Shown here piece after piece: positions 1 through 60,204 of a DNA stretch of 60,204 nt. The notes below the pieces were generated by a model that saw only the letters and a program-made list of their open reading frames with translations, was not told the DNA's origin and searched no databases. The stretch is from the NCBI GenBank assembly GCA_026014805.1, contig JAOZHR010000032.1, forward strand, positions 1 to 60,204, in the 5' to 3' direction. The position numbers were made by a program, and so were the translations under genes. The stretch comes from Candidatus Bathyarchaeota archaeon (lineage in GTDB: Archaea > Thermoproteota > Bathyarchaeia > Bathyarchaeales > SOJC01). Position 1 is the stretch's first letter. The number at the start of each line of letters is the position of its first letter.

Positions 1-326
1 TATTACCCTCTGCTTCAGCCATTTCCATTTAGCATTTTTCCGTCGAGTTCAGAAAAGAAACCGTCGTATTCTTAACAGACCAAATCTTCGTTTAGGATTG
101 CCTGCAGCAACTGCTTCTTTAGCACAACAAAATAGGGGGGGGGGGGGGTAGGAAGCGCACGCGCGCCAATATCTTTGAAGAATAAGAGACAGTCTTATCA
201 TAGTGCTGTGTTACCTTTCATCATGTCAATTAAGACTGCCTAGCGACTAGACTCCACTGGTCGACATAAAGAACATAAGTGAGGGGTGATGTAATTACTT
301 AATTCATCTCTTAGGTGGATAAGATT
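1..326. other. Left-edge non-coding stretch with a 14-G run
   Basis: No convincing gene. It contains an uninterrupted run of 14 G at 135-148 and, seven bases later, an alternating CG-rich tract at 155-166. Reading the minus strand of 1-120 gives a protein-like but stop-interrupted stretch, possibly a decayed gene. The promoter of the M42 gene should lie in 250-310, but I cannot place it firmly. Confidence 0.4.
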
Positions 327-1418
327 ATGATCGACAAAAAAGCTAGAGATCTTCTCGGGACAATCCTCGAATCCTTTGGCCCAGCGGGTTTTGAACGAGA
401 AACAGCTACAATCATAAAGAGAAACGTCAAAAAGTACGCTGATAAAGTAACCACAGACAAGTTAGGTTCTGTAATCTTCAGTCATGAAGGCACAGACAAA
501 CGGCCTAGAGTCCTGCTTACGGGACACATTGACGAAGTCGGGTTTGTAATCTCTGGAATAGATGACAAAACAGGCTTCCTAACATTCAACCCCCTAGGCG
601 GATGGTGGGACCAAGTACTTCTCTCACAACGAGTCGTAATAAGAACTGAGAAAGGAGATATCCAAGGCATCATAGCCGCAAAACCGCCACATCTCCTATC
701 CGCAGAAGAGAGAAAGAAGGTAGTTGAGAAGAAGTCTATGCACATAGACATAGGAGCTACAAGCAAGAAAGAAGCAGAGAATATGGGAGTCAAAATAGGT
801 GATCCCGTAGTGCCCTGGTCCCCCTTCTCAACCATCAAAAACGGCAAGTTAGGTATGGGAAAGGCCTTCGATGACAGGATAGGAGCCTTCGTTATCATGG
901 AAGTCCTGCGCGAAATCGCTGAAAAGAACATCAAGCACCCAAACACCTTCTACGGTGCAGCAACGGTTCAAGAGGAAGTTGGCGCAAGAGGCGCCGCAAC
1001 AGTTGCACATCTCGTCGATCCAGACGTGGCCATAGTTCTGGAAGTCGATATTGCAGGAGATGTGCCCGGAGTAAAACCCAGCGAGGCGCCCACAAAGATC
1101 GGGAAAGGCCCATCACTACTGACGTATGACCGCTCCATGATTCCCAATCAGCCTCTAAAACAATTCGTGATCAATACGGCCAAGAAGATGAAGATTCCCT
1201 TACAGTTGTCAATGGTTGCAGCTGGTGGAACAGACGCCAGCAGAATTCATATGAGTCGAGCTGGGTGCCCAAGCATCGTAATAGGCATCCCAACTCGGCA
1301 CATTCACTCTCACGTTGGAATCTTGAGCTTCGAGGATGTGGAAAAAACAACAAAACTGATATTAGGGCTTGTGAAACTTCTCAGCAAAAAGAAGGTTGAT
1401 AGCTTCACAGCTTTCTAG
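327..1418 (+). CDS. M42 family metallo-aminopeptidase
   Basis: Predicted cytosolic, two-metal aminopeptidase of the M42 (TET/FrvX) family, which trims peptides released by larger proteases. Visible metal and catalytic motifs in order: GHIDEVGF near residue 66, KAFDDRIG near 180, the QEEVGARGA glutamate pair near 213, LEVDIAGD near 240, and a terminal IHSHVG histidine near 327. The length of about 363 residues is normal for the family. I prefer the ATG at 327 because AGGTGG at 313-318 is a well-spaced ribosome-binding site; an in-frame GTG at 315 is the alternative. The gene stands alone, and two CG-rich tracts follow its stop. Family assignment is firm; peptide specificity is not visible. Confidence 0.93.
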   Translation: MIDKKARDLLGTILESFGPAGFERETATIIKRNVKKYADKVTTDKLGSVIFSHEGTDKRPRVLLTGHIDEVGFVISGIDDKTGFLTFNPLGGWWDQVLLSQRVVIRTEKGDIQGIIAAKPPHLLSAEERKKVVEKKSMHIDIGATSKKEAENMGVKIGDPVVPWSPFSTIKNGKLGMGKAFDDRIGAFVIMEVLREIAEKNIKHPNTFYGAATVQEEVGARGAATVAHLVDPDVAIVLEVDIAGDVPGVKPSEAPTKIGKGPSLLTYDRSMIPNQPLKQFVINTAKKMKIPLQLSMVAAGGTDASRIHMSRAGCPSIVIGIPTRHIHSHVGILSFEDVEKTTKLILGLVKLLSKKKVDSFTAF

Positions 1419-1506
1419 AGAACGCGCATGTAATATGCGCACAATTGAAAATTCAGTAGAGACAAAAAGAGTTAAAGCTCTATTGAAATAACTACTGCTC
1501 CGGTTA

Positions 1507-2091
1507 GTGATAATGGATCTTCTGTTATTGGTTCCACTTACTCCTTATGTTCTAATTCTTGGTGGTTTTACTGCAGCTTCTTGGTTGATTGGGAAACTTT
1601 CCAAGTCAGCTCCGGTTGCGGGAGCGCCTATTAGTGCTGCGATGAAGATTATGTTGCTCTTTGGATTTCTTGTGGGGGTTCTCATGTTAGCGACTGCGGC
1701 AGGTGTCTGGCTGAGTCAGGCTTGGGATTCCGGTACGCGTTACCTTTTAGTAGTTACCGGTTTGGCCTTGGTTCTGAAACCTTTGAAGGACGTTCCTTGG
1801 GCGGCTTTGATAGGATTGGTGATAGGAGGTTCGTGTGCTGGTTTGGTCTACATCTTGTATCCATTGCCTGAAACTGTTTTGGGCATCTCGTCAACTTGGG
1901 TGTACTTGGCAATCTTCCTAATCCCAACTTTGCTGGCTTACATCTTTTTCAAGTTTGCAGAAGACCTTCTGAAGCTGGTGGGCACGATCTTGGCTTCAAG
2001 ACCTGTTGTCACCATCTTAGGCATCTTATGCCTTCTTCAAGGCGTACTTCTGCTTTTGAACATGAGCATATTCACGAGTTTTCTCCCGTAG
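1507..2091 (+). CDS. Polytopic membrane protein of unknown function
   Basis: A 194-residue protein made almost entirely of hydrophobic segments, with about five or six likely membrane helices and a conserved-looking amphipathic stretch near KPLKDVPWAAL. I do not recognise a family and assign no function. GTG at 1507 or ATG at 1513 can both serve as start; no strong ribosome-binding site separates them. It ends convergently with the ABC transporter operon, with a CG-rich tract (2103-2113) in the 71-base gap. It is probably real because it is long, uninterrupted and compositionally coherent. Confidence 0.7.
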   Translation: MIMDLLLLVPLTPYVLILGGFTAASWLIGKLSKSAPVAGAPISAAMKIMLLFGFLVGVLMLATAAGVWLSQAWDSGTRYLLVVTGLALVLKPLKDVPWAALIGLVIGGSCAGLVYILYPLPETVLGISSTWVYLAIFLIPTLLAYIFFKFAEDLLKLVGTILASRPVVTILGILCLLQGVLLLLNMSIFTSFLP

Positions 2092-2162
2092 GATCGAAGA
2101 TAGCGCGCACGTGACGATTATAACCAAAAATCCGGAGCCACGGATATTCTGATTATGTGAAC

Positions 2163-3425
2163 TTATAGCCTTTTCAGAGATAGTCGGTATGCTGCTACCC
2201 CTAACGCAAATAGAATCATGCCTGAGATTGACATGTAGACGATTTCTGGCATTATCGCTTCAAAGGGAAGATTTTTTGTCATAATACCCTGCATGGCATT
2301 GACCAGTTTCGTGAACGGAAGAGCCTCCCCAAAAATTTGAGCCGACTGTGGCATTATAGAGAGAGGGAAGAAGGCCCCGATGAAAAATTGGAGTGGCACG
2401 CTGATTAAAACTGCGACTGAATTGGCAGCCTCTTCGTTTTTTGCAAGAGAGGAGATTATTAGTCCGAGCCCTATTGCAGAAAGTGCCCCTAAGAAAATTG
2501 ACAACACAATTGCTGGAATATTCCAGTAGAGGTTAACCTGAAAAAGAAGTATGCCACTAGCAAGCATGATGGACGCAGATAAATAGACGATTGCCAAGCA
2601 GGAGACGACCTTTCCCGCTAGAACAGTTACGGGAGAGACCGGTGCGATAATCATTCGCTGAAAAGTTCCTTTTGTACGCTCACTTGCAATCGACACAGAA
2701 GCATGGTTTAGCCCGCTCCAAAGGAGGACAAGGCCAAGTGTGCCTGGAACCATGTAGTCAATCCACCTTAGCTGGCGTCCGGAGACATCTGCTTCAATGG
2801 TTGAAACTGTAATCGGATCGGCGAGAACTTCAGCGTAACCTTGAAGGCTCTCTGGGATTTGATCAATCGCAATTTTTTGATATTCTCTTATGAATCCGGA
2901 GATGAAGCCAAGAATACTCTGCTGTGCGATTATAGAGCCTGTGGGGTCGCTTGGGTCAGTGTATATACCAAAGTGGGCTTTTGTTGGGATTGGCATTCCT
3001 AAGCTGTCTGTATACTGGAAGGAGAGTGTTTCTGTAAAGTTAGCTGGTATAACCACAGCAATCTTGATCTGCTCGCGGCTTATATCATATGCAGCAGTGC
3101 CATTGGCGTCTTTATCGCCGTACGCATCGTATTCGTAAACGGTGAAGTTGACGTCTTTCAGCGCTTGAACAAATGCGTCTCCAATTGTACTGTTTTGGGA
3201 GGCGGTGCCATTTACATAAATCGTTTTTGCGTCAAGGTTGACTGTTCCGACTCGAATTCGGCCTGTTTCTCCTGTGCCTTGAGTGCCGAACGTGAAGCCA
3301 ATTATCATCAGGAAAAACAGAGGAAAGATCAATGTGAAGAAGATGGCGGTTTTGTTTCGTGCAATTCCAAGAAAATCTGTTTTTGCAATTGCGAATACTT
3401 GATTTATCGTTCTCTTGAGTTTCAT
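2163..3425 (-). CDS. ABC-2 type transporter permease
   Basis: Membrane subunit of an ABC exporter of the ABC-2/YhgE-like class. It has an N-terminal membrane helix (about residues 25-48), a long extracytoplasmic domain rich in N-x-T/S sequons (about 50-220), and then a cluster of five or six C-terminal helices. The segment SERTKGTFQRMIIAPVSP just after the second helix is the typical cytoplasmic coupling region of this family. Its start overlaps the stop of the upstream ATPase gene by four bases (ATGA), so the two are translationally coupled. Substrate unknown: drug, lipid or polysaccharide are all possible. Confidence 0.9.
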   Translation of the reverse strand: MKLKRTINQVFAIAKTDFLGIARNKTAIFFTLIFPLFFLMIIGFTFGTQGTGETGRIRVGTVNLDAKTIYVNGTASQNSTIGDAFVQALKDVNFTVYEYDAYGDKDANGTAAYDISREQIKIAVVIPANFTETLSFQYTDSLGMPIPTKAHFGIYTDPSDPTGSIIAQQSILGFISGFIREYQKIAIDQIPESLQGYAEVLADPITVSTIEADVSGRQLRWIDYMVPGTLGLVLLWSGLNHASVSIASERTKGTFQRMIIAPVSPVTVLAGKVVSCLAIVYLSASIMLASGILLFQVNLYWNIPAIVLSIFLGALSAIGLGLIISSLAKNEEAANSVAVLISVPLQFFIGAFFPLSIMPQSAQIFGEALPFTKLVNAMQGIMTKNLPFEAIMPEIVYMSISGMILFALGVAAYRLSLKRL

Positions 3426-4399
3426 AATTGTTCTCCCTCTTCTCTCAAGCTTCGTCCTGTGAGTAAAATGAACACGTCTTCAAGCGTGACTCGAGAAAGT
3501 TCAATAGACAGGATTTTTATTCCCACAGAGGAGATAGCCGATACAACGTCTGGCAGGACATCCTCTGCTCTTCTTGTGATTATTTTTAATGCTTCAACTT
3601 CTTCATTTTCGTCATAAGCCCTGTAAGACCTTTTGACTCCTGAAATCTCTTTCACCGCCTTTATCAGTTTCAAGGTTATTTTATCTGGAACTACGGTTAT
3701 GGTGTTTTCCATCTTGACCTTTTTAATGAGTTGACGAGGGCTGCCTAGCGCGATGATTCTGCCCCTGTCCATAATTGCCACTTGACTGCATAGTTCTTCC
3801 GCTTCATCTATCATGTGCGTTGTTAGCATTATGGTTTTTCCCTCCTTATGCAAGGCCTGAATAATTTCCCAAAGAGCTAACTTGTTTTTAGGATCAAGTC
3901 CGGCAGTAGGTTCGTCTAAAAGGATAACTTGAGGCTCATGGAGAAGGGCAGCAGCTATGTTGACGCGGCGTTTCATGCCACCAGAGTAAGTGAAAATGTG
4001 ACGTCTTACAGCTTTTTCGTCCAGCTGAGTGAACTTCAAAAGTTCCTCAATTCTATTCTTGAGTTTGCCTCCTGTCAATCCGTAAAGTTTTCCAAAAAAG
4101 GCGAGGTTTTCACGAGCATTCATGTAATCGTACAAAACAATATCTTGCGGAACAACGCCTAGCAATTCTTTCACCTTCATAGGCTCGTCTTGAATGTTGA
4201 ATCCCCCAACTTTAATTGTGCCTGAAGTGGGGTTTATCATTCCACAAAGCATCTTTGTAAGCGTAGACTTTCCAGCGCCATTAGGTCCCAGCAAGCCAAA
4301 AAGTTCTCCTCTCACAACGTTCATAGAGACATCGTCCATGGCAATCGTGTCTTCGAAATATTTAGTAATTGAATTTACTTCAATGTCATCAAAATTCAT
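3422..4399 (-). CDS. ABC transporter ATP-binding protein (CcmA/NatA-like)
   Basis: Nucleotide-binding subunit of the ABC-2 exporter encoded just downstream. Visible motifs: Walker A GPNGAGKS (about residues 38-45), signature SGGMKRR, Walker B VILLDEPTAGLDP, and switch histidine LTTHMIDEAE. The C-terminal 90 residues after the ATPase fold are the accessory domain common in DrrA/CcmA-type exporters. It ends in ATGA overlap with the permease gene. A CG-rich tract at 4463-4478 lies upstream, between it and the broken phospholipase gene. Confidence 0.93.
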   Translation of the reverse strand: MNFDDIEVNSITKYFEDTIAMDDVSMNVVRGELFGLLGPNGAGKSTLTKMLCGMINPTSGTIKVGGFNIQDEPMKVKELLGVVPQDIVLYDYMNARENLAFFGKLYGLTGGKLKNRIEELLKFTQLDEKAVRRHIFTYSGGMKRRVNIAAALLHEPQVILLDEPTAGLDPKNKLALWEIIQALHKEGKTIMLTTHMIDEAEELCSQVAIMDRGRIIALGSPRQLIKKVKMENTITVVPDKITLKLIKAVKEISGVKRSYRAYDENEEVEALKIITRRAEDVLPDVVSAISSVGIKILSIELSRVTLEDVFILLTGRSLREEGEQL

Positions 4400-4462
4400 G
4401 GTTTCAGCATCCTTTCTGCACGTTCCTATTCATACGAGTTTTAGTTTAAATCTTTAGGGATA

Positions 4463-4478
4463 ATACATGCGCGCGCGT
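4463..4478. repeat. CG-rich alternating purine-pyrimidine tract
   Basis: Sixteen perfectly alternating purine/pyrimidine bases with a GCGCGCGCG core, in the short gap between the ABC ATPase start and the end of the phospholipase D remnant. One of the longest members of the dispersed tract family described in the findings. Confidence 0.6.
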
Positions 4479-4487
4479 TTACTATAA

Positions 4488-5322
4488 TCAAATGCTAGCA
4501 TTCCAGATTTTCCAAAATTCTTCTTCGTAGAGATTGGCAGTGTGGTTCCCATAGACAACAATCAAATTCTCATTATTACGTTCTTCTCCGTTTGCTGACC
4601 AGTTGAAACTTCCAGTCAGAACGACTTCCGTCAACAACCATGACTTTGTTGTGCATAGATTGCGAATTTGTGTTGTTTCTAACATCGACTCCATTACTCT
4701 TTAATCTCTGATATTCGCTATACCCACTTATCTGGCTCTTCTCAAAAACAACTTTCACGTCTATGCTTCGGTTGTGAGCGTCAACTAAAGCGTGTCCGAT
4801 CGAGTCAAGCGTGAAACTGTATATGAGAATGAATACTGAGGAGTTCGCTTTTTCAATCCAATTGATGACTGCTTGTTCGCACCCCCCGTTTGGAGAAAAG
4901 TAAACACCTCTAATTTCACTACCCGCTAGAGCAAGCTCATAATCATCTTCAAGTTGCTCATATGCTTGTTGAAGTTGATAGTATGATAAGTTCAAAGAGT
5001 CACGTTTGATTTGTAGAACCTCATACCACTGCTCAAGCAGTTCATAAATGTCTTGAAGTGTCTCGTGAGTTTGATTCAAAGACTCATAGCTGGTTTGCAA
5101 TAGACCATACTCTGCCAAAAGCTCACCATAATCCATTATCAGTTGGTTGTAAGTTGCATTGAAATCACTGTATTCAGTTTGCATCGTTGAAATCTCTGAT
5201 TCCAACCTAGAGGTTTCAGACTGGAGTGAGAAAATTTGAGGAAGAGAAATTGAATATCCAATCCCAGATCCAATCAACAGAGACAATATTATTGGAGCAA
5301 GCAACTTTGTATTCATAAACAC
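4488..5322 (-). pseudogene. Phospholipase D-like protein, frameshifted
   Basis: The N-terminus has a membrane anchor (about residues 8-28) and a coiled coil (about 30-110), followed by one phospholipase D domain with its HKD motif HNKVMVVDG. Immediately after that motif (+ strand about 4624-4632) the frame is lost. The natural continuation, VVLTGSFNWSANGEERNNEN through WKIWNASI, lies in another frame and ends at 4488. One extra base, or two missing ones, at the GACGGAAGTC position explains it. The original product would be a membrane-anchored, PLD-like hydrolase or nuclease of about 275 residues. CG-rich tracts sit on both sides (4463-4478 and 5370-5385). Programmed frameshifting or a sequence error remain possible. 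Confidence 0.75.
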
Positions 5323-5369
5323 ACCATTCTAAGAATAGAAGTTTCGTTCTTATGGCTTTTAGATAGGCT

Positions 5370-5385
5370 CGTGCGTGCATGTACA
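5370..5385. repeat. CG/TG alternating tract
   Basis: Sixteen alternating bases (CGTGCGTGCATGTACA) upstream of the phospholipase D remnant start, in non-coding DNA. Confidence 0.5.
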
Positions 5386-5471
5386 AATATCTGTTTCACT
5401 CCTCCCTCTCAGCTTTGCTGGTTGTCGTTGCTTAGAAGCCCCTAAATATTGATTTGAGAAAGCACTGTTCT

Positions 5472-5582
5472 ATGGTGTATCGGAAAAGTTTGAGTGATGT
5501 TTGGTGTTGCAGTTGGAACTGCGGCTTCGCACATAGGGACTTGGAGGAGGTAGTTGAACATGAAAACAAGGAACATGGCTGA
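5472..5582 (+). CDS. Mini zinc-finger protein, 36 residues
   Basis: Short reading frame starting at ATG 5472, with a zinc-finger-like pattern: a Cys pair (CSWNC), then a leucine-containing helix (DLEEVVEHENKEH) carrying two histidines. This is the C2H2 spacing seen in many archaeal mini zinc-finger proteins. It ends at TGA 5582 and overlaps the next zinc gene by 23 bases in another frame. Probably a DNA- or protein-binding regulator. Real status rests on the intact zinc motif, since the frame is very short. Confidence 0.5.
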   Translation: MVYRKSLSDVWCCSWNCGFAHRDLEEVVEHENKEHG

Positions 5583-5724
5583 ACTTTGCTTAAAGGAGTG
5601 CTCTCATTGTAAAGAACGGGTTATCATTAGTTATGCATGTCCTAAGTGCAGGGTTAGAACCTGTATGCTCTGTGCGATAGAAAACGACTGGAAATGCCCG
5701 AATTGTAATGTAGATGTTGTTTGA
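5560..5724 (+). CDS. Small cysteine-rich zinc protein, 54 residues
   Basis: Begins at ATG 5560 behind an excellent ribosome-binding site (GGAGGAGG, 5543-5550). It contains CSHC, CPKC, CMLC and CPNC pairs in regular spacing, so it can bind two zinc ions in a cross-brace or tandem-ribbon arrangement. No family name is certain. It overlaps the preceding 36-residue zinc frame and runs convergently into the zinc-ribbon gene at 5736, only eleven bases apart. Confidence 0.65.
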   Translation: MKTRNMAELCLKECSHCKERVIISYACPKCRVRTCMLCAIENDWKCPNCNVDVV

Positions 5725-5735
5725 AAACAAGACAG

Positions 5736-5906
5736 TTAATTTATTTTGCAGTTCCTCTTTTTCGATGACTCATAGACAACCACTCTTAATGCTGGTACGT
5801 TGGGATAACGCACATATATGACTGAGCAAGCCTCATTTTCGCACTGGTACTTGCTCTTTTTCGTTCTCTTCACTAAGGGCTTTCCACACTCTGGACATTT
5901 AGCCAT
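5736..5906 (-). CDS. Small zinc-ribbon protein, 56 residues
   Basis: Starts at ATG 5906 with MAKCPECGKPLVKR. The ribbon is completed by a CENEAC pair about 15 residues later, and a basic tail ends in KKRNCKIN. It resembles the stand-alone C4 ribbons common in archaea, often tied to topoisomerase-like or transcription-related ribbons. Convergent with the zinc gene at 5560-5724. Function unknown; the intact ribbon argues it is a real gene. Confidence 0.65.
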   Translation of the reverse strand: MAKCPECGKPLVKRTKKSKYQCENEACSVIYVRYPNVPALRVVVYESSKKRNCKIN

Positions 5907-6034
5907 CTCAAATCACTGTAGTCTTAGTCACAGGTCAGCAAACTTATTGCTTGTGAATTTGAAATACATAAGTAGAGTATCATCAGCGTCAGGAAGCATG
6001 CTTATTTCTCGCATAGGATAAATGTCGTATGTCT

Positions 6035-6048
6035 TGCATGCATGCATG
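6035..6048. repeat. GCATGCATGCAT tract ending a gene fragment
   Basis: Fourteen alternating bases. The DNA-methylase homology on the minus strand stops exactly where this tract begins: the sequence YYFTEP is followed by residues encoded by the tract itself. Confidence 0.6.
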
Positions 6049-6184
6049 GCTCTGTGAAATAGTAAAGAATGTTCTCGGCAATCTGCCCAGGTATCACACC
6101 TTTAAAGTCTAATCCGTAGCGTTTGTCTCTATTCGGGATATTCCAAGCGTTAAAGAGTTGAAGGCTGTCTGGAACCAGATCCAT
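6049..6184 (-). pseudogene. Internal fragment of a DNA methyltransferase (N4/N6 type)
   Basis: About 45 codons read like the segment just before the DPF-G catalytic region of N4/N6 DNA methylases: LFNAWNIPNRDKRYGLDF followed by GVIPGQIAENILYYFTEP. In an intact protein the next residues would form the SAM-binding DPFxGxG loop, but the frame enters the GCATGCATGC tract instead and ends soon after. On the upstream side the homology begins right after another tract (6186-6196). An open frame covers 6002-6202, but only this middle part looks like protein. It is a remnant, not a functional enzyme. Confidence 0.6.
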
Positions 6185-6185
6185 T

Positions 6186-6196
6186 TGCGCACGCGT
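6186..6196. repeat. TGCGCACGCGT tract beginning a gene fragment
   Basis: Alternating tract at the upstream edge of the methylase fragment. A second, shorter one (CGCGCGTGT, 6215-6223) lies between it and the cyclodeaminase stop. Confidence 0.5.
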
Positions 6197-6229
6197 TTCC
6201 ACATCTTAATTCTTCGCGCGTGTTTATGG

Positions 6230-7207
6230 CTATAGTAGGAGTCTTGTCCCAACTCCTGTCTTCTTCGCTTTCTCGTAGATAAGGACAGCTGCTGCCATGT
6301 CTTCTATAGCTAGACCTAAGTGCATTGACATGATGCGTTCTTGAGGGTTTTCGCGACCAGGTTTTTCGCCGCTAATGATCTCGTTTAATTCTGCGTATAC
6401 AGGCGGTATTTTGGAGAAGTATCCTAGTTTCTTGTAATATATCAGCTGATCGTTGTCGTCGGTGCAAAATTTGTCCATTGATTGCATGGCTTCTGGCTTC
6501 CAGTATGAATCGAAGTCTAGGGGGCACGCGAAGCCGCCGTCCGTGAGCCATGATGCTTCAATTACTGGTTGTGGCTGTTTCAGAATTGGCCCTGCCGTTA
6601 CAACTATGTCGCAGTGTTCAACCGCTTTTCTGGGCGAGTTAACGGGGGTAACTTTTATTTCAAATTTGGTGGTCATCTCTTTTGCATATGTCCGCAGGTT
6701 TTTCTCGTTGATGTCGTAAGCCTTTACCTCTTCTAGGGTCTTGCACACGACTGTTAGGGCTTCGAGGTTGCTTCTGCCTTGAACACCACATCCGAGGATA
6801 CCCAAGGCTTTCGAGTTTTCTCTAGCCAAGTGTTTAGCTGCAATGGCGGTTGCTGCGCCGGTTCGTTTAGCTGTTATCCAAGTGCAGTCCATAACGCAAG
6901 TCGGGATGCCTGTTTTAAGGTCGTTCAAGATGAGCAGCCCAGATATGTATGGCAAGTCACGTTTGGGGTTTTCTGGAAATCCGCTGACCCATTTGACTCC
7001 TGCTGACTTCATCTTGTGTATGTAAGCTGGCATGGCGTGGATGAAGGCGTTTCTCTGAGGATGTATACCATGTTTGGGTGGCACCTCAACTTTTCCCTTT
7101 GCTTTTTCTCGGAAAGCTTCTTCAACGATTCGAATGATCTCTTCGATTGAGATGTTTAGTCTCTCTATGTCAAGTCGAGATAGGTATAGAATTCCTCCCT
7201 TAGACTT
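6230..7207 (-). CDS. Ornithine cyclodeaminase/mu-crystallin family protein
   Basis: NAD(P)-dependent enzyme of the OCD/mu-crystallin superfamily. It may be an ornithine cyclodeaminase, alanine dehydrogenase or related imine reductase. Visible features: substrate-side motif KWVSGFPENPKRDLPYISG, catalytic region DCTWITAKRTGAATAIAAK, and Rossmann glycine motif LGILGCGVQGRSNLEAL (about residues 135-150). Total length of about 325 matches the family. I prefer the ATG at 7207; a TTG at 7240 would add eleven residues without family support. The gene is single, and its flanks hold the methylase fragment and a dockerin remnant. The exact substrate cannot be told from sequence. Confidence 0.88.
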   Translation of the reverse strand, partial: KSKGGILYLSRLDIERLNISIEEIIRIVEEAFREKAKGKVEVPPKHGIHPQRNAFIHAMPAYIHKMKSAGVKWVSGFPENPKRDLPYISGLLILNDLKTGIPTCVMDCTWITAKRTGAATAIAAKHLARENSKALGILGCGVQGRSNLEALTVVCKTLEEVKAYDINEKNLRTYAKEMTTKFEIKVTPVNSPRKAVEHCDIVVTAGPILKQPQPVIEASWLTDGGFACPLDFDSYWKPEAMQSMDKFCTDDNDQLIYYKKLGYFSKIPPVYAELNEIISGEKPGRENPQERIMSMHLGLAIEDMAAAVLIYEKAKKTGVGTRLLL

Positions 7208-7261
7208 CATGGATGATACCGTGTCGAAATTGGGAGGCAAAACAGAAAAACTTTGTGCGTA

Positions 7262-7414
7262 TTACCAAGTTTTCCCATAGTTTGTAGCAGCAATAACCAC
7301 ACCAAATATTCTAAGTTCCCCATTGTCATTCAAGCAAAAGTTCGACTGACTGGCAGGGTCGACCTCCTGAGAGCCATAGGATAAGGCGATAACAACCAAA
7401 TCAAAAATGTCCAT
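7262..7414 (-). pseudogene. C-terminal dockerin-like remnant of a secreted protein
   Basis: The minus strand encodes two repeats resembling the calcium-binding dockerin-like pair found at the C-termini of archaeal secreted proteins. The first is NGDMDIFDLVVIALSYGSQ and the second NDNGELRIFGVVIAATNYG. An in-frame TAG (7424-7426) sits directly in front of the first repeat. Upstream sequence continues in other frames (for example INIGTVFTLA), so the body of the protein is lost or shifted. It probably derives from a large surface protein. Confidence 0.5.
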
Positions 7415-7533
7415 ATCCCCATTCTAAACTCCAAACCATCCTTGCAAGAGTAAATACAGTTCCAATATTGATTGTCGTTTCATAACTGACTTATTTAGTC
7501 TGAATATTTACAAGGCATAGTGAGCAAAACACT

Positions 7534-7935
7534 ATGAGCCTAGAACTAAAAAAACTGCAGAAGAAGGAAACTGAACTCAGAAATGAGCTGCAGTCATTGA
7601 GCGAAAAAGAAGGAATCCTAGGTGAAAAAACCAAGATATTTGAAGAAAAACTGTTAATTCACAAATCAAGAAAAAAGCTCATAGCGGAGCATAACTCAGT
7701 TAGGCAATTTGCAGGAGCACAGGCTAAGTTAAAGAAACTTGAAGAAAGATTAAGCGAAAGAAAAGAGTATCCCCGAGACTTTAGCGAAATTCAAATCCAA
7801 CAAGCTGAGCAACAACAGATTAAAACAGCAGTGGAGGAAAAAACCTTTCCACCTAAAAGTAATTCAACGCCTAAAAATCGCCTGCGCTTAAATGGAAATC
7901 TAGTTTTTTCTTGGAGCTACAAGAAGCTATCTTGA
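7534..7935 (+). CDS. Coiled-coil protein, function unknown
   Basis: A 133-residue, charged protein starting at ATG 7534. Residues 1-95 are an almost continuous heptad coiled coil rich in Lys, Glu and Leu, followed by a Gln-rich patch (QIQQAEQQQIK) and a short basic, hydrophobic tail. No enzymatic motif. It stands alone, with a CG-rich tract (7935-7947) that begins inside its stop codon. Possibly structural or a fragment of a larger coiled-coil protein. Confidence 0.6.
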   Translation: MSLELKKLQKKETELRNELQSLSEKEGILGEKTKIFEEKLLIHKSRKKLIAEHNSVRQFAGAQAKLKKLEERLSERKEYPRDFSEIQIQQAEQQQIKTAVEEKTFPPKSNSTPKNRLRLNGNLVFSWSYKKLS

Positions 7936-7947
7936 CGTGCGCGCATG
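7935..7947. repeat. ACGTGCGCGCATG tract
   Basis: Thirteen alternating bases directly at the stop codon of the coiled-coil gene; carries the recurrent GCGCGCATG core. Confidence 0.55.
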
Positions 7948-8029
7948 ACTTGAGGATAGCCCACCTCTACGGTTTACATGCTTCTTCAAGGTTGGTACGA
8001 CTTTAGGGTGCGCACCAGAATATTTCCTT

Positions 8030-9208
8030 CTACATTTTCAAAACTTGAGTAATAACAAGAGCAATAATGTAGAAGACTATTGCTATGGGAAAAATTATCC
8101 AGATCTCAAGGAGATTGATTAATACGCCTAATATTATCGGCATCACTATGCCTATGATGCTCATAGGAATGAATTGTAGGCTGTAGGCAGTTCCTCTTGA
8201 CTTTGGTGGTATGATTTTTGCGACTAACGAAGTTGTGATCGGCATAGTCATAATATTGAAGAAACCATAAACAAGATAAAACAGTACAGTTTGGATCGTT
8301 GAAGTCGAGACGAACATGCAGAACAATGCAACAGACACCGTTGAAATAATCAACGTAAGGGATCTTTTCCAGCCAAATTTATCTCCTACGTAACCTCCTA
8401 TGATGACGCTTGCCAAACCAATTAGAGGACTTAAACCGAAAATGATGCTTGCCAAACTGGCATCTAGCCCTTTACTTTCAGTGAGATAGGTTGTTAAATA
8501 TGTTGAAATGGTTCCACCCGCGGCACTTCTAAAAAGCATCAGTAGAAGAAAAGACAAGAAAGTGACAGATAAAACATCCTTTAACGGCGTAGTCAAACCT
8601 TTCCCTTTTGTCTCACTATCCTCCACAGGAGAAGGCTCATTCATATTCACAAACAAGGCTACAACTGCAATAACAAATATTGGCACAGCCCAAATTAGGT
8701 AAACGTATCTCCATTCAAGCCAACTTAGAATAAGTCCTAATGTGATAGGCCCAAGAGCAATCCCAAGAGTACCGCTTGCGCCGTGAAAACCTAACCCTCT
8801 ACTCAAGAAATCTGAAGGTATAACATTAGTGGTTGCACTCAAAGCCGGCGGATGATAAAAGGTTGATGCCAGGGCAGTTAAGGAAAAACATAGAACAATA
8901 GCCTCCACAGTGGGAAATAACAAGACCAAAGAAGCAGCAAGCACTTGCAAAAACAAACTGAACGATATGAGCTTCGTGTGACCTAAGCGATCAGCAAGCA
9001 AGCCACTCGGAATTGAAAAAACCAGCGAGAAAACTCGAGGAATAGACACAATAATACTTGCAATGACAATAGATAGCCCATATTCACTAATTAGAATAGG
9101 TAAGAGAGCAAGGGGAAGATTTGTGTACACATGAAGCAAAGTATGAGAAGCACACAAAAAAAGCAATCTTGGTTTAAGATCCCCTCTTATCATAAACACA
9201 CCATGCAT
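8030..9208 (-). CDS. Major facilitator superfamily transporter
   Basis: A 392-residue, twelve-helix MFS permease. The loop 2-3 signature is visible as GLLADRLGHTK, and its counterpart in the second half as GYVGDKFGWKR. Substrate unknown; drug or metabolite efflux is most likely. An A/T-rich TATA-like stretch around 9228-9240 lies about 25 bases before the ATG at 9208, so the message may be leaderless; ATG 9193 is an alternative. Divergent from the flippase gene, with a CG-rich tract (9261-9272) in the shared intergenic space. Confidence 0.9.
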   Translation of the reverse strand: MHGVFMIRGDLKPRLLFLCASHTLLHVYTNLPLALLPILISEYGLSIVIASIIVSIPRVFSLVFSIPSGLLADRLGHTKLISFSLFLQVLAASLVLLFPTVEAIVLCFSLTALASTFYHPPALSATTNVIPSDFLSRGLGFHGASGTLGIALGPITLGLILSWLEWRYVYLIWAVPIFVIAVVALFVNMNEPSPVEDSETKGKGLTTPLKDVLSVTFLSFLLLMLFRSAAGGTISTYLTTYLTESKGLDASLASIIFGLSPLIGLASVIIGGYVGDKFGWKRSLTLIISTVSVALFCMFVSTSTIQTVLFYLVYGFFNIMTMPITTSLVAKIIPPKSRGTAYSLQFIPMSIIGIVMPIILGVLINLLEIWIIFPIAIVFYIIALVITQVLKM

Positions 9209-9260
9209 GAGATGTGCAGTCTAATATGATATAAAATATAAAATCTTTAACACCCAACGA

Positions 9261-9272
9261 ACGCGTGCGCAT
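9261..9272. repeat. ACGCGTGCGCAT tract between divergent genes
   Basis: Twelve alternating bases in the divergent promoter region of the MFS transporter and the flippase gene. Confidence 0.5.
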
Positions 9273-9346
9273 CCGCAACCCAAAAGCTTTCTTAAGAGTT
9301 TTCGTGACTACTAGTATGCGATCAGAATGCTTGGAGAAGAACTTTG

Positions 9347-10945
9347 ATGAGTAAAGCAATCAGGATGGCTAGGATTTCAGCCCGGGGCGGATTCAACCTT
9401 TTCTGGGGCGTAGCAGCTTCCTCAATCATCTCCGCCATAGGCGTTATACTCGTAGCAAGGCTTCTATCTCCACCTAAATACGGTATCCTTACAGTCGCCT
9501 TGTTAGCTCCAAATCTCATCTCAACGTTCAGAAGTTGGGGCGTGAACTCTGCGATGATAAAATACACCGCTCAATACAAGGCAGAACATAGAATGGCAGA
9601 GGTTAAAAGCATCTTGGCTGCAGGAGTGCTTTTTGAACTCGTTTCAGGCTTCGCTCTAACCTTCATTTCCTTCATGCTTTCCGGCTTCTTGGCAACAAAC
9701 ATTTTCCACCGCCCTGAAATAGAACCTTTAATCCGAGTAGCGTCCTTCATCATCTTTGCAGGAGCCCTCATAACAGCTGCTCAATCCGCTTTCATAGGCT
9801 ACGAAAAAATGGAGTTCAACAGCATTACGATGATATGCCGATCTGTCATCAAAACCGCTCTAATGCCTCTCCTTGTAGTCCTGGGCTTCGAAGTTTTCGG
9901 GGCAACTCTCGGATCCACAATAGCTTTCCTGATAGCTGGGTTAATCAGCATACTAATCCTCTACTTAGCCCTTTACAAGAATCTCCACAGACTAGACGAC
10001 GCCAAATTAAACATTCTAGAAACAATGAAAACCATGCTCAAATATGGGCTGCCCTTGTCAATTTCAGTCATTCTAGGCGGGTTTCTTGTACAATTCTACA
10101 GTTTCCTAATGGCTATCTACTGCACGGACCTCTTAATCGGCAACTACCAAGTTGCAGCGAACTTCGCCATTCTAATCACATTCTTTGCAACACCGATAGT
10201 CACAGTGCTGTTCCCCGCTTTCTCCAAACTAAATCCCGAAAAAGACACGGAAACACTGAGAAACGTTTTCCAGTTTTCAGTAAAATTCGCTGCTCTCCTC
10301 GTCGTGCCAGCAGCAGCAGCTGTCATAGTCCTATCGCAACCAGCTATTTCCACGCTCTTTGGAGAAGAATACACTTATGCACCACTCTATCTAACCCTAC
10401 TCGCCATCAACTACCTATACTCAGCATTCGGAAACCTAAGCCTCGGAGCCCTCATAAACGGCCAGGGAAAAACAAAATTCAATTTAAGACTGACCCTAAT
10501 CACGGCAGCCATAGGTTTTCCACTGAGCCTACTCTTAATCCCAAGATTCGGAATCATAGGTCTAATTGCAACCGCCCTTACCGCTGGAATTCCAAGCCTA
10601 ATCATAGGACTCTGGTACATAAAAAAACACTTTAAAGCCACAATCGACTGGGCCTCGTCATCCAAAATACTGTCAGCATCTGCACTTGCAGCCACAATCA
10701 CTTACATAATAATATCTCAACTGAGCCTAGCCAGCTGGATAAGACTAATCATCGGAGCGACAGCTTTCCTAATTGCCTACACAACAACGGCTCTACTAAT
10801 AGGAGCAGTTAACAAAGCTGACATACAAAACCTGAAAGAAATGCTAAATGAGTTAGGACCGATTTCTCACATGTTAAAGCCTTTACTAGATATAATCGAA
10901 AAACTTGCACCTCACAATGAAAGACACAACAATCACATAACATAA
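9347..10945 (+). CDS. Polysaccharide/lipid-linked oligosaccharide flippase (MATE-MOP superfamily)
   Basis: About 532 residues with twelve to fourteen predicted helices and the N-terminal ARGGFNLFWGVAASSIIS start typical of Wzx/MurJ-like flippases. Such proteins move lipid-linked sugars across the membrane for surface glycan or S-layer glycosylation. ATG 9347 or TTG 9344 can start translation; GGAG at 9332-9335 fits either. Codon use is C-rich on the coding strand compared with neighbours, giving a polypyrimidine-rich 3' flank. No glycosyltransferases adjoin it, though two glycan loci occur elsewhere in the window. Confidence 0.9.
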   Translation: MSKAIRMARISARGGFNLFWGVAASSIISAIGVILVARLLSPPKYGILTVALLAPNLISTFRSWGVNSAMIKYTAQYKAEHRMAEVKSILAAGVLFELVSGFALTFISFMLSGFLATNIFHRPEIEPLIRVASFIIFAGALITAAQSAFIGYEKMEFNSITMICRSVIKTALMPLLVVLGFEVFGATLGSTIAFLIAGLISILILYLALYKNLHRLDDAKLNILETMKTMLKYGLPLSISVILGGFLVQFYSFLMAIYCTDLLIGNYQVAANFAILITFFATPIVTVLFPAFSKLNPEKDTETLRNVFQFSVKFAALLVVPAAAAVIVLSQPAISTLFGEEYTYAPLYLTLLAINYLYSAFGNLSLGALINGQGKTKFNLRLTLITAAIGFPLSLLLIPRFGIIGLIATALTAGIPSLIIGLWYIKKHFKATIDWASSSKILSASALAATITYIIISQLSLASWIRLIIGATAFLIAYTTTALLIGAVNKADIQNLKEMLNELGPISHMLKPLLDIIEKLAPHNERHNNHIT

Positions 10946-11201
10946 AACCTCTCCTAAAAAACCCAATGCTTCAACCCCCTCACAACGCTTAAGCCTCCTC
11001 CTAAACTCACCCTCCCTTCCGCTTAATAGCATCTACTACACCCAAACGAACATAATCCCCATCTCAACACCCAACAACTCCGACCCCCCTCGGGATAGTG
11101 ACCTTCCAGCCATGAGGGTTTAAACTAGGATTTGAGGCTATTTCCATCACCTTTTGATGAGAAGAAGCGTTTTTCTTGGGTTTTTAGAGTTTATCGCACA
11201 C

Positions 11202-12107
11202 TCATTTTCGATAAAGAATGAAAACTCCTAACAACATGGCTAGCCCAGCCAGTAACTGAATAAGAGTAAAGGCTTCTCTAAGAAAGGCGAAAGCAAAAAT
11301 TGCACCAAAGAGAGAGGACGTAGAAAAAATGACTCCTGTTCGCATAGCACCAATTTCTCTTAATGCAAAAAGAAATAACAAAATAGAGAAGGCGATGCTG
11401 AAGGCTCCTACCGACAATATGTATGGTATTGAAGTTACGGGAATAATAAAACTAACTCTAAGAAGAAGAGACATAACTAGCAGAACAGCACCACCGATGG
11501 AGCATTTCAATCCAGTTACCATCACGATATCTCGCTTCTTGCTCAGAAATTTGCTCAGGTTATTATCCATACCCCAAAACAAACAAGCACCTATTATCAG
11601 TAAACTACCAACAACTTCTTTGGTTAGAGTAAGCCTATCAAATTCACCATTTGTTGTAATAAACACAACTCCGAGAAGCAAGAGAAAAATACCAAAATAG
11701 TCCTTTCTCGCTCCCCGCTCTTGCAGAAAAGCAAAAGCAATCAGAACAGTGAACAATGATTCTGTGCTAAGGAGCAATGCAGCATTAATCGCCGTAATTT
11801 CGCTAAGGCCATGCAAAAGCATTAATGGTGCAATGATTGAGCCACAAAGAATAACAAGGGCAAGAATTCTGTAATCTTTTTTTGATATGCTAGTTTCAGT
11901 TTCCGTGGGGGTTTCAAATAGAGCGAGAACCTTCCTGTGAAGTGGAGAAAGGTGAACTATGAATAGGAAAATGCCACCGACAAAATAAATCATCCCAGCA
12001 ACGATCAAAGGATTAACAGCTTCTAAAGTAATTTTGTTCAGAGTTGAACTTGCTCCAAACAAAATCGCTGACACAATAGCGCCTACATATCCCCAATGGT
12101 GAGTCAA
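11202..12107 (-). CDS. EamA/DMT superfamily transporter
   Basis: A 301-residue, ten-helix protein made of two EamA repeats. The first begins AILFGASSTLNKITLE and the second GACLFWGMDNNLSKFLSK, the usual location of the family's repeat motifs. Probable metabolite or amino-acid exporter in the cytoplasmic membrane. It is transcribed away from the ChrB-like gene. The 256 bases between it and the flippase hold no feature I can support beyond C-rich sequence. Confidence 0.9.
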   Translation of the reverse strand: MTHHWGYVGAIVSAILFGASSTLNKITLEAVNPLIVAGMIYFVGGIFLFIVHLSPLHRKVLALFETPTETETSISKKDYRILALVILCGSIIAPLMLLHGLSEITAINAALLLSTESLFTVLIAFAFLQERGARKDYFGIFLLLLGVVFITTNGEFDRLTLTKEVVGSLLIIGACLFWGMDNNLSKFLSKKRDIVMVTGLKCSIGGAVLLVMSLLLRVSFIIPVTSIPYILSVGAFSIAFSILLFLFALREIGAMRTGVIFSTSSLFGAIFAFAFLREAFTLIQLLAGLAMLLGVFILYRK

Positions 12108-12264
12108 GTAACATCCCTCTTATTATGTAGGTTAGGTTCAGCTAATGCTTTTCTACATTTCTTTGGGAGATGAGCGCTCTGGCGTGGATGTTTTCTAATC
12201 CTAAGGAGATTCTGGAAAAATAGACTTTAATAATAGCTACAGCTATCTTGGAGAGGCGAACTTT

Positions 12265-12768
12265 GTGAAGTGGGTAACTCGCGAATTTGTTCATGTGGAC
12301 AGAACAGCATGTCCATGGCTTATCAAAAAGTTCATAGACCCACAAGCAGAATTCATCTTTGTGCCTACAGAGAAAATAGAAGAGATAGTAAAAAACCAAG
12401 GGGCAACACCTTTTGACGCATCAGGAGTGAAGCTTGGACATAGAGAAGGCAAATGCAGCTTCGAAACCATAATAGATGAGTACAAGCTTGAAGACCCGGT
12501 GCTCCATGAACTCGCAAAAACCGTCCATTCTGCAGATACCCGTGACACTGATCTAGCGCCTGAAGGAATAGGATTAAGTGCAATAATGACTGGCGCGAGA
12601 TTTAATGTGAAAGACGATTTTGAAGCGATTGAGAAAGCTGCTTATGTTTATGACGCGCTCTACAGCTATTGCAAATTCAAGCTACTTCGCCGAAAATACA
12701 AAGATGAATTAGAGAAAATGAACAGGAAACAGCAAAGGGAATTCCTAACAGAGAAAATGCGAGAATGA
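12265..12768 (+). CDS. ChrB C-terminal-domain (chromate resistance) family protein
   Basis: 167 residues matching the domain found at the C-terminus of chromate-resistance protein ChrB. Visible signatures are WVTREFVHVDRTACPWLIKK, FDASGVKLGHREGKCSFE, and the HSADTRDTDLAPEG region, with conserved His, Cys and Asp residues. Start is GTG 12265. In bacteria ChrB regulates or assists ChrA efflux, but no ChrA lies nearby and this stand-alone form is common in archaea. Its actual role may be unrelated to chromate. Confidence 0.85.
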   Translation: MKWVTREFVHVDRTACPWLIKKFIDPQAEFIFVPTEKIEEIVKNQGATPFDASGVKLGHREGKCSFETIIDEYKLEDPVLHELAKTVHSADTRDTDLAPEGIGLSAIMTGARFNVKDDFEAIEKAAYVYDALYSYCKFKLLRRKYKDELEKMNRKQQREFLTEKMRE

Positions 12769-12918
12769 ACAATAAACATGCACTCTGATTTTGCAGAATT
12801 CTAGTGTGTACGATTACATCTGATCTACAAAGCTTCGACCAGTGTAACAAGGATGAAAGCATGATAGAAATTCGTAGCTTCGACGGGATTGCCTATATTG
12901 AACTCCTTCTGTATGCGT

Positions 12919-13203
12919 TTATGATTGAACCTTTGGTGGTATTAGATATATTCGAAGTTGCCCTTTTGTAACCTTCAAATTTATTGTCTGATCCACCCCA
13001 CTTATGGCTGAAACAGCGAGCAAGTTTCGTATCCCGCTTTTTCTCACGCCCAAAACTATTTCAGCCGTTTCTTTAGTCAGTTCGACCTCAAGGTGAGTAA
13101 TCTTCCATTGATCGAGGTCGAATATGAGCTCCTTAACCTTGCCCACATCCAGATCTTCGCAGACGATTTTCTTTCCGAGAATTTCTTCACCTTTCATATC
13201 CAT
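12919..13203 (-). CDS. PRC-barrel domain protein
   Basis: A small protein (about 94 residues) with a PRC-barrel pattern: GEEILGKKIVCEDLDVGKVKELIFD, then a second half with a VGVRKSGIRNLLAVSAIS-like strand pair. In archaea such proteins bind RNA, ribosomal factors or cell-division machinery. Possible starts are GTG 13212, ATG 13203 and ATG 13197; a TATA-like TTATAATTTT about 25 bases upstream suggests a leaderless message, and I choose 13203. Exact role unknown. Confidence 0.7.
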   Translation of the reverse strand: MDMKGEEILGKKIVCEDLDVGKVKELIFDLDQWKITHLEVELTKETAEIVLGVRKSGIRNLLAVSAISGVDQTINLKVTKGQLRIYLIPPKVQS

Positions 13204-13345
13204 GTAAATCACGCAGTAGCTTTTGAGTCAAAATTATAAAAGATTTCTGGTTGGTCGCGCTGAAGATTTGAATCTGACTAAGCAAGATACTTAAGGGAAC
13301 TTTGAGCAGCCAGAGACGTGCCGAGCAAAGAACGGGCAAACTCTG

Positions 13346-13358
13346 ATGCGTGTGCATG
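13346..13358. repeat. ATGCGTGTGCATG tract
   Basis: Thirteen alternating bases just beyond the stop codon of the double-SIS gene. Confidence 0.45.
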
Positions 13359-13364
13359 GCTAAT

Positions 13365-14444
13365 CTATTGTGTAACTGAGTGATACCAACTGATCAGGTA
13401 TTCTGGTAATTTCAACCCTTTTCTATTCAACGTTTCTATTAACCTAACTGGCAACGGGCTTAAAACGTATGCTACTCTCATATAGAACCTTCGAGGCTGA
13501 CCTGGCTTAACCTTTTCTTCTAGAGTTATTTTGAAATCCGACTTTTTAGCTAATGTTGATGTTTCTTTACCAGTAATTGACATTACAATTCCGTTCAACT
13601 TTTTGAAAATTTCAAGCCAACTGATAACCGGTTTAGTCTCCCCAGAAAATGACACCAAGATCTCTAGATCTCCCGCTCTAGGATGTGGAGTGTTCACCCC
13701 TCTAGCTATGTAGACATTGTCTCCTAAGAAACCTTTGATGTGAAATAGTCTAACAGCTGCCATTTTGACAATTTCGTTTGCTGTGCCTTTTCCACCCAAA
13801 AATACGTTTGTTCGTCTTTCAAGAAGATCAACAAGATGCGCATAGGTCTCCGAATCTACATTAGAGTCAATTATCTGCCCAAGTTGTTCAAATTCTTGCT
13901 CGCAGAGTCGAAACACGTCATTTACATGTAAGTTTCTGACGATCGCTTCAGTCATCACCGATAGAAGAAGCAAACTGCCTAACTCAAACACGTCACCCAT
14001 GATGCCTCTTTCGCTGTATTCAAAAGAAGGCTTCGCTCTTCCCCGACCTTTTAGCTCAAGCACATGTCCGTGTTCGCGAACTATCTTTGCCAAAGGAGAG
14101 TTTATGTTCGATGTTACGAGTCCCATGGAAAATTTAGATGTCCTTTTATCTTCAATATACCTCGCCAAGTCTTGTGCCATTGCCAGAGGATCTCCTGAGA
14201 AGCCACTTCCAGAGCTAATCAATAGCAAGGTTTTTTTGTGTCGTCTTTCAAACTCAGTTGCCGCGTCATACATATTTTTTCCTGGAAAACCTGGATCGTC
14301 AGGAGTGACAACAACTTTGTTTCTCCACCCAATTTGGCTCATTGCGATCTGACTCATCGCTGCATTCAATGAATGAAGTGATCTACCCGACCCACCGCAG
14401 ACTACGCAGTTTGCCGATTTCAGATCTTCATATAAGGGGAGCAA
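13365..14444 (-). CDS. Tandem SIS-domain sugar isomerase-like protein
   Basis: At least 359 residues with two SIS (phosphosugar isomerase/binding) domains. The first carries VVCGGSGRSLHSLN near the start and LLISSGSGFSGDPLAMAQ; the second carries NVFLGGKGTANEIVKMAA and LVSFSGETKPVISWLE. The second half resembles 6-phospho-3-hexuloisomerase-type proteins. The annotated start is TTG 14444, but the same frame stays open and protein-like further upstream (GYVNRIRSNVLALKRNK), so the true N-terminus may be longer and use a rarer start. Likely cytosolic sugar-phosphate enzyme or regulator; substrate unknown. Confidence 0.8.
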   Translation of the reverse strand: MLPLYEDLKSANCVVCGGSGRSLHSLNAAMSQIAMSQIGWRNKVVVTPDDPGFPGKNMYDAATEFERRHKKTLLLISSGSGFSGDPLAMAQDLARYIEDKRTSKFSMGLVTSNINSPLAKIVREHGHVLELKGRGRAKPSFEYSERGIMGDVFELGSLLLLSVMTEAIVRNLHVNDVFRLCEQEFEQLGQIIDSNVDSETYAHLVDLLERRTNVFLGGKGTANEIVKMAAVRLFHIKGFLGDNVYIARGVNTPHPRAGDLEILVSFSGETKPVISWLEIFKKLNGIVMSITGKETSTLAKKSDFKITLEEKVKPGQPRRFYMRVAYVLSPLPVRLIETLNRKGLKLPEYLISWYHSVTQ

Positions 14445-14644
14445 TTTGTTTCTCTTTAAAGCGAGAACGTTGCTCCTGATTCTGTTGACGTATCCTATAC
14501 TGCTTACTTTACTTCTAATTTCACTCCCCCCATGCTAGAGAAGGAGATAAAGGAATTTAAATCCTTAGACTGGTATCTGCATAGACCGACAAGGTTTTAT
14601 CTATCAATGGAATTCTGCAAAGTGAGGTTTAAGGAGAAGTTGCC

Positions 14645-14914
14645 TTGACTTTTGCTGTCTTATGTGATTTTGATGGTACTATTGTTGATATTGATACAGG
14701 TGTTTACATATTGGAAAAATTCGCTGGAGAAGATTGGAGAATATATGATAAGCAGTTTGAGAAAGGAGAGATGACGCTTGAAGAATGTCTTCAGAATCAG
14801 TTCTCAACCGTTGCTGTTCCAGAAACGCGGATATTAGATGAAATTCAACTGGTTACAAATGTTAGAATAGATTTTGCAGAGCTAGTCGAATATTGCAAAG
14901 CAAGTTGCCACTAG
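14645..14914 (+). pseudogene. HAD-family phosphatase, N-terminal part (frameshifted)
   Basis: Starts at TTG 14645 behind AAGGAGAAG. It has HAD motif I, LCDFDGTIVDIDTG, followed by a cap segment rich in helices (KQFEKGEMTLEECLQNQF) as in MtnX/phosphoserine-phosphatase-like enzymes. The frame is lost around 14895-14912, where the natural continuation moves to another frame. A single-base indel joins it to the piece at 14893-15294. It may be a true pseudogene, a programmed shift or a sequence error. Confidence 0.75.
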
Positions 14915-15294
14915 TCATAGTCAGCGCTGGCTTGGACTTTGTTATTAAACAATTCTTGGAACTAGAAGGCTGGAATGGCTTCATAAAGGTTTATGCTCCG
15001 AAGACAAAGTGCACAGCTGATGGAATCAAACTTACATTCCCCCAATTGTTCCACAACACATCTGTCAACTTCAAGGATGATCTAGTAGCACATTACAAAG
15101 AACAAGACAAAAAAGTGGTCTACGTAGGTGATGGAATTGCAGATTACGATGCGGCTAGAAAAGCCGATTTCCCGTTCGCAATTAAGGATTCCAAGTTAGC
15201 CAGAGTATTGAAGAAAAATAGGATCCCACACACAGAAATAAACGAGTTCAAGAAAGTTGTGGAAACTATTGTATGCGCATCAAAGAAAAGATAG
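14893..15294 (+). pseudogene. HAD-family phosphatase, C-terminal part
   Basis: Carries the remaining HAD motifs: motif II in LVIVSAGLDFVIKQFLE, a catalytic lysine region, and motifs III/IV in VVYVGDGIADYDAARKAD. It overlaps the N-terminal piece by about 20 bases in a different frame, and the two together give a normal phosphatase of about 215 residues. An internal start would give a protein lacking the nucleophile DxD motif, so on its own it should be inactive as a phosphatase. Confidence 0.75.
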
Positions 15295-15340
15295 AGCCGG
15301 ATCTAAACCTTTCATGAAGCACATGTATCCTTTAACGAAT

Positions 15341-15502
15341 CGCGTGCATGTGTTAAATTTCGATAGGCTTGTAGACCTTGCTTTGAAGTTGCTATCCTGC
15401 CAAACCGTAAAGGCGAAGGCGGTCTGGTAAAACGCTCGCGTAGAGATTGAAGTGAACAGAGATGTAGAAGAGAAACTCGTGCACACAGACAAGCTTAAAT
15501 AG
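15341..15502 (+). pseudogene. Possible decayed gene fragment beginning at an alternating tract
   Basis: From the tract at 15341-15353 onward one frame reads as protein (VLNFDRLVDLALKLLSCQTV, then an in-frame TAA, then EIEVNRDVEEKLVHTDKLK) up to TAG 15502. No family recognised. The stop and the abrupt beginning suggest a remnant. This is a weak call. Confidence 0.25.
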
Positions 15503-15591
15503 ACAATGTGTCAACTGATTGGACAGGCGAGGATTAGAATTCCATGAGAATGCTAGTTTTTCGTTGACTATTGCGTGGAGGTGTAATTTGA

Positions 15592-15747
15592 TTGTCGTAT
15601 AGAGAAAATCGAGAAATGCACAAGGCCGTATGCGCCGATTGTGGTCAAGAATGTGAGGTTCCCTTCAAACCTGACGGAAGCAGACCCGTATATTGCCGAG
15701 AATGCTATTCCAAACGAAGACCCCCGAGAAGATCGAGAAGATATTAA
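15592..15747 (+). CDS. CxxC-x(n)-CxxC zinc-ribbon protein, 51 residues
   Basis: Start TTG 15592 (MSYRENREMHKAV) with GGAGGTG at 15578-15584 as ribosome-binding site; an ATG at 15616 is an internal alternative. The core is CADCGQECEVPFKPDG followed by YCRECYSKRRPPRRSRRY. This pattern belongs to a widespread family of tiny CxxC proteins with a basic Arg tail, thought to bind nucleic acid. It is followed by a strong T-run terminator and then by the YHS mini-protein. Confidence 0.8.
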   Translation: MSYRENREMHKAVCADCGQECEVPFKPDGSRPVYCRECYSKRRPPRRSRRY

Positions 15748-15784
15748 GCTTATTAGCTAACATTTTCGGTCCATTTTACGCACC

Positions 15785-15809
15785 TTTTTTATTTTTTTAT
15801 TTTTTTTAT
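15785..15809 (+). terminator. T-rich transcription terminator
   Basis: Three consecutive T-runs interrupted by single A residues, beginning 38 bases after the stop of the CxxC gene. Archaeal RNA polymerase terminates at T-tracts on the non-template strand, so this is a convincing intrinsic terminator. Confidence 0.65.
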
Positions 15810-15843
15810 CAACAGCAATAATAAGCAGAACGCACACTCTTCT

Positions 15844-16002
15844 ATGAGATTGAGAATAATGCCTAGAGATCCAGTTTGTGGCGCCGTTCTGGACGAGAAG
15901 ACAGCCAAGTTCAAGATCACATACGATGGCGAGACCTATCATTTTTGCAGCATAACCTGCAAGAAGAGATTCAAAAGGCGCCCAGTGAAGTTCATGAGGT
16001 AG
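15844..16002 (+). CDS. YHS-domain mini-protein
   Basis: 52 residues from ATG 15844, or 47 from ATG 15859. The YHS fold is recognisable by RDPVCGAVLDEKTAKFKITY, then GETYHFCSITCKKRFKR. The conserved Cys and the Tyr-His-Phe-Cys triad normally bind metal ions. Such stand-alone YHS proteins are linked to copper or heavy-metal handling. It sits between the T-run terminator and the OB-fold protein gene. Confidence 0.75.
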   Translation: MRLRIMPRDPVCGAVLDEKTAKFKITYDGETYHFCSITCKKRFKRRPVKFMR

Positions 16003-16124
16003 ACTGACCTGCAGAACAGCTAGATATCTTCCAGAAAGGGCAGAATATTACCTGGAGAAAAAAGAAAACATGTCAAAAATGGCTTCGGTAATGGAAGCAG
16101 TATTAACAAAAAGGTAGGAAAACA

Positions 16125-16745
16125 ATGCGAAACAAAGTGTCACCTTATGAATACCTCGCGTTTCTTTCTTTGAAATATGAAGTTGACGCTGACACGTTTT
16201 TCCAAGCGTTGGTTTCAGCTGGCAAAAACCGCATATCCACATGCGGGGGCCTCTCGATCGAATGTCGATGCAAGCAAAAAGAAAGTGCTGTCTTTATGAT
16301 AACAAAAGGGTCAAAAGTTGTAGCCCAGTTCCCGATGTCAACAGAATTTCTATTGATGCGAGGTAATCCAATCAAAGACGCTAGAGAAACTGGTGTGTTT
16401 CGTAGACATCTCATAAAAAAGGATAGAGGATCGCAATTACTACAGATCAGAGAGTTACGAGTCGGAATGAAACGCGTTAGTTTGAAAGCTGAGGTTGTTG
16501 AAATCGCAGAACCTACGTTTGTCGTTACAAGGTTTGGAAACTGCGCTAGCGTGGCTAATGCATTAATATCGGACGAAACTGGAAAAATCAAGTTGTGCTT
16601 ATGGAACGAGCAAATAAACTCTATATCTGTAGGAGATACCGTTCAAGTTGAGAATGCAAGAATATCCGCATTCAGAGGAGAGAAACAGTTAAGACTTGGA
16701 AAAAATGGTGACCTTCATATCTGTCGAAAAGTGATTGACAACTAG
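16125..16745 (+). CDS. OB-fold nucleic-acid-binding protein (RPA/SSB-like), copy 1
   Basis: 206 residues. Residues 1-70 form a small helical plus beta domain beginning YEYLAFLSLKYEVDADTFFQALVSAGK. The C-terminal 90 residues are an OB fold: LRVGMKRVSLKAEVVEIAEP, IKLCLWNEQINSISVGDTVQVENA, FRGEKQLRLGKNG. The LWNE/GD/NA pattern is characteristic of RPA-type single-strand DNA-binding domains. A clear paralogue (25420-26133) is encoded in the aIF1A operon. This copy stands alone. Binding single-stranded DNA or RNA is the likely role. Confidence 0.8.
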   Translation: MRNKVSPYEYLAFLSLKYEVDADTFFQALVSAGKNRISTCGGLSIECRCKQKESAVFMITKGSKVVAQFPMSTEFLLMRGNPIKDARETGVFRRHLIKKDRGSQLLQIRELRVGMKRVSLKAEVVEIAEPTFVVTRFGNCASVANALISDETGKIKLCLWNEQINSISVGDTVQVENARISAFRGEKQLRLGKNGDLHICRKVIDN

Positions 16746-16958
16746 AAGGACATTAGAGTATGGCTAGACCGAGATAATCATGCCAGACTCGTGCGCGATT
16801 CGGGTTTTGTCGGGGCTTTCTGCGACCGCAACGAAGATAGAAAAAGAGTGGAACTGGCGAGATATCTACACTCTATGTCGGGTTCAATTCCCATCCTCAG
16901 CTTCCACGCATACATCCACATAAGTTTTCTCCGCACGCGCATGGAAGTATAAGTAGCC
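16746..16958. other. Non-coding stretch with short inverted repeat
   Basis: No gene found. A six-base stem (AGAGTG ... CACTCT) encloses about 20 bases near 16843-16874. A following TTCAATT-containing segment mimics a tRNA T-loop but lacks a matching stem. Two CG-rich alternating tracts lie at 16790-16797 and 16932-16943. Confidence 0.3.
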
Positions 16959-17039
16959 TCAACGTTTCTCTTTGCGCTTTTTCCTTTTCTCTTTTCTTTC
17001 CCTCTTGGTCATTGGCTTTTTCTTAGAGCTTTTTCCCAT
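16959..17039 (-). CDS. Tiny lysine/arginine-rich peptide, 26 residues
   Basis: Reading frame from ATG 17039 (MGKSSKKKPMTKRERKEKRK, then a short basic end). Almost every residue is basic or acidic. Such peptides occur in archaea as possible nucleic-acid-binding factors, but purine-rich DNA can produce this by chance. No ribosome-binding site stands out. Weak call. Confidence 0.25.
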   Translation of the reverse strand: MGKSSKKKPMTKRERKEKRKKRKEKR

Positions 17040-17266
17040 ACCCAATCAATTCACACCATATTGAGGTTATGGCAAAGCAACATTAAACTTACGGTCAATA
17101 CGCGCGTGCAAGAGGAGACAAAGTAAGACTAGCGCTTTTCGTCTTTGCAACCACCGAATTTTTCTTCTTGAGAAACACGATAGGATGCTTTTCTGCATCA
17201 GCAATCCTAAATTCTACATTATTATGAAAACAAAGTCTATAAGACATTATAACAGTTTCTAGTCAT

Positions 17267-17343
17267 GGTTGGGAAAAGGATTACAGTTCCCCTAACGGGA
17301 AGGGAGAAAGGAGATGCTTGTAAAACTGGTTCCCTCCCCAACC
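17267..17343 (+). ncRNA. Candidate structured RNA element
   Basis: A 77-base segment closed by a perfect seven-base stem (GGTTGGG with CCCAACC). Inside, TTCCC-ctaac-GGGAA forms a perfect five-base hairpin, and CAGTT can pair with AACTG. It does not fit a tRNA because no T-arm or anticodon arm can be drawn. It lies about 180 bases before the start region of the glycan operon, so a small RNA or leader element are both possible. Orientation is assumed. Confidence 0.35.
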
Positions 17344-17388
17344 AATCATATGGATGTATTTTCTAGAACTAACTTCTATTTAAGTTCT

Positions 17389-17402
17389 TACGTGTGCGCG
17401 CA
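17389..17402. repeat. TACGTGTGCGCGCA tract
   Basis: Fourteen alternating bases between the structured element and the start region of the glycan operon. Confidence 0.5.
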
Positions 17403-17444
17403 AATGTTATAAGCCATGTATAACGCGTATCATCAAGTGTGAGA

Positions 17445-17564
17445 ATGAACAATAAGATTCGGTCTACGTTCTTGTTGTTGGTCTTGCCATACCTCTTTAT
17501 AGGCCTTTGGTTTGTTAGTTCCTCTACTTGTATACTATGTTGGCCGCGATGCGCACGCGCATAA
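17445..17564 (+). CDS. Possible 39-residue single-helix membrane peptide
   Basis: ATG 17445 opens MNNKIRSTFLLLVLPYLFIGL, a basic N-terminus followed by one hydrophobic helix, then a Cys-rich end (CILCWPRC) that runs into an alternating tract at 17549-17563. It could be a small membrane peptide or the truncated N-terminus of a secreted protein. The overlap with the next frame and the tract make it doubtful. Confidence 0.3.
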   Translation: MNNKIRSTFLLLVLPYLFIGLWFVSSSTCILCWPRCARA

Positions 17565-17830
17565 GTAGGAGTATAACAAACAAAGAAGAATCCCCACGCA
17601 GAGTGGAGACATCACCCGCAACTCCCTTAATAATAGAGTCAGATGAAAATACTTTGGGAAAACTCAACGAATTTCGGCACAAAAACAGAGTGGAAGGTTA
17701 TGACTTTAGGAACTTTAAGGCAGCGTTAGTGAAACTTGGTCCAAGACTACGGAGAGGAAAACTAAACTCGTTAAAACCTGCGATAATGCTAGTTGCCTTA
17801 AAACAAAAGAAAGGTGAAGTTACAAAGTGA
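17528..17830 (+). CDS. Hypothetical protein leading the glycan operon
   Basis: Up to 100 residues ending in a TGA that overlaps the GTG/ATG of the glycosyltransferase gene. The second half (GKLNEFRHKNRVEGYDFRNF, then a basic stretch) looks like real protein. The first half is suspect, because it covers an alternating tract (17549-17563) and one copy of the dispersed GGAGA..CGCAACTCC motif (17604-17626). The true start may therefore lie downstream, near 17650. No family recognised. Coupling to the glycosyltransferase suggests a related role. Confidence 0.5.
   Translation: MYTMLAAMRTRISRSITNKEESPRRVETSPATPLIIESDENTLGKLNEFRHKNRVEGYDFRNFKAALVKLGPRLRRGKLNSLKPAIMLVALKQKKGEVTK
17549..17563. repeat. 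ATGCGCACGCGCATA tract
   Basis: Fifteen alternating bases, itself nearly palindromic (TGCGC-A-CGCGCA), at the start region of the glycan operon. Confidence 0.5.
17604..17626 (+). repeat. Dispersed GGAGA-type motif, copy 1 (diverged)
   Basis: TGGAGACATCACC followed by CGCAACTCCC. It matches the other copies at 29677, 32617 and 42399 in order and orientation, but has lost the perfect GGAGATATCTCC palindrome. Confidence 0.4.
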
Positions 17831-18996
17831 TGCAGAAACCCTCCTCTTTAAATGTTGAGAAAAAAAGGATGGTTTATGTAAGCACTTATCCGCCGCGAGA
17901 ATGTGGTATAGCAAACTTCACGAAAGATCTAATCAATGCTATAGATCAGCTTCAGGAGTATAGATCATCAGTGGTGATCACAATAAATGAGAAGGGCGCA
18001 ATTTACAACTACGAAAAGAGAGTTAAATTTCAAATTGAACGAGACTCTATTGAAAATTACGTCCAAGCCGCTCGTTACATCAATCTATCCAAAATTGATT
18101 TAGTAAATCTCCAACATGAATTCGGTCTTTTTGGAGGCGACTGGGGAGAATACATTAATTCATTTTTAGAGAATCTTCAAAAACCAATAGTAACTACACT
18201 CCACACTATCCTACCAAACTTTGGATCGACTGCTCGAACAGTTTTGGAAAACATTGCACACTATAGTTCGTCAATAATCGTCATGACGAGAACAGCTCTG
18301 CAACTATTAAGAAATTACAATATTAAACCTAAAAAAATCAACGTTATCCCGCATGGTTGTCCTGATGTTCCATTTGTTACCAGTGAAAAGTCTAAAACTT
18401 CTCTTGGTTTAAGAAGCAAGATAGTTTTGTCTACTTTTGGATTGATAAACAGGGGGAAAGGTATTCAATATGCCATTCGAGCACTCTCTTCCCTCGTCAA
18501 GAAAGAACCAAAGATTCTTTACCTCGTAATTGGAGAGACTCATCCGGAAGTGAGGAGAATTGAGGGCGAGCGTTATCGGAAGAGGCTGATGAGGTTGGTT
18601 GATGAACTCAAATTGGGGAAACATGTACGGTTCTACAATCGTTTTCTCTCTAAACGGGAACTAATTAGGTATCTCCAAGCAACAGACATCTACATCACTC
18701 CATACGTCGATCGGAATCAGATCAGCAGTGGAACGCTTGCCTATGCCTTAGGAACTGGTAAGGCTATTATATCAACCCCGTACCTTCACGCTGAAGAGGC
18801 TTTGGCAGATGGACGAGGATTAATATGTAAGTTTAGAAACCCTGCTTCAATCGCTGAATGCATAAATAGACTTCTAGAAGATCCGGAACTAAGGCTTAGC
18901 CTGAAGAGAAAAACGTATGCTTATAGTAGAAACTTTATTTGGCCAAAGGTTGCAGAAAAACATGCCAAGTTGTTCAATCGTTTTCTTAAAGGCTAA
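17830..18996 (+). CDS. GT4-family glycosyltransferase
   Basis: A GT-B fold, retaining glycosyltransferase of 388 residues. The N-terminal acceptor domain starts VYVSTYPPRECGIANFTKDL and contains LVNLQHEFGLFGGDWG. The C-terminal nucleotide-sugar domain carries LSTFGLINRGKGIQYAIRAL and the donor-site region SSGTLAYALGTGKAIISTPY with EAL. Start is GTG 17827 or ATG 17830, overlapping the preceding stop. Followed after three bases by the six-hairpin gene and then by CBS and GH130 genes in the same direction, so it probably makes a mannoside processed by that GH130. Confidence 0.9.
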   Translation: MQKPSSLNVEKKRMVYVSTYPPRECGIANFTKDLINAIDQLQEYRSSVVITINEKGAIYNYEKRVKFQIERDSIENYVQAARYINLSKIDLVNLQHEFGLFGGDWGEYINSFLENLQKPIVTTLHTILPNFGSTARTVLENIAHYSSSIIVMTRTALQLLRNYNIKPKKINVIPHGCPDVPFVTSEKSKTSLGLRSKIVLSTFGLINRGKGIQYAIRALSSLVKKEPKILYLVIGETHPEVRRIEGERYRKRLMRLVDELKLGKHVRFYNRFLSKRELIRYLQATDIYITPYVDRNQISSGTLAYALGTGKAIISTPYLHAEEALADGRGLICKFRNPASIAECINRLLEDPELRLSLKRKTYAYSRNFIWPKVAEKHAKLFNRFLKG

Positions 18997-19002
18997 TGGG
19001 TG

Positions 19003-20034
19003 ATGAATATTAAGCTACCTATCAAACTAGATCGTCTTAAAGCACTGACAGATGATACGGGTATTCTTCAGCATACTAAATATTCGATTCCCAACAGAAA
19101 GGAAGGCTATACTACAGATGATAATGCGCGTGCGCTAGTCGCGTGCATAAAATTCCTTCAGTTTCATAATAATTCTGATGTAAGTAAGCTAGCTACTACA
19201 TATTTGAGTTTCTTATTTCATATGCAAAGACCTGACGGTAAATTTCACAATCTATTAAGCTATAGTCGTAATTTCCTTGATGATGTGGGGTCAGAAGACT
19301 CCATGGGACGATCGCTATGGGCTTGCGGATATACTATTTTGACTAATCTTCCGAAAGGTATTGAAACTATATCAAAGGAGATTTTTGACAAAGGCTTTCG
19401 ACACGCACCTAACTTTAAGAGTCTTAGAGCTAAAGCCTTCACAATTCTGGGTCTCTGCTACTATTATGAGGCTTTCCCGCATGACCCCAATCTTTCCAAA
19501 AACATTGTGTCATTGACGGAGCAATTGTTGGACAGTTATCAGCAAGTATCTTCTTCTGATTGGTGTTGGTTTGAACCTTATCTTACATATGTTAATGCGC
19601 GTTTATCGCAAGCTCTTTTTTTGGCCTACGGCATCATTGGAGATGAAAGATACCTCCAGACAGCGAAGAAATCCTTTGACTTTCTTGTTAAAGTTCAGGT
19701 AATTGATGAGAAAATCATTCCAATCGGAAACAAAGGATGGTATAAGAAGGGTGGCAAAAGAGCCCTATATGACCAACAACCAATCGAAGCATCATGCATG
19801 GTAGAAGCAGCACTAGCCGCCTTTCGCGTGACTGGCGATGAGAAATATCAAAGAATAGCCCATATCGCTTTTGGTTGGTTTTTAGGGAAGAACTCTCAGG
19901 ACGTGATGGTTTACAATCCGAAAACAGGTGGTTGTTATGACGGAATAACGCCCGAAGGAGTGAATCTAAACCAAGGTGCTGAAGCTACGGTGTCTTATCT
20001 TCAAGCTCGCTTGGAACTTAATGCATCGAAATGA
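19003..20034 (+). CDS. Six-hairpin glycosidase-like protein of the glycan operon
   Basis: About 343 residues built of repeated helical pairs. Typical segments are EGYTTDDNARALVACIKFLQ, DSMGRSLWACGYTI, and the C-terminal KTGGCYDGITPEGVNLNQGAEA. This pattern is seen in (alpha/alpha)6-barrel proteins that accompany GT4 and GH130 genes and are annotated as glycosidase-related. The DDNAR motif and QPIEASCMVEA are candidate active-site segments. It follows the glycosyltransferase by a few bases and most likely acts on the same saccharide. Exact reaction unknown. Confidence 0.75.
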   Translation: MNIKLPIKLDRLKALTDDTGILQHTKYSIPNRKEGYTTDDNARALVACIKFLQFHNNSDVSKLATTYLSFLFHMQRPDGKFHNLLSYSRNFLDDVGSEDSMGRSLWACGYTILTNLPKGIETISKEIFDKGFRHAPNFKSLRAKAFTILGLCYYYEAFPHDPNLSKNIVSLTEQLLDSYQQVSSSDWCWFEPYLTYVNARLSQALFLAYGIIGDERYLQTAKKSFDFLVKVQVIDEKIIPIGNKGWYKKGGKRALYDQQPIEASCMVEAALAAFRVTGDEKYQRIAHIAFGWFLGKNSQDVMVYNPKTGGCYDGITPEGVNLNQGAEATVSYLQARLELNASK

Positions 20035-20197
20035 TCATCGTGCATAAGAATAATGATACTTCATTAAACGTTTTACAGCTAAAATTCTAGAGGGTATTTG
20101 TTCAGCAAAACATCGATTCAAGAGAATATGGATTTTCCATTCATAAAGTAAAAGAAATATGTGAGAACTATATTATGGTTTGAGGGATGTGGATAGG

Positions 20198-20593
20198 ATG
20201 TTGAAGGTTCGAGACATGATGGTCAAAAATGTGGTAACGGCGAAAGGAAAGATCTCTGTAGAAATTGCCATTGAGATGCTCTATAAAAAACATGTAGGAT
20301 CAATAGTGGTGACTGATGACGAAGGAAAGTGTGTAGGGATATTTACAGAGCGGGATGCTATTAGAATTATGGCCCAAAAAACCCCTCTAAACACGCCTCT
20401 AAAGAAGGTCATGACGAAAAACATCATAACTATTCGGGAGGGTGCTACGTTCGAAGAGGCAAGGAGGGTTATAACGACGTATGGAATAAGACATCTACCA
20501 GTAATAGACCAGAAAGAAAAATTAGTGGGAATGTTGGCAATTAGAAGCTTCCTAGATGAACTTTTTGGAATATCGCCTCTAAAATCGAGTTAG
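20198..20593 (+). CDS. CBS-domain pair protein
   Basis: About 131 residues forming one Bateman module of two CBS motifs. The first is VRDMMVKNVVTAKGKISVEIA with HVGSIVVTDDEGKCVGIFTERD; the second is KVMTKNIITIREGATFEEA with GIRHLPVIDQKEKLVGMLAIR. Such modules bind AMP, ATP or related adenylates and sense energy state. A TTG at 20180 would add six residues. Its position between the six-hairpin and GH130 genes suggests energy-dependent control of this glycan pathway. Confidence 0.85.
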   Translation: MLKVRDMMVKNVVTAKGKISVEIAIEMLYKKHVGSIVVTDDEGKCVGIFTERDAIRIMAQKTPLNTPLKKVMTKNIITIREGATFEEARRVITTYGIRHLPVIDQKEKLVGMLAIRSFLDELFGISPLKSS

Positions 20594-20606
20594 GAAATAA
20601 AGAGTC

Positions 20607-21500
20607 ATGAAGCGTTTTCAAGGCAATCCAATTCTCGAACCAGTGGCGACGCATGCTTGGGAATCTTATAGAGTATTTAACGCTGCAGCTTTTTATATAG
20701 ATAAACGAGTTCACATTCTATATCGCGCCATGGGCAATGACGGTGTTTCTCGTATTGGTTATGCCGTTTCAACAGATGGTTATCATATCGGTGAACGTTC
20801 CCCGTCTCCTGTTTTTGAACCAACAAACATTACAGAAAAAGATGGCTGTGAGGATCCTCGGATAACTCTTCTCGGTGAAAGATATGTTATGACCTACACA
20901 GCGCTATATAGACATAATCAGCAATGCGTGCATCAAGTCTCCATAACTTCAATCAACATTGAGGATTTTCTCAATAAGAAATGGAAATGGGGGGATAGAC
21001 GGCTACCTTTTCCAGGCATTCTTAATAAAGATGCCGTGATTTTTCCTAGGAGAATTAATGGGCAATATGTTCTTTTTCATCGCATCGAACCGAATATTTG
21101 TGCAGCCTATTCCGTTGATCTCCATCGGTGGTGTGATATAAAGGCTGTAATCAAGCCTAGACCGAAAACTTGGGATTGTTGGAAAGTTGGCGCGGCTGGC
21201 CCACCAATAGAGCTTAACGAAGGTTGGCTCTTCATTTACCACGGAGTGAATTTTAACAGTGTGTATTCTCTTGGCGCTACACTACTTGACAAGGATAACC
21301 CGGAAATAGTTCTTTACCGTTCCGAAAAGACAATATTGACTCCTATCGAGGACTATGAACGTTTTGGTAAAGTGCCCAACGTTGTCTTTAGCTGTGGAAA
21401 TGTTATGATAGACAATCAACTTCTCATCTACTATGGGGGTGCCGACGACGTTCTGTGCGTTGCCACCTACGACCTTAGTGAGCTACTGCCCAAAAAATAA
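20607..21500 (+). CDS. GH130 mannoside phosphorylase/mannosidase, copy 1
   Basis: A 297-residue, five-bladed beta-propeller of glycoside hydrolase family 130. The start MKRFQGNPILEP, the YRAMG..GVSRIGYAVSTDG blade, the catalytic-acid segment GCEDPRITLLG, and the late GPPIELNEGWLFIYHGV are all diagnostic. GH130 enzymes phosphorolyse or hydrolyse beta-mannosides (beta-1,4 or beta-1,2). No signal peptide, so it acts in the cytosol. It closes the GT4/six-hairpin/CBS operon. A second, diverged copy is at 29801-30811. Confidence 0.92.
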   Translation: MKRFQGNPILEPVATHAWESYRVFNAAAFYIDKRVHILYRAMGNDGVSRIGYAVSTDGYHIGERSPSPVFEPTNITEKDGCEDPRITLLGERYVMTYTALYRHNQQCVHQVSITSINIEDFLNKKWKWGDRRLPFPGILNKDAVIFPRRINGQYVLFHRIEPNICAAYSVDLHRWCDIKAVIKPRPKTWDCWKVGAAGPPIELNEGWLFIYHGVNFNSVYSLGATLLDKDNPEIVLYRSEKTILTPIEDYERFGKVPNVVFSCGNVMIDNQLLIYYGGADDVLCVATYDLSELLPKK

Positions 21501-21793
21501 TGTGCCTGCGCGCGCTTCTGGCGGTCTGCCAAATTGGAAGACTTTGGGCTACTTTCACTACTGCCTATACTTAGACACACGAAAAACCTATCTCTTTTTG
21601 ACAGGATTACAGCTCCATTCTGGATGATGGAATCCTATCAAACGACAATGCTCGCACGCCAACCTAATAGACTCTATTACCCGCAAGCTTCCCCTCTTCT
21701 GAATGCCAGCACAACGCACGAGTGTCATCCAACTAAATGCTTATGAATATGCAGTGATACTCACGTTGATAGTTCTGCAAGGTGTATGATTAA
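21501..21793. other. Intergenic region without a supported gene
   Basis: Contains a GCGCGCGC tract at 21507-21515, directly after the GH130 stop. Short open frames here lack any recognisable motif. The promoter of fdhD should lie at its right end. Confidence 0.35.
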
Positions 21794-22597
21794 ATGGATG
21801 CAAATACAAAAACCATTATTGTTTCAAGGTTTGATTTGTCCAACGGAGAGGTTCAGAAGCGAGAGGATACTGTGGCCATAGAGGATTCATTACATGTATT
21901 TCTTGGAGCTGTTCATTTAGTATCTATTCTTTGTTCACCAACTTTTTTGAAAGAGTTGGTTGTGGGTCACCTACTGAGTGAAGGGATAGTTCAGTCGGTT
22001 GATCACATCGTTGATATTCGTTTTGATGGAGAGCATCGATGTAGTGTAACGTTGCAGAAGACAGGCGTTGAGACTCATAACATCATTTCTCAGTCTTTTT
22101 CCAGGTTGGTCGTCTCAGCATGTGGAACTATGGGCTACAATTCGCTCTCAGAACTTCTTACTAGGATTGAATTGAAACATTTGTCCTCTTGGCAGATCAA
22201 TGCGAGTATAGTCAAGGAATGTGTTTGTAAGTTGAATAAGTTGGCTAATGCTTTTAGGAAGACAGGGGGAGTACATGCCGCGGCATTGTTTAGGCCTAAT
22301 GGGGAGTTGATTGTGTTAGCTGAGGATGTTGGACGCCATAATGCAGTCGATAAGGTTATTGGTGCAGGGTCGTTGAGTGGTGAGAACTTGGAAAGTTGCT
22401 TCTTGGCTTTGAGTGGTCGTATGACAGGGGATATTGTTTTGAAAGCTGCACGTGTGGGAATACCAATTGTGTCTTCTTTGGCTGCAGCAATTGATTCGGG
22501 GGTTAAACTAGCTGAGAAAACTGGCGTGACTATAGTGGGATTTGTGCGAGGGAAACGAATGAATGTTTATACTCATCCAGAGAGGATTAAAATCTGA
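21794..22597 (+). CDS. fdhD: Formate dehydrogenase accessory sulfurtransferase FdhD
   Basis: 267 residues with the FdhD hallmarks VKECVCKLNK, GGVHAAALFRPNGELIVLAEDVGRHNAVDKV and LSGRMTGDIVLKAARVGIP. FdhD moves sulfur from a cysteine desulfurase to the molybdenum/tungsten cofactor of formate dehydrogenase-type enzymes. The usual CGxCG loop is here ACGTMG, keeping only the first of the two cysteines. No formate dehydrogenase is in the window, so the client enzyme is encoded elsewhere. Confidence 0.92.
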   Translation: MDANTKTIIVSRFDLSNGEVQKREDTVAIEDSLHVFLGAVHLVSILCSPTFLKELVVGHLLSEGIVQSVDHIVDIRFDGEHRCSVTLQKTGVETHNIISQSFSRLVVSACGTMGYNSLSELLTRIELKHLSSWQINASIVKECVCKLNKLANAFRKTGGVHAAALFRPNGELIVLAEDVGRHNAVDKVIGAGSLSGENLESCFLALSGRMTGDIVLKAARVGIPIVSSLAAAIDSGVKLAEKTGVTIVGFVRGKRMNVYTHPERIKI

Positions 22598-22624
22598 CTT
22601 TGCGCCAGTTGACTTTCCATAGAG

Positions 22625-23052
22625 TCAGCGAGTGTGAGAACCCTCAAGCAAAGCTTTAGCCAGTTCTGTTGGCAGAGGAGTCTTATTATGAGTTTTCTCA
22701 CTGTAAGCAACTATCACTACTTTGACCTTATCGACCCATATCTGAGTCTTCAGCTTCTCTCCCCTCTTATAGAATGTATGGGCTAAGGTGAGCGTCGTAG
22801 TGCCGCCTTCTTGACTTCGGTCCTCACATCTACAAAGTCTCTTGGTGAAACTTGAGAAAAATACTCGAAGCAGGTATTCCTTGGAAAGGAAATTCGATAT
22901 TTGTCATAGAAGTACATTTAAGAAAAACCTAAACTCTTCAGCAAACCTGTTTCCCCTAATTCACAATAGCGGCAATACACCCGCCAATTTAGCCTCTTGA
23001 AAGCGTCAGTATCCTCTGGAAACACTATAATGTTTTTTTCCTCGTATGACAT
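22625..23052 (-). pseudogene. Hotdog-fold acyl-CoA thioesterase, broken
   Basis: The minus strand from ATG 23052 reads MSYEEKNIIVFPEDTDAFKR and ends prematurely at TAA 22918. Homology then continues in another frame (FYDKYRISFPRNT, VSPRDFVDVRTEV), and finally in a third (GGTTTLTLAHTFYKRGEKLK, WVDKVKVVIVAYSEKTHNK) up to TGA 22625. Together these restore a 4-hydroxybenzoyl-CoA/YbgC-like hotdog thioesterase of about 140 residues. At least one stop and one frameshift make it a pseudogene. Confidence 0.65.
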
Positions 23053-23114
23053 ACGACTATCTAAAGAAAAGATGACTCAGATATGGATTAAGAATATATG
23101 CATTAATGTCTTCA

Positions 23115-23125
23115 ATGCATGCATG
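23115..23125. repeat. ATGCATGCATG tract
   Basis: Eleven alternating bases thirteen bases before the nadA start, in the space shared with the broken thioesterase. Confidence 0.45.
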
Positions 23126-23137
23126 GTGAGTGGGTAG

Positions 23138-24052
23138 TTGCAGAATCTTAACTATTCGTTGGAAGAGAGGATTCGTAACCTGAAAAAAGAAAGGAATGCG
23201 GTTATCCTAGTCCACAACTACCAGCCACAAGAAGTGCAGGAAATCGCAGACCATCTTGGGGACTCTTTAGAGCTGAGTCAGAAGGCTGCTTGTAGCGATG
23301 CAGAGCTGATTCTGTTTTGTGGAGTACATTTCATGGCTGAAACTGCATCAATACTGTGCCCAACCAAAACAGTGTTAACCCCAGATGTCAACGCGCGATG
23401 CCCAATGGCAAACATGGTAACAGCTGAAAGGTTGAAAGCTCTCAAGGAAAAGCACCCAAACGCTACAGTAGTCTGTTATGTTAACACAACAGCAGAAGTT
23501 AAAGCAGAAAGCGATATCTGCTGCACCTCCTCTAATGCAGAGAAAATTGTACAATCTGTAGAAGGATCTGAAGTCATCTTTGTGCCTGACAAGTATCTTG
23601 CTAATTATGTATCGACCAAAACCAAAAAGAAGATCATCCCATGGAACGGGTTTTGTCCCACTCACATCAAGATCTTACCAAAGCACATTACGACACAAAG
23701 AAAGTTACACACAGAAGCAGAGGTTATGGTCCATCCGGAATGCACACCGCCAGTAATTGCGCTGGCAGATAAAGTACTCTCGACTGGTGGAATGTGCAAA
23801 TATGCCAGGCAATCAAAAACCAGAGAAATAATTGTAGGCACTGAAATCGGAATCTTGCACAGGTTACGAAAGGAAAATCCAACTAAGAAGTTCTATGCAG
23901 GCTCAGAGTTTGCTGTGTGCCCAAATATGAAATTAATCACTCTTGAAAAGATATTGTGGTCACTAGAGGATATGAAATACGAAGTCGAAGTTCCTGAGAA
24001 CATTCGCATTAGAGCCAAGCAAGCAGTAACCAGGATGTTAGAGGTTTCATAA
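23138..24052 (+). CDS. nadA: Quinolinate synthase NadA
   Basis: Condenses iminoaspartate with dihydroxyacetone phosphate to quinolinate in NAD synthesis, using a [4Fe-4S] cluster. 304 residues starting at TTG 23138. Diagnostic segments: VHNYQPQEVQEIADHLGDSL, FCGVHFMAETASIL with the first cluster cysteine, CCTSSNA, HPECTPPV with the second, and FAVCPNMKL with the third. No nadB or nadC lies nearby. Confidence 0.95.
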   Translation: MQNLNYSLEERIRNLKKERNAVILVHNYQPQEVQEIADHLGDSLELSQKAACSDAELILFCGVHFMAETASILCPTKTVLTPDVNARCPMANMVTAERLKALKEKHPNATVVCYVNTTAEVKAESDICCTSSNAEKIVQSVEGSEVIFVPDKYLANYVSTKTKKKIIPWNGFCPTHIKILPKHITTQRKLHTEAEVMVHPECTPPVIALADKVLSTGGMCKYARQSKTREIIVGTEIGILHRLRKENPTKKFYAGSEFAVCPNMKLITLEKILWSLEDMKYEVEVPENIRIRAKQAVTRMLEVS

Positions 24053-24067
24053 AGGCGTCTTATGTGT

Positions 24068-24078
24068 TATGCATGCAT
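24068..24078. repeat. TATGCATGCAT tract
   Basis: Eleven alternating bases just after the nadA stop. A 17-base member (TGTGCGTGTGTGCGCAT, 24166-24182) lies 90 bases further on in the same gap. Confidence 0.45.
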
Positions 24079-24249
24079 TTATAGGAATTTAAGGATTTTT
24101 ACTTCACATGTGGAGAAAAAAATCACAAGGTGAGACTATTTTGGAAGGCTATCAAAAGAAAACGCTGTGCGTGTGTGCGCATTGTAAGTTGATTATCAAT
24201 ATGGTTATAAAATAGAAGCTATAAGGCTATCACTTGAGGAGAAGATGCT

Positions 24250-25041
24250 GTGAAGAGGAATCCTGTTATTCAGGCCATGCTTGATCACAAATCAATTCGA
24301 AAATATACCGATGAAATGCCTTCTGACAAAGTGGTAAAAACGATTGTCAGGGCAGGTCAACAGGCGCCTTTCGCTTCTCAGTATTACAGCGTGCTATTGT
24401 CTCGAAATCCGGGGCGTAACCCCTACAAGGCGCCGCTCCTATTTACGATATGTGTTGATTCGCATAAATTCGAACTCATTATGGCTAAAAGGAATTGGAA
24501 GTTGACCACCAACGATCTTGCACTAATGCTATTTGGAATTCAAGATGCAGCTCTAATGGCAGAGAACATGGTGATTGCGGGAAGAAGTCTTGGGCTTGGA
24601 AGTTGTTTCCTTGGACATGCACCATATGTAGCTGACAAAATCGCAGAAGAGTATGACCTGCCCAAGAGAGTGTTTCCTCTAGTACAACTAGTGATGGGCT
24701 ATCCATCGGAAGACCCGCCACCGCGACCACGGTATCCTATGGAATTCACTCTTTTTGAGGATAAATATCCTAGGCTAGATCAAGACACGGTTCTAAGAGC
24801 CATGCAACAAATGGATGAAGGATATCTCGCTCAAAACTACTACCGAAAACTAAATGCTAAGATACACTTAGACAACCGCAAAGAAACATTCACCTACGAA
24901 AACTACAGTTGGACAGAGCACATCTGTAGGAAGTGGGGTCAATGGTATCCAGACCCAAAGGCTCTACTTGAGCAATTCGAAAAACGTGGATTCTATATTA
25001 TCGGAAAAAGACCACAACATTCTTCTGCAAGCGCTAAATAA
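24250..25041 (+). CDS. Nitroreductase-family FMN oxidoreductase
   Basis: 263 residues with the nitroreductase fold. The N-terminal HKSIRKYTDEMPSDKVVKTIV and QQAPFASQYYSVLLSR segments bind FMN; AALMAENMVIAGRSLGLGSCFLGH and LVQLVMGYPSEDPPPRPRYP complete the NfsA-like pattern. Start is GTG 24250, behind GAGGAGAAG. Reduces quinones, flavins or nitro compounds with NAD(P)H. Physiological substrate unknown. Confidence 0.9.
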   Translation: MKRNPVIQAMLDHKSIRKYTDEMPSDKVVKTIVRAGQQAPFASQYYSVLLSRNPGRNPYKAPLLFTICVDSHKFELIMAKRNWKLTTNDLALMLFGIQDAALMAENMVIAGRSLGLGSCFLGHAPYVADKIAEEYDLPKRVFPLVQLVMGYPSEDPPPRPRYPMEFTLFEDKYPRLDQDTVLRAMQQMDEGYLAQNYYRKLNAKIHLDNRKETFTYENYSWTEHICRKWGQWYPDPKALLEQFEKRGFYIIGKRPQHSSASAK

Positions 25042-25175
25042 TGTCAAGTGCTTAGACTACCTATACTCAGACGCAGACACACACGTAAAGATCCAAGCGT
25101 CCCACTCGATAGATTTTTCCAGAATCAACAATCCACACAAGTCAGTTTTACATTATTGAGAAATGTACAACCAAT

Positions 25176-25343
25176 ATGCAAGGAGACATACACGAAAACG
25201 AGGAGACGTATCAAGCTTGCGAGGTTTGTAAGCTCTCGTATAAGGAAAGGTCTTGAGCAGAAAAATGCCAAGAGTTCTGTGCAAAGTATAATGCTTGTTC
25301 TCTAGAGATCACGAGTCACGCTGTTATCTTGATGGAAAGATAA
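25176..25343 (+). pseudogene. Small cysteine-rich protein interrupted by TGA
   Basis: From ATG 25176 the frame reads MQGDIHENEETYQACEVCKL, then TGA at 25254-25256, then AEKCQEFCAKYNACSLEITS ending at TAA 25341. The joined sequence matches a small archaeal family with a CxxC and then KC-x-x-x-C/NxC-EIT-HA spacing, in which the residue before AEKC is commonly bulky or aromatic. A TGG to TGA change would explain the stop. Probably nonsense-mutated, or a UGA readthrough candidate. Confidence 0.5.
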
Positions 25344-25419
25344 AATTTGTAGTCATTGGTGTGCGGGTCCATCTTTTTTGAGGCCGTTCTAGTTTTTTAT
25401 TTCCTTGTCTCGGTGTGTT

Positions 25420-26133
25420 CTATTTGGCTATACATTCAACGGTGCTTTCAGCTGCATGTGACGGGTTACTTTCGACTACTTTTAACTTGCCGTATCTTCC
25501 GATTCTTAGCTGCTTTTCACCTCGAAACACGGTGACCCTTGCGTTATCAATTTGAACTTTGTCGTTGACGGAAATACTTTGGATTCGTTCGTTCCACAAA
25601 GGCACTTTGATCGTGCTGTTTCTGTCGGAAAGGGTCGCGTTTGCAAAAAGGACATACTCGTTGAGTCTAGTTAGGACCAGTTTTGGGCTTGAGATTTCGG
25701 TGACTCGTGCTCTTAGGCTAACTCCTTTCATTCCAGCTTTTAAATCCTTAATGTGTACACGGCCAGTTCTAGGTGCTTTTCTATTTTTCATTGCCACGAT
25801 CCAGTTAAGTCTCTCACGCAAAAAGTCAAATCGTTCTAATGGATTAGGTTCTCTAAGGATTTCTTCCGGTATCGGAAACTGTGCGACCACAATGTGATCT
25901 TTAGTAATGAGAAAGATGCATCTGTCGTTTTTCCTTACGCGGGATTGAATGGTTAGCCCTCGGCATATGGCTTTTCCGTTCTTCCACGCGTGCACAAATG
26001 CGTTGAAAAACTCGGTAGCGTCAATTTGGTGTTTCATGGAGAGTCTTACAAGATATTCAAGGGTCATAGCGTTAGATCGAGGGTAATGGCGACCCTTAGG
26101 ACGTCCTCTTGCACCCCACATTCTATTTCTCAC
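25420..26133 (-). CDS. OB-fold nucleic-acid-binding protein (RPA/SSB-like), copy 2
   Basis: 237 residues, clearly paralogous to the protein at 16125-16745. It has the N-terminal YLVRLSMKHQIDATEFFNAFVHAWKNG domain and the C-terminal OB fold (LKAGMKGVSLRARVTEISSP, KVPLWNERIQSISVNDKVQI, FRGEKQLRIGRYG). Last gene of the operon DEAD helicase-aIF1A-OB protein, separated from aIF1A by seven bases. That context suggests RNA binding in translation or RNA remodelling. A basic N-terminal leader (RGRPKGRHYPR) is absent from the paralogue. Confidence 0.82.
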   Translation of the reverse strand: MRNRMWGARGRPKGRHYPRSNAMTLEYLVRLSMKHQIDATEFFNAFVHAWKNGKAICRGLTIQSRVRKNDRCIFLITKDHIVVAQFPIPEEILREPNPLERFDFLRERLNWIVAMKNRKAPRTGRVHIKDLKAGMKGVSLRARVTEISSPKLVLTRLNEYVLFANATLSDRNSTIKVPLWNERIQSISVNDKVQIDNARVTVFRGEKQLRIGRYGKLKVVESNPSHAAESTVECIAK

Positions 26134-26140
26134 CTCAGAT

Positions 26141-26464
26141 TCACCTTTGAATGGTAAGGTAACCTTTCTTTCTTAACCATTCAGCCTGATTTCTTCTGTA
26201 TCTCCAGAAGATGTCGCCTCGTTTGTCAAACTGAAAGTCCCAAGGGGAAACCAAGACGATGTCACCTTGTCTAATCCAGAATCGTCTCTTCATCTTACCT
26301 CGGATTCTGCAAAGTCTTGTGTGACCGTCTTGGCACTTCACTCTAATTCGGTCGTTACCTAGCATTTGAATGGCTATTCCTAACACATCGCTTGTGGCTG
26401 GGAGTACCATATTTCCGAAATCCTCTTCGGTGATAATTTTTCTTTTTCCCATTCTAGTGTTCAC
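26141..26464 (-). CDS. Archaeal translation initiation factor aIF1A
   Basis: About 103-107 residues with the S1-like OB fold of eIF1A: GIAIQMLGNDRIRVKCQDGH, TRLCRIRGKMKRRFWIRQGD, ILVSPWDF-type strand (VLVSPWDFQFDKRGDIFWRY), and the C-terminal WLRKKGYL. It promotes start-codon selection on the small ribosomal subunit. GTG 26464 overlaps the helicase stop by four bases; ATG 26452 is the alternative start and begins MGKRK. Confidence 0.94.
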   Translation of the reverse strand: MNTRMGKRKIITEEDFGNMVLPATSDVLGIAIQMLGNDRIRVKCQDGHTRLCRIRGKMKRRFWIRQGDIVLVSPWDFQFDKRGDIFWRYRRNQAEWLRKKGYLTIQR

Positions 26465-27609
26465 AACAATTGGGTGGGTGTTTCTGATTCTTTTATCGCA
26501 GTTTTGGTTAGAGCTTTTATGCTATTGAACTGTGTAAGTTCTCCATAACTGACAAGTGTTATTGCTGTTCCTTCGAGTCCCATCCTTGCCGTTCGTCCGA
26601 TTCGGTGAAAATAAACCAGCGCATCCACTGGAACGTCGTAGTTTATTATGTGTGTTATTCCATGGATATCTAAGCCTCTTGCAGCAACATCAGTTGCAAT
26701 AAGCAATTTTAGCTTGCCTTTTCTGAATAGATTGATGACGAATTCTCTCTGCCGTTGAGTGAAACCAGCGTGTAGAGGTTTTGCGTCATATCCCCGCTCC
26801 GTCAGTCTATCTGACAGCATAGTTGTGAAATTACGCGTTCTGCAGAATATTATGGCTCGTTCTATGTGGTTTGTGTCTAAAATATCCAGTAAGATTCCAA
26901 ACTTGTTCGCAGGGTTTACAACCATGTAATACTGGTCTATCTGTGTAAGAGCTATCTCGTCTTTGCTTACTAGTATCTTTTCAGGGTTCTTCATGTATCT
27001 GTTGCACAATCTCATTACTGACTGGTCTATTGTTGCCGAAAAGAGACTTGTTTGCCTCTGAGCTGGCACTTTCGAGAGTATATATTCCACGTCATCTATG
27101 AATCCCATATCAAGCATTCTATCAGCTTCGTCGAGAACGACAATTTTTACTGACGCCAGATTTAATGTTCCTCGTTTCAGATGGTCGATTACGCGACCTG
27201 GCGTACCCACAACAATGTGGACACCTTTTTCCAATGCTGATATTTGCCTTTGAATAGATGCTCCTCCATAGATGGGTAAGACTTTAAATGCTGCATACTT
27301 ACCAAATCTGCCTACATGCTCAGCAACCTGTACTGCGAGTTCACGCGTTGGCTCTAAGACCAGGCCTTGAACACTGTTAAGCCTCGGGTTCAGGCATTCA
27401 ACCATTGGAATTCCAAAAGCAGCAGTCTTGCCCGTTCCGGTCTGAGCCTGCCCAATAACATCTTTGCCTTTTAACAACGGGATTATCGCTTGGGCCTGAA
27501 TCGGAAAAAGATTATCGAATTCAAGCTCTTCAATCCCCTTCATCACTTCTGAACTCAACGGTAAATCCTTAAAGTATTCCACTTGCATACGTTTCGTTAT
27601 TCCTATCAC
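26461..27609 (-). CDS. DEAD-box RNA helicase
   Basis: 382 residues containing all main SF2 motifs: Q motif FPIQAQAI, motif I AQTGTGKT, Ia PTRELAVQ, II DEAD, III SAT, IV/V IIFCRTRNF and ATDVAARGLDI, VI HRIGRTARMG. It unwinds short RNA duplexes and is compact, with no C-terminal extension. Translationally coupled to aIF1A, so a role in mRNA or ribosome remodelling during initiation or cold adaptation is plausible. GTG 27609 or ATG 27588 may start it. Confidence 0.94.
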   Translation of the reverse strand: MIGITKRMQVEYFKDLPLSSEVMKGIEELEFDNLFPIQAQAIIPLLKGKDVIGQAQTGTGKTAAFGIPMVECLNPRLNSVQGLVLEPTRELAVQVAEHVGRFGKYAAFKVLPIYGGASIQRQISALEKGVHIVVGTPGRVIDHLKRGTLNLASVKIVVLDEADRMLDMGFIDDVEYILSKVPAQRQTSLFSATIDQSVMRLCNRYMKNPEKILVSKDEIALTQIDQYYMVVNPANKFGILLDILDTNHIERAIIFCRTRNFTTMLSDRLTERGYDAKPLHAGFTQRQREFVINLFRKGKLKLLIATDVAARGLDIHGITHIINYDVPVDALVYFHRIGRTARMGLEGTAITLVSYGELTQFNSIKALTKTAIKESETPTQLL

Positions 27610-27718
27610 AGATATTTTTCATGAGTCTTAAAAGCTTTCAAAAGCTTCTTAAATTAAGCATGAGTTAATGTGACAACTCCATTAAACCGCATCACTCTAT
27701 AAAAGAGTTTGCCAAGCG

Positions 27719-27734
27719 CGCGGGAATTCCCGCG
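27719..27734. repeat. Perfect 16-base palindrome
   Basis: CGCGGGAATTCCCGCG in the 214-base gap upstream of the helicase operon, preceded by an overlapping GCGCGCG. It is a candidate protein-binding site or cruciform. A 14-base tract (GCATGCGCGTGCAT, itself close to palindromic) follows at 27781-27794. Confidence 0.5.
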
Positions 27735-27823
27735 TATACATTGGGAAAATTCAGGTCACGGGCTTTTGACGCCGCCGGTAGCATGCGCGTGCATTTCTCT
27801 TTTCGAAGAGTTGAGCGGGTACT

Positions 27824-28216
27824 TTAGGTCATGATTATCTTAGGGCGATCTAAAGAGACTTCATAAACGGGATACTCACATCTTCTTGTAAAGCCTAGCT
27901 TTTGAGCAGCAGCGATAGAAGGTTTGTTATCCTCCCAACAGTGCCATCCAACATCAGTGATTCCACGAAGCAGTGCATAGTTAATAACAGCTGTTCCTGC
28001 CATTGTGGCTATTCCTCTCCTTCTATATTCTTTAATTGTAGCGATGCCTAATTCACAGCGGTGGCCCACATTCTACTCTGACATGCACCAACCCACGATT
28101 TCTTCGTTATGAATGACACAATGGCCGAAGCTCTTTTGTAGGAAATCTTCAACAGAGGGCCTTTCTGACTGCGTTTCTTCAATAGCATAGTTTAGGTCTC
28201 TCAGGTGATGCTGCAT
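27824..28216 (-). pseudogene. GNAT acetyltransferase, truncated and TAG-interrupted
   Basis: The C-terminal half of a GNAT-family acetyltransferase (zwittermicin-type). An in-frame TAG at 28073-28075 splits VGWCMSE from NVGHRCELGIATIKEYRRRG; family members commonly have Tyr there, one base from TAG. The rest is normal (GIATMAGTAVINYALLRGIT, HCWEDNKPSIAAAQKLGF). The upstream side begins inside a 21-base alternating tract, so the N-terminal half is missing. Non-functional unless read through. Confidence 0.65.
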
Positions 28217-28232
28217 GCATGCATACATGCAC
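28212..28232. repeat. Longest alternating tract (21 bases)
   Basis: TGCATGCATGCATACATGCAC, at the truncated beginning of the GNAT remnant and about 80 bases before the MFS start on the other strand. Confidence 0.6.
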
Positions 28233-28311
28233 CCATGGCCATTGCGCGGGCAAAGCGAATTTATGTTGGTGTTGAGTAGTTGGAGGTTTGCAAGAGCGTG
28301 GGCTGAGACTG

Positions 28312-28914
28312 ATGAGCAACCTTTTGGGTAGGATTAAAGCTGAGTTCTCTTTCATGCGAGGGAACTTGCTTACTCTAATTATCAGCTGGCTCTTTGTTTT
28401 TTTCACGTTCTCGATGACTTTCTCTTTTGAGTCCCCATTTTTTAGAGAACTAGGAGCACCCCCAGTGGTCATTGGTTTGATGGGTTCTGTTGGAGCTCTG
28501 GTGTTGGGACTAGTTCGGATTCCCGGAGCCTACATTGCTGACAAGTATGGCAGAAGGCAGATAATTGTAACGATGACTTTTGTCATCACTTTTTCCTTTA
28601 TCTTCTACGTATTCGCACCAGACTGGAGATTTATCCTCATTGGAATGATCATTTCCAACCTTAGCTTGATTTACCAACCTGCCCTAGATGCTATATTAGC
28701 GGACTCCATTCCTTCTGAAAAGCGTGGAATGGGATACGCGGCGGTTAACGTGATCCCCAACATACCAGCCATATTTGCACCAGCAGTAGCAGGCTTCTTG
28801 GTGGAAACTTACGGCATTATCCCAGGCATGCGAATAGTCTACACAGTGGTTGTCGTCTGCATGTTGGCTGCAGCCTTTGTTAGGCTGTTTTTTCTTCGAG
28901 AAACCCTTGAGTAG
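28312..28914 (+). CDS. MFS transporter, N-terminal six helices (ends at in-frame TAG)
   Basis: First half of an MFS permease: MSNLLGRIKAEFSFMRGNLL, then helices with loop 2-3 signature GAYIADKYGRRQIIV and the GYAAVNVIPNIPAIFAPAVAGFL segment. TAG 28912-28914 ends it in the central loop. The second half (28939-29553) continues in the same frame eight codons later. The intact paralogue at 46858-48159 aligns across the gap (RLKLTES..ETEKATLNDIL), so this is one gene broken by a single codon. Start is ATG 28312; an upstream TTG at 28288 is less likely. Confidence 0.8.
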   Translation: MSNLLGRIKAEFSFMRGNLLTLIISWLFVFFTFSMTFSFESPFFRELGAPPVVIGLMGSVGALVLGLVRIPGAYIADKYGRRQIIVTMTFVITFSFIFYVFAPDWRFILIGMIISNLSLIYQPALDAILADSIPSEKRGMGYAAVNVIPNIPAIFAPAVAGFLVETYGIIPGMRIVYTVVVVCMLAAAFVRLFFLRETLE

Positions 28915-28938
28915 CCTCAAAAGATCAGGCTTGAGGAG

Positions 28939-29553
28939 ATGCTTGGAGCTTCCAAGAACTCTTTAGGCGCAATAGCAGAAGCCTGGAGAGAAATGCCAAA
29001 GACCCTTAAGTTCGTAACAGTGGCGTTCCTGGTGAGCGCTTTTGAAGAACCTATGTTTCGAATGTTCACAGCCCTCTACGTATTTGACGTAATCGGAGTA
29101 AGCGAGATGCAATGGGGCATCGTAAACACTGCTTCAATTGCAGCAACACTCGTTCTAGGGTTCCCTCTCGGCAAAGTTGTTGACAAGATTGGACGGAAGA
29201 AATCCATACTCCTCGCCTACACTCTCTTCATCCCATCAACCATACTCTTCATATCTGCAAGGAATTTCCCTCTACTACTCACGGTAAATCTACTGTTCGC
29301 CATGGGAGGATGCCTAATAATGCCAGCTTACAACGCGTTGCTAGCCGACCTGATCCCTAAAGAGAAGAGAGGCAGAATTATGGGAACAATCGTAACCTTG
29401 AACATCCTAGCAACAGTTCCCGCATCGGCTCTAGGCGGGATCCTCTACGGCGTAGCCCCCACATATCCATTCATCTTAGCCATGATCCTAGGGGCCACTG
29501 TAAGCCTGCTAATACTATTCACAGTTAAAGAGCCCAAGACGAAGGAAGAGTAG
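28939..29553 (+). CDS. MFS transporter, C-terminal six helices
   Basis: Second half of the split permease, in frame with the first. It carries FPLGKVVDKIGRKKSILLAY, the second-half counterpart of the MFS signature, and LIPKEKRGRIMGTIVTLNI. It could be translated from ATG 28939 behind GAGGAG as a separate half-transporter, be joined by UAG readthrough, or be dead. Selection seems to have kept both halves free of other stops. About 414 residues if joined. Confidence 0.8.
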   Translation: MLGASKNSLGAIAEAWREMPKTLKFVTVAFLVSAFEEPMFRMFTALYVFDVIGVSEMQWGIVNTASIAATLVLGFPLGKVVDKIGRKKSILLAYTLFIPSTILFISARNFPLLLTVNLLFAMGGCLIMPAYNALLADLIPKEKRGRIMGTIVTLNILATVPASALGGILYGVAPTYPFILAMILGATVSLLILFTVKEPKTKEE

Positions 29554-29642
29554 ATATCGCAGCGCAGGAAGTAACTCCCATGACTCTTGGAACCTTCACA
29601 GAATAATTGCTCTCTCAACATGGGTCTGCGATGCTTCGAAAC

Positions 29643-29675
29643 TGATGGGCGAGAGGGATTTGAACCCTCTCCACA
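29643..29675 (-). other. tRNA 3' fragment (T-arm and acceptor strand only)
   Basis: On the minus strand GAGAGGG-TTCAAAT-CCCTCTC forms a perfect tRNA T-arm, followed by CGCCCATC as an acceptor 3' strand. I looked 150 bases upstream for the matching acceptor 5' strand (GGGCGAG-like) and found none, and no anticodon arm fits. It looks like a tRNA remnant, possibly an old attachment site. The dispersed GGAGATATC motif (29677-29708) abuts it directly. Confidence 0.45.
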
Positions 29676-29676
29676 G

Positions 29677-29708
29677 TGGAGATATCCCCCGCAAACTCCT
29701 CTTTTTTT
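29677..29708 (+). repeat. Dispersed GGAGATATC motif, copy 2
   Basis: TGGAGATATCCCC, then CGCAAACTCCTC followed by seven T. Almost identical to copy 3 (32617), and directly adjoining the tRNA fragment. Confidence 0.55.
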
Positions 29709-29800
29709 CTGTTCCTGAGCGTGGGTCGCAAGCCTTGCAGCCAAGGCTGAGTGGAGAAACCTCTTAAGGGCTCGCGCGCAGCGAAAATAGCTATTATTTG

Positions 29801-30811
29801 TCAGAAAATAGCTAGAATATGACTAACTCCTCCAGTGGCAACGCAACAAACTTTGTCAGCCGCGCCATAATAGATGAAGAGTCTATCCTCAAGCACTACC
29901 GCCCCTTCAGGGAATACCACGTTGGGAACGTCGCCAACTTTTTCATAGTCTTCCTCTGGTTCCAGGATTGGCTGTGGCAAACGACCAATAACCTTTGAAG
30001 GATCGTGCAGGTTCAACAATGCAGCGCCTGCTCTGTACTTATGGTCAGCGCTAACCCCGTGATAGATCAAGAGCCACCCTTTCTCGGTCTCTATCGGCGG
30101 CGGCCCAGTGCCTATCTTTTCTGCCTCCCACCCCCTTTCCGGCCTCATCACGATTTTGTGGGCATACCAGTCTTTGAGGTTTTCAGAATAGGCAATCCAA
30201 ATGCTTGGGTGGTCTGTGCCGTAATCAGGACCTACCCAGTCACGAGGCCTATGGAGCATCACATACTTGCCATTAATTCTTTTAGGAAAAAGCACAGTAT
30301 CCCTTTCATAAACTCCAGAAGGAGTAATGCAGCCATGTCTTCGCAAACGGCGAGGTAGACTATGTAGCTCATCCAAAGAGGATAGATCGTCTAATGAAGC
30401 TAAAGATATGCGAGGTGTGCCCCTTTCAGAAAGAATGACACGGGCTTTCTCACCGGATATGCCTAACCTGGGAAAAAGGGCTCTCGGAGGACCGCTTCGC
30501 CTGGAGTGAGCAACATACGTCATGTAAAGCTTGTTCTCAAGTATAACGGTTCGAGGGTCCTCAACCCCCTCCTTTTCATACTCTTCTACAGGCTCAAAGA
30601 CTGGATTATCTAATCGTTCAAAATTGAAACCATCCTGACTTGTTGCACAGCCGATCCTAGAAACATATCTCTCGTATTCCCCAACCGCGCGATAAAGCAG
30701 ATAGACTATGCCATTCCAATAGAAGGCGGCGGGATTGAAAACCGCTATAGATTCCCACCAGTTCTCTCCGGGTTCTAAAATGGGGTTATTCTCGTAACGT
30801 TTCAATTTCAC
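29801..30811 (-). CDS. GH130 mannoside phosphorylase/mannosidase, copy 2
   Basis: About 336 residues of GH130 beta-propeller: KLKRYENNPILEPGENWWES, LYRAVGEYERYVSRIGCATS, catalytic segment GVEDPRTVILENKLYMTYV, and GPPPIETEKGWLLIYHGVSA. Compared with copy 1 it has an insertion near SRRSGPPRALFPRLG. I choose GTG 30811 because a TATA-like ATTATAAAT lies about 27 bases upstream, which would give a leaderless message; an ATG at 30844 would overlap that promoter. Divergent from a glycosyltransferase gene, forming a second glycan locus. Confidence 0.9.
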   Translation of the reverse strand: MKLKRYENNPILEPGENWWESIAVFNPAAFYWNGIVYLLYRAVGEYERYVSRIGCATSQDGFNFERLDNPVFEPVEEYEKEGVEDPRTVILENKLYMTYVAHSRRSGPPRALFPRLGISGEKARVILSERGTPRISLASLDDLSSLDELHSLPRRLRRHGCITPSGVYERDTVLFPKRINGKYVMLHRPRDWVGPDYGTDHPSIWIAYSENLKDWYAHKIVMRPERGWEAEKIGTGPPPIETEKGWLLIYHGVSADHKYRAGAALLNLHDPSKVIGRLPQPILEPEEDYEKVGDVPNVVFPEGAVVLEDRLFIYYGAADKVCCVATGGVSHILAIF

Positions 30812-30888
30812 TTTGCGTAACCTCAGTAGATTTATAATGCGCAACTCTTTATGAGCCTATTTGTGGTAAAACATCAAGCACTGAGAAG

Positions 30889-31983
30889 ATGGATATGAAA
30901 ATAGCGATAATGTCTCCTTGGAACGACTGTTGCGGCGTATCGGTTCATGCAGAGCTTATCGGCAAGGAGTGGATGAATCAAGGGCATGAAATCGTGGTCT
31001 TTGCTCCAACTGACGAGAGGGTTGGAGGCAGGATACCCGTTGAAACCGAGGATGAGAGACTCGTTTACAGAAACTGGGAGATGTACAGATACGGGGCTAA
31101 AGTTGAGGATGAAAGCGGCTTGGATTTATACTTCGACCCGAGTCCGATTGTCAACGAGGATTATGACTTCTTCGTCCTCGAGAAGCCGTGCTTAACCCCT
31201 CTCGGGAAGCTACTCAAAATCTTCGATGTGGTAAAGCGAAAGGCGACCACGATAGCGGTTATGCACGAGGGAAGAGTTCCCCAAAATGTGAACTTCTACA
31301 AGTTTGATTGGGACGTAATCACATTGTTTGATGAACGTTACAAGAAACTTTTAGCCGACGTTATACCCACAGATAAGACACATATTGTACCCTACCCATG
31401 TCACCCAATTGTTGAAGGTAACATGCTGGAAGCCAGATCAAAGTTGGACCTTCCACAGGAGGAAGACACAAAAATCGTCCTAGCCTACGGAATACGCCTA
31501 AAAAACCTACGCGAAGTGCTTCCAATCTTCAAGGGGCTACGCAAAACATATGATGTCGTTCTATTGATGTTGACCAGCCATGAGGAGAGTGTTGGAGCTG
31601 CCAAAGATATGGGTCGCGAATACAAATTTACAATCTTTAGAAAAGAAGCCCCGCCGACAAGCAGGCTTTACACATACTTCCACGCTTCAAATGCCATCCT
31701 CGTACATAAGACTGCTGCGGACTACCTACCAACGTCAAGTACCGTCCACCTATGCTTGGGTTCAATGCGTCCTATCCTCTGCCCAGATAACAACTTCGTC
31801 GAAGTATTCGACGGAGAGGTGATGAAGTACTTAAACTTAGACGAATTGAGAGAGAGGCTCGTCGACGTTTTCGAGGGGAGAAACGTTCAATCCATCTTAA
31901 GTAACGCGAGAAAGTACATAATAAGGAACTCAGCCAGCAACATAGCGAACACCCTAATGAGGCTAGCCCGGTCAGTTAAATGA
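30889..31983 (+). CDS. GT-B glycosyltransferase, second glycan locus
   Basis: 364 residues starting MDMKIAIMSPWNDCCGVSVH, with the GT-B N-terminal pattern (AELIGKEWMNQGHEIVVFAP) and a C-terminal half beginning KIVLAYGIRLKNLREVLPIF. The classical GT4 donor motif is weak, so the family is uncertain. It is divergent from GH130 copy 2 with a 77-base shared promoter. Synthesis of the saccharide degraded by that GH130 is the simplest reading. No membrane segment; cytosolic. Confidence 0.75.
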   Translation: MDMKIAIMSPWNDCCGVSVHAELIGKEWMNQGHEIVVFAPTDERVGGRIPVETEDERLVYRNWEMYRYGAKVEDESGLDLYFDPSPIVNEDYDFFVLEKPCLTPLGKLLKIFDVVKRKATTIAVMHEGRVPQNVNFYKFDWDVITLFDERYKKLLADVIPTDKTHIVPYPCHPIVEGNMLEARSKLDLPQEEDTKIVLAYGIRLKNLREVLPIFKGLRKTYDVVLLMLTSHEESVGAAKDMGREYKFTIFRKEAPPTSRLYTYFHASNAILVHKTAADYLPTSSTVHLCLGSMRPILCPDNNFVEVFDGEVMKYLNLDELRERLVDVFEGRNVQSILSNARKYIIRNSASNIANTLMRLARSVK

Positions 31984-32056
31984 AAGCAGAACAAATTTTT
32001 TAGACTTCAAGAAAGCATAGTTGGTTCTAACATGTTTGATTGTTCTTTTTGTCAAT

Positions 32057-32072
32057 CGTGTGCATGTGTATG
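32057..32072. repeat. CGTGTGCATGTGTATG tract
   Basis: Sixteen alternating bases at the left edge of the MCM-like fragment; homology (HVYG) starts inside it. Confidence 0.5.
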
Positions 32073-32305
32073 GCTACTCTGTAGGCATATACTACTGCGG
32101 TTGGGGCCTCGTTCTTTTTATAGGAGACACAACCACAGCCAAGTCTGAAACTATTAGGAAACTTATCCGGCTGCTTGGTGGGGGTATGCTTGTCACAGGG
32201 GAAACCGCGAGCACCGTGGGCCTAACCGGCACAGCTACACAAGTTGAAAGGGAAGGCTGGTTCGTGGACTGGGGGTTTTTGCCGCTTTGTGACCGAAAAC
32301 TATTA
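32062..32305 (+). pseudogene. Fragment of an MCM-like AAA+ ATPase
   Basis: Reads HVYGYSVGIYY, then GWGLVLFIGDTTTAKSETIR with an MCM-style Walker A (GDTTTAKS), then MLVTGETASTVGLTGTATQ and EREGWFVDWGFLPLCDRKLL. In MCM-type proteins this leads directly to the Walker B segment, but here it stops at the GCATGCATGCAT tract. The N-terminal domains and part of the segment before Walker A are also missing. A chimeric open frame (32021-32356) contains it, but it cannot be a working ATPase. Confidence 0.6.
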
Positions 32306-32317
32306 GCATGCATGCAT
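32306..32317. repeat. GCATGCATGCAT tract joining two gene fragments
   Basis: The MCM-like fragment (plus strand) ends here from the left, and a membrane-protein fragment (minus strand) ends here from the right. The tract therefore marks the joint between two truncated genes. Confidence 0.6.
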
Positions 32318-32484
32318 CGAACATCGCTAACAACAATGGTGTCGCTGTCTTTTTGAACACGTGTAATTTTACAAGCACCTGCTGAAAAATTCTGTAAGAT
32401 GATTATTACTGCTATGACGACTATCACACCGATAGCTATTGGAACAAGGTTTTTCCAAATCGGTTTCCTTGGTTTCTGCTCCAC
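32318..32484 (-). pseudogene. N-terminal fragment of a signal-anchored protein
   Basis: From ATG 32484: MEQKPRKPIWKNLVPIAIGV, a transmembrane anchor (about residues 13-31), then ACKITRVQKDSDTIVVSDV. The frame enters the GCATGCATGCAT tract and then runs antisense through the MCM fragment. About 55 genuine codons. It may be the start of a lost extracytoplasmic protein; no family recognised. Confidence 0.45.
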
Positions 32485-32616
32485 CTTGCAACACCAAATC
32501 CGAGTTTAAGCATTCCAAATAAATAACACTTTCAGTGAACAACTACAGCGCGCCATGTCACAAACCATACGGGGTCAGGCAATAAGAAAGCGGGGTTGCC
32601 CTAGCCTCGTAATAAA

Positions 32617-32647
32617 TGGAGATGTCTCCCGCAAACTCCCCTTTTTT
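32617..32647 (+). repeat. Dispersed GGAGAT motif, copy 3
   Basis: TGGAGATGTCTCC, then CGCAAACTCCCC followed by six T. Just upstream, GCGGGGTTGCCCTAGCC resembles the 5' end of a tRNA, but no matching acceptor 3' strand follows. Confidence 0.55.
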
Positions 32648-32704
32648 ATGCGGCGTCCATTTGGTTTTTTGGCTTTTTCTGATGCTTTATAACTCAACAA
32701 GTAG

Positions 32705-32806
32705 ATGGCTATTGATATTGTGAACGTGCCAAATATGAAGCCTTACACGCCAGAGGATGAACAGCTGTTATACATACTGCTCGTAGGGAAGAAAGTAAAC
32801 ATGTGA
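32705..32806 (+). CDS. Possible 33-residue peptide
   Basis: ATG 32705 to TGA 32806 encodes MAIDIVNVPNMKPYTPEDEQ followed by LLYILLVGKKVNM. Composition is protein-like and may be the start of a lost gene. No motif or family. Low confidence. Confidence 0.25.
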   Translation: MAIDIVNVPNMKPYTPEDEQLLYILLVGKKVNM

Positions 32807-32826
32807 TATCGTGCATCTACACTAAA

Positions 32827-34185
32827 CTATCTTTGAGATGGTTTACTTTTCTCAGGCTCACCGGCTATAACCTCCTCTTCTATGAGCTCAACAATGAGTG
32901 TTGGCCCTTCCTTTGCCAAGATTTTTACCCTACGATTAGGCTTTATGATCGTGTCTGAACGTGCCTTCCAATACTCACCACGAAACCGAATAAACCCCAC
33001 TTTCTCCGGGCCAATCTCATCTAACGTTCGACCAATTCCACCAATAAGTTCAAGCACAGTAAGTCGCTTTTTCTTCGCCTTAACTATCTTATAAAGAACC
33101 AACGCTGAGAAACCTGTCAAAATTCCTACAAAAGCTATCACCACAACCATGAAAAACTGGTACCATTCTGGAGAAATCAGCCATCGTGTAGGATCAAATC
33201 GAAGCAAAAGCAACGTTCCTACGGATAAACAAAATATTCCAGCTGGACCAAAAAACTGGAGTCCTGGGTCTCTCATCTCCACGAATACTAAAACTCCGCC
33301 CAAAGTAATGAGTACAATAGGTAAGAGATCAACATGGAACCCCAGCCCAATTAAACCCAAGATTAAAAGGATGCCTCCTATGATTTCTCCTTCATATCCA
33401 GCGGTGAAGAAGCCAAAAATGACGCCGTAAACCCCAAGAGTGAACAAGAGATACGCGATCATAGGGTCTGAGATGACACGTAAAACCCGCACATGTATGC
33501 TTGCCCCAAAATAGTGTATCGCCGCATTTTTTGTTTGAATCGTCAATTGCCCTTTTTCCGCCACTTCCACGTCAATTCCGTCAACAACATCTAGCAGTTC
33601 TTCTAGTGTAGTCGCCACTTTTTCTATGACTCCATAGTTTTTCGCATTCTCTGCCCCTATGTTAAGGTTCTCCGTCACGAACTTGGCAACAATCGTTTCA
33701 TTTCTACCGTGCATTTTTGCTCTTTGAACAATGAACTCCGTTAGCGAATTGATTAACTTTGGATCCTGTATCAACTCTCCAGTTGGGTATGCCCGTGGAG
33801 CACAAGATCCTAGAATAGAGAACGGTGCCATCGCCACTACGTGTGATGAAAGGACGATAAAAGTGCCTGCAGACCATGCCGTTGCTCCTTTCGGATGTAC
33901 AAACGAAATCACGGGGATAGATGACCGTTCAATAAGGTCTATAATACTAAATGTTGCATCTAGCGAGCCTCCATGAGTGTTTAAAAGAAGCACCACGGCC
34001 TTAGCATTGACTTTGTAGGCTTCATCCATCCCCTCCTTAATGAGTTCTGAAGCCCCAAAGTTGATCACTCCATCTAATTCTATAACGATCACCGAATCAC
34101 TGCTGGATCCAAAAGAAGTACAAACACCCAGCCATACAGAAAAAAAGAGGATTATAACAAGTACGCGCGCGACACGTAAGCTCAT
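32827..34185 (-). CDS. NfeD-like membrane serine protease
   Basis: 452 residues: signal/anchor (about 7-27), a ClpP-like protease domain with NTHGGSLDATFSIIDLI and the nucleophile region ATAWSAGTFIVLSSHV, four or five membrane helices (about 235-370), and a C-terminal OB/NfeD domain (IGRTLDEIGPEKVGFIRFRG). In Pyrococcus the homologue cleaves the stomatin C-terminus. It is coupled by four-base overlap to the SPFH gene upstream, the classic STOPP-stomatin pair. A GTACGCGCGCG tract falls within its first codons. Confidence 0.92.
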   Translation of the reverse strand: MSLRVARVLVIILFFSVWLGVCTSFGSSSDSVIVIELDGVINFGASELIKEGMDEAYKVNAKAVVLLLNTHGGSLDATFSIIDLIERSSIPVISFVHPKGATAWSAGTFIVLSSHVVAMAPFSILGSCAPRAYPTGELIQDPKLINSLTEFIVQRAKMHGRNETIVAKFVTENLNIGAENAKNYGVIEKVATTLEELLDVVDGIDVEVAEKGQLTIQTKNAAIHYFGASIHVRVLRVISDPMIAYLLFTLGVYGVIFGFFTAGYEGEIIGGILLILGLIGLGFHVDLLPIVLITLGGVLVFVEMRDPGLQFFGPAGIFCLSVGTLLLLRFDPTRWLISPEWYQFFMVVVIAFVGILTGFSALVLYKIVKAKKKRLTVLELIGGIGRTLDEIGPEKVGFIRFRGEYWKARSDTIIKPNRRVKILAKEGPTLIVELIEEEVIAGEPEKSKPSQR

Positions 34186-34985
34186 TTCTTCTTAACCTGT
34201 TCCCCTTTCCCCGCGGTTGCGCGGGCTATGGCAACGATGTTCCCAAGTTCGCGTAAGTCAGTGGTCGAAGTAACCACTACCAGATTCTTTTCTCGTGCAA
34301 TGTCTGTCAGTGTTTGGAGCTCTCGCAACTTTAATGTGATCGGGCTTTTGCTGTAGATTTCTGCGGCCTGCGCCATCTTCTCCGCTGCGATATATTCTCC
34401 CTCAGCCACGATTATCCTGGCTCTCTTCTCTCTCTCAGCCTCTGCTTGCTTTGCAATTGCCCTCTGCATTTCCGCCGGAAGTAGGACATCGCTGATGGCT
34501 ACCGCGCTCACTTTTATACCCCACGGGTCGGTAATTTCATCTATTTCCTCCTGAATCTGCCTTGTGAACTCTGTCGTTTTTATCAACAGGTCATCAAGCT
34601 CCGCGTGACCTAAGACATCCCGTAACACGGTCTTTGCTAACGTTTGAGTGGCATGAACGTAATTCTCTACCTCGCAGATCGCCTTTACGGGATCGATCAC
34701 TCGATAATACACAAACGAGTCTACATCGCACCGTATGTTATCCCTCGTAATTATTTTTATCATGCGTGCATCGTATGTTATGGTTCTTAAATCCACTACG
34801 CGTGTTCTGTCGATTCCTGGTATAATGAAAATCAATCCTGGACCCTTGGCACCGACGAGTCGACCTAAGCGGAAAATAACTGCTCTCTCATATTCTCTCA
34901 CGATTCTAATCGAAGACGTCAGGATGGATAAGACAATTATCACGAGAACAAACAAAGCAAGGATTTCATATATCAAAGGAATCAC
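34182..34985 (-). CDS. SPFH/band 7 (stomatin-like) membrane protein
   Basis: 267 residues with an N-terminal membrane segment (about 5-24), the band-7 core IVREYERAVIFRLGRLVGAK and KGPGLIFIIPGIDRTRVVDL, and an Ala/Glu-rich coiled coil (KQAEAEREKRARIIVAEGE). These proteins assemble into membrane cages that regulate proteases and channels. Overlaps the NfeD gene by ATGA, so both are made together and probably interact. Confidence 0.94.
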   Translation of the reverse strand: MIPLIYEILALFVLVIIVLSILTSSIRIVREYERAVIFRLGRLVGAKGPGLIFIIPGIDRTRVVDLRTITYDARMIKIITRDNIRCDVDSFVYYRVIDPVKAICEVENYVHATQTLAKTVLRDVLGHAELDDLLIKTTEFTRQIQEEIDEITDPWGIKVSAVAISDVLLPAEMQRAIAKQAEAEREKRARIIVAEGEYIAAEKMAQAAEIYSKSPITLKLRELQTLTDIAREKNLVVVTSTTDLRELGNIVAIARATAGKGEQVKKK

Positions 34986-35117
34986 TGAAAAACCATTGAA
35001 AGATGCCCATTAATAAATGTATATCTCAAGTCCCCCTTCTCCTCCTCAGCACACCCTCCAAAGGAGCCACGAAGGCAAAAAAACTGCTTTCATGGTGAAA
35101 ATCAATTCTGAGAAATG

Positions 35118-35153
35118 AGCTGCTAGAAAGAGCGCGCGCGCATGACAGCAGCT
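35118..35153. repeat. Stem-loop presenting a GCGCGCGCGCATG tract
   Basis: AGCTGCT (35118-35124) and AGCAGCT (35147-35153) form a perfect seven-base stem. The 22-base loop contains the thirteen-base alternating tract 35132-35144. This is the only tract I see enclosed by its own stem. Confidence 0.45.
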
Positions 35154-35221
35154 TGGAATTATTGAGCGGATAGAAAAATTACGACTGCTGGAGTAGGGGA
35201 ATATTGTTCTAACATTGATTT

Positions 35222-35758
35222 TTAGATTAATAATTGGATGTAGTCTGCTATGAAATGAGCGATTATGGCTCCTAATATGGCGAGTAGAGCATATTTTAGT
35301 CCTTCTTTGTAGGGTTTTTCATGGCTTATTTTGCCTACGTAGCTTCCTAGAATGAATGCCATTATGGTTCCGATTACGAATGTAAGTATTGTAGCTTGGT
35401 TTATGGGGAGAACTATGAATGGGGATAGTAGAACTAGCACAGCGGCGATTGTTGATGTGAATGCAAAGAGGGTGTTTGCGAGGATCTCCTTCTTGGAATG
35501 TATTCTTGTTATTGATCCATGGTCTGTCGTTGCATGAATTTGCAATGCTCTTTCCGCTGATTGAGACATGAAGAACCCGATGGAATTTCCAAATGCGTTA
35601 GCAAAGCCACCGATTATTCCAGTAATTATCACAAACCGAGTGGAGGAAGTAACCTCAACAATCCCTATTATCAGACCTAAACACATAATCAAACCATCAG
35701 CAAGCCCAAAGGCGATTCCTTCTAAACGATAGCTTTCCTTTGATGATTCTTCAGTCAT
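35222..35758 (-). CDS. VIT1/CCC1-family Fe/Mn transporter
   Basis: 178 residues from ATG 35758 (MTEESSKESYRLEGIAFGLA); a start at 35797 would add thirteen. Five helices with the conserved DGLIMCLGLIIGIVE and GGFANAFGNSIGFFMSQSAE segments of the CCC1/VIT family, which exports or stores iron or manganese. The cytoplasmic metal-binding loop (HATTDHGSITRIHSKKE) is short. Could complement the FeoAB uptake system at 56 kb. Confidence 0.85.
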   Translation of the reverse strand: MTEESSKESYRLEGIAFGLADGLIMCLGLIIGIVEVTSSTRFVIITGIIGGFANAFGNSIGFFMSQSAERALQIHATTDHGSITRIHSKKEILANTLFAFTSTIAAVLVLLSPFIVLPINQATILTFVIGTIMAFILGSYVGKISHEKPYKEGLKYALLAILGAIIAHFIADYIQLLI

Positions 35759-35968
35759 CTTGCAGCCCCTTGTTCTAAAAGCTAGCCAGATGACCACGAT
35801 TTATACATTGTGTTGACAAAGAGGCCGATCGGACCACGAATAAGCCGCAATGTAGTTAAATTCTTGGAGAGCCATGTGATGCGGGGCTCGTCTGCTCTTA
35901 GTTCGTAACTCTAGTGCTTGGTGAACATTTTAAAGTCAGATATTCGAAATTGTCTTGTGGTGTAAGAA

Positions 35969-36676
35969 TTGGTCCTGCCAGCTAAAATCTTCGAGATAAA
36001 AGAAGAAGCTAACCCCGAACTAATAGTTGGAAAGCTCAAGGATTTCCGAGAAGAGGAACTTTACGAAACGGAGAAGGGAGAAACCGTAAACCTAGTAACA
36101 GAAATTCTAGACTTGAAACTAGAAGAGGGCACGGTCTCAGGTGTTTTCAGCAAAGATTTCGTGCAAAGACGTTTCTACAAACGGAAGTTGATCGAGACCC
36201 CCATCACGGAAGAGTCCTCTTTTTGGATTAAATTATTCAATGGAAGAGTTTTCATCATCGTGTCAGCGCCTTCTGTGGCCCGCGGAGTGAAAAAACTATT
36301 AACAAACTACGTTGCGAACAAGCTTAGCAAAGTCCTTTTTATCACGCCGCATGCGATTGTCGAGGCAAAAATTTCCCACGCAACTCTGAAGAAGCTTCAC
36401 GAATCAAACCCACAGGCGACAAGGCTCATATGGTTTGACCAGGTTGACATACCTGGCGTAGAAAAACTTTGTCTGGCAGGATCGGGGCTCACTGATACAA
36501 AGCTATATCGTGATTATCTTGAACATGGAAAAATCTGGTATGTCGTCTTTGAAGTCCATAAGCGCGGGATTACAGTCGGGATGACGAGGAATAGTGTAGT
36601 GACGCTCTTCAGCAAAAGCACTCCTGAAGAATTCGTAGAATACATCCTAGAAGACATTCTAATGCTCATTGAGTAA
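35969..36676 (+). CDS. Conserved-looking archaeal protein of unknown function
   Basis: 235 residues, TTG start, soluble and charged. Visible parts: an N-terminal IKEEANPELIVGKLKDFREE segment, a central beta-rich region with RVFIIVSAPSVARGVKKLL, and a C-terminal KIWYVVFEVHKRGITVGMTR. No catalytic motif or family I can name. Solitary gene. The long uninterrupted frame and clear protein composition make it real. Confidence 0.7.
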   Translation: MVLPAKIFEIKEEANPELIVGKLKDFREEELYETEKGETVNLVTEILDLKLEEGTVSGVFSKDFVQRRFYKRKLIETPITEESSFWIKLFNGRVFIIVSAPSVARGVKKLLTNYVANKLSKVLFITPHAIVEAKISHATLKKLHESNPQATRLIWFDQVDIPGVEKLCLAGSGLTDTKLYRDYLEHGKIWYVVFEVHKRGITVGMTRNSVVTLFSKSTPEEFVEYILEDILMLIE

Positions 36677-36696
36677 TAGAATAGGTACGCATGGCA

Positions 36697-37116
36697 TTAT
36701 TCTTCCATCATTCTTGGGTGAACCGAATGACGACAATGGGGACACGTCACTTGACCTCTGGGGTAACTTGCCCGCCACTTCTTTTTACAAAAAGGACATT
36801 GCAGCTTCATCGTCTTTCCAGGAAGAAAGAATTTTTGTCGACTAAACATAAGCACTGCGATCCCTGAAATCAACGTTGCCACTGCCAAAATTACGAAATA
36901 TGCTAGTTTAAATTCGATACCATGAGTCAGAATGAGTTGTTCTTCCCAGAGAAAAGCCCAAAAGGCTGACATGGGATCTGCGTCAGAAGACAGTTTCGGC
37001 CATGCTTTCCACGCCACAACAATAAGTGTAGTAAGCCCAATGAAACAAAGCGTTGCACCAAGTACATAGCCCAGCTTATGCCGTCGAACTGTCATCTTCA
37101 ACTTTGCAAACTCCAA
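36697..37116 (-). CDS. Membrane protein with C-terminal zinc ribbon
   Basis: 139 residues: two helices (about 18-36 and 68-88), then a C-terminal C4 zinc ribbon (LQCPFCKKKWRASYPRGQVT, CPHCRHS). The ribbon probably faces the cytoplasm. Function unknown. Convergent with the preceding hypothetical gene, twenty bases apart. Confidence 0.7.
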   Translation of the reverse strand: MEFAKLKMTVRRHKLGYVLGATLCFIGLTTLIVVAWKAWPKLSSDADPMSAFWAFLWEEQLILTHGIEFKLAYFVILAVATLISGIAVLMFSRQKFFLPGKTMKLQCPFCKKKWRASYPRGQVTCPHCRHSVHPRMMEE

Positions 37117-37330
37117 ATTTAGGTTGTCTCACAAAAAAGAGTTCTAATTAACTTCTTAAAGTTGTTATGAATCTAAACATCAGGTTACGTTTACGCTTGT
37201 GTGCGAGTAGTTATCTAAAGAGAAACCTTTCAAACAACTTCTAGATGTTTTCTTAACGAATTTGAGTGTCACATGTACCTGCGTGTTGAAAACGCAAAAG
37301 TTAACTCTCAAGCTCAAGAAAGCTTCAGAT

Positions 37331-37423
37331 ATGGTGTTAACACGCGTTAGAGATGTAATAGGCAGCGTATACTCTGGAAACTCGGCTGAAGATTTTCTAA
37401 AGATGTTGGAACCTGCTAAATGA
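37331..37423 (+). CDS. Possible remnant of a small regulatory protein
   Basis: ATG 37331 to TGA 37423: MVLTRVRDVIGSVYSGNSAE, DFLKMLEPAK. Upstream codons in the same frame (LKTQKLTLKLKKASD) also look protein-like, but stops precede them. No family. Weak call. The rest of 37117-37510 holds nothing else I can support. Confidence 0.25.
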   Translation: MVLTRVRDVIGSVYSGNSAEDFLKMLEPAK

Positions 37424-37510
37424 CTAGAGTGAAAGTCTGAAGCTTGGAAAAGGTTTATATGAGAATTCAACAGATTCAGTTTTCCATTAGTTGTATAAGG
37501 AGAAAGTTGA

Positions 37511-37726
37511 ATGGGAAGATTGCTAAAAAACAAAACGTTGAACTATTGGGTTTGCGGCATAATTTTCAGTATAATCTTCGCAATAATCGGCGCCATAACC
37601 AATTTCGCAATAGATACAGCAGAATTTATCGTAGGAGCAGTTCTTGCATTTATTCTCTACATAATTATCATGCCATATATTACTGGGCGTCTGGTGGATT
37701 TCGTCTCGGATAGGTGGATGGATTAG
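37511..37726 (+). CDS. Small membrane protein, 71 residues
   Basis: ATG 37511 preceded by AAGGAGAAAG. Two hydrophobic segments (about 11-32 and 38-58), separated by a short acidic loop, with a charged C-terminus (GRLVDFVSDRWMD). No family recognised. A tract (37739-37751) follows its stop. Confidence 0.65.
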   Translation: MGRLLKNKTLNYWVCGIIFSIIFAIIGAITNFAIDTAEFIVGAVLAFILYIIIMPYITGRLVDFVSDRWMD

Positions 37727-37916
37727 CCACGTTAGAAAACGTGCGTGCACAAAGAGAGAAATGAAAATCAACGTACATTGAGAGTAAAGAAAACGCTTTG
37801 AAGCTGAGCGTAAAGTTCTTTCTTTTTTCTTGAAGCCTCTAATTAAGGTCTTCCTACAATTACCCTTTAGTTTTTCCCTAAACCTGTTTTGACAAAAAAA
37901 GAGTTGGGAGGTTGCG

Positions 37917-38345
37917 CTATTCGTGGTCCCACCGTTTGGTGACCCTTACTATGATGAAGACTACGAAGGCTACGATGATGAAGGTTATCAGCGCTGCCAA
38001 GAATTCTCCTACGCCGAAAAGCTGGCCAACATAGTTTGGGTCTATTGGGGTCCCCTGGCTATCCAATTCTGTCGATGGAACTGGTATTTTGAATGTGGCG
38101 AGATTTCCAAGGCCGGGTACAGCGAGGCCTATTACGGGCATTACTAAGCCTGTTACAAGTGCTTGGACAAGGGCACCGAGATAAACACCCATGATAAAGG
38201 CGACAGCAAGGCCCATGACTTTGTACTTTGAAAGGAAGTCCCTGAATTCATTCCACATGCCTTCCTTTGGTGGCGGGGATGGCGTCGGCGTCAACAATTC
38301 ACGAATCTTTGTAAGCTCCTTCAACATTTTATCTTCTTTCGTCAA
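37917..38345 (-). CDS. mscL: Large-conductance mechanosensitive channel MscL
   Basis: 142 residues. After a Pro-rich N-terminal stretch (LLTPTPSPPPKEG) comes the MscL core: FRDFLSKYKVMGLAVAFIMG (helix 1), a periplasmic-side loop, and LAALITFIIVAFVVFIIVRV (helix 2). It opens under membrane tension to release solutes on osmotic downshock. The Pro-rich leader is longer than usual. Confidence 0.88.
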   Translation of the reverse strand: MTKEDKMLKELTKIRELLTPTPSPPPKEGMWNEFRDFLSKYKVMGLAVAFIMGVYLGALVQALVTGLVMPVIGLAVPGLGNLATFKIPVPSTELDSQGTPIDPNYVGQLFGVGEFLAALITFIIVAFVVFIIVRVTKRWDHE

Positions 38346-38410
38346 CCTTTTCCCTCAGCGCTCCCTCATGTTCACTTGCTTTTATAGATTGTCCGATTTC
38401 AAACATGCCC

Positions 38411-38421
38411 CGCGCGCGTGC
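38411..38421. repeat. CGCGCGCGTGC tract
   Basis: Eleven alternating bases eight bases outside the stop of the HTH/zinc-ribbon gene. Confidence 0.45.
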
Positions 38422-38428
38422 CAGCTCG

Positions 38429-39004
38429 CTAAATGAGTAACAAAGCCTTTGTTTTCTTTCTTTTCCGTTTCTTTTTTGTGGCTTTTTTCTTTTCTACACG
38501 TTTCTTGGCTGGTTTTCTTTTCTTTTTTGCCTGTTTGGTTACGCTTGTGGGTGCAGGGATTTTTTGCTTGCCCAAGACGGTTCTGAAGGCTCCATGTTTA
38601 GGACATTTGAAAAGCCCTATGTGAAGTTGAAGTCTTTCGCCTTTTCGGTTTGGGCGTCCCGCCATCTTCCAAGTCTTTCTCGGCCTGGCGACTTCCACTC
38701 CACACTTGGGGCATTTAGCCACCCAGCCTCTTCCAGCTATAAAATACATTCGCCCCCTAACGATTTTCATACTAGTCTTTCCTTTCTCCACCAAACGATA
38801 AAGGAGGGCAGTAAAATCTGCTATGGCGAAGGTTGACATTTTACTGATTTCAGGGATACTGAATTCCGTGTGATAACGTATTCCCTCCATTATTTCTTGG
38901 GACGTGAAGGCTCGATCTTTTCGTTGTTCCAAAAAAGAAAGTATTTCCTCTTCTACTTTGCTGTGGAGTTTTCCATTTTCAAACGCTTTCTTATTTATGG
39001 GCAT
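38429..39004 (-). CDS. HTH/zinc-ribbon protein with histone H1-like lysine tail
   Basis: 191 residues in three parts: a winged-helix-like domain (about 10-85, HSKVEEEILSFLEQRKDRAF), a C4 zinc ribbon (CPKCGVEVARPRK with a later KCPKH), and a 35-residue Lys/Arg tail (KKKRKPAKKRVEKKK and on). The tail resembles chromatin-compacting tails. Probably a DNA-binding architectural or regulatory protein. A tract (39053-39063) lies upstream of its start. Confidence 0.78.
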   Translation of the reverse strand: MPINKKAFENGKLHSKVEEEILSFLEQRKDRAFTSQEIMEGIRYHTEFSIPEISKMSTFAIADFTALLYRLVEKGKTSMKIVRGRMYFIAGRGWVAKCPKCGVEVARPRKTWKMAGRPNRKGERLQLHIGLFKCPKHGAFRTVLGKQKIPAPTSVTKQAKKKRKPAKKRVEKKKATKKKRKRKKTKALLLI

Positions 39005-39072
39005 AAGATTCCTCCTTTTTAGTTTCGACGTCTCAAATCTTGTTTTGCATAAACGCGCGTGTGAATATCCCT

Positions 39073-39780
39073 CTATCTTGATCTTGCTTTGACTCTTGGC
39101 TCAAGCAATGTCCAAAGCCATTCTACAAATTCTCTCAAGTTCTTGGTTTGAATATATACGTCGCCTGGACCCCTAATTTCAGTGACTAATCCTTCTCCGC
39201 CCAGCAAAGTTTCTTTTAGTCCTCCGAATTTCTTAACTTTATAGTCGCAAGTATCACTGAAGGCAACGAGGTGGAAGTTATCAACAATCAAGGTTTGATC
39301 CGGCTTCAGTGTATGTTTGTCTATGGCACCGAAAGTGTTTATGAAAAGTGTTCCGTCACCTGTAACTTTTACCATGAATAGTCCTTGTCCGAAGAGCCCT
39401 TTTGTGAAGCCTTGCCATTGAATGTCTAAATCTACGTTTTGAGTGGAAGCAACATAGGCGGCTTTTTGAATTATGTAGCCTTGGTTTGGCTTAACTTCTA
39501 AAGTTTCGATGTCGCCCACTGGAGCTGAAACAAAGGCCACTTCTCCCTCATTTTGTTCTGCTCTGTAATCATTTACCCAGAAGGACTGACGTCCAAACAA
39601 TTTCAAGCCGATGCTTCCTAGAAGGCTTTTCTCACGCTTTCTAGTGTGAACATCAATGTTTGGGTCCATATAGGTCATTGCTCCAGACTCTGCGGTTATA
39701 GTTTCGCCGGGCTTCAACTTGACAACAAGCATTGAATAAGAAGGCTTGTACTTAATTTCATATTCCACTTCTATTCCCAC
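39073..39780 (-). CDS. AIM24/TIGR00266 family protein
   Basis: 235 residues with the family pattern LVVKLKPGETITAESGAMTY, LLGSIGLKLFGRQSFWVNDY, and the later LLGGEGLVTEIRGPGDVYIQ. Related to yeast mitochondrial Aim24 and bacterial homologues of unclear biochemical role; a trimeric beta-barrel fold is expected. Solitary gene. Confidence 0.9.
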   Translation of the reverse strand: MGIEVEYEIKYKPSYSMLVVKLKPGETITAESGAMTYMDPNIDVHTRKREKSLLGSIGLKLFGRQSFWVNDYRAEQNEGEVAFVSAPVGDIETLEVKPNQGYIIQKAAYVASTQNVDLDIQWQGFTKGLFGQGLFMVKVTGDGTLFINTFGAIDKHTLKPDQTLIVDNFHLVAFSDTCDYKVKKFGGLKETLLGGEGLVTEIRGPGDVYIQTKNLREFVEWLWTLLEPRVKARSR

Positions 39781-39980
39781 TTCAAATGTTTGTAAGTGAA
39801 CTTGTTAATAAAATTGCGCGCTCACAAATCTGAACCGCGCTTTCCAATAGCCTTACAGCCAAGCAGCCAGGACCATCAGCGCGTGACAGCGCAGAGATAT
39901 TCTACAACGTTTTGTGGATAAGTTTTAAATTCACCGCAATGAAATCAAATTCGGCTCCTGCTTAGTGCAGCATAATAGAA

Positions 39981-41315
39981 ATGTTGTGTGACGTTATGGA
40001 AAAGGAAAAGATATTACAAACGATAGAACGTGACAAAATAGACTTTATAGATTTGATGTTCTGTGACCTCTACGGTAATTTAAAGAGCGCCACGATTTCG
40101 CCCAGAGAGTTAGAGGATTGCCTTGACCACGGAAAATGGTTTGACGGCTCTTCTGTAGAAGGATTTACTAGAATACACGAAAGCGACATGCTACTGGTTC
40201 CAGACATATCCACGTACCTCCGTCTTCCTTGGCTGCGTGATGACAGAAACGTGGCAAGAATAATCTGCGACGTTCATGAACCAAGCAAAAACCCATTTGA
40301 AGGCGATCCTAGATATATCCTGAAACGAGTTCTGGAAAAGACCAAAAGCAAGGGGCACTCCTACTACGTGGGTCCAGAAATCGAGTTTTTCCTATTTAGA
40401 TCCAAAGAAAATGCAACTTATCACGATACAGCTGGATATTTTGACTTCTCGCCCCAAGACTTTGCAACTAGTATACGAGCGTTAATGGTTACCACCTTGG
40501 AGAAATTAGGCGTAAAAGTTGAAATGTCGCACCATGAATGCGCTCCAAGCCAACATGAAATAGATATACAATACTCTGAAGCCTTGAAGACTGCTGATAA
40601 CGTGATGATTCTTAAACAAGCCATTAAAACTGTTGCGAGCGACAAAGGTTTACATGCGACTTTCATGCCGAAACCCATCTACGGCGTCAACGGAAGCGGA
40701 ATGCACACACATCAATCAATCTTCAGCAAAGACGGCCAAAACCTCTTTCATGACAAAGAAGACAAGTACAGCCTATCTTCTCTCGCTTATTACTTCATGG
40801 GAGGCCAACTTAAATACATGCGAGAAATCGCAGCCATCTTATGTCCCACAGTAAACAGTTACAAACGGCTTGTACGAGGGTACGAAGCACCCGTTTACAT
40901 TTGCTGGGGGCAGAGAAATCGCTCAGCGTTGATTAGAGTTCCTAGATTCAGTGCGGGAAGAGAAAAGTCAACGAGGCTTGAACTAAGATGCCCCGACCCA
41001 AGCTGCAACCCCTACTTAGCCTTCGCTATCATGCTAGCTGCTGGTCTCAAAGGCATCGAAGAAAAGATTGAACCACCATCTGCCGTAGAAGAGGACGTAT
41101 ACGGCTTTGACGATCAAAGACTTGCAAAGTTTTACATCAAAACTCTGCCGGCAAATCTCCACGAAGCTATCGAAGAGCTTGAAAGAAGCAAATTGGCGGA
41201 AGAAACATTAGGTGAACACGCGTTCAAAAAATACATTGAGGTCAAGTTAACAGAATGGAATGAATTCCAGAGAAGCGTCACAGACTGGGAGTCTGACAGG
41301 TATCGAAACTTGTAA
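39981..41315 (+). CDS. glnA: Glutamine synthetase, type I
   Basis: ATP-dependent amidation of glutamate with ammonia. 444 residues from ATG 39981, or 439 from ATG 39996. Diagnostic: WFDGSSVEGFTRIHESDMLL, GPEIEFFLF, NGSGMHTHQSIF, NRSALIRVPRFSAGREKSTR and RCPDPSCNPYLAFA. No typical adenylylation tyrosine motif is evident, so feedback inhibition is more likely. No PII gene adjoins it. Confidence 0.95.
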   Translation: MLCDVMEKEKILQTIERDKIDFIDLMFCDLYGNLKSATISPRELEDCLDHGKWFDGSSVEGFTRIHESDMLLVPDISTYLRLPWLRDDRNVARIICDVHEPSKNPFEGDPRYILKRVLEKTKSKGHSYYVGPEIEFFLFRSKENATYHDTAGYFDFSPQDFATSIRALMVTTLEKLGVKVEMSHHECAPSQHEIDIQYSEALKTADNVMILKQAIKTVASDKGLHATFMPKPIYGVNGSGMHTHQSIFSKDGQNLFHDKEDKYSLSSLAYYFMGGQLKYMREIAAILCPTVNSYKRLVRGYEAPVYICWGQRNRSALIRVPRFSAGREKSTRLELRCPDPSCNPYLAFAIMLAAGLKGIEEKIEPPSAVEEDVYGFDDQRLAKFYIKTLPANLHEAIEELERSKLAEETLGEHAFKKYIEVKLTEWNEFQRSVTDWESDRYRNL

Positions 41316-41342
41316 ACTAAATGTGCTTCTCTAACATTAATT

Positions 41343-41840
41343 CTATGTCGCCAGACCTTGCTTTGCTATTTTATACGTTTTCGTTACGTCTTCAATTTCA
41401 CTGTTTTCGAAAGCGTACACTTCTTTCAAGTTCTTCTTCCAGTTTCGTTCATACATCTCAGGATCATCTATCCTCTTTTCCGAAGGGTCAACGTGGACCC
41501 ACTTGCCCTGCTTTTTGTCCCAAACCTCTGTCCACGCATGATCTGACATGTCAAGGATTAACCTTGCACGGTAACCGTTCGCAAGGCAGATAGCTGTGAA
41601 CAAGACACTGAATTCTCTGCATTTGCCCTGGCCATACTCAATTATTTCAAAAGGATCGCTATGGCGCACAATGTCGCCCTTGTTGAGTTCTACTCTGTCA
41701 TGAACCCATTCGACCAGTTCGGGCAAAGTCTGCCTTTTCTTAAAGAATTTTTCAAGCCGGCTCAGTAAAGAGGGGTCTGTCAGTCTTTCGCTGATTCTCC
41801 GGTACATTTCTATGGCTTCCGGATTCGGCGATGAATTCAT
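41343..41840 (-). CDS. Transglutaminase-like protein, cytosolic
   Basis: 165 residues with the transglutaminase/protease triad: Cys in YGQGKCREFSVLFTAICLAN, His in SDHAWTEVWDKKQGKWVHVD, and the Asp of HVDPSE. It lacks a signal peptide. The archaeal relatives may be proteases or peptide N-glycanase-like. A membrane-bound relative is encoded at 42542-43366. Confidence 0.85.
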   Translation of the reverse strand: MNSSPNPEAIEMYRRISERLTDPSLLSRLEKFFKKRQTLPELVEWVHDRVELNKGDIVRHSDPFEIIEYGQGKCREFSVLFTAICLANGYRARLILDMSDHAWTEVWDKKQGKWVHVDPSEKRIDDPEMYERNWKKNLKEVYAFENSEIEDVTKTYKIAKQGLAT

Positions 41841-42058
41841 GGCATTTTTCTTCCGGTTTCAGATACTTATGGGCGAGGTTCAACGATATATTTCTTAGGA
41901 GGCTTCGAAAATGTGTTATGAAAGAGAAATAAATACTCAAAATCAGTGTCGTGCGTGCGTAAGCTAGTTTTATTGCTGAAAACGTGGATTCCAAATATTT
42001 ACTTATGTTTCTTAAGAGATTTATCCGCTGCAATATATCCTTAAAGAGAGACGGTGCT

Positions 42059-42340
42059 ATGACTCGTTCAAAGCTGGAAAGGTATCTTAGCATTCTTGAA
42101 GTTTTGGTTTCTCGACCCTTGGAACTTGAGATAATTCTTTATCAGGTCGACGAAGAGTGGGGTATTCTGAAGGAGTATTTGGACTTTCTGATTCTGCATG
42201 GACTTGTTGAGAAACTCCCCTTAGACAAGAAAAGAGTCGTTTACACAGTCACTGAGAAAGGACTCGCATTACTGAGAACGCTACAAGGACAGGAATATCT
42301 TGACGAACACCAGAACTTATTGCTAGTATACGAAGAATAA
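42059..42340 (+). CDS. Winged-helix DNA-binding protein
   Basis: About 93 residues from ATG 42059. MTRSKLERYLSILEVLVSRP, LELEIILYQVDEEWGILKEY and VVYTVTEKGLALLRTLQGQE give the helix-turn-helix plus wing of small archaeal transcription regulators. A longer frame begins at 41984, but its first 25 residues look non-coding. A GCGCGCGCAT tract starts at the base after the stop. Confidence 0.8.
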   Translation: MTRSKLERYLSILEVLVSRPLELEIILYQVDEEWGILKEYLDFLILHGLVEKLPLDKKRVVYTVTEKGLALLRTLQGQEYLDEHQNLLLVYEE

Positions 42341-42351
42341 GCGCGCGCATA
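42341..42351. repeat. GCGCGCGCATA tract
   Basis: Eleven alternating bases immediately following the stop of the winged-helix gene. Confidence 0.5.
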
Positions 42352-42398
42352 GTATTATTCGAGTATCTGTAGTATAGTCAGGTTAGAATAGCCTATAA

Positions 42399-42420
42399 TG
42401 GAGATATCTCCCGAAGTCCG
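42399..42420 (+). repeat. Dispersed GGAGATATCTCC motif, copy 4
   Basis: Contains the perfect twelve-base palindrome GGAGATATCTCC followed by CGAAGTCC. The sequence after it (TTGGCTTCTTGGCGTTTCTGA) resembles the sequence after copy 3 (TTTTTTGGCTTTTTCTGA). Confidence 0.55.
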
Positions 42421-42541
42421 TACCTTTAATTGGCTTCTTGGCGTTTCTGATATACCAGTTCATGTAAGGTCAGTCTGGTAGATAAAGATTGGCTTCTTGT
42501 TCTGTCAGTGCGCACCATGTTGGAATAAGAGGAGCATTTCA

Positions 42542-43366
42542 TCAATATCCATGCTCAGGGCTCGCATCAATTATGGTTCCGTTCCTGTATTGAACTTCCA
42601 CACCTGATGCTTGCTGAAATTCTGGCCTAATATTCTTTAGATTTTGGATTTCAACCAAATTCCCTATGTACCATGGATCAAAGATCAACCATTTTCCTTT
42701 GTTTATTACTTCTGCCCATTGATGGTCAATATTTTTGAAATGCGCTTGCCTTGTCTCATATCCAGCGTCATGCAATAACTCTTCTATCAATATAGCGGCT
42801 TGCCCGCAGGAGCCCCAGCCTTGATACACTATCAGACTTGCTCTGGTAACTCCCCAAATCTTCATTATGTATGGATCAAGAAGTGTACTGCTAATCTGGA
42901 TGTCGATTCTGAACGACGCCTCAGGTTTATTGTAAGCGTTACGGACGTGGGCATTCAGAAAGGACGACACATTGTTGGTATAATCGTGAAGCCCCAAGTT
43001 TTCATTCTCAGCAACAAATGCATCAATCATTTTGCCAGCCTGCGACACCCGTGGCATGAAGACCAGTGAGAATGAAAATATGACCATGAATGATATAGCC
43101 AAACTAAGAATAAACATGACTATTGTCCTGTTCTTCTTCAGTTTCATTGGGGTTAGAAAAGAAACTGATAATATGGCTATGACTAGTGGGATCAAAACTA
43201 AAAAATCTAGAAGGGGAATAGGTCCAATTAGCCTGCCAATCTCAAGACAGGTAAATTTCCATGGTATTGCCGAGACTATCGTGACCGCAATTACCACATA
43301 TAATATGGGAACATACTTCAACGCCTTCACAAAATCTGCACGTTTTAGGTTAAAAGCTCCCTTCAT
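42542..43366 (-). CDS. Membrane-bound transglutaminase-like protein
   Basis: About 274 residues from ATG 43366 (a GTG at 43393 is possible). Three N-terminal helices (about 10-30, 40-65, 73-97) anchor an outward transglutaminase-like domain: Cys in GWGSCGQAAILIEELLHDAG, His in FKNIDHQWAEVINKGKWLIF, and Asp in FDPWYIGN. Probably a surface protease or crosslinking-type hydrolase. Its relation to the soluble homologue upstream suggests a functional pair. Confidence 0.82.
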   Translation of the reverse strand: MKGAFNLKRADFVKALKYVPILYVVIAVTIVSAIPWKFTCLEIGRLIGPIPLLDFLVLIPLVIAILSVSFLTPMKLKKNRTIVMFILSLAISFMVIFSFSLVFMPRVSQAGKMIDAFVAENENLGLHDYTNNVSSFLNAHVRNAYNKPEASFRIDIQISSTLLDPYIMKIWGVTRASLIVYQGWGSCGQAAILIEELLHDAGYETRQAHFKNIDHQWAEVINKGKWLIFDPWYIGNLVEIQNLKNIRPEFQQASGVEVQYRNGTIIDASPEHGY

Positions 43367-43393
43367 CTCGAATCTCAATACCGAATACCACAC

Positions 43394-43825
43394 TTAGGAT
43401 TAAAACTTTCAGTAAGGCGGGGTTTTTGTAAACGGCCTTGCTCGCATCAGCGGGAGTCTGGCGGGAAGTCACATTATAACGGGCGACAGAAACCCCCCTA
43501 AAGGCTAGGGGGGTTGGGGGGTTTTGACCGTCTGCCTGCATGAGCTGGTCTCTAGGAAAGGTTAATCACAACCAAATAGCGCTAGGAAAACCCAGAATGG
43601 GTTGTCCTGCTGCAAGCCCTCCCTCTTCCCTTGGGAAGGGGGACGGTGGGGAATGGGTGAGTAGCCCGATGTCTGAGGTTGGGGGGTGGGGGTTGGGTGG
43701 GCGTAAGCGACCAGCTTACGACCATGATTTTGCGGCGAGAAGCTAGCAACAGAGTGATATTCCACATATTTTCCACAAAAGTTTAAATAGAATTAAATGG
43801 GTAACCGAGTTGTGGGGGAAAGCTC
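43394..43825. other. G-rich, highly structured intergenic region
   Basis: No gene found in 430 bases. Structures in order: a perfect CCCCCCT/AGGGGGG hairpin (43493-43513), followed at once by another six-G run (43516-43521); G-runs at 43634-43657; a strong G-quadruplex pattern GGGGGG-T-GGGGG-TT-GGG-T-GGG (43681-43701); and a perfect CGTAAGC-gacca-GCTTACG hairpin (43702-43720). Composition differs sharply from neighbouring DNA. It may be a mobile-element end, an origin-like site or a regulatory region for the gene at 43826. Confidence 0.55.
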
Positions 43826-44932
43826 ATGAATGTTGATGATGAGTTATACATGCGCACCCGTGGAAGACATTATCGCCTTGAGCGTGAGCGTTTTTATTGG
43901 GGTTTCCATCGGCAACGACTTAAGCTTTTTAATATTGGAATTCTTGTCGCTTGTTCCTTGATTGTGTTGTTCTCTTACTTGTACAACCCAGATTATTTCA
44001 TTGTAGTTTTGACGTTCTCACTACTAACAGGCCTCTTGACAATAGATCTTCACGCGTCGCTCGGGAACATCGCCCGATTACTGTATAGGCTCAATATGCA
44101 GACATCCTATCTCCGCGAACGCGTGCTGAGACCTACAATGTCGCGACGCGCCGATATCTTGTCTAGTCTAGGTATTTATGAGCCTGACGTCTACGCTGCA
44201 AAACTCAAAGAATTCAGGAAAACTCCTAAAATCTTCTACTATTTAGATAAATCCGTAGTCGAATCTCTTCATAATCAGATAGTGTCTTCAATAAGAACAC
44301 GAGAAATAACGACTGAAAGCGAAGTGGCAACTTCAAAAGGGATTGAACTAAGCTTTCCAATCAGGCCATCTTATCGGAGCGAGAAATCAGGGAAAGAGAA
44401 AATAAGGGCAGAGGTAATCGAGTCTGTGGAAGGAAAATTCGAAGAGGTTCAGAACTATCTTCTTAACAATGAGCTTGTCCAAATAGGGCTAGAAGACTTC
44501 AAGTATAACAAGGAGGCTGAGAGCGAATTTCTGGCCACATCTCAGGAAATTAAGGAGAAGTTTGATTTCCAGTTACCTAAGAATGTAACGGAGCAGTTCA
44601 TTAACATAAACAAAAAGAAATATGTGGATTCCAAGATAGAAGAAGTGAAATCTGCAAGCGGATATATTTTGATGTCTGGTGAGTTCCGTGTTTCGACGAA
44701 AGGCAAGGAATGGGGTGTTACATATAAACATCCCGTTAGTTCCGTAATTGACTCGGAAACTGGAGATCAACTTGTATTTGAGGCTTTTTGTCCTAAAATA
44801 GAGATGACAACAATTGGAAATGACACATTTAGCAAAACCGATAGGGTAAAAATGGTTCTATTGGCAAACATAGTTAGATTTGATGGACACAAGCTGGAGC
44901 TTTTCATGAGACCAATCGCAGTATACTCTTAA
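43826..44932 (+). CDS. Membrane-anchored protein of unknown function (weakly DUF6414-like)
   Basis: 368 residues: basic N-terminus, two helices (about 33-70), then a large soluble domain. The segment FYYLDKSVVESLHNQIVSSI resembles the opening of DUF6414-type proteins. A central Glu/Lys-rich helical part precedes a beta-rich C-terminus (LVFEAFCPKIEMTTIGNDTF). Function unknown; relatives of this sort are sometimes near defence or toxin-immunity genes. It lies between the G-rich region and the tyrosine recombinase. Confidence 0.65.
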   Translation: MNVDDELYMRTRGRHYRLERERFYWGFHRQRLKLFNIGILVACSLIVLFSYLYNPDYFIVVLTFSLLTGLLTIDLHASLGNIARLLYRLNMQTSYLRERVLRPTMSRRADILSSLGIYEPDVYAAKLKEFRKTPKIFYYLDKSVVESLHNQIVSSIRTREITTESEVATSKGIELSFPIRPSYRSEKSGKEKIRAEVIESVEGKFEEVQNYLLNNELVQIGLEDFKYNKEAESEFLATSQEIKEKFDFQLPKNVTEQFININKKKYVDSKIEEVKSASGYILMSGEFRVSTKGKEWGVTYKHPVSSVIDSETGDQLVFEAFCPKIEMTTIGNDTFSKTDRVKMVLLANIVRFDGHKLELFMRPIAVYS

Positions 44933-44993
44933 GAAGAGGTGAAATTCACTCAAAAGACATCTCGCCGCTTACGTTGAACCGCAACTTTTTCGA

Positions 44994-45028
44994 GGGACTC
45001 TGAAGGTTTTGAGATCCCTAAGAGTCCC
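44994..45028 (+). terminator. Stem-loop after the gene at 43826
   Basis: GGGACTCT (44994-45001) and AGAGTCCC (45021-45028) form a perfect eight-base stem, with an inner GG...CC pairing. It lies about 60 bases after the stop and is not followed by a T-run, so it may be an mRNA end-protecting hairpin rather than a terminator. Confidence 0.35.
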
Positions 45029-45155
45029 ACACGTAACTGCATCTCAGCTCCCCAGACGCTTGCTTGAGCATAGTGGTATCCTGCCTATTGCGAAAAGTAT
45101 TAACTCTATAGCAAAGTATTTTTGCAACTGTTAAGTAAACCCCTAGGTGGTTTTG

Positions 45156-45311
45156 ATGGAGAGTTTAAGGCTTAAGATACGCAAGTCGAAAAATGGGACA
45201 TATTATGTTCCAAGTTTATCCATAAGAAAACTAAGGTCATTGGCACAGGCTAAGAAAGGAAAACGTCGCTGGTTCTTAAGCAAAGATGAAGGAAGTCTTT
45301 ATTTGGAGTAG
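45156..45311 (+). CDS. Small basic protein, 51 residues
   Basis: ATG 45156 to TAG 45311, reading MESLRLKIRKSKNGTYYVPS, LSIRKLRSLAQAKKGKRRWF, and a short end. Strongly basic and likely to bind nucleic acid. It is convergent with, and overlaps by thirteen bases, the end of the recombinase gene; this suggests membership of the same mobile or defence-related neighbourhood. No family name. Confidence 0.5.
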   Translation: MESLRLKIRKSKNGTYYVPSLSIRKLRSLAQAKKGKRRWFLSKDEGSLYLE

Positions 45312-46642
45312 TCACGGGGTTGACGCTTCAATTTCTTTTCAGAGTCTTGAAGAGCTTCATTTATGACTTTCTCAAATGCCTTCAAATTTGACAACCCTTC
45401 GATTCTCACGGTCTCTGTAATCTTCTGACGCACAAGCTCAGGAACCTGCATATTTAACTGAACTATCATATTTTGATTGCCTGAACTGTCAACCTGAAAA
45501 CTCCTTCTTAGGTTTTCCAAGAATCCTTGAAACGCTTCTGTAGTTTCAAAAAGGTCTGCAAACTCAACCAGCGGTTCCAGTCTCCCAAGTTCATGCTTCG
45601 TCCTAATATTCTCCTCAGAGATGGTATCCGTTATCAGTTTTTGCCGAGTCAGCTCCTCTTGAAGCTTGTTTACTGCACTCTTTAAAGACTCGACTTTCTC
45701 AATATCTACTTTTGGCTGTTCTTTTATGGTCTGGAACTTTTTCAGTTGCCTGAACTTCTGTTGGAGATTAACGGTTGTCAAGTAGGTGTCGTCAGACTGA
45801 GTGATGGCTTTTCCACAGAGTTTTTTGCCTGCTGTCAAGCCAATTCCTGAATCTATGGCTGCAGAGAGAAGCATTTTTCTGAAACAATGGAAAGTTAAGC
45901 TTTTACCATTCATAGCAATTTTGCATTTTTCAGCTAGCCTCTGTAACAGTCGGTTAAGCCATTCATCTGAAATGTGACGATTTCCATTAGAGGGAAACAG
46001 GTAATGATTGCCCTTCTTTCTTTCTAATGTGGGCAGGTAAACTCTAAGAAGGTCTACAGTCTCTTGGCTCAAGAACCCGTGTGCTATTACTTTTTCTTTG
46101 CCTGTCATTAAATCAAAGGGGATTGGTGGTTCTTGGTTCAATGATGGCAGGTCATCTTTCTTGAGTTTGATGAAGTCGCTTATTCTTAGCCCTAGGTCTG
46201 TAGCCATGCTTAGAATGATTCTTTCTCTGAGGTCTGCAACTTCAAACATTTTTCTGACGTGTTCAATTCTTAGGGGGAAACTTTTGGTTGTCTTGACTGT
46301 TTTTGTGACTTTGCTTCCTGCTCTGATTCTTACAGGCATTTGGTAAAATCTGAAAAGCTGCCTTATTCCAATGGTCAGGTTTCTTGAAGTATTAATTGAA
46401 TATCCTTGTGACAAAAGGTAGCTGTGAAACTTTTCTATTTCTTTTCCGAACCTTACAGACCTGTTCTTGTATTCAATGAGGTTTTCTCCTGCTCTCTGGG
46501 TTAGGTCATCTTTTCTTATTTCAAGGGTTTCTTCTGCGCTTTTGCCATACCATTCACAGAACTTCTTGATTCCATATCTGTATTCTTTTTTGGTGTTTGG
46601 ATTTTGCACTGAATCTAAGAACTCTATTAAACTCAATTCCAC
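45299..46642 (-). CDS. Tyrosine recombinase/integrase
   Basis: 447 residues. An N-terminal SAM-like core-binding domain (about 1-110) is followed by the catalytic domain: Arg in LSMATDLGLRISDFIKLKKD, His-x-x-Arg in LTFHCFRKMLLSAAIDSG, and nucleophilic Tyr in SDDTYLTTVN. After that comes an unusually long C-terminal extension (about 310-447) with a coiled coil. Catalyses site-specific strand exchange. No clear att repeats or element boundaries were found; a weak copy of the dispersed motif (46707-46733) lies upstream of its start. Confidence 0.88.
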   Translation of the reverse strand: MELSLIEFLDSVQNPNTKKEYRYGIKKFCEWYGKSAEETLEIRKDDLTQRAGENLIEYKNRSVRFGKEIEKFHSYLLSQGYSINTSRNLTIGIRQLFRFYQMPVRIRAGSKVTKTVKTTKSFPLRIEHVRKMFEVADLRERIILSMATDLGLRISDFIKLKKDDLPSLNQEPPIPFDLMTGKEKVIAHGFLSQETVDLLRVYLPTLERKKGNHYLFPSNGNRHISDEWLNRLLQRLAEKCKIAMNGKSLTFHCFRKMLLSAAIDSGIGLTAGKKLCGKAITQSDDTYLTTVNLQQKFRQLKKFQTIKEQPKVDIEKVESLKSAVNKLQEELTRQKLITDTISEENIRTKHELGRLEPLVEFADLFETTEAFQGFLENLRRSFQVDSSGNQNMIVQLNMQVPELVRQKITETVRIEGLSNLKAFEKVINEALQDSEKKLKRQPRDYSK

Positions 46643-46706
46643 TCATCTACACTTCCTTTATATTGTGTGGTATATCAATGTTTTCATAAAGCCAACTAAT
46701 TGTAAG

Positions 46707-46733
46707 GTGTGCTCCCGCAATCCCCTCATTTTT
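46707..46733 (+). repeat. Possible dispersed motif, copy 5 (partial)
   Basis: GTGTGCTCC then CGCAATCCCCTC followed by T-rich sequence. The right half matches copies 2 and 3; the GGAGAT half is lost. It lies 65 bases upstream of the recombinase start. Confidence 0.3.
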
Positions 46734-46786
46734 CCTTTAACCATCCAAAACATCTATGTATGTTGGTAAAATCCTGCCATGCATGG

Positions 46787-46803
46787 GTGTGCGCGCATAC
46801 GCA
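46787..46803. repeat. GTGTGCGCGCATACGCA tract
   Basis: Seventeen alternating bases, preceded by CATGCATG (46778-46785), between the recombinase and the MFS gene. Confidence 0.55.
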
Positions 46804-46857
46804 GACCTTATATCTATCGCGTCTTTGTCTATCGGAACTAAGCTCTTAGGATATATG

Positions 46858-48159
46858 CTGATGAGATTCACCGAAAATCTCAAGGAACAGTTCCCGTTCA
46901 TCAAGGGAAATTATTTGATACTCATAATAAGCTGGATTCTAATGGATTTTGCAGGTGAACTGCCGGGAACTTACTATCCGGATTATGTGATCCAACTTGG
47001 CGGAAGTGCCACAATTATAGGATTGATCTCTCTTGTTTCGATGTTGTGTCTAGCTTCTGTTCAACTCCCCGGAGGCTATTTGGCTGACAAGTATGGTAGG
47101 CGTTGGTTAGTCTCAACAATGACATTTGGGGTAGCTTTTTCGTACATTTTCTACGCAGTAGCACCAACTTGGCACTTCATTTTGATTGGAGCCGCAATAC
47201 AAAACCTTTGTCTGATTTATCAACCAGCACTGATGGCGACGATGGCAGATTCCTTGCCGCCAGAAAAGCGAGGAATGGGATTCTCTATTCTAAATCTTAT
47301 AATGAGTGTTGCAACGACTCCGGCTCCGTTAGTGGCTCTCTTCTTGATATCAACCTACGGCTCAGAGACTGGCATGCGAATAGCGTACACCATTGTCACG
47401 ATATTCTTTATTGTTGCAGCGATTGTGCGGCTAAAATTAACTGAGAGCATGAAAGAAACTGAAAAGGCCACTCTAAATGACATACTACACTCCTATCCGG
47501 AATCTCTAAGACAAGGATTAAGCGTTTGGAAAGCAGTGCCACGTTCAACATTGTTCTTGTTCTTCTCCACCATTATCATGCGTGCAGCATTTGCAATGGT
47601 GATGGGGCTCTTCTTGGTCTACGGGTTCTATGTTCTTCAAATAGGGGGAGCCCCGCAACCACAGATTTTCACACTTGCGATGGATCCCGCTCTCCAAAAC
47701 GCGCGCGTTCTCTGGGGTTATGTTATGATCGCTGTATTTCTAGCGATGATAGTTATGTCGTTACCTGTAGGAAAGCTGCTCGATAAGGCTGGCAGAAAAA
47801 TCCCGTTAATAATGTCCGGTCTCCTGATGATCCCCTCCATTTTGCTTTTCATTTATGGGAATTACATCACCCTTTTCATAGCAATGCCCCTTCTCGGACT
47901 CGCCCAACTTCTAGGTTTCTCAGCTTATCAAAGCTTGTTTGCAGATCTTGTCCCCCAAGCACAGAGAGGAAAAGTCACAGGCTCAATGCACTTCTTCACC
48001 TACATATTCATGGCTTTTGGAGGACTTGCTGGCGGGCTCTTGTACGACAATGTATCCCCGCAAATCCCCTTTCTAATCATGCTCATCCTAATCATCCTGT
48101 CAATTCTCATAACGATCTTTCGCATTAAAGAACCCCAACCTGAAGAAAGAGAAGCCTAG
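46858..48159 (+). CDS. MFS transporter, intact paralogue of the split one
   Basis: About 434 residues from ATG 46858 or 46864; longer frames from 46756 include an alternating tract and look non-coding. Twelve helices; signatures GGYLADKYGRRWLVSTMTF and LPVGKLLDKAGRKIPLIMSG. The inter-domain loop (KETEKATLNDILHSYPESLR) is complete here, whereas the paralogue at 28312-29553 carries a TAG at that place. Substrate unknown. A second tract (48163-48179) follows the stop. Confidence 0.9.
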   Translation: MMRFTENLKEQFPFIKGNYLILIISWILMDFAGELPGTYYPDYVIQLGGSATIIGLISLVSMLCLASVQLPGGYLADKYGRRWLVSTMTFGVAFSYIFYAVAPTWHFILIGAAIQNLCLIYQPALMATMADSLPPEKRGMGFSILNLIMSVATTPAPLVALFLISTYGSETGMRIAYTIVTIFFIVAAIVRLKLTESMKETEKATLNDILHSYPESLRQGLSVWKAVPRSTLFLFFSTIIMRAAFAMVMGLFLVYGFYVLQIGGAPQPQIFTLAMDPALQNARVLWGYVMIAVFLAMIVMSLPVGKLLDKAGRKIPLIMSGLLMIPSILLFIYGNYITLFIAMPLLGLAQLLGFSAYQSLFADLVPQAQRGKVTGSMHFFTYIFMAFGGLAGGLLYDNVSPQIPFLIMLILIILSILITIFRIKEPQPEEREA

Positions 48160-48162
48160 TAT

Positions 48163-48179
48163 TACGCGCGCATACGCGC
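48163..48179. repeat. TACGCGCGCATACGCGC tract
   Basis: Seventeen alternating bases four bases after the MFS stop. Confidence 0.55.
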
Positions 48180-48362
48180 TACTCGGACAAAGACGACTCT
48201 AACCCTTTTTTGCAACTATACAAAAATTTCTACATGATGTTTCTTCATGCAATTGCAAAAAACCACTTTGCGCATATACACATCGTTGAAGCCCAAAAGA
48301 ATAGATATATAGAGTCCCACTGAAGAGTTTATACGCAATTTAACATACTTGAGGAAAAAGAA

Positions 48363-49118
48363 TTGGCAAGTAAAAACGAAATCCCTGAAGTCAAGATCGT
48401 TGAAACTGAAAAAATCAAATTGAAAAACCCTCTTGTCATTCTAGGTTTCGCCGGAGTCGGATTAGTAGGAGGAATAGCAGTTGCCCACATCATCGAACAG
48501 CTAGAGATGAGGGAAATCGCCCACTTACGATCCAGATACATTCCGCCAGCAGTGGTCTTCATGAAAGGCAAACTAAGACACCCCTTCAGAATACACTCCA
48601 ACAAAACAGGCAAACTCTGCACAGTCATTTCCGAAATTCCACTTCGCTCAGACGGAGCCTACCCAATATCCTCCACGCTTTTAGAATGGATAGAGGCAAA
48701 AGGAGCAAAGGAACTTGTAGTTTTAGAAGGATTCAGCGTTAACCATTTCCCAAAAGAGCGAAAGGTATTCTGCGCCGCAGAACCCGAAACAATTAAGAAA
48801 TATCAAGAAAAAGGCGTAAGAATGATAACTGCGGGAATCGTTCAAGGAATTGCCGGCAGCATCCTAGACGAATGCCTATCCAGAAAAATCTCTGGAACCG
48901 CCCTTCTGACCCCAGCAGTCTCGTTTATCCCCGACCCCGAGGGCGCAGCAGCACTAATAAACACCTTAAATCGAATCTATAACTTGAAAGTTGACATTAA
49001 GGAGCTTCTAAACAAAGCAGAAGAAATCAAACAGAGATTACAGGATCTTGCCGAACGCCATCGAAAAATGAGAGAAGCAGAAGAAAAAAGCGGAGTGCCC
49101 GAAAGAGTATACATCTAA
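48363..49118 (+). CDS. PAC2-family protein (proteasome assembly chaperone-like)
   Basis: 251 residues, TTG start. PAC2 pattern: LVILGFAGVGLVGGIAVAHI, KELVVLEGFSVNHFPKERKV, GIVQGIAGSILDECLSRKIS, followed by a C-terminal coiled coil (KAEEIKQRLQDLAERHRKMR). Homologues of PAC2/PbaB assist proteasome assembly or act as ATP-independent chaperones in archaea. Solitary gene. Confidence 0.9.
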   Translation: MASKNEIPEVKIVETEKIKLKNPLVILGFAGVGLVGGIAVAHIIEQLEMREIAHLRSRYIPPAVVFMKGKLRHPFRIHSNKTGKLCTVISEIPLRSDGAYPISSTLLEWIEAKGAKELVVLEGFSVNHFPKERKVFCAAEPETIKKYQEKGVRMITAGIVQGIAGSILDECLSRKISGTALLTPAVSFIPDPEGAAALINTLNRIYNLKVDIKELLNKAEEIKQRLQDLAERHRKMREAEEKSGVPERVYI

Positions 49119-49632
49119 AATCGCCACGCGCGCCAGCATTCCACCAAGACATTACTATGATTAAGAATTAATAGAATCTTGCCAAACGACAACACACCCA
49201 CAAGTCGCAATCACGCTAAGTTTGTACTTTCAATGGCAGATAAGGAACGCCACGTGCGCTACGAATGGTTCAGATATTTTTCACAATCTAAATTAGGATC
49301 GCCTAAGTCGCAAGAAAGTTGCAGAATGCATGCAGAAGCTTATGAAACCACGCATGATTTCTGGGATATTGCGTCATTTGGTTGAAGGCTTTTGACTTAT
49401 TGCCTTTGAATTGGTTTTCTGCATGGCTGTCGAGTTGGTTTGGAACTGGACTTTTATTTGAGATTCCTGCTTCTGATTTTTTCCAGATGTTTGGTCGTGT
49501 TTTTTCAGAGTTTTCTAGTTTTTGGGGTTTGATAGCTTTTTCCATTGTTTAACCATCATTTCAGAAACGCGCGCGGCGTTTATTAAGCAACAAGACCAAA
49601 TCAGCTTATCTGCACCGGAACGGGTTTAAAGA
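49119..49632. other. Long intergenic region without a supported gene
   Basis: 514 bases with only short frames of unconvincing composition on both strands. Alternating tracts occur at 49126-49134, 49326-49334 (ATGCATGCA) and 49567-49575 (ACGCGCGCG). A minus-strand frame at 49303-49545 is Asn/Lys/Gln-rich without motif. Possibly remnants of genes. Confidence 0.35.
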
Positions 49633-50085
49633 GTGGTTAACGAACTGAAAAATGAGAATGTGAAAGCAACACTGCGTTTTATTGGAGTTGTGAAGAAAGT
49701 TGAAGAGGATGAAGCAAAAATACTTTTGTTCCCCCGATTCTGCCCAGGGCTTAAGGGTATAGAAGCCTTCTCTCACATAATTATCCTATACTGGACTCAC
49801 CTACGTGACAGCAAAAAGGAAAGGAATACCTTGTTAGTTTTTCCGAGAAGACACGAAGTAAACGTGGAAACTGGCGTTTTTGCTTGTCGAAGTCCTTCCC
49901 GACCAAACCCCATAAGCTTATGCGTAGTCGAACTAGTGAAAGTTGAAGAATGCATCTTAACAGTAAGAGGCCTTGATGCCTACGAAGGGACACCAATAAT
50001 TGACGTTAAACCATACATGCCAAGGGCTGATTCTATCCCTAATGCAAGGGTTCCAGAGTGGACATCACGTGGTCCTCCAACATGA
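49633..50085 (+). CDS. TrmO-like tRNA methyltransferase (TsaA/YaeB family)
   Basis: 150 residues, GTG start. The family signature is VFACRSPSRPNPISLCVVEL, preceded by GLKGIEAFSHIIILYW and followed by GLDAYEGTPIIDVKPY. TrmO methylates N6 of threonylcarbamoyladenosine at tRNA position 37 using SAM. Its stop overlaps the start of the broken MBL gene (ATGA). Confidence 0.9.
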   Translation: MVNELKNENVKATLRFIGVVKKVEEDEAKILLFPRFCPGLKGIEAFSHIIILYWTHLRDSKKERNTLLVFPRRHEVNVETGVFACRSPSRPNPISLCVVELVKVEECILTVRGLDAYEGTPIIDVKPYMPRADSIPNARVPEWTSRGPPT

Positions 50086-50302
50086 AAGAAGCCGATTCTG
50101 TTAGAGTGGTAACAGTTATCGACAATAATGTCTGGAAAGAAGGGTTGATGTCCAGCTGGGGATCTCTTTTCTTGTTGAAGCCTTTTACGACGATGGGAAA
50201 CAAAATATATTAACGGATACAAGCGGGGCATATCAGACATTCTTCGATAACGCGTTGAAGCCCCCGCATAGATTCTTACGGTTTCGCCTTCTTAATGATT
50301 GA
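50082..50302 (+). pseudogene. MBL-fold metallohydrolase, frameshifted N-terminal fragment
   Basis: ATG 50082 (coupled ATGA with TrmO) gives MKEADSVRVVTVIDNNVWKE and GLMSSWG. After that the true continuation shifts frame to ISFLVEAFYDDGKQNILTDT and SGAYQTFFDNALK, the start of a metallo-beta-lactamase-fold hydrolase of the dihydropteroate/RFAP-synthase-like group. The metal-binding HxHxDH part is missing. Thus a frameshifted and truncated remnant. Confidence 0.6.
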
Positions 50303-50387
50303 ATGGTTAATGGATGGGCATAACCATTAAGAGTGTTGAAGTGGAATTTGAATGAGGTTTTATGTGAACAGGTGGTAAGGGCGCCTT

Positions 50388-51362
50388 ATGGACATTAAAA
50401 GAGGCTTAATTGTTGTTTCAGTTTATCTTGGCGTTTCAGTTTTGATTTTTGCCAGCGACTTTATACCGCTTGGAATGGTTGAAGATGTCAGTGTTTCACC
50501 TGCATTTTTCTCTCTTATCTTGCTTGTCCCACTTTTCTTGTGGTACATGCGTATACGTAGAATGCTTTCTTCAGAGGACGAAACGGAGGAAAACGTTGTC
50601 TGGGTTGAGATCTTCGCCTTATTTCTATTATCAATGGCTGTTCGTATCCCTTTTGTGCTGGTTATGGGGATGGCTTTCGAGAAGACCGCAGTTATTTACC
50701 TTGTCGTCTTGACCGTTGCTTTGGTTAAGAGAAACAATTTAGGTGTTCTTGGTTTCAGAACCGAACATTTCACCCGTTCGCTCTTGATAGGTTTAGTTTA
50801 TTATTTGGTGTTTGGAATGGCTTTGTTCGCAACGTTCTTCGGCTTAATCTACGCGTTTACTGGGCATCTAGTTGTTACGGGTTACGATCTGTTTCCATCT
50901 CTCTTCGTTTTTCCCTTCATGACCTTCTGCGTAGGCGTCAGCGAGGAAGGCCTGTTCCGAGGCTTCATACAGACACGCTTAGCAAAGTTCTATAGTGAAA
51001 GGAAGGCTTTGCTGGTTCAAGCTTTGCTCTTCGGCGTTTGGCACTTCATCTGGCATGTTTCCCCGTTCGACTCAGTCGGAATGCTACTACACGTTTCCAG
51101 CACCTTCGTTTTCGGCTTAGTTTTTGGACAGTTTTACAGAAAGTCGAGGACCCTTATTCCACTTATACTCGCACATGGTCTGGTGGACACAATCGGATAC
51201 GGAGCCACTTTCAATCCGGAGCTAGAAATGGCGGATCCCCGTGTTCAAGGGATTCAAGCACTTTCTTTCATCACAGGCATAATCATCCTTGCCTTGTGCA
51301 CAAAGTTTCTAGCAGGAAAGGCACAGGTTAACGCCGAAACGCATGTGCGTGCACAGCTCTGA
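50388..51362 (+). CDS. CPBP-family intramembrane metalloprotease
   Basis: 324 residues, about eight helices. Catalytic motifs of the CAAX-protease/Rce1 family: VSEEGLFRGFIQTRL (EExxxR), FGVWHFIWHVS (FxxxH), and LILAHGLVDTIG. Cleaves within or near the membrane; roles range from CAAX processing to bacteriocin immunity. The last codons run into a 17-base alternating tract (51339-51355), so the original C-terminus may have been altered. Confidence 0.9.
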   Translation: MDIKRGLIVVSVYLGVSVLIFASDFIPLGMVEDVSVSPAFFSLILLVPLFLWYMRIRRMLSSEDETEENVVWVEIFALFLLSMAVRIPFVLVMGMAFEKTAVIYLVVLTVALVKRNNLGVLGFRTEHFTRSLLIGLVYYLVFGMALFATFFGLIYAFTGHLVVTGYDLFPSLFVFPFMTFCVGVSEEGLFRGFIQTRLAKFYSERKALLVQALLFGVWHFIWHVSPFDSVGMLLHVSSTFVFGLVFGQFYRKSRTLIPLILAHGLVDTIGYGATFNPELEMADPRVQGIQALSFITGIIILALCTKFLAGKAQVNAETHVRAQL

Positions 51363-51364
51363 AG

Positions 51365-51377
51365 ATGCATGCATGCA
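51365..51377. repeat. ATGCATGCATGCA tract
   Basis: Thirteen alternating bases two bases after the CPBP stop; followed at 51404-51416 by GCGCGCGCGCATG. With the tract inside the gene's 3' end, three occur within 80 bases. Confidence 0.6.
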
Positions 51378-51403
51378 GTGGTAATGGAAAATGGTAATGT
51401 TGG

Positions 51404-51416
51404 GCGCGCGCGCATG
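51404..51416. repeat. GCGCGCGCGCATG tract
   Basis: Same thirteen bases as the tract at 35132-35144. Confidence 0.6.
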
Positions 51417-51449
51417 AAGTTTTTTCCACAAGCAATAAAACTGTAGAAG

Positions 51450-52616
51450 ATGACTGATTCTAGCCATGGGAGACCTACTTGCAGAGAAGGGAACTGTTTG
51501 CGGCAGATCAGAGTTGCTATTCTTATCCAAGTCTTGAATTCTTTTGTTAGTGGCATTCTTACAGTTGTTTTGCCTTTGATGATGGCAGAGAGAAACATTG
51601 ACATAGTGACTATGGGTCTTGTTTTTGCAGCTATGCCTATGATTTTTCAGCTTGGAAGAATGTTTTTTGCCATCGTGTCTGATTTTTGGGGGAGAAAGCC
51701 TTTCTTTGCCTTGAATGGAATATTGGGGGTTATCTCAAACTTGATCTATTACTTAGCATATACCCCGTTGGAATTCTTATTTGGAAAGGTTATGGAGGGA
51801 GTTAAAAGCGGTTCTTTGTGGGCAGTCAATAGAGCCTTCCTTCTAGAAAAAAGTGAGAGAAAATGGAGAACACTGGTAAGTTTAAGAACAACAGCTTACA
51901 TTTCTTCTGCTGTCGGGAGTTTGTTTGCTGGTTTTCTTGTGGTTTGGTTCTTCTATGAAGGAACTTTGATGTTGTGTGTTTTACTTGGAGTTTCTGTTAT
52001 TCCACTATCTCTCTTGTTGGTGGGCGGAGTAAAGAAAAAGTTGAGTGTATCGAAAGCTTTGCATGTGTTGGATTTTAGAAAGAAGAGAAAGATTTTCAAG
52101 ACCTGTTTTTTCCTGTTTTTTGTTATGGGTTTGTCTTTTGGATTTGTGAGTGGCTTTGTCTATCCCCTGTTTTTGAGTAGTAATGGCTTTAAAGCTGAGA
52201 CAATAGGTATACTGCTTGGTTTGCAGATCTTATTAGCTGGTTTCATCTCGCATCTTTTTGCTGGGAGATTTGAAATAAGCAAGCTCATAATCATCAGTGG
52301 GGTGCTCTACTCATTTGCACTTATTTCTATTGGATTCTCGAGTTCAGTAATTGCTGGTATTCTTGTAGTTGCTTATGGTGTTATTGAAGGTTTTCTTGGC
52401 ATTGGTCAGGAGGGGATTCTGTCAAGGATTGTAAATAAAGAATCTTATGGAACTGACATAGGATTGTTATGGATGGGGCACCATTGTGGAAGATCCTTCA
52501 GTCTTGCCATGTCAGGGTTACTTATCTCGCTATTTGGTTTTGTAGCTCCATTCCTAGTGTCTGCTTTCATTTTCGCACTCTTTTACATACCGTCATTCTT
52601 CATTCTAAGAGAGTAG
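51450..52616 (+). CDS. MFS transporter
   Basis: 388 residues, twelve helices. Signature-like loop 2-3 segment MFFAIVSDFWGRKPFFALNG; another loop FEISKLIIISGVLYSF in the second half; conserved SERKWRTLVSLRTTAYISSA. Not closely related to the two other MFS groups here. Likely efflux carrier. Solitary, with two tracts upstream. Confidence 0.88.
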   Translation: MTDSSHGRPTCREGNCLRQIRVAILIQVLNSFVSGILTVVLPLMMAERNIDIVTMGLVFAAMPMIFQLGRMFFAIVSDFWGRKPFFALNGILGVISNLIYYLAYTPLEFLFGKVMEGVKSGSLWAVNRAFLLEKSERKWRTLVSLRTTAYISSAVGSLFAGFLVVWFFYEGTLMLCVLLGVSVIPLSLLLVGGVKKKLSVSKALHVLDFRKKRKIFKTCFFLFFVMGLSFGFVSGFVYPLFLSSNGFKAETIGILLGLQILLAGFISHLFAGRFEISKLIIISGVLYSFALISIGFSSSVIAGILVVAYGVIEGFLGIGQEGILSRIVNKESYGTDIGLLWMGHHCGRSFSLAMSGLLISLFGFVAPFLVSAFIFALFYIPSFFILRE

Positions 52617-52786
52617 TATAGACAAAAGGGAAATGCCTTACATAACTTATGATGTCGTGAGCGCAGCATTATAGAAGATTGAAATTTCTTCCATGAACCA
52701 ATGTAAATGCAGATCGAATTGACAAAAATTCAGCAGACTTAATCTTAGATTCAAGAGATGATATGTAAAAATGGATGGATAATTTG

Positions 52787-52891
52787 ATGAGTGAATCCAA
52801 GAAACACGAATGTTGCGGTCAAACCTTTAACACAAAAGAAGAATTGGAAGCACATAATGAGAAGCATCACAAGAAATCTTGTTGCAAGTAG
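52787..52891 (+). CDS. C2H2 mini zinc-finger protein, 34 residues
   Basis: ATG 52787 to TAG 52891. One classic C2H2 finger: HECCGQTFNTKEELEAHNEK, then HH, ending KKSCCK. Archaeal single-finger proteins of this kind are folded and often regulatory. TTG 52784 is an alternative start. Confidence 0.65.
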   Translation: MSESKKHECCGQTFNTKEELEAHNEKHHKKSCCK

Positions 52892-53014
52892 CCAAACAAC
52901 ATAATCCCAAATGACAAACCACCCATATTTTTTAAATTTGTTCTCACAAGCTAAACTGGATTTTCCACAAACCATAAAAACTGAAGGAAGCAAATTGTAT
53001 GTTGATGTGATGAC

Positions 53015-53521
53015 TTGAGGAAACTAAAAGATATTGATTACAAGATTCTCTTCGAGTTGCTGAAGAACTCTAAGATGAGTGATAGGAAACTGGCTAAGAA
53101 AGTTGGGGTTTCTCAGCCAACCGTAACAAGAAGGAGAGCAAGGTTGGAAAAAGATGTAATTGACGGTTATACTCTTGTCCCAAAATGGGAGAAACTGGGA
53201 TATGAGATTCTTGCATTCACGTTTGTCAAAACGAAACAGACCCTTGGATTAAAAGAAAAATCTGAAGCTGCTGTGAAGAGAGGGACAGAATGGCTGATGA
53301 ACCAAGCCAATGTCATTATGAGTGGTGGATGCAGAGGAATGGGTGTGAATGCCTTTATGATATCGGTTCACAAGAGCTACTCAGACTTTGACAGCTTCAT
53401 GGCTAAACATAAACGAGAATTGGGGGATACGTTTACTGATGTTCAAACGGTTCTTGTGAATCTTGGTGGAAATCAGATACTCAAGCCTCTTCACTTGAAA
53501 TACTTGGCAGAAGCAAAATAG
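53015..53521 (+). CDS. Lrp/AsnC-type transcriptional regulator
   Basis: 168 residues, TTG start. N-terminal winged helix: IDYKILFELLKNSKMSDRKL, AKKVGVSQPTVTRRRARLEK, followed by the linker DGYTLVPKWEKLGYEILAFT. The C-terminal ligand domain is longer and less canonical than in Lrp, with two helical insertions. The ligand is unknown. It neighbours a flavodoxin gene on the other strand. Confidence 0.82.
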   Translation: MRKLKDIDYKILFELLKNSKMSDRKLAKKVGVSQPTVTRRRARLEKDVIDGYTLVPKWEKLGYEILAFTFVKTKQTLGLKEKSEAAVKRGTEWLMNQANVIMSGGCRGMGVNAFMISVHKSYSDFDSFMAKHKRELGDTFTDVQTVLVNLGGNQILKPLHLKYLAEAK

Positions 53522-53608
53522 TCTTTCCACTATTCATGTTAGCAACACTGCTAGCAGCCATAGTGCATAGAAGAAAAAGGGCAAATCCCACAAGAATTTC
53601 GGCAAGGT

Positions 53609-54139
53609 CTACTCCTGAACTTGTGATAGAACCTTTCTTGCGAATTCTCTAGCTTTCTGTAGGTCTTCAGGTGTTGGATGCTTCATTACTTCTTTGACAT
53701 ATTTTTCCCATTCATCAGAGGATGTGATTACCTCTCTCTTTATGAATTCTTGTATTGGAGGAGGTGGTACACCTTGGCAATTGTAACAACCCTCGAAGTC
53801 AATTTTCTTTTCTTTGCTTGCTTTTTGAAAAGATGATGTGCATTTAGATGCCCATCTGTTGAACCATTCTGAGGAGGTTGCACGAGTAAAGAATCCTGCA
53901 AGCTTAAACTTAGGTGAATGTGGAATAGCATCCAAGATTCTTTTTAATGGAGCCGCTAGGTCTGTTGAGTGACAAGCTGAACCTAGAAAAACAACATCAT
54001 AATCATTCAAAATGTCCACTGTAACCTCATCAACTCTCTTCAAATTTGCCTCATGCTTCTTTGAAGCCTCTTCATAAATGGATCTAGCAACCTTCTCAGT
54101 GTTACCCGTTTCGCTATAATAAGCAATCAACACTCTCAT
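53609..54139 (-). CDS. Flavodoxin-family protein
   Basis: 176 residues with the FMN phosphate loop YYSETGNTEKVARSIYEEAS at the N-terminus and the second FMN loop LGSACHSTDLAAPLKRILDA. A CYNCQG pair near residue 130 is unusual for flavodoxin and may bind metal or form a disulfide. Acts in low-potential electron transfer or as an NAD(P)H:quinone-type reductase. Confidence 0.87.
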   Translation of the reverse strand: MRVLIAYYSETGNTEKVARSIYEEASKKHEANLKRVDEVTVDILNDYDVVFLGSACHSTDLAAPLKRILDAIPHSPKFKLAGFFTRATSSEWFNRWASKCTSSFQKASKEKKIDFEGCYNCQGVPPPPIQEFIKREVITSSDEWEKYVKEVMKHPTPEDLQKAREFARKVLSQVQE

Positions 54140-54442
54140 CTAAACAGCTCCTGACTCTAACCTTCAAAGGATTCCAATTGCCACTACTTTGACAAGAAAA
54201 CTTATTTTAAGATTTCCCGAAAAGTCTCTTTGCACAAGTCATAAAACAAGAATATGATGAATATGACAAGCGTTTAAACCGATTTCAGCATGCATACTTT
54301 ATCATCATGTTTGCTGTAGAGCTAGATTTTATATGGTTGGCTCTATACCAATTAGAATAAGATTCCCAATCTATGTTAGAATCTTTGGGAATCAAATTGG
54401 GAATAAATATGCTCTTAGAAGGCTTAGATTCCTGATTTGCAT

Positions 54443-54520
54443 GGGGCTGTCGGCTAGCTTGGTCGAGGCTATGAGACTTGGGCTCTCGTGACCCCGGTTC
54501 AAATCCGGGCAGCCCCACCA
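54443..54520 (+). tRNA. tRNA-Pro (TGG)
   Basis: A complete cloverleaf. Acceptor GGGGCTG (54443-54449) pairs with CAGCCCC (54510-54516). D-arm has GGC/GCT with a GG-containing loop. Anticodon arm TGAGA-CTTGGGC-TCTCG gives anticodon TGG. T-arm is CCCGG-TTCAAAT-CCGGG. Discriminator A is followed by an encoded CCA (54518-54520). No intron. Confidence 0.95.
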
Positions 54521-54544
54521 TCGGGCGCCTTCCCTCTGATGCTC

Positions 54545-54682
54545 TTATTTTGACCTTTTTGTGTAGACGTTCAAAAATAGATTGACCGATATTTTCAGAT
54601 GGTTATCACACGCTTCAGGAAAATTGAAACCTAATTCGCTGGATTTCAAGTCTAGAACGCACAGTGTTTCTCTTTGGGTCAT
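54545..54682 (-). CDS. Shortened antitoxin-like protein next to tRNA-Pro
   Basis: 45 residues from ATG 54682: MTQRETLCVLDLKSSELGFN, FPEACDNHLKISVNLF, and a basic end. It matches the gene beside the tRNA-Gln fragment (59713-59970) in the ELGFN-x-x-CxNHLK core, but lacks its N-terminal LDAEIVKK part. The start overlaps the stop of the membrane-protein gene upstream (ATGA). Possibly a decaying CcdA/ribbon-helix-helix-like antitoxin. Confidence 0.45.
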   Translation of the reverse strand: MTQRETLCVLDLKSSELGFNFPEACDNHLKISVNLFLNVYTKRSK

Positions 54683-55005
54683 TCTGAGTTTGCTGCTTTT
54701 TTGTTGGACCTCTGGGTTTTCTGCAATTCAACATATTCTTCTACTGCTTTTTTAACATCCCAAGGTTTCCGTTCAGCCATCAGTAGTTTCAAATAGTTTT
54801 TCGCTCTTTTCTTCATTACATAATACCATAAAGCAGTAGGTGGGGTCAGAAACAAGGCATATACAAGCCACCCAAAGATTCCCACCCTTAAGGATAATAC
54901 AAAAAATAAAGGGACGAATGGATAGAAGAAAACAAAAAGCAATTCAGCAAAGAACTCCAAGATATACCTATCCATCTCACGTTCCTCTAACCGACAGAAA
55001 TTCAT
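54679..55005 (-). CDS. Small membrane protein, 108 residues
   Basis: Two or three helices (about 14-35, 40-62) followed by a charged coiled-coil tail (KNYLKLLMAERKPWDVKKAV, EEYVELQKTQ). Four-base coupled to the antitoxin-like frame downstream. No family recognised. Confidence 0.6.
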   Translation of the reverse strand: MNFCRLEEREMDRYILEFFAELLFVFFYPFVPLFFVLSLRVGIFGWLVYALFLTPPTALWYYVMKKRAKNYLKLLMAERKPWDVKKAVEEYVELQKTQRSNKKAANSE

Positions 55006-55207
55006 CCGAATTATTTAAGACTTAGCACAAACGACATTTGAAAGAAATCTTGAAAATCATTCCTTGGTTCAAGGTGCGAAGCTAGATAGAATGCTTGCTC
55101 GTCCTTCTCTAGAACTCAAAACTAAAATACAATTGTGCAATTTTAAAATCTAGACAAGAGTCTTTATTCAACCACAAATTGTATGTTAGTTTAAGGGACG
55201 TGATTGA

Positions 55208-55450
55208 TTGACTGCGCTACTGTGCAAATTAGGGTTACACAGATGGAGAAATTATGTAGAACGTGTGCTCATAGTTTGGAAAGAACCAGGATTTCTCCCA
55301 GGAACTAAGAACGAAAGGCGAAAACAAGTTTTCTCTGAAAGGGAATGCTTGCGGTGTGGAATTAAGGAAAAGAGGAAATTTACTGAAAATATTGATGGAA
55401 CTCTGGCAGCAATAGGATGGGAAATAATAGAAGAAAGTCAAACAACATGA
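55208..55450 (+). CDS. Small Cys-containing protein, 80 residues
   Basis: TTG start. LLCKLGLHRWRNYVERVLIV at the start and ERECLRCGIKEKRKF in the middle form a CKLGLHRW...CLRCG pattern seen in small DUF1660-like zinc proteins. Function unknown. A tract (55471-55480) follows. Confidence 0.6.
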   Translation: MTALLCKLGLHRWRNYVERVLIVWKEPGFLPGTKNERRKQVFSERECLRCGIKEKRKFTENIDGTLAAIGWEIIEESQTT

Positions 55451-55508
55451 AGAATATGTATACAAGCGCTTGCGTGCGCAACATGTGACTATTATCCTAT
55501 GTAGTTGT

Positions 55509-55991
55509 TTATTCTACCTTCTTCAGCTTGCGGTGTCTCGGACGCTTCCCGGTTTTTTCAAATTCTTTAAAATGCTTAAGGAAAAGGGGTGTTTCCGGTG
55601 CTGACTGCACAAATTCTACGAACCTTGTGAGCTTTCCTATGGTTTCACGGTTTATTTTATGTTCTATCTCGCAAGCATCCTTCTCAGCAGTCTCTTCACT
55701 AACCCCTATCATTATCAAAAACTTCTTTAATGCTTGGTGTCGTCGTTCTAGAGTTTCTGCAAGCGATTTTCCTCTAGTCGTCAGTACAACGCCTCTGTAC
55801 CGCGTGTAGGTGACGAATTTCTGTTCATCCAGTTTCTGAAGCATGTTTGTTACGCTTGGAGGTTTCACGTCTAATGTATCAGCTATGTCCGCAACTCTAG
55901 CGTAACCATGTTCTCTGATTAGGCTGTGAATTGTTTCAATATAACCTTCTTCGTTTTCGCTGAGTTTGACTGTTTTGTCTTTTTTCACCAT
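55509..55991 (-). CDS. DtxR/MntR-family metal-dependent repressor
   Basis: 160 residues. Winged helix SENEEGYIETIHSLIREHGY, VADIADTLDVKPPSVTNMLQ, then metal-binding helices (CEIEHKINRETIGKLTRFVE). No C-terminal SH3-like domain, so the MntR-like short form. Divergent from feoAB with a 106-base promoter region, so it most likely represses iron uptake when Fe(II) or Mn(II) is plentiful. Confidence 0.92.
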   Translation of the reverse strand: MVKKDKTVKLSENEEGYIETIHSLIREHGYARVADIADTLDVKPPSVTNMLQKLDEQKFVTYTRYRGVVLTTRGKSLAETLERRHQALKKFLIMIGVSEETAEKDACEIEHKINRETIGKLTRFVEFVQSAPETPLFLKHFKEFEKTGKRPRHRKLKKVE

Positions 55992-56011
55992 TGTTTGCCT
56001 CTAGAATTGTT

Positions 56012-56057
56012 TTAGGTTTGACTAACATTGTTATATTAAACTAAATCCTTATTTATA
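56012..56057. promoter_or_regulatory. Candidate DtxR operator and feoA promoter
   Basis: An imperfect inverted repeat (TTTAGGTTTGACTAAC and TTATATTAAACTAAAT, about 56012-56046) is followed by a TATA-like TTTATAAG (about 56050-56057), some 40 bases before the feoA start. The location between the repressor and feoA makes it the natural operator. Confidence 0.45.
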
Positions 56058-56097
56058 AGCCTTCCACATATACAAGTGCCCGCCACCCAAACAGAGG

Positions 56098-56370
56098 ATG
56101 ATAAAACTGGAACTGCCACTAACCCGCCTTAGAAACGGCGAAAGCGGAGTCATAGTCTCCATCAACGCATCACCAAGTCATCATCATCGTCGCCGCCGCA
56201 AATGGGGTTTTCAAAAAAGACTAGAAGACATGGGTCTCACCCCAGGAACCAAAGTAACAGTAGTCAGATCAGCCCCTTTCCATGGCCCAATAGAACTCCA
56301 CGTAAGAGGCTCCAGACTAGCAATCGGAAGAGGAATGGCAGAGAGAATTCTAGTGAGCGCAGAAAGGTGA
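56098..56370 (+). CDS. feoA: FeoA ferrous iron transport protein
   Basis: 90 residues, SH3-like fold. LTRLRNGESGVIVSINAS, then FQKRLEDMGLTPGTKVTVVR and SRLAIGRGMAERILV are the family pattern. Between them is an unusual HHHRRRRK stretch (about residues 25-32) that could bind metal or the membrane. Assists FeoB. Its TGA overlaps the feoB GTG. Confidence 0.9.
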   Translation: MIKLELPLTRLRNGESGVIVSINASPSHHHRRRRKWGFQKRLEDMGLTPGTKVTVVRSAPFHGPIELHVRGSRLAIGRGMAERILVSAER

Positions 56371-58313
56371 CCAAAAAACAAATAATCATCGCCCTAGCTG
56401 GCAACGCAAACGTTGGAAAATCAGTAATATTTAACCACCTAACGGGAATGCACCAACACATCGGAAACTGGCCTGGAAAAACAGTTGAAAAAGCAGAAGG
56501 AACACTTCACTTCAGGGACTACACCGTAGACATCATTGATCTGCCTGGAATCTATTCCCTATCAACTTTTTCCATAGAAGAACTTATCTCGAGGGAATAC
56601 ATCGCAATCGAGAGCCCTGACCTCGTAATTAATGTCGTTGATGCCTCGGTTCTAGAAAGGAACTTGTTCTTCACGCTTCAGTTAGCGGAACTTGAGACCC
56701 CGATGATAGTAGCTTTGAATCAGATGGATATGGCAGAAAAGAAGGGTATAAAAATTGACCATAAGAAACTGGAAGAAATTCTAGGCGTACCCGTAATTCC
56801 AACTGTGGCACCAAGCCGAGTCGGCATCTACGAGCTGCTGCATGCATCTGTTGCCACCATTGAAAAGGGAGAGGTTGCCCCTTCCAAAATTAGATATGGA
56901 GAGGAAATTGAGGAGAAAATCCAAGAACTCAGTAAATTAGTCAAGAGGCTGCAGCTTCCATACCCTGCTAGATGGGTCGCGATAAAACTTTTGGAAGGAG
57001 ACGAGCAAATAGAGAACAAAATTCGCCAGATGGCCCCTAACATCTTGGCGACCGCAAGAAAGCTCGCAGACGAAATCGAGAATATTCATGGACATTCCTG
57101 TACAACTGTTATAACATCTGAGCGATACGAGATCGCAGGATGCATTGCCCGAGAAGTACAAGAAATAGTGACGCCGGCAAAACCTCCTATGCGGGAAAAA
57201 TTACACGCCTTAACAACTCATGCAGTCCTCGGATACCCAATAATGGCTGCAGTGATACTCGCTATCTTTTTTGGCATCTTCTCCTTTGGGGACTACATGT
57301 CTGGTTTGTTGAGTGATCTCTTTTATGGACTAGAGCCTGTTTTTGAAAGTGTTTTAGGAACTGGCATTTTAGGAGAACTAGTTTGGGGCGGCATTTTAGA
57401 AGGGCTAATTGCAGGGGTTACAATTGTGTTGCCTTACATTCTTCCATTTTATCTAATGTTGTACTTTCTTGAGGACTCGGGCTACCTTAGTAGAATTGCG
57501 TTTCTGATGGATAATTTGATGCATAAGATAGGTCTACACGGGAAGGCGTTTATCCCGATGATGCTCGGTTTCGGCTGTAATGTTCCTGCCTGTCTCGGAT
57601 GCCGAATAATGGAGACTGATAAGGAGCGGCTTATTGCGATTTTTGTTGTCACGTTGGTGCCTTGCGCCGCGACAACAGTGATAATTCTCGGTCTTGTCGG
57701 AGCCTTTGTAGGCTTTCAGTGGGCACTACTATTGTACGCTGTTGACTTGTTCATCATTTTTATTCTCGGAAGAATAGCGTTCAAGGCTTTGCCGGGTGAA
57801 CCAACTGGATTGATAATGGAGATGCATGACTACAAAATACCACACGCAAAGACCATAGCAAAGCAAACTTGGTTTAGGTTAGAAGAATTTGTCAAGATGG
57901 CGTTTCCACTTATAATACTAGGAAGTTTCGTAATCAAACTTGCGGAGATTCTCAACCTATTAGAGCCAATAGCGTACGTCCTCAGCCCCATAACTGTCCT
58001 TTGGTTGGGGTTGCCTGCAATCACTGGAATAACCTTGATTTTTGGAATACTAAGGAAAGAACTGACCTTGATAATGCTAGCAACTCTTCTAGGGACCTCA
58101 AATTTTGCGGGGGTTCCTGATTTTGGACCGATACAGATGATAGTGTTCACCTTAGTGGCGATGCTCTATATCCCTTGTATTTCAACCATCGGAGCACTGG
58201 TTAAAGAGTTGGGTTGGAAGAAAGCACTGTTCATATCAGTTTTTGAGGTAGCTTTTGCAATTTTTATTGGCGGAATAGCATTCAGACTACTATTATTAGC
58301 AAACATTTGGTGA
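56367..58313 (+). CDS. feoB: FeoB ferrous iron transporter
   Basis: 648 residues from GTG 56367, which overlaps the feoA stop; an open frame extends upstream to 56202 but that part is feoA in another frame. N-terminal G domain: G1 GNANVGKS, G3 DLPG, G4 NQMD. A GDI-like helical region precedes eight or more membrane helices with gate motifs [14 protein letters not shown] and [13 protein letters not shown], and [20 protein letters not shown]. Imports Fe(II). Confidence 0.96.
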
Positions 58314-58399
58314 TCGGAAAACACTCGGCAAAGCTGCTTTCCATCAAAAAAGCTAAGTCTTAGCAGGAAATACTGAAGGCATACAAGAGGGAAAGATGC

Positions 58400-59596
58400 T
58401 TGAGTTCGCTAGAATATGAAATCGGTTTTCTCTCAAAAATGATTGAAATTGACACCGAATCAGTCTCAAAAAAAAATTACGACAAATGTGCATCCATAAT
58501 CGTAAAAGAGGCAGAACGAAACTCCCTAGACGTAGAGATAATTGACGGCGAAAAAGGAGCAAGAGACGGGCTTTCACGACCAAATGTTATAGTGACGCTT
58601 GACGTAGGTTCAGACGTAACATTGCTTCTTGAATCTCACTTCGACATTGTCCCACCTGGACTCAACTGGACATACCCTCCATTCAAGCTAACAGTTGAAA
58701 ATGGAAAAGCCTACGGAAGAGGCACTGCAGACAACAAATCAGGCATTGCAGCCGCAATGGGGGCATTGCGACAACTAAGGAAGGAAAAGTTGGACATAAA
58801 CCTCAAACTCATCGCCGGAGTGGACGAAGAAATCGGCGGGCGATACGGCGTCGACTATGTGCTAAGCGACTGCGGAGTAAAAGGCGATGCAGCGCTAGTT
58901 GTTGACGCAGGTCTAGAAAGGCTTTACCTAGGAGCAAGCGGCATTCTCTGGGGAAAAATAACAGTTGAAGGAAAACAAGGGCACGCGGGATATCCTTTCA
59001 AAGCCAAAAACGCCATAGACGAAGCTGTGAAGCTACTTGCCGCCTTAGAACCCTACAAGAATGAAGTGGAGAAAAAAGAATCAACTCTACATGCACCGCC
59101 TGAAGCTCCAAGACAATTCGTTTGGGGAAGATACACAGTAACAATGATCCGAGGAGGAGAAAAAGAAAACGTAATACCCGGCACTTGCGAATTCCGCTTT
59201 GATCGGAGACTTCTTCCAGAAGAACAAGTAGGACAGGCTGAAAAGGAATTTAGAAACTTCTTCCAAGACGCATTACAAAAAACTGGTTGCAAAGCGTCAC
59301 TTGAGATTACCAGCAAGCTTCCAGGCTACCACACTTCAAAGGATGTCGTCTTTGTGCAAACGGTCTCAGAAAGCATCAAGAAAACAATAGGCCACAGTTT
59401 GCCCTTCGCTGCTGAGCTTGGAGGAAACGATGGAAGCTTTTTCGCCAAAAACGGGATCCCAGTCGTAAGCTACGGAACCATTAGAGCTGACACACACTAT
59501 CATGGTTTAGATGAATTTGTGCACCTCGAAGACATAAAGATCATTCGAGACTTGATAATCAACTTAGGAAGAGTAGCAAGAGAGAAAATAGCATAA
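58400..59596 (+). CDS. M20-family metallopeptidase/deacylase (ArgE/DapE/ACY1-like)
   Basis: 398 residues, TTG start behind GAGGGAAAG. Metal ligands and catalytic residues: LLESHFDIVPPG (His, Asp), GRGTADNKSGIAAAMGAL (Asp), GVDEEIGGRYG (Glu-Glu), and a late THYHGLDEFV histidine. The dimerisation domain begins KITVEGKQGHAGYPFK. May be a dipeptidase, acetylornithine or succinyl-diaminopimelate deacylase; not decidable here. Confidence 0.9.
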   Translation: MSSLEYEIGFLSKMIEIDTESVSKKNYDKCASIIVKEAERNSLDVEIIDGEKGARDGLSRPNVIVTLDVGSDVTLLLESHFDIVPPGLNWTYPPFKLTVENGKAYGRGTADNKSGIAAAMGALRQLRKEKLDINLKLIAGVDEEIGGRYGVDYVLSDCGVKGDAALVVDAGLERLYLGASGILWGKITVEGKQGHAGYPFKAKNAIDEAVKLLAALEPYKNEVEKKESTLHAPPEAPRQFVWGRYTVTMIRGGEKENVIPGTCEFRFDRRLLPEEQVGQAEKEFRNFFQDALQKTGCKASLEITSKLPGYHTSKDVVFVQTVSESIKKTIGHSLPFAAELGGNDGSFFAKNGIPVVSYGTIRADTHYHGLDEFVHLEDIKIIRDLIINLGRVAREKIA

Positions 59597-59712
59597 GATC
59601 CAATACGAATTTGTCCTCCAGATGTTGCACCAAGTTCTCGTTGACCTTTCTCAAATGAGAGCACCTATCTTGGCGTATGGTGGGGCCAGACCGGACTAAT
59701 ACCAAAAAGAGT

Positions 59713-59970
59713 TCAAGTCCAATGCTTTTGACCTAACCAAATTTGCGGTTGAGCATGGCAGGCTCTGGACCCGCTGACGAGAGTTCGCATCTCTCCTGGG
59801 CTACCAACCACACACTTCTCACACATATTTGAAGAGTAGATGCTCTGAAAACTGTTTATAAGCTGTTTCAAGTGGTTTTCACACGTCTTAGAAAGATTGA
59901 AGCCTAATTCACGTGTTTTCTTGACTATTTCAGCGTCAAGATAGAGGACGACGTTTCTTTTATGCGGCAT
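59713..59970 (-). CDS. CcdA-like antitoxin family protein reading into a tRNA
   Basis: 85 residues from ATG 59970. MPHKRNVVLYLDAEIVKKTR and ELGFNLSKTCENHLKQLI match the small archaeal antitoxin-type proteins with a ribbon-helix-helix N-terminus (VxLYLD) and an E-L-x-x-N-L-S-K core. The last 35 residues are antisense of the tRNA-Gln-like sequence (59750-59806), so the natural C-terminus probably ended before it. No toxin gene is visible. A longer frame up to 60045 begins in an alternating tract. Confidence 0.6.
   Translation of the reverse strand: MPHKRNVVLYLDAEIVKKTRELGFNLSKTCENHLKQLINSFQSIYSSNMCEKCVVGSPGEMRTLVSGSRACHAQPQIWLGQKHWT
59742..59806 (+). other. tRNA-Gln (CTG)-like 3' part with CCA, 5' part missing
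   Basis: From the D-loop (GGTTGAGCAT) onward the sequence fits a tRNA: anticodon loop CTCTGGA (anticodon CTG), T-arm GAGAG-TTCGCAT-CTCTC, acceptor 3' strand CTGGGCT, then A and CCA at 59804-59806. The anticodon stem has an A-C mismatch. No AGCCCAG-like 5' acceptor strand is in the preceding 200 bases; the nearest, GGGCCAG near 59683, mispairs at 3-70. A pseudo-tRNA, attachment-site remnant or one half of a split tRNA. Confidence 0.5.
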
Positions 59971-60034
59971 TTTGCATTTGCACTCCTTTGTGCGCGAGGG
60001 GGCTAGCAGGTTCTGTGTTATAAATTTGGTGCAT

Positions 60035-60044
60035 CGCGCGCGCA
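60035..60044. repeat. CGCGCGCGCA tract
   Basis: Ten alternating bases in the space between the antitoxin-like gene and the last gene of the window. Confidence 0.45.
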
Positions 60045-60107
60045 AACACGCAATATTTATGTAGTGGCTGGCTGCTGAACAATTGGTAAATAAAAAATTG
60101 ACAAAAC

Positions 60108-60204
60108 ATGGTGAATGTATTGGGAGAAGATGAAAGAACCGAAACAGGTGTCTCTCTTAAGGTAATAGCGTTGATTTCAGTGCTGGCATTTTTTTTAATA
60201 TTCA
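60108..60204 (+). CDS. Start of a membrane or exported protein (runs off the window)
   Basis: ATG 60108 opens MVNVLGEDERTETGVSLKVI, then a hydrophobic helix (ALISVLAFFLIF) to the window end. It is an N-terminal anchor or signal sequence of an incomplete gene. Family unknown. Confidence 0.5.
   Translation, partial: MVNVLGEDERTETGVSLKVIALISVLAFFLIF

Follow-up and report, generated by a model that had tools for sequence, protein, structure and literature searches.

A probable recent nonsense mutation in the TM6-TM7 linker of an MFS transporter gene lying in a decaying segment of a Candidatus Bathyarchaeota genome

An MFS transporter gene of a Candidatus Bathyarchaeota archaeon is interrupted by a single in-frame TAG, which is probably a recent single-base nonsense mutation in the linker between TM6 and TM7, in a gene that belongs to a decaying segment. 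The window analysed here is the whole of contig JAOZHR010000032.1 (60,204 nucleotides, assembly GCA_026014805.1), contig 32 of a 1.79-Mb genome in 32 contigs with a completeness of 96.55% and a contamination of 0.87%. The nearest named relatives by the MFS protein are Candidatus Bathyarchaeota MAGs. The initial annotation, made from the letters alone, had singled out this codon and offered a fresh nonsense mutation, UAG readthrough (including pyrrolysine) or translation as two half-transporters as its explanations. The features on which the analysis rests are the following.

28312-29553, plus strand: reading frame of an MFS transporter with a single break; 414 codons if the internal TAG and the final stop are included
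28312-28911, plus strand: N-terminal half of the transporter, helices 1-6, 200 codons, MFS_1 match of 74.4 bits
28912-28914, plus strand: premature TAG; the same-genus genome G008 has CAG, and 17/17 distinct near relatives covering the codon have a sense codon
28933-28938, plus strand: GAGGAG, abutting ATG 28939, at the wrong spacing for a Shine-Dalgarno motif here
28939-29553, plus strand: C-terminal half as an open reading frame of its own, 204 aa, MFS_1 match of 89.5 bits, final stop TAG
29455-29460, plus strand: run of C; one extra C in G008 shifts the frame of the last 30 codons
28252-28311, plus strand: upstream stretch, with a segment GCGAATTTATGTTGGTGTTGAG like that of relative L068 (compared by eye)
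27824-28216, minus strand: remnant of a GNAT acetyltransferase (PF12746), divergent neighbour, matching profile positions 148-243 of 243 only
28073-28075, minus strand: in-frame TAG of the GNAT remnant, at a position that is Cys in six aligned relatives
27886-28883, no strand: stretch absent from G008, taking in the 5' half of the MFS gene and the greater part of the GNAT remnant
46876-48159, plus strand: intact MFS paralogue used for comparison, with GAA at the site (L030)

The frame, whose start was placed at ATG 28312 by alignment with relatives, is that of a 12-helix MFS transporter, and the internal TAG falls at query residue 201. As the initial annotation had it, this codon is the sole stop from 28312 until the natural one, TAG at 29551-29553 (TAA in G008), and the two halves are open in one frame: each of them alone matches PF07690 (MFS_1) far above the cut-off of 33.4 bits. 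The paralogue was also correctly said to align across the TAG; it does so over 46876-48147 at 39% identity. There is no second lesion in the gene, and the promoter region does not look scrambled, since segment GCGAATTTATGTTGGTGTTGAG resembles its counterpart in L068. With the TM6-TM7 linker bounded, by our choice, at residues 196-232, 18 of the 117 single-base changes that would create a stop in the gene lie in the linker, as do five of the 17 nonsense sites of the transition type; it is thus unremarkable that the TAG hit the central loop.

The initial annotation had proposed examining the codon in close relatives, and this comparison speaks for a fresh nonsense mutation. We inspected 31 loci at the site, duplicates and paralogues included; 30 carry a sense codon and the remaining one, L079, stops short of the site. 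Six of the 31 repeat genomes already represented (L004/L069, L006/L072, L007/L071, L008/L077, L009/L074 and L016/L076, called as duplicates because codon, identity and contig agree), and a further seven are paralogues of 35-37% identity. When these were left out together with L079, 17 distinct near relatives remained, every one with a sense codon, which is the pattern of stop versus sense that a nonsense pseudogene should display. The codons at the site are CAG, AAA, AAG, AAT, AAC, CAT, ACC, ACT, ACG, TGT, GAC and GAA, and among the 17 near relatives they specify eight different residues (Q, K, N, H, T, C, D and E), so that the TAG occupies a variable linker position. In G008 the codon is CAG, within an otherwise colinear 825-bp match of 96.5% identity. 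Judged by G008, the TAG would most simply have arisen by a C-to-T transition, CAG to TAG. Searches by protein (13 family genomes and the GTDB species genomes) and by DNA (162 genomes of the order) returned no conspecific strain covering the TAG besides the window.

The neighbourhood of the gene is decaying. Intact GNAT relatives are about 390 aa long, and the copy in the window is truncated at its N terminus. It also contains an in-frame TAG, a second one near the MFS gene that the initial annotation had missed; the Cys found in 6/6 aligned GNAT relatives lies two steps from TAG. In G008, where 27886-28883 is missing, the junction holds a short filler, ATGCATGC, and the 3' half of the MFS gene is retained as an open frame of 224 aa. 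The best MFS copy of genome G002 (74% identity) is frameshifted near its 5' end and contains stops, a second copy (66%) being intact. Of the 13 family genomes, at least three have therefore lost the MFS gene or carry it in damaged form; it is open over its full length in G003, G004, G006, G009 and G010, at 76-80% identity. This decay in several genomes, along with the CAG of G008, supports the fresh-mutation option of the initial annotation.

At the deletion junction of G008 (C25, 488-497), the filler ATGCATGC resembles a ATGCATGCATACATGC run near 28215 (window 28211-28232), a likeness that suggests more than one deletion step.

We also compared substitution patterns. Over 28885-29454, the window and G008 differ by 11 synonymous and 4 non-synonymous changes (dS 0.082, dN 0.0095, ratio 0.116); over 28939-29553, they differ by 13 synonymous and 3 non-synonymous changes, and the resulting dN/dS of 0.074 is the third lowest of 20 ORFs compared with G008 (range 0.058 to 3.85). 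These ratios cover the 3' half alone, G008 being without the 5' half, and average over the entire period since the two genomes diverged. With three outgroups as reference, neither half changes faster than in eight relatives; the N half is 67-91% identical to 12 relatives and the C half 64-77%. Thus, the relaxed selection expected of a nonsense pseudogene (dN/dS near 1) was not seen, the values for the 3' half against G008 being 0.07-0.12. A low dN/dS is expected if the mutation is young, and it bounds the age of the break more than its class; since it fits a young mutation and a gene still in use equally, we counted it for neither. A further comparison came from a 3132-bp contig, G011:C54 (= L011/L079), which is 99.58% identical to window 28936-32067 and shows two differences in the MFS 3' half, both at third positions and synonymous (codons read by us). 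This contig is uninformative on the TAG because it starts at 28936, 22 nt past it, and it is probably misbinned because the genome that holds it belongs to another genus.

The upper end of the dN/dS range belongs to a 142-aa ORF at 37917-38345 on the minus strand, with 1 synonymous and 12 non-synonymous changes (dN/dS 3.85); either it is not a real gene in that frame or it is fast-evolving.

The sequence of events that we favor is as follows. A C-to-T transition would have turned CAG into TAG in the variable TM6-TM7 linker. Translation would stop at the TAG and leave a six-helix N-terminal fragment, and the 12-helix transporter would therefore be lost. The mutation would have struck a short segment that appears to be on its way out of the genus, the GNAT gene being truncated and carrying a TAG here, and both genes being deleted or frameshifted in G008. 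It would be young, as suggested by the low dN/dS of the 3' half, the unexceptional rates of both halves and the single lesion. The TAG, the sense codons of the relatives, the lack of PylS, PylB and PylD in the searches made and the decay around the gene are observed; the direction of the mutation, the loss of function and the recency are what we infer. The case resembles a nonsense pseudogene of the MFS_1 (PF07690) type in its one premature stop, the sense codons of its relatives and its decaying neighbourhood, and differs from an older one in that the rest of the sequence is free of other lesions, as at an early stage. Belinky et al. 2021 (PMC7918605) describe in-frame stops with low dN/dS in prokaryotic genes, a CAG/TAG case included, as widespread in bacteria, and expect most of them to be short-lived. 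Their cases share with ours the alternation of CAG and TAG at one site and the purifying selection around it; theirs, however, are common to several genomes, whereas ours is in a single assembly.

That the gene still works after the stop, by co-assembly of six-helix halves made through termination and restart or by low-level UAG readthrough at a tolerant linker residue, is distinctly unlikely. Such a reading is still allowed by the low dN/dS of the 3' half, by the C-terminal half staying open in G008 and by the absence of any further lesion. A low dN/dS would also be expected of a gene working through halves or readthrough and to that extent counts against a broken gene, as do the 224-aa frame of G008 and the synonymous nature of both differences in G011:C54. 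Neither half-transporters nor chance readthrough gained positive support. As to the halves in particular, the break falls in a linker, a place that could in principle bear a split; the two halves are both open and both conserved, G008 too keeps an open C-terminal half, and ATG 28939 lies 24 nt after the stop. The GAGGAG that the initial annotation had seen before this ATG is indeed there, but it directly abuts the ATG. In 45 ORFs of at least 150 aa in the window, Shine-Dalgarno-like motifs upstream of the called starts peak at 6-10 nt (21 motif-position counts; the starts are the first possible ones, so the true spacing may be sharper), and motifs at that distance before internal ATGs sum to 2.9% of 281. 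By our reading the spacing is 0-2 nt at ATG 28939 and 4 nt at the alternative ATG 28993. We therefore rejected a restart at GAGGAG-ATG 28939 on its spacing of 0-2 nt versus 6-10 nt, and a motif at the wrong distance takes away the chief support for half-transporters. In G008, where a sense codon stands upstream, the same ATG follows a similar stretch of purines, GGAGAG; the stretch is therefore coding sequence rather than a newly gained site. The intact relatives are unsplit, and in G008 the N half is gone and the final 30 codons are altered; a conserved two-part arrangement thus does not exist. Five of the 17 transition-type nonsense changes would in any case land in the linker. PMC3464245 describes natural splits of membrane proteins as known but rare. 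The likeness to those cases lies in a break between two membrane halves, and the difference in that our gene has no start at the spacing of its genome and no conserved two-part form. Our literature search on MFS half-transporters gave, among the matches listed, no natural MFS case; one on the halves of lactose permease, a transporter that is functional when its two halves are expressed separately, returned no papers. We hold separately made halves, restarted at ATG 28939 or 28993 and assembling into a working transporter, to be very improbable; if they were real and working, this would be a natural MFS protein split by one point mutation and caught early.

Decoding of the UAG as a residue, by pyrrolysine or another suppressor tRNA, is exceedingly improbable. 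The class does include the trait, since PMC9723677 reports a Pyl cluster in one Bathyarchaeota genome, JdFR-11, and two adjoining genes, MFS and GNAT, each carry one in-frame TAG. In the present genome, however, profile searches for the pyl genes, which the initial annotation had suggested, gave no match to PylS_Nterm or PylD, and matches far below the cut-off for PylS_Cterm (26 bits versus 178.15) and PylB (45 bits versus 348.2). The latter two are paralogues, as found likewise in most control genomes; Methanosarcina acetivorans, the positive control, passes in each of these searches. PylD exceeded its cut-off in 0/162 genomes of the order, with weak matches below it in 94. The anticodon CUA was present in none of the 41 RF00005 tRNA matches (38 anticodons assigned by ARAGORN with introns allowed, and three by eye: L089 Leu, L095 Glu and L097 Pro), a list from which several expected isoacceptors (Tyr and His among them) are missing, with 13 of 163 candidates unscored, and in which a tRNA-Pyl may score low. 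The claim that UAG is an ordinary stop elsewhere in the window held: in 51 non-overlapping ORFs of at least 120 aa it is the commonest stop (TAG 21, both MFS TAGs counted; TAA 16; TGA 14). The median open run past the stop is 11 codons for TAG, 17.5 for TAA and 9.5 for TGA, and the MFS break, with 212 codons open after it, is an outlier. Where TAG-ended ORFs could be aligned to G008, eight have TAG there as well, while the MFS gene has TAA as its final stop and CAG internally. Recoding would leave the truncation of the GNAT copy unexplained, the residue at the MFS site is free to vary from one relative to another, and a TAG-containing neighbour is not to be read as a sign of pyrrolysine use. 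We thus rejected pyrrolysine and global UAG recoding, because this genome failed the searches for both domains of PylS and for PylB and PylD, and 162 genomes of the order failed that for PylD. Two of the three findings that the initial annotation named as refuting recoding were made: none of the pyl genes searched for turned up, and the sister genome G008 has a sense codon. Set beside archaeal pyrrolysine decoding as described in PMC9723677, the gene is alike in that its in-frame UAG occurs in an archaeon whose class includes one reported Pyl cluster, and unlike in that PylS, PylB and PylD were not found and the site is not conserved. The main technical rival is that the TAG arose as an error of sequencing or assembly, or else belongs to a minor strain of the metagenome. 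One C-to-T change would suffice, the window comes from a draft assembly of 32 contigs, and the near-identical G011:C54 ends 22 nt from the TAG, as can happen where strains differ. Against this, the neighbouring GNAT gene and the sister genome G008 carry independent lesions, so a lesion in the MFS gene is unsurprising, and we consider an artefact or variant unlikely. On the preferred reading, a recent nonsense mutation, the two half-transporters that gene callers will report (28288-28914 and 28939-29553) would be pieces of one broken gene, which is a caution for annotation.

Downstream of the MFS gene, G008 also lacks window 29708-32616, which contains a gene of the glycoside hydrolase 130 family (29801-30844, minus strand) and an ORF without a Pfam match (30889-31983). 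A dispersed element with the core TGGAGATATCNCCCGCAA is present in the window at 29677-29694, 32617-32634, 17604-17621 and 42399-42416. The core often has a C-rich stretch and a T run behind it, and some copies are preceded by a tRNA T-arm-like GGGATTTGAACCC. An Rfam search of 27000-35500 gave no match. With up to two mismatches the element has 31 matches in the genome versus 0 for the reversed pattern, and with up to three it has four in the window versus 0.15 expected. Two of the copies flank the 2.9-kb segment 29708-32616, and recombination between them may have removed it in G008.
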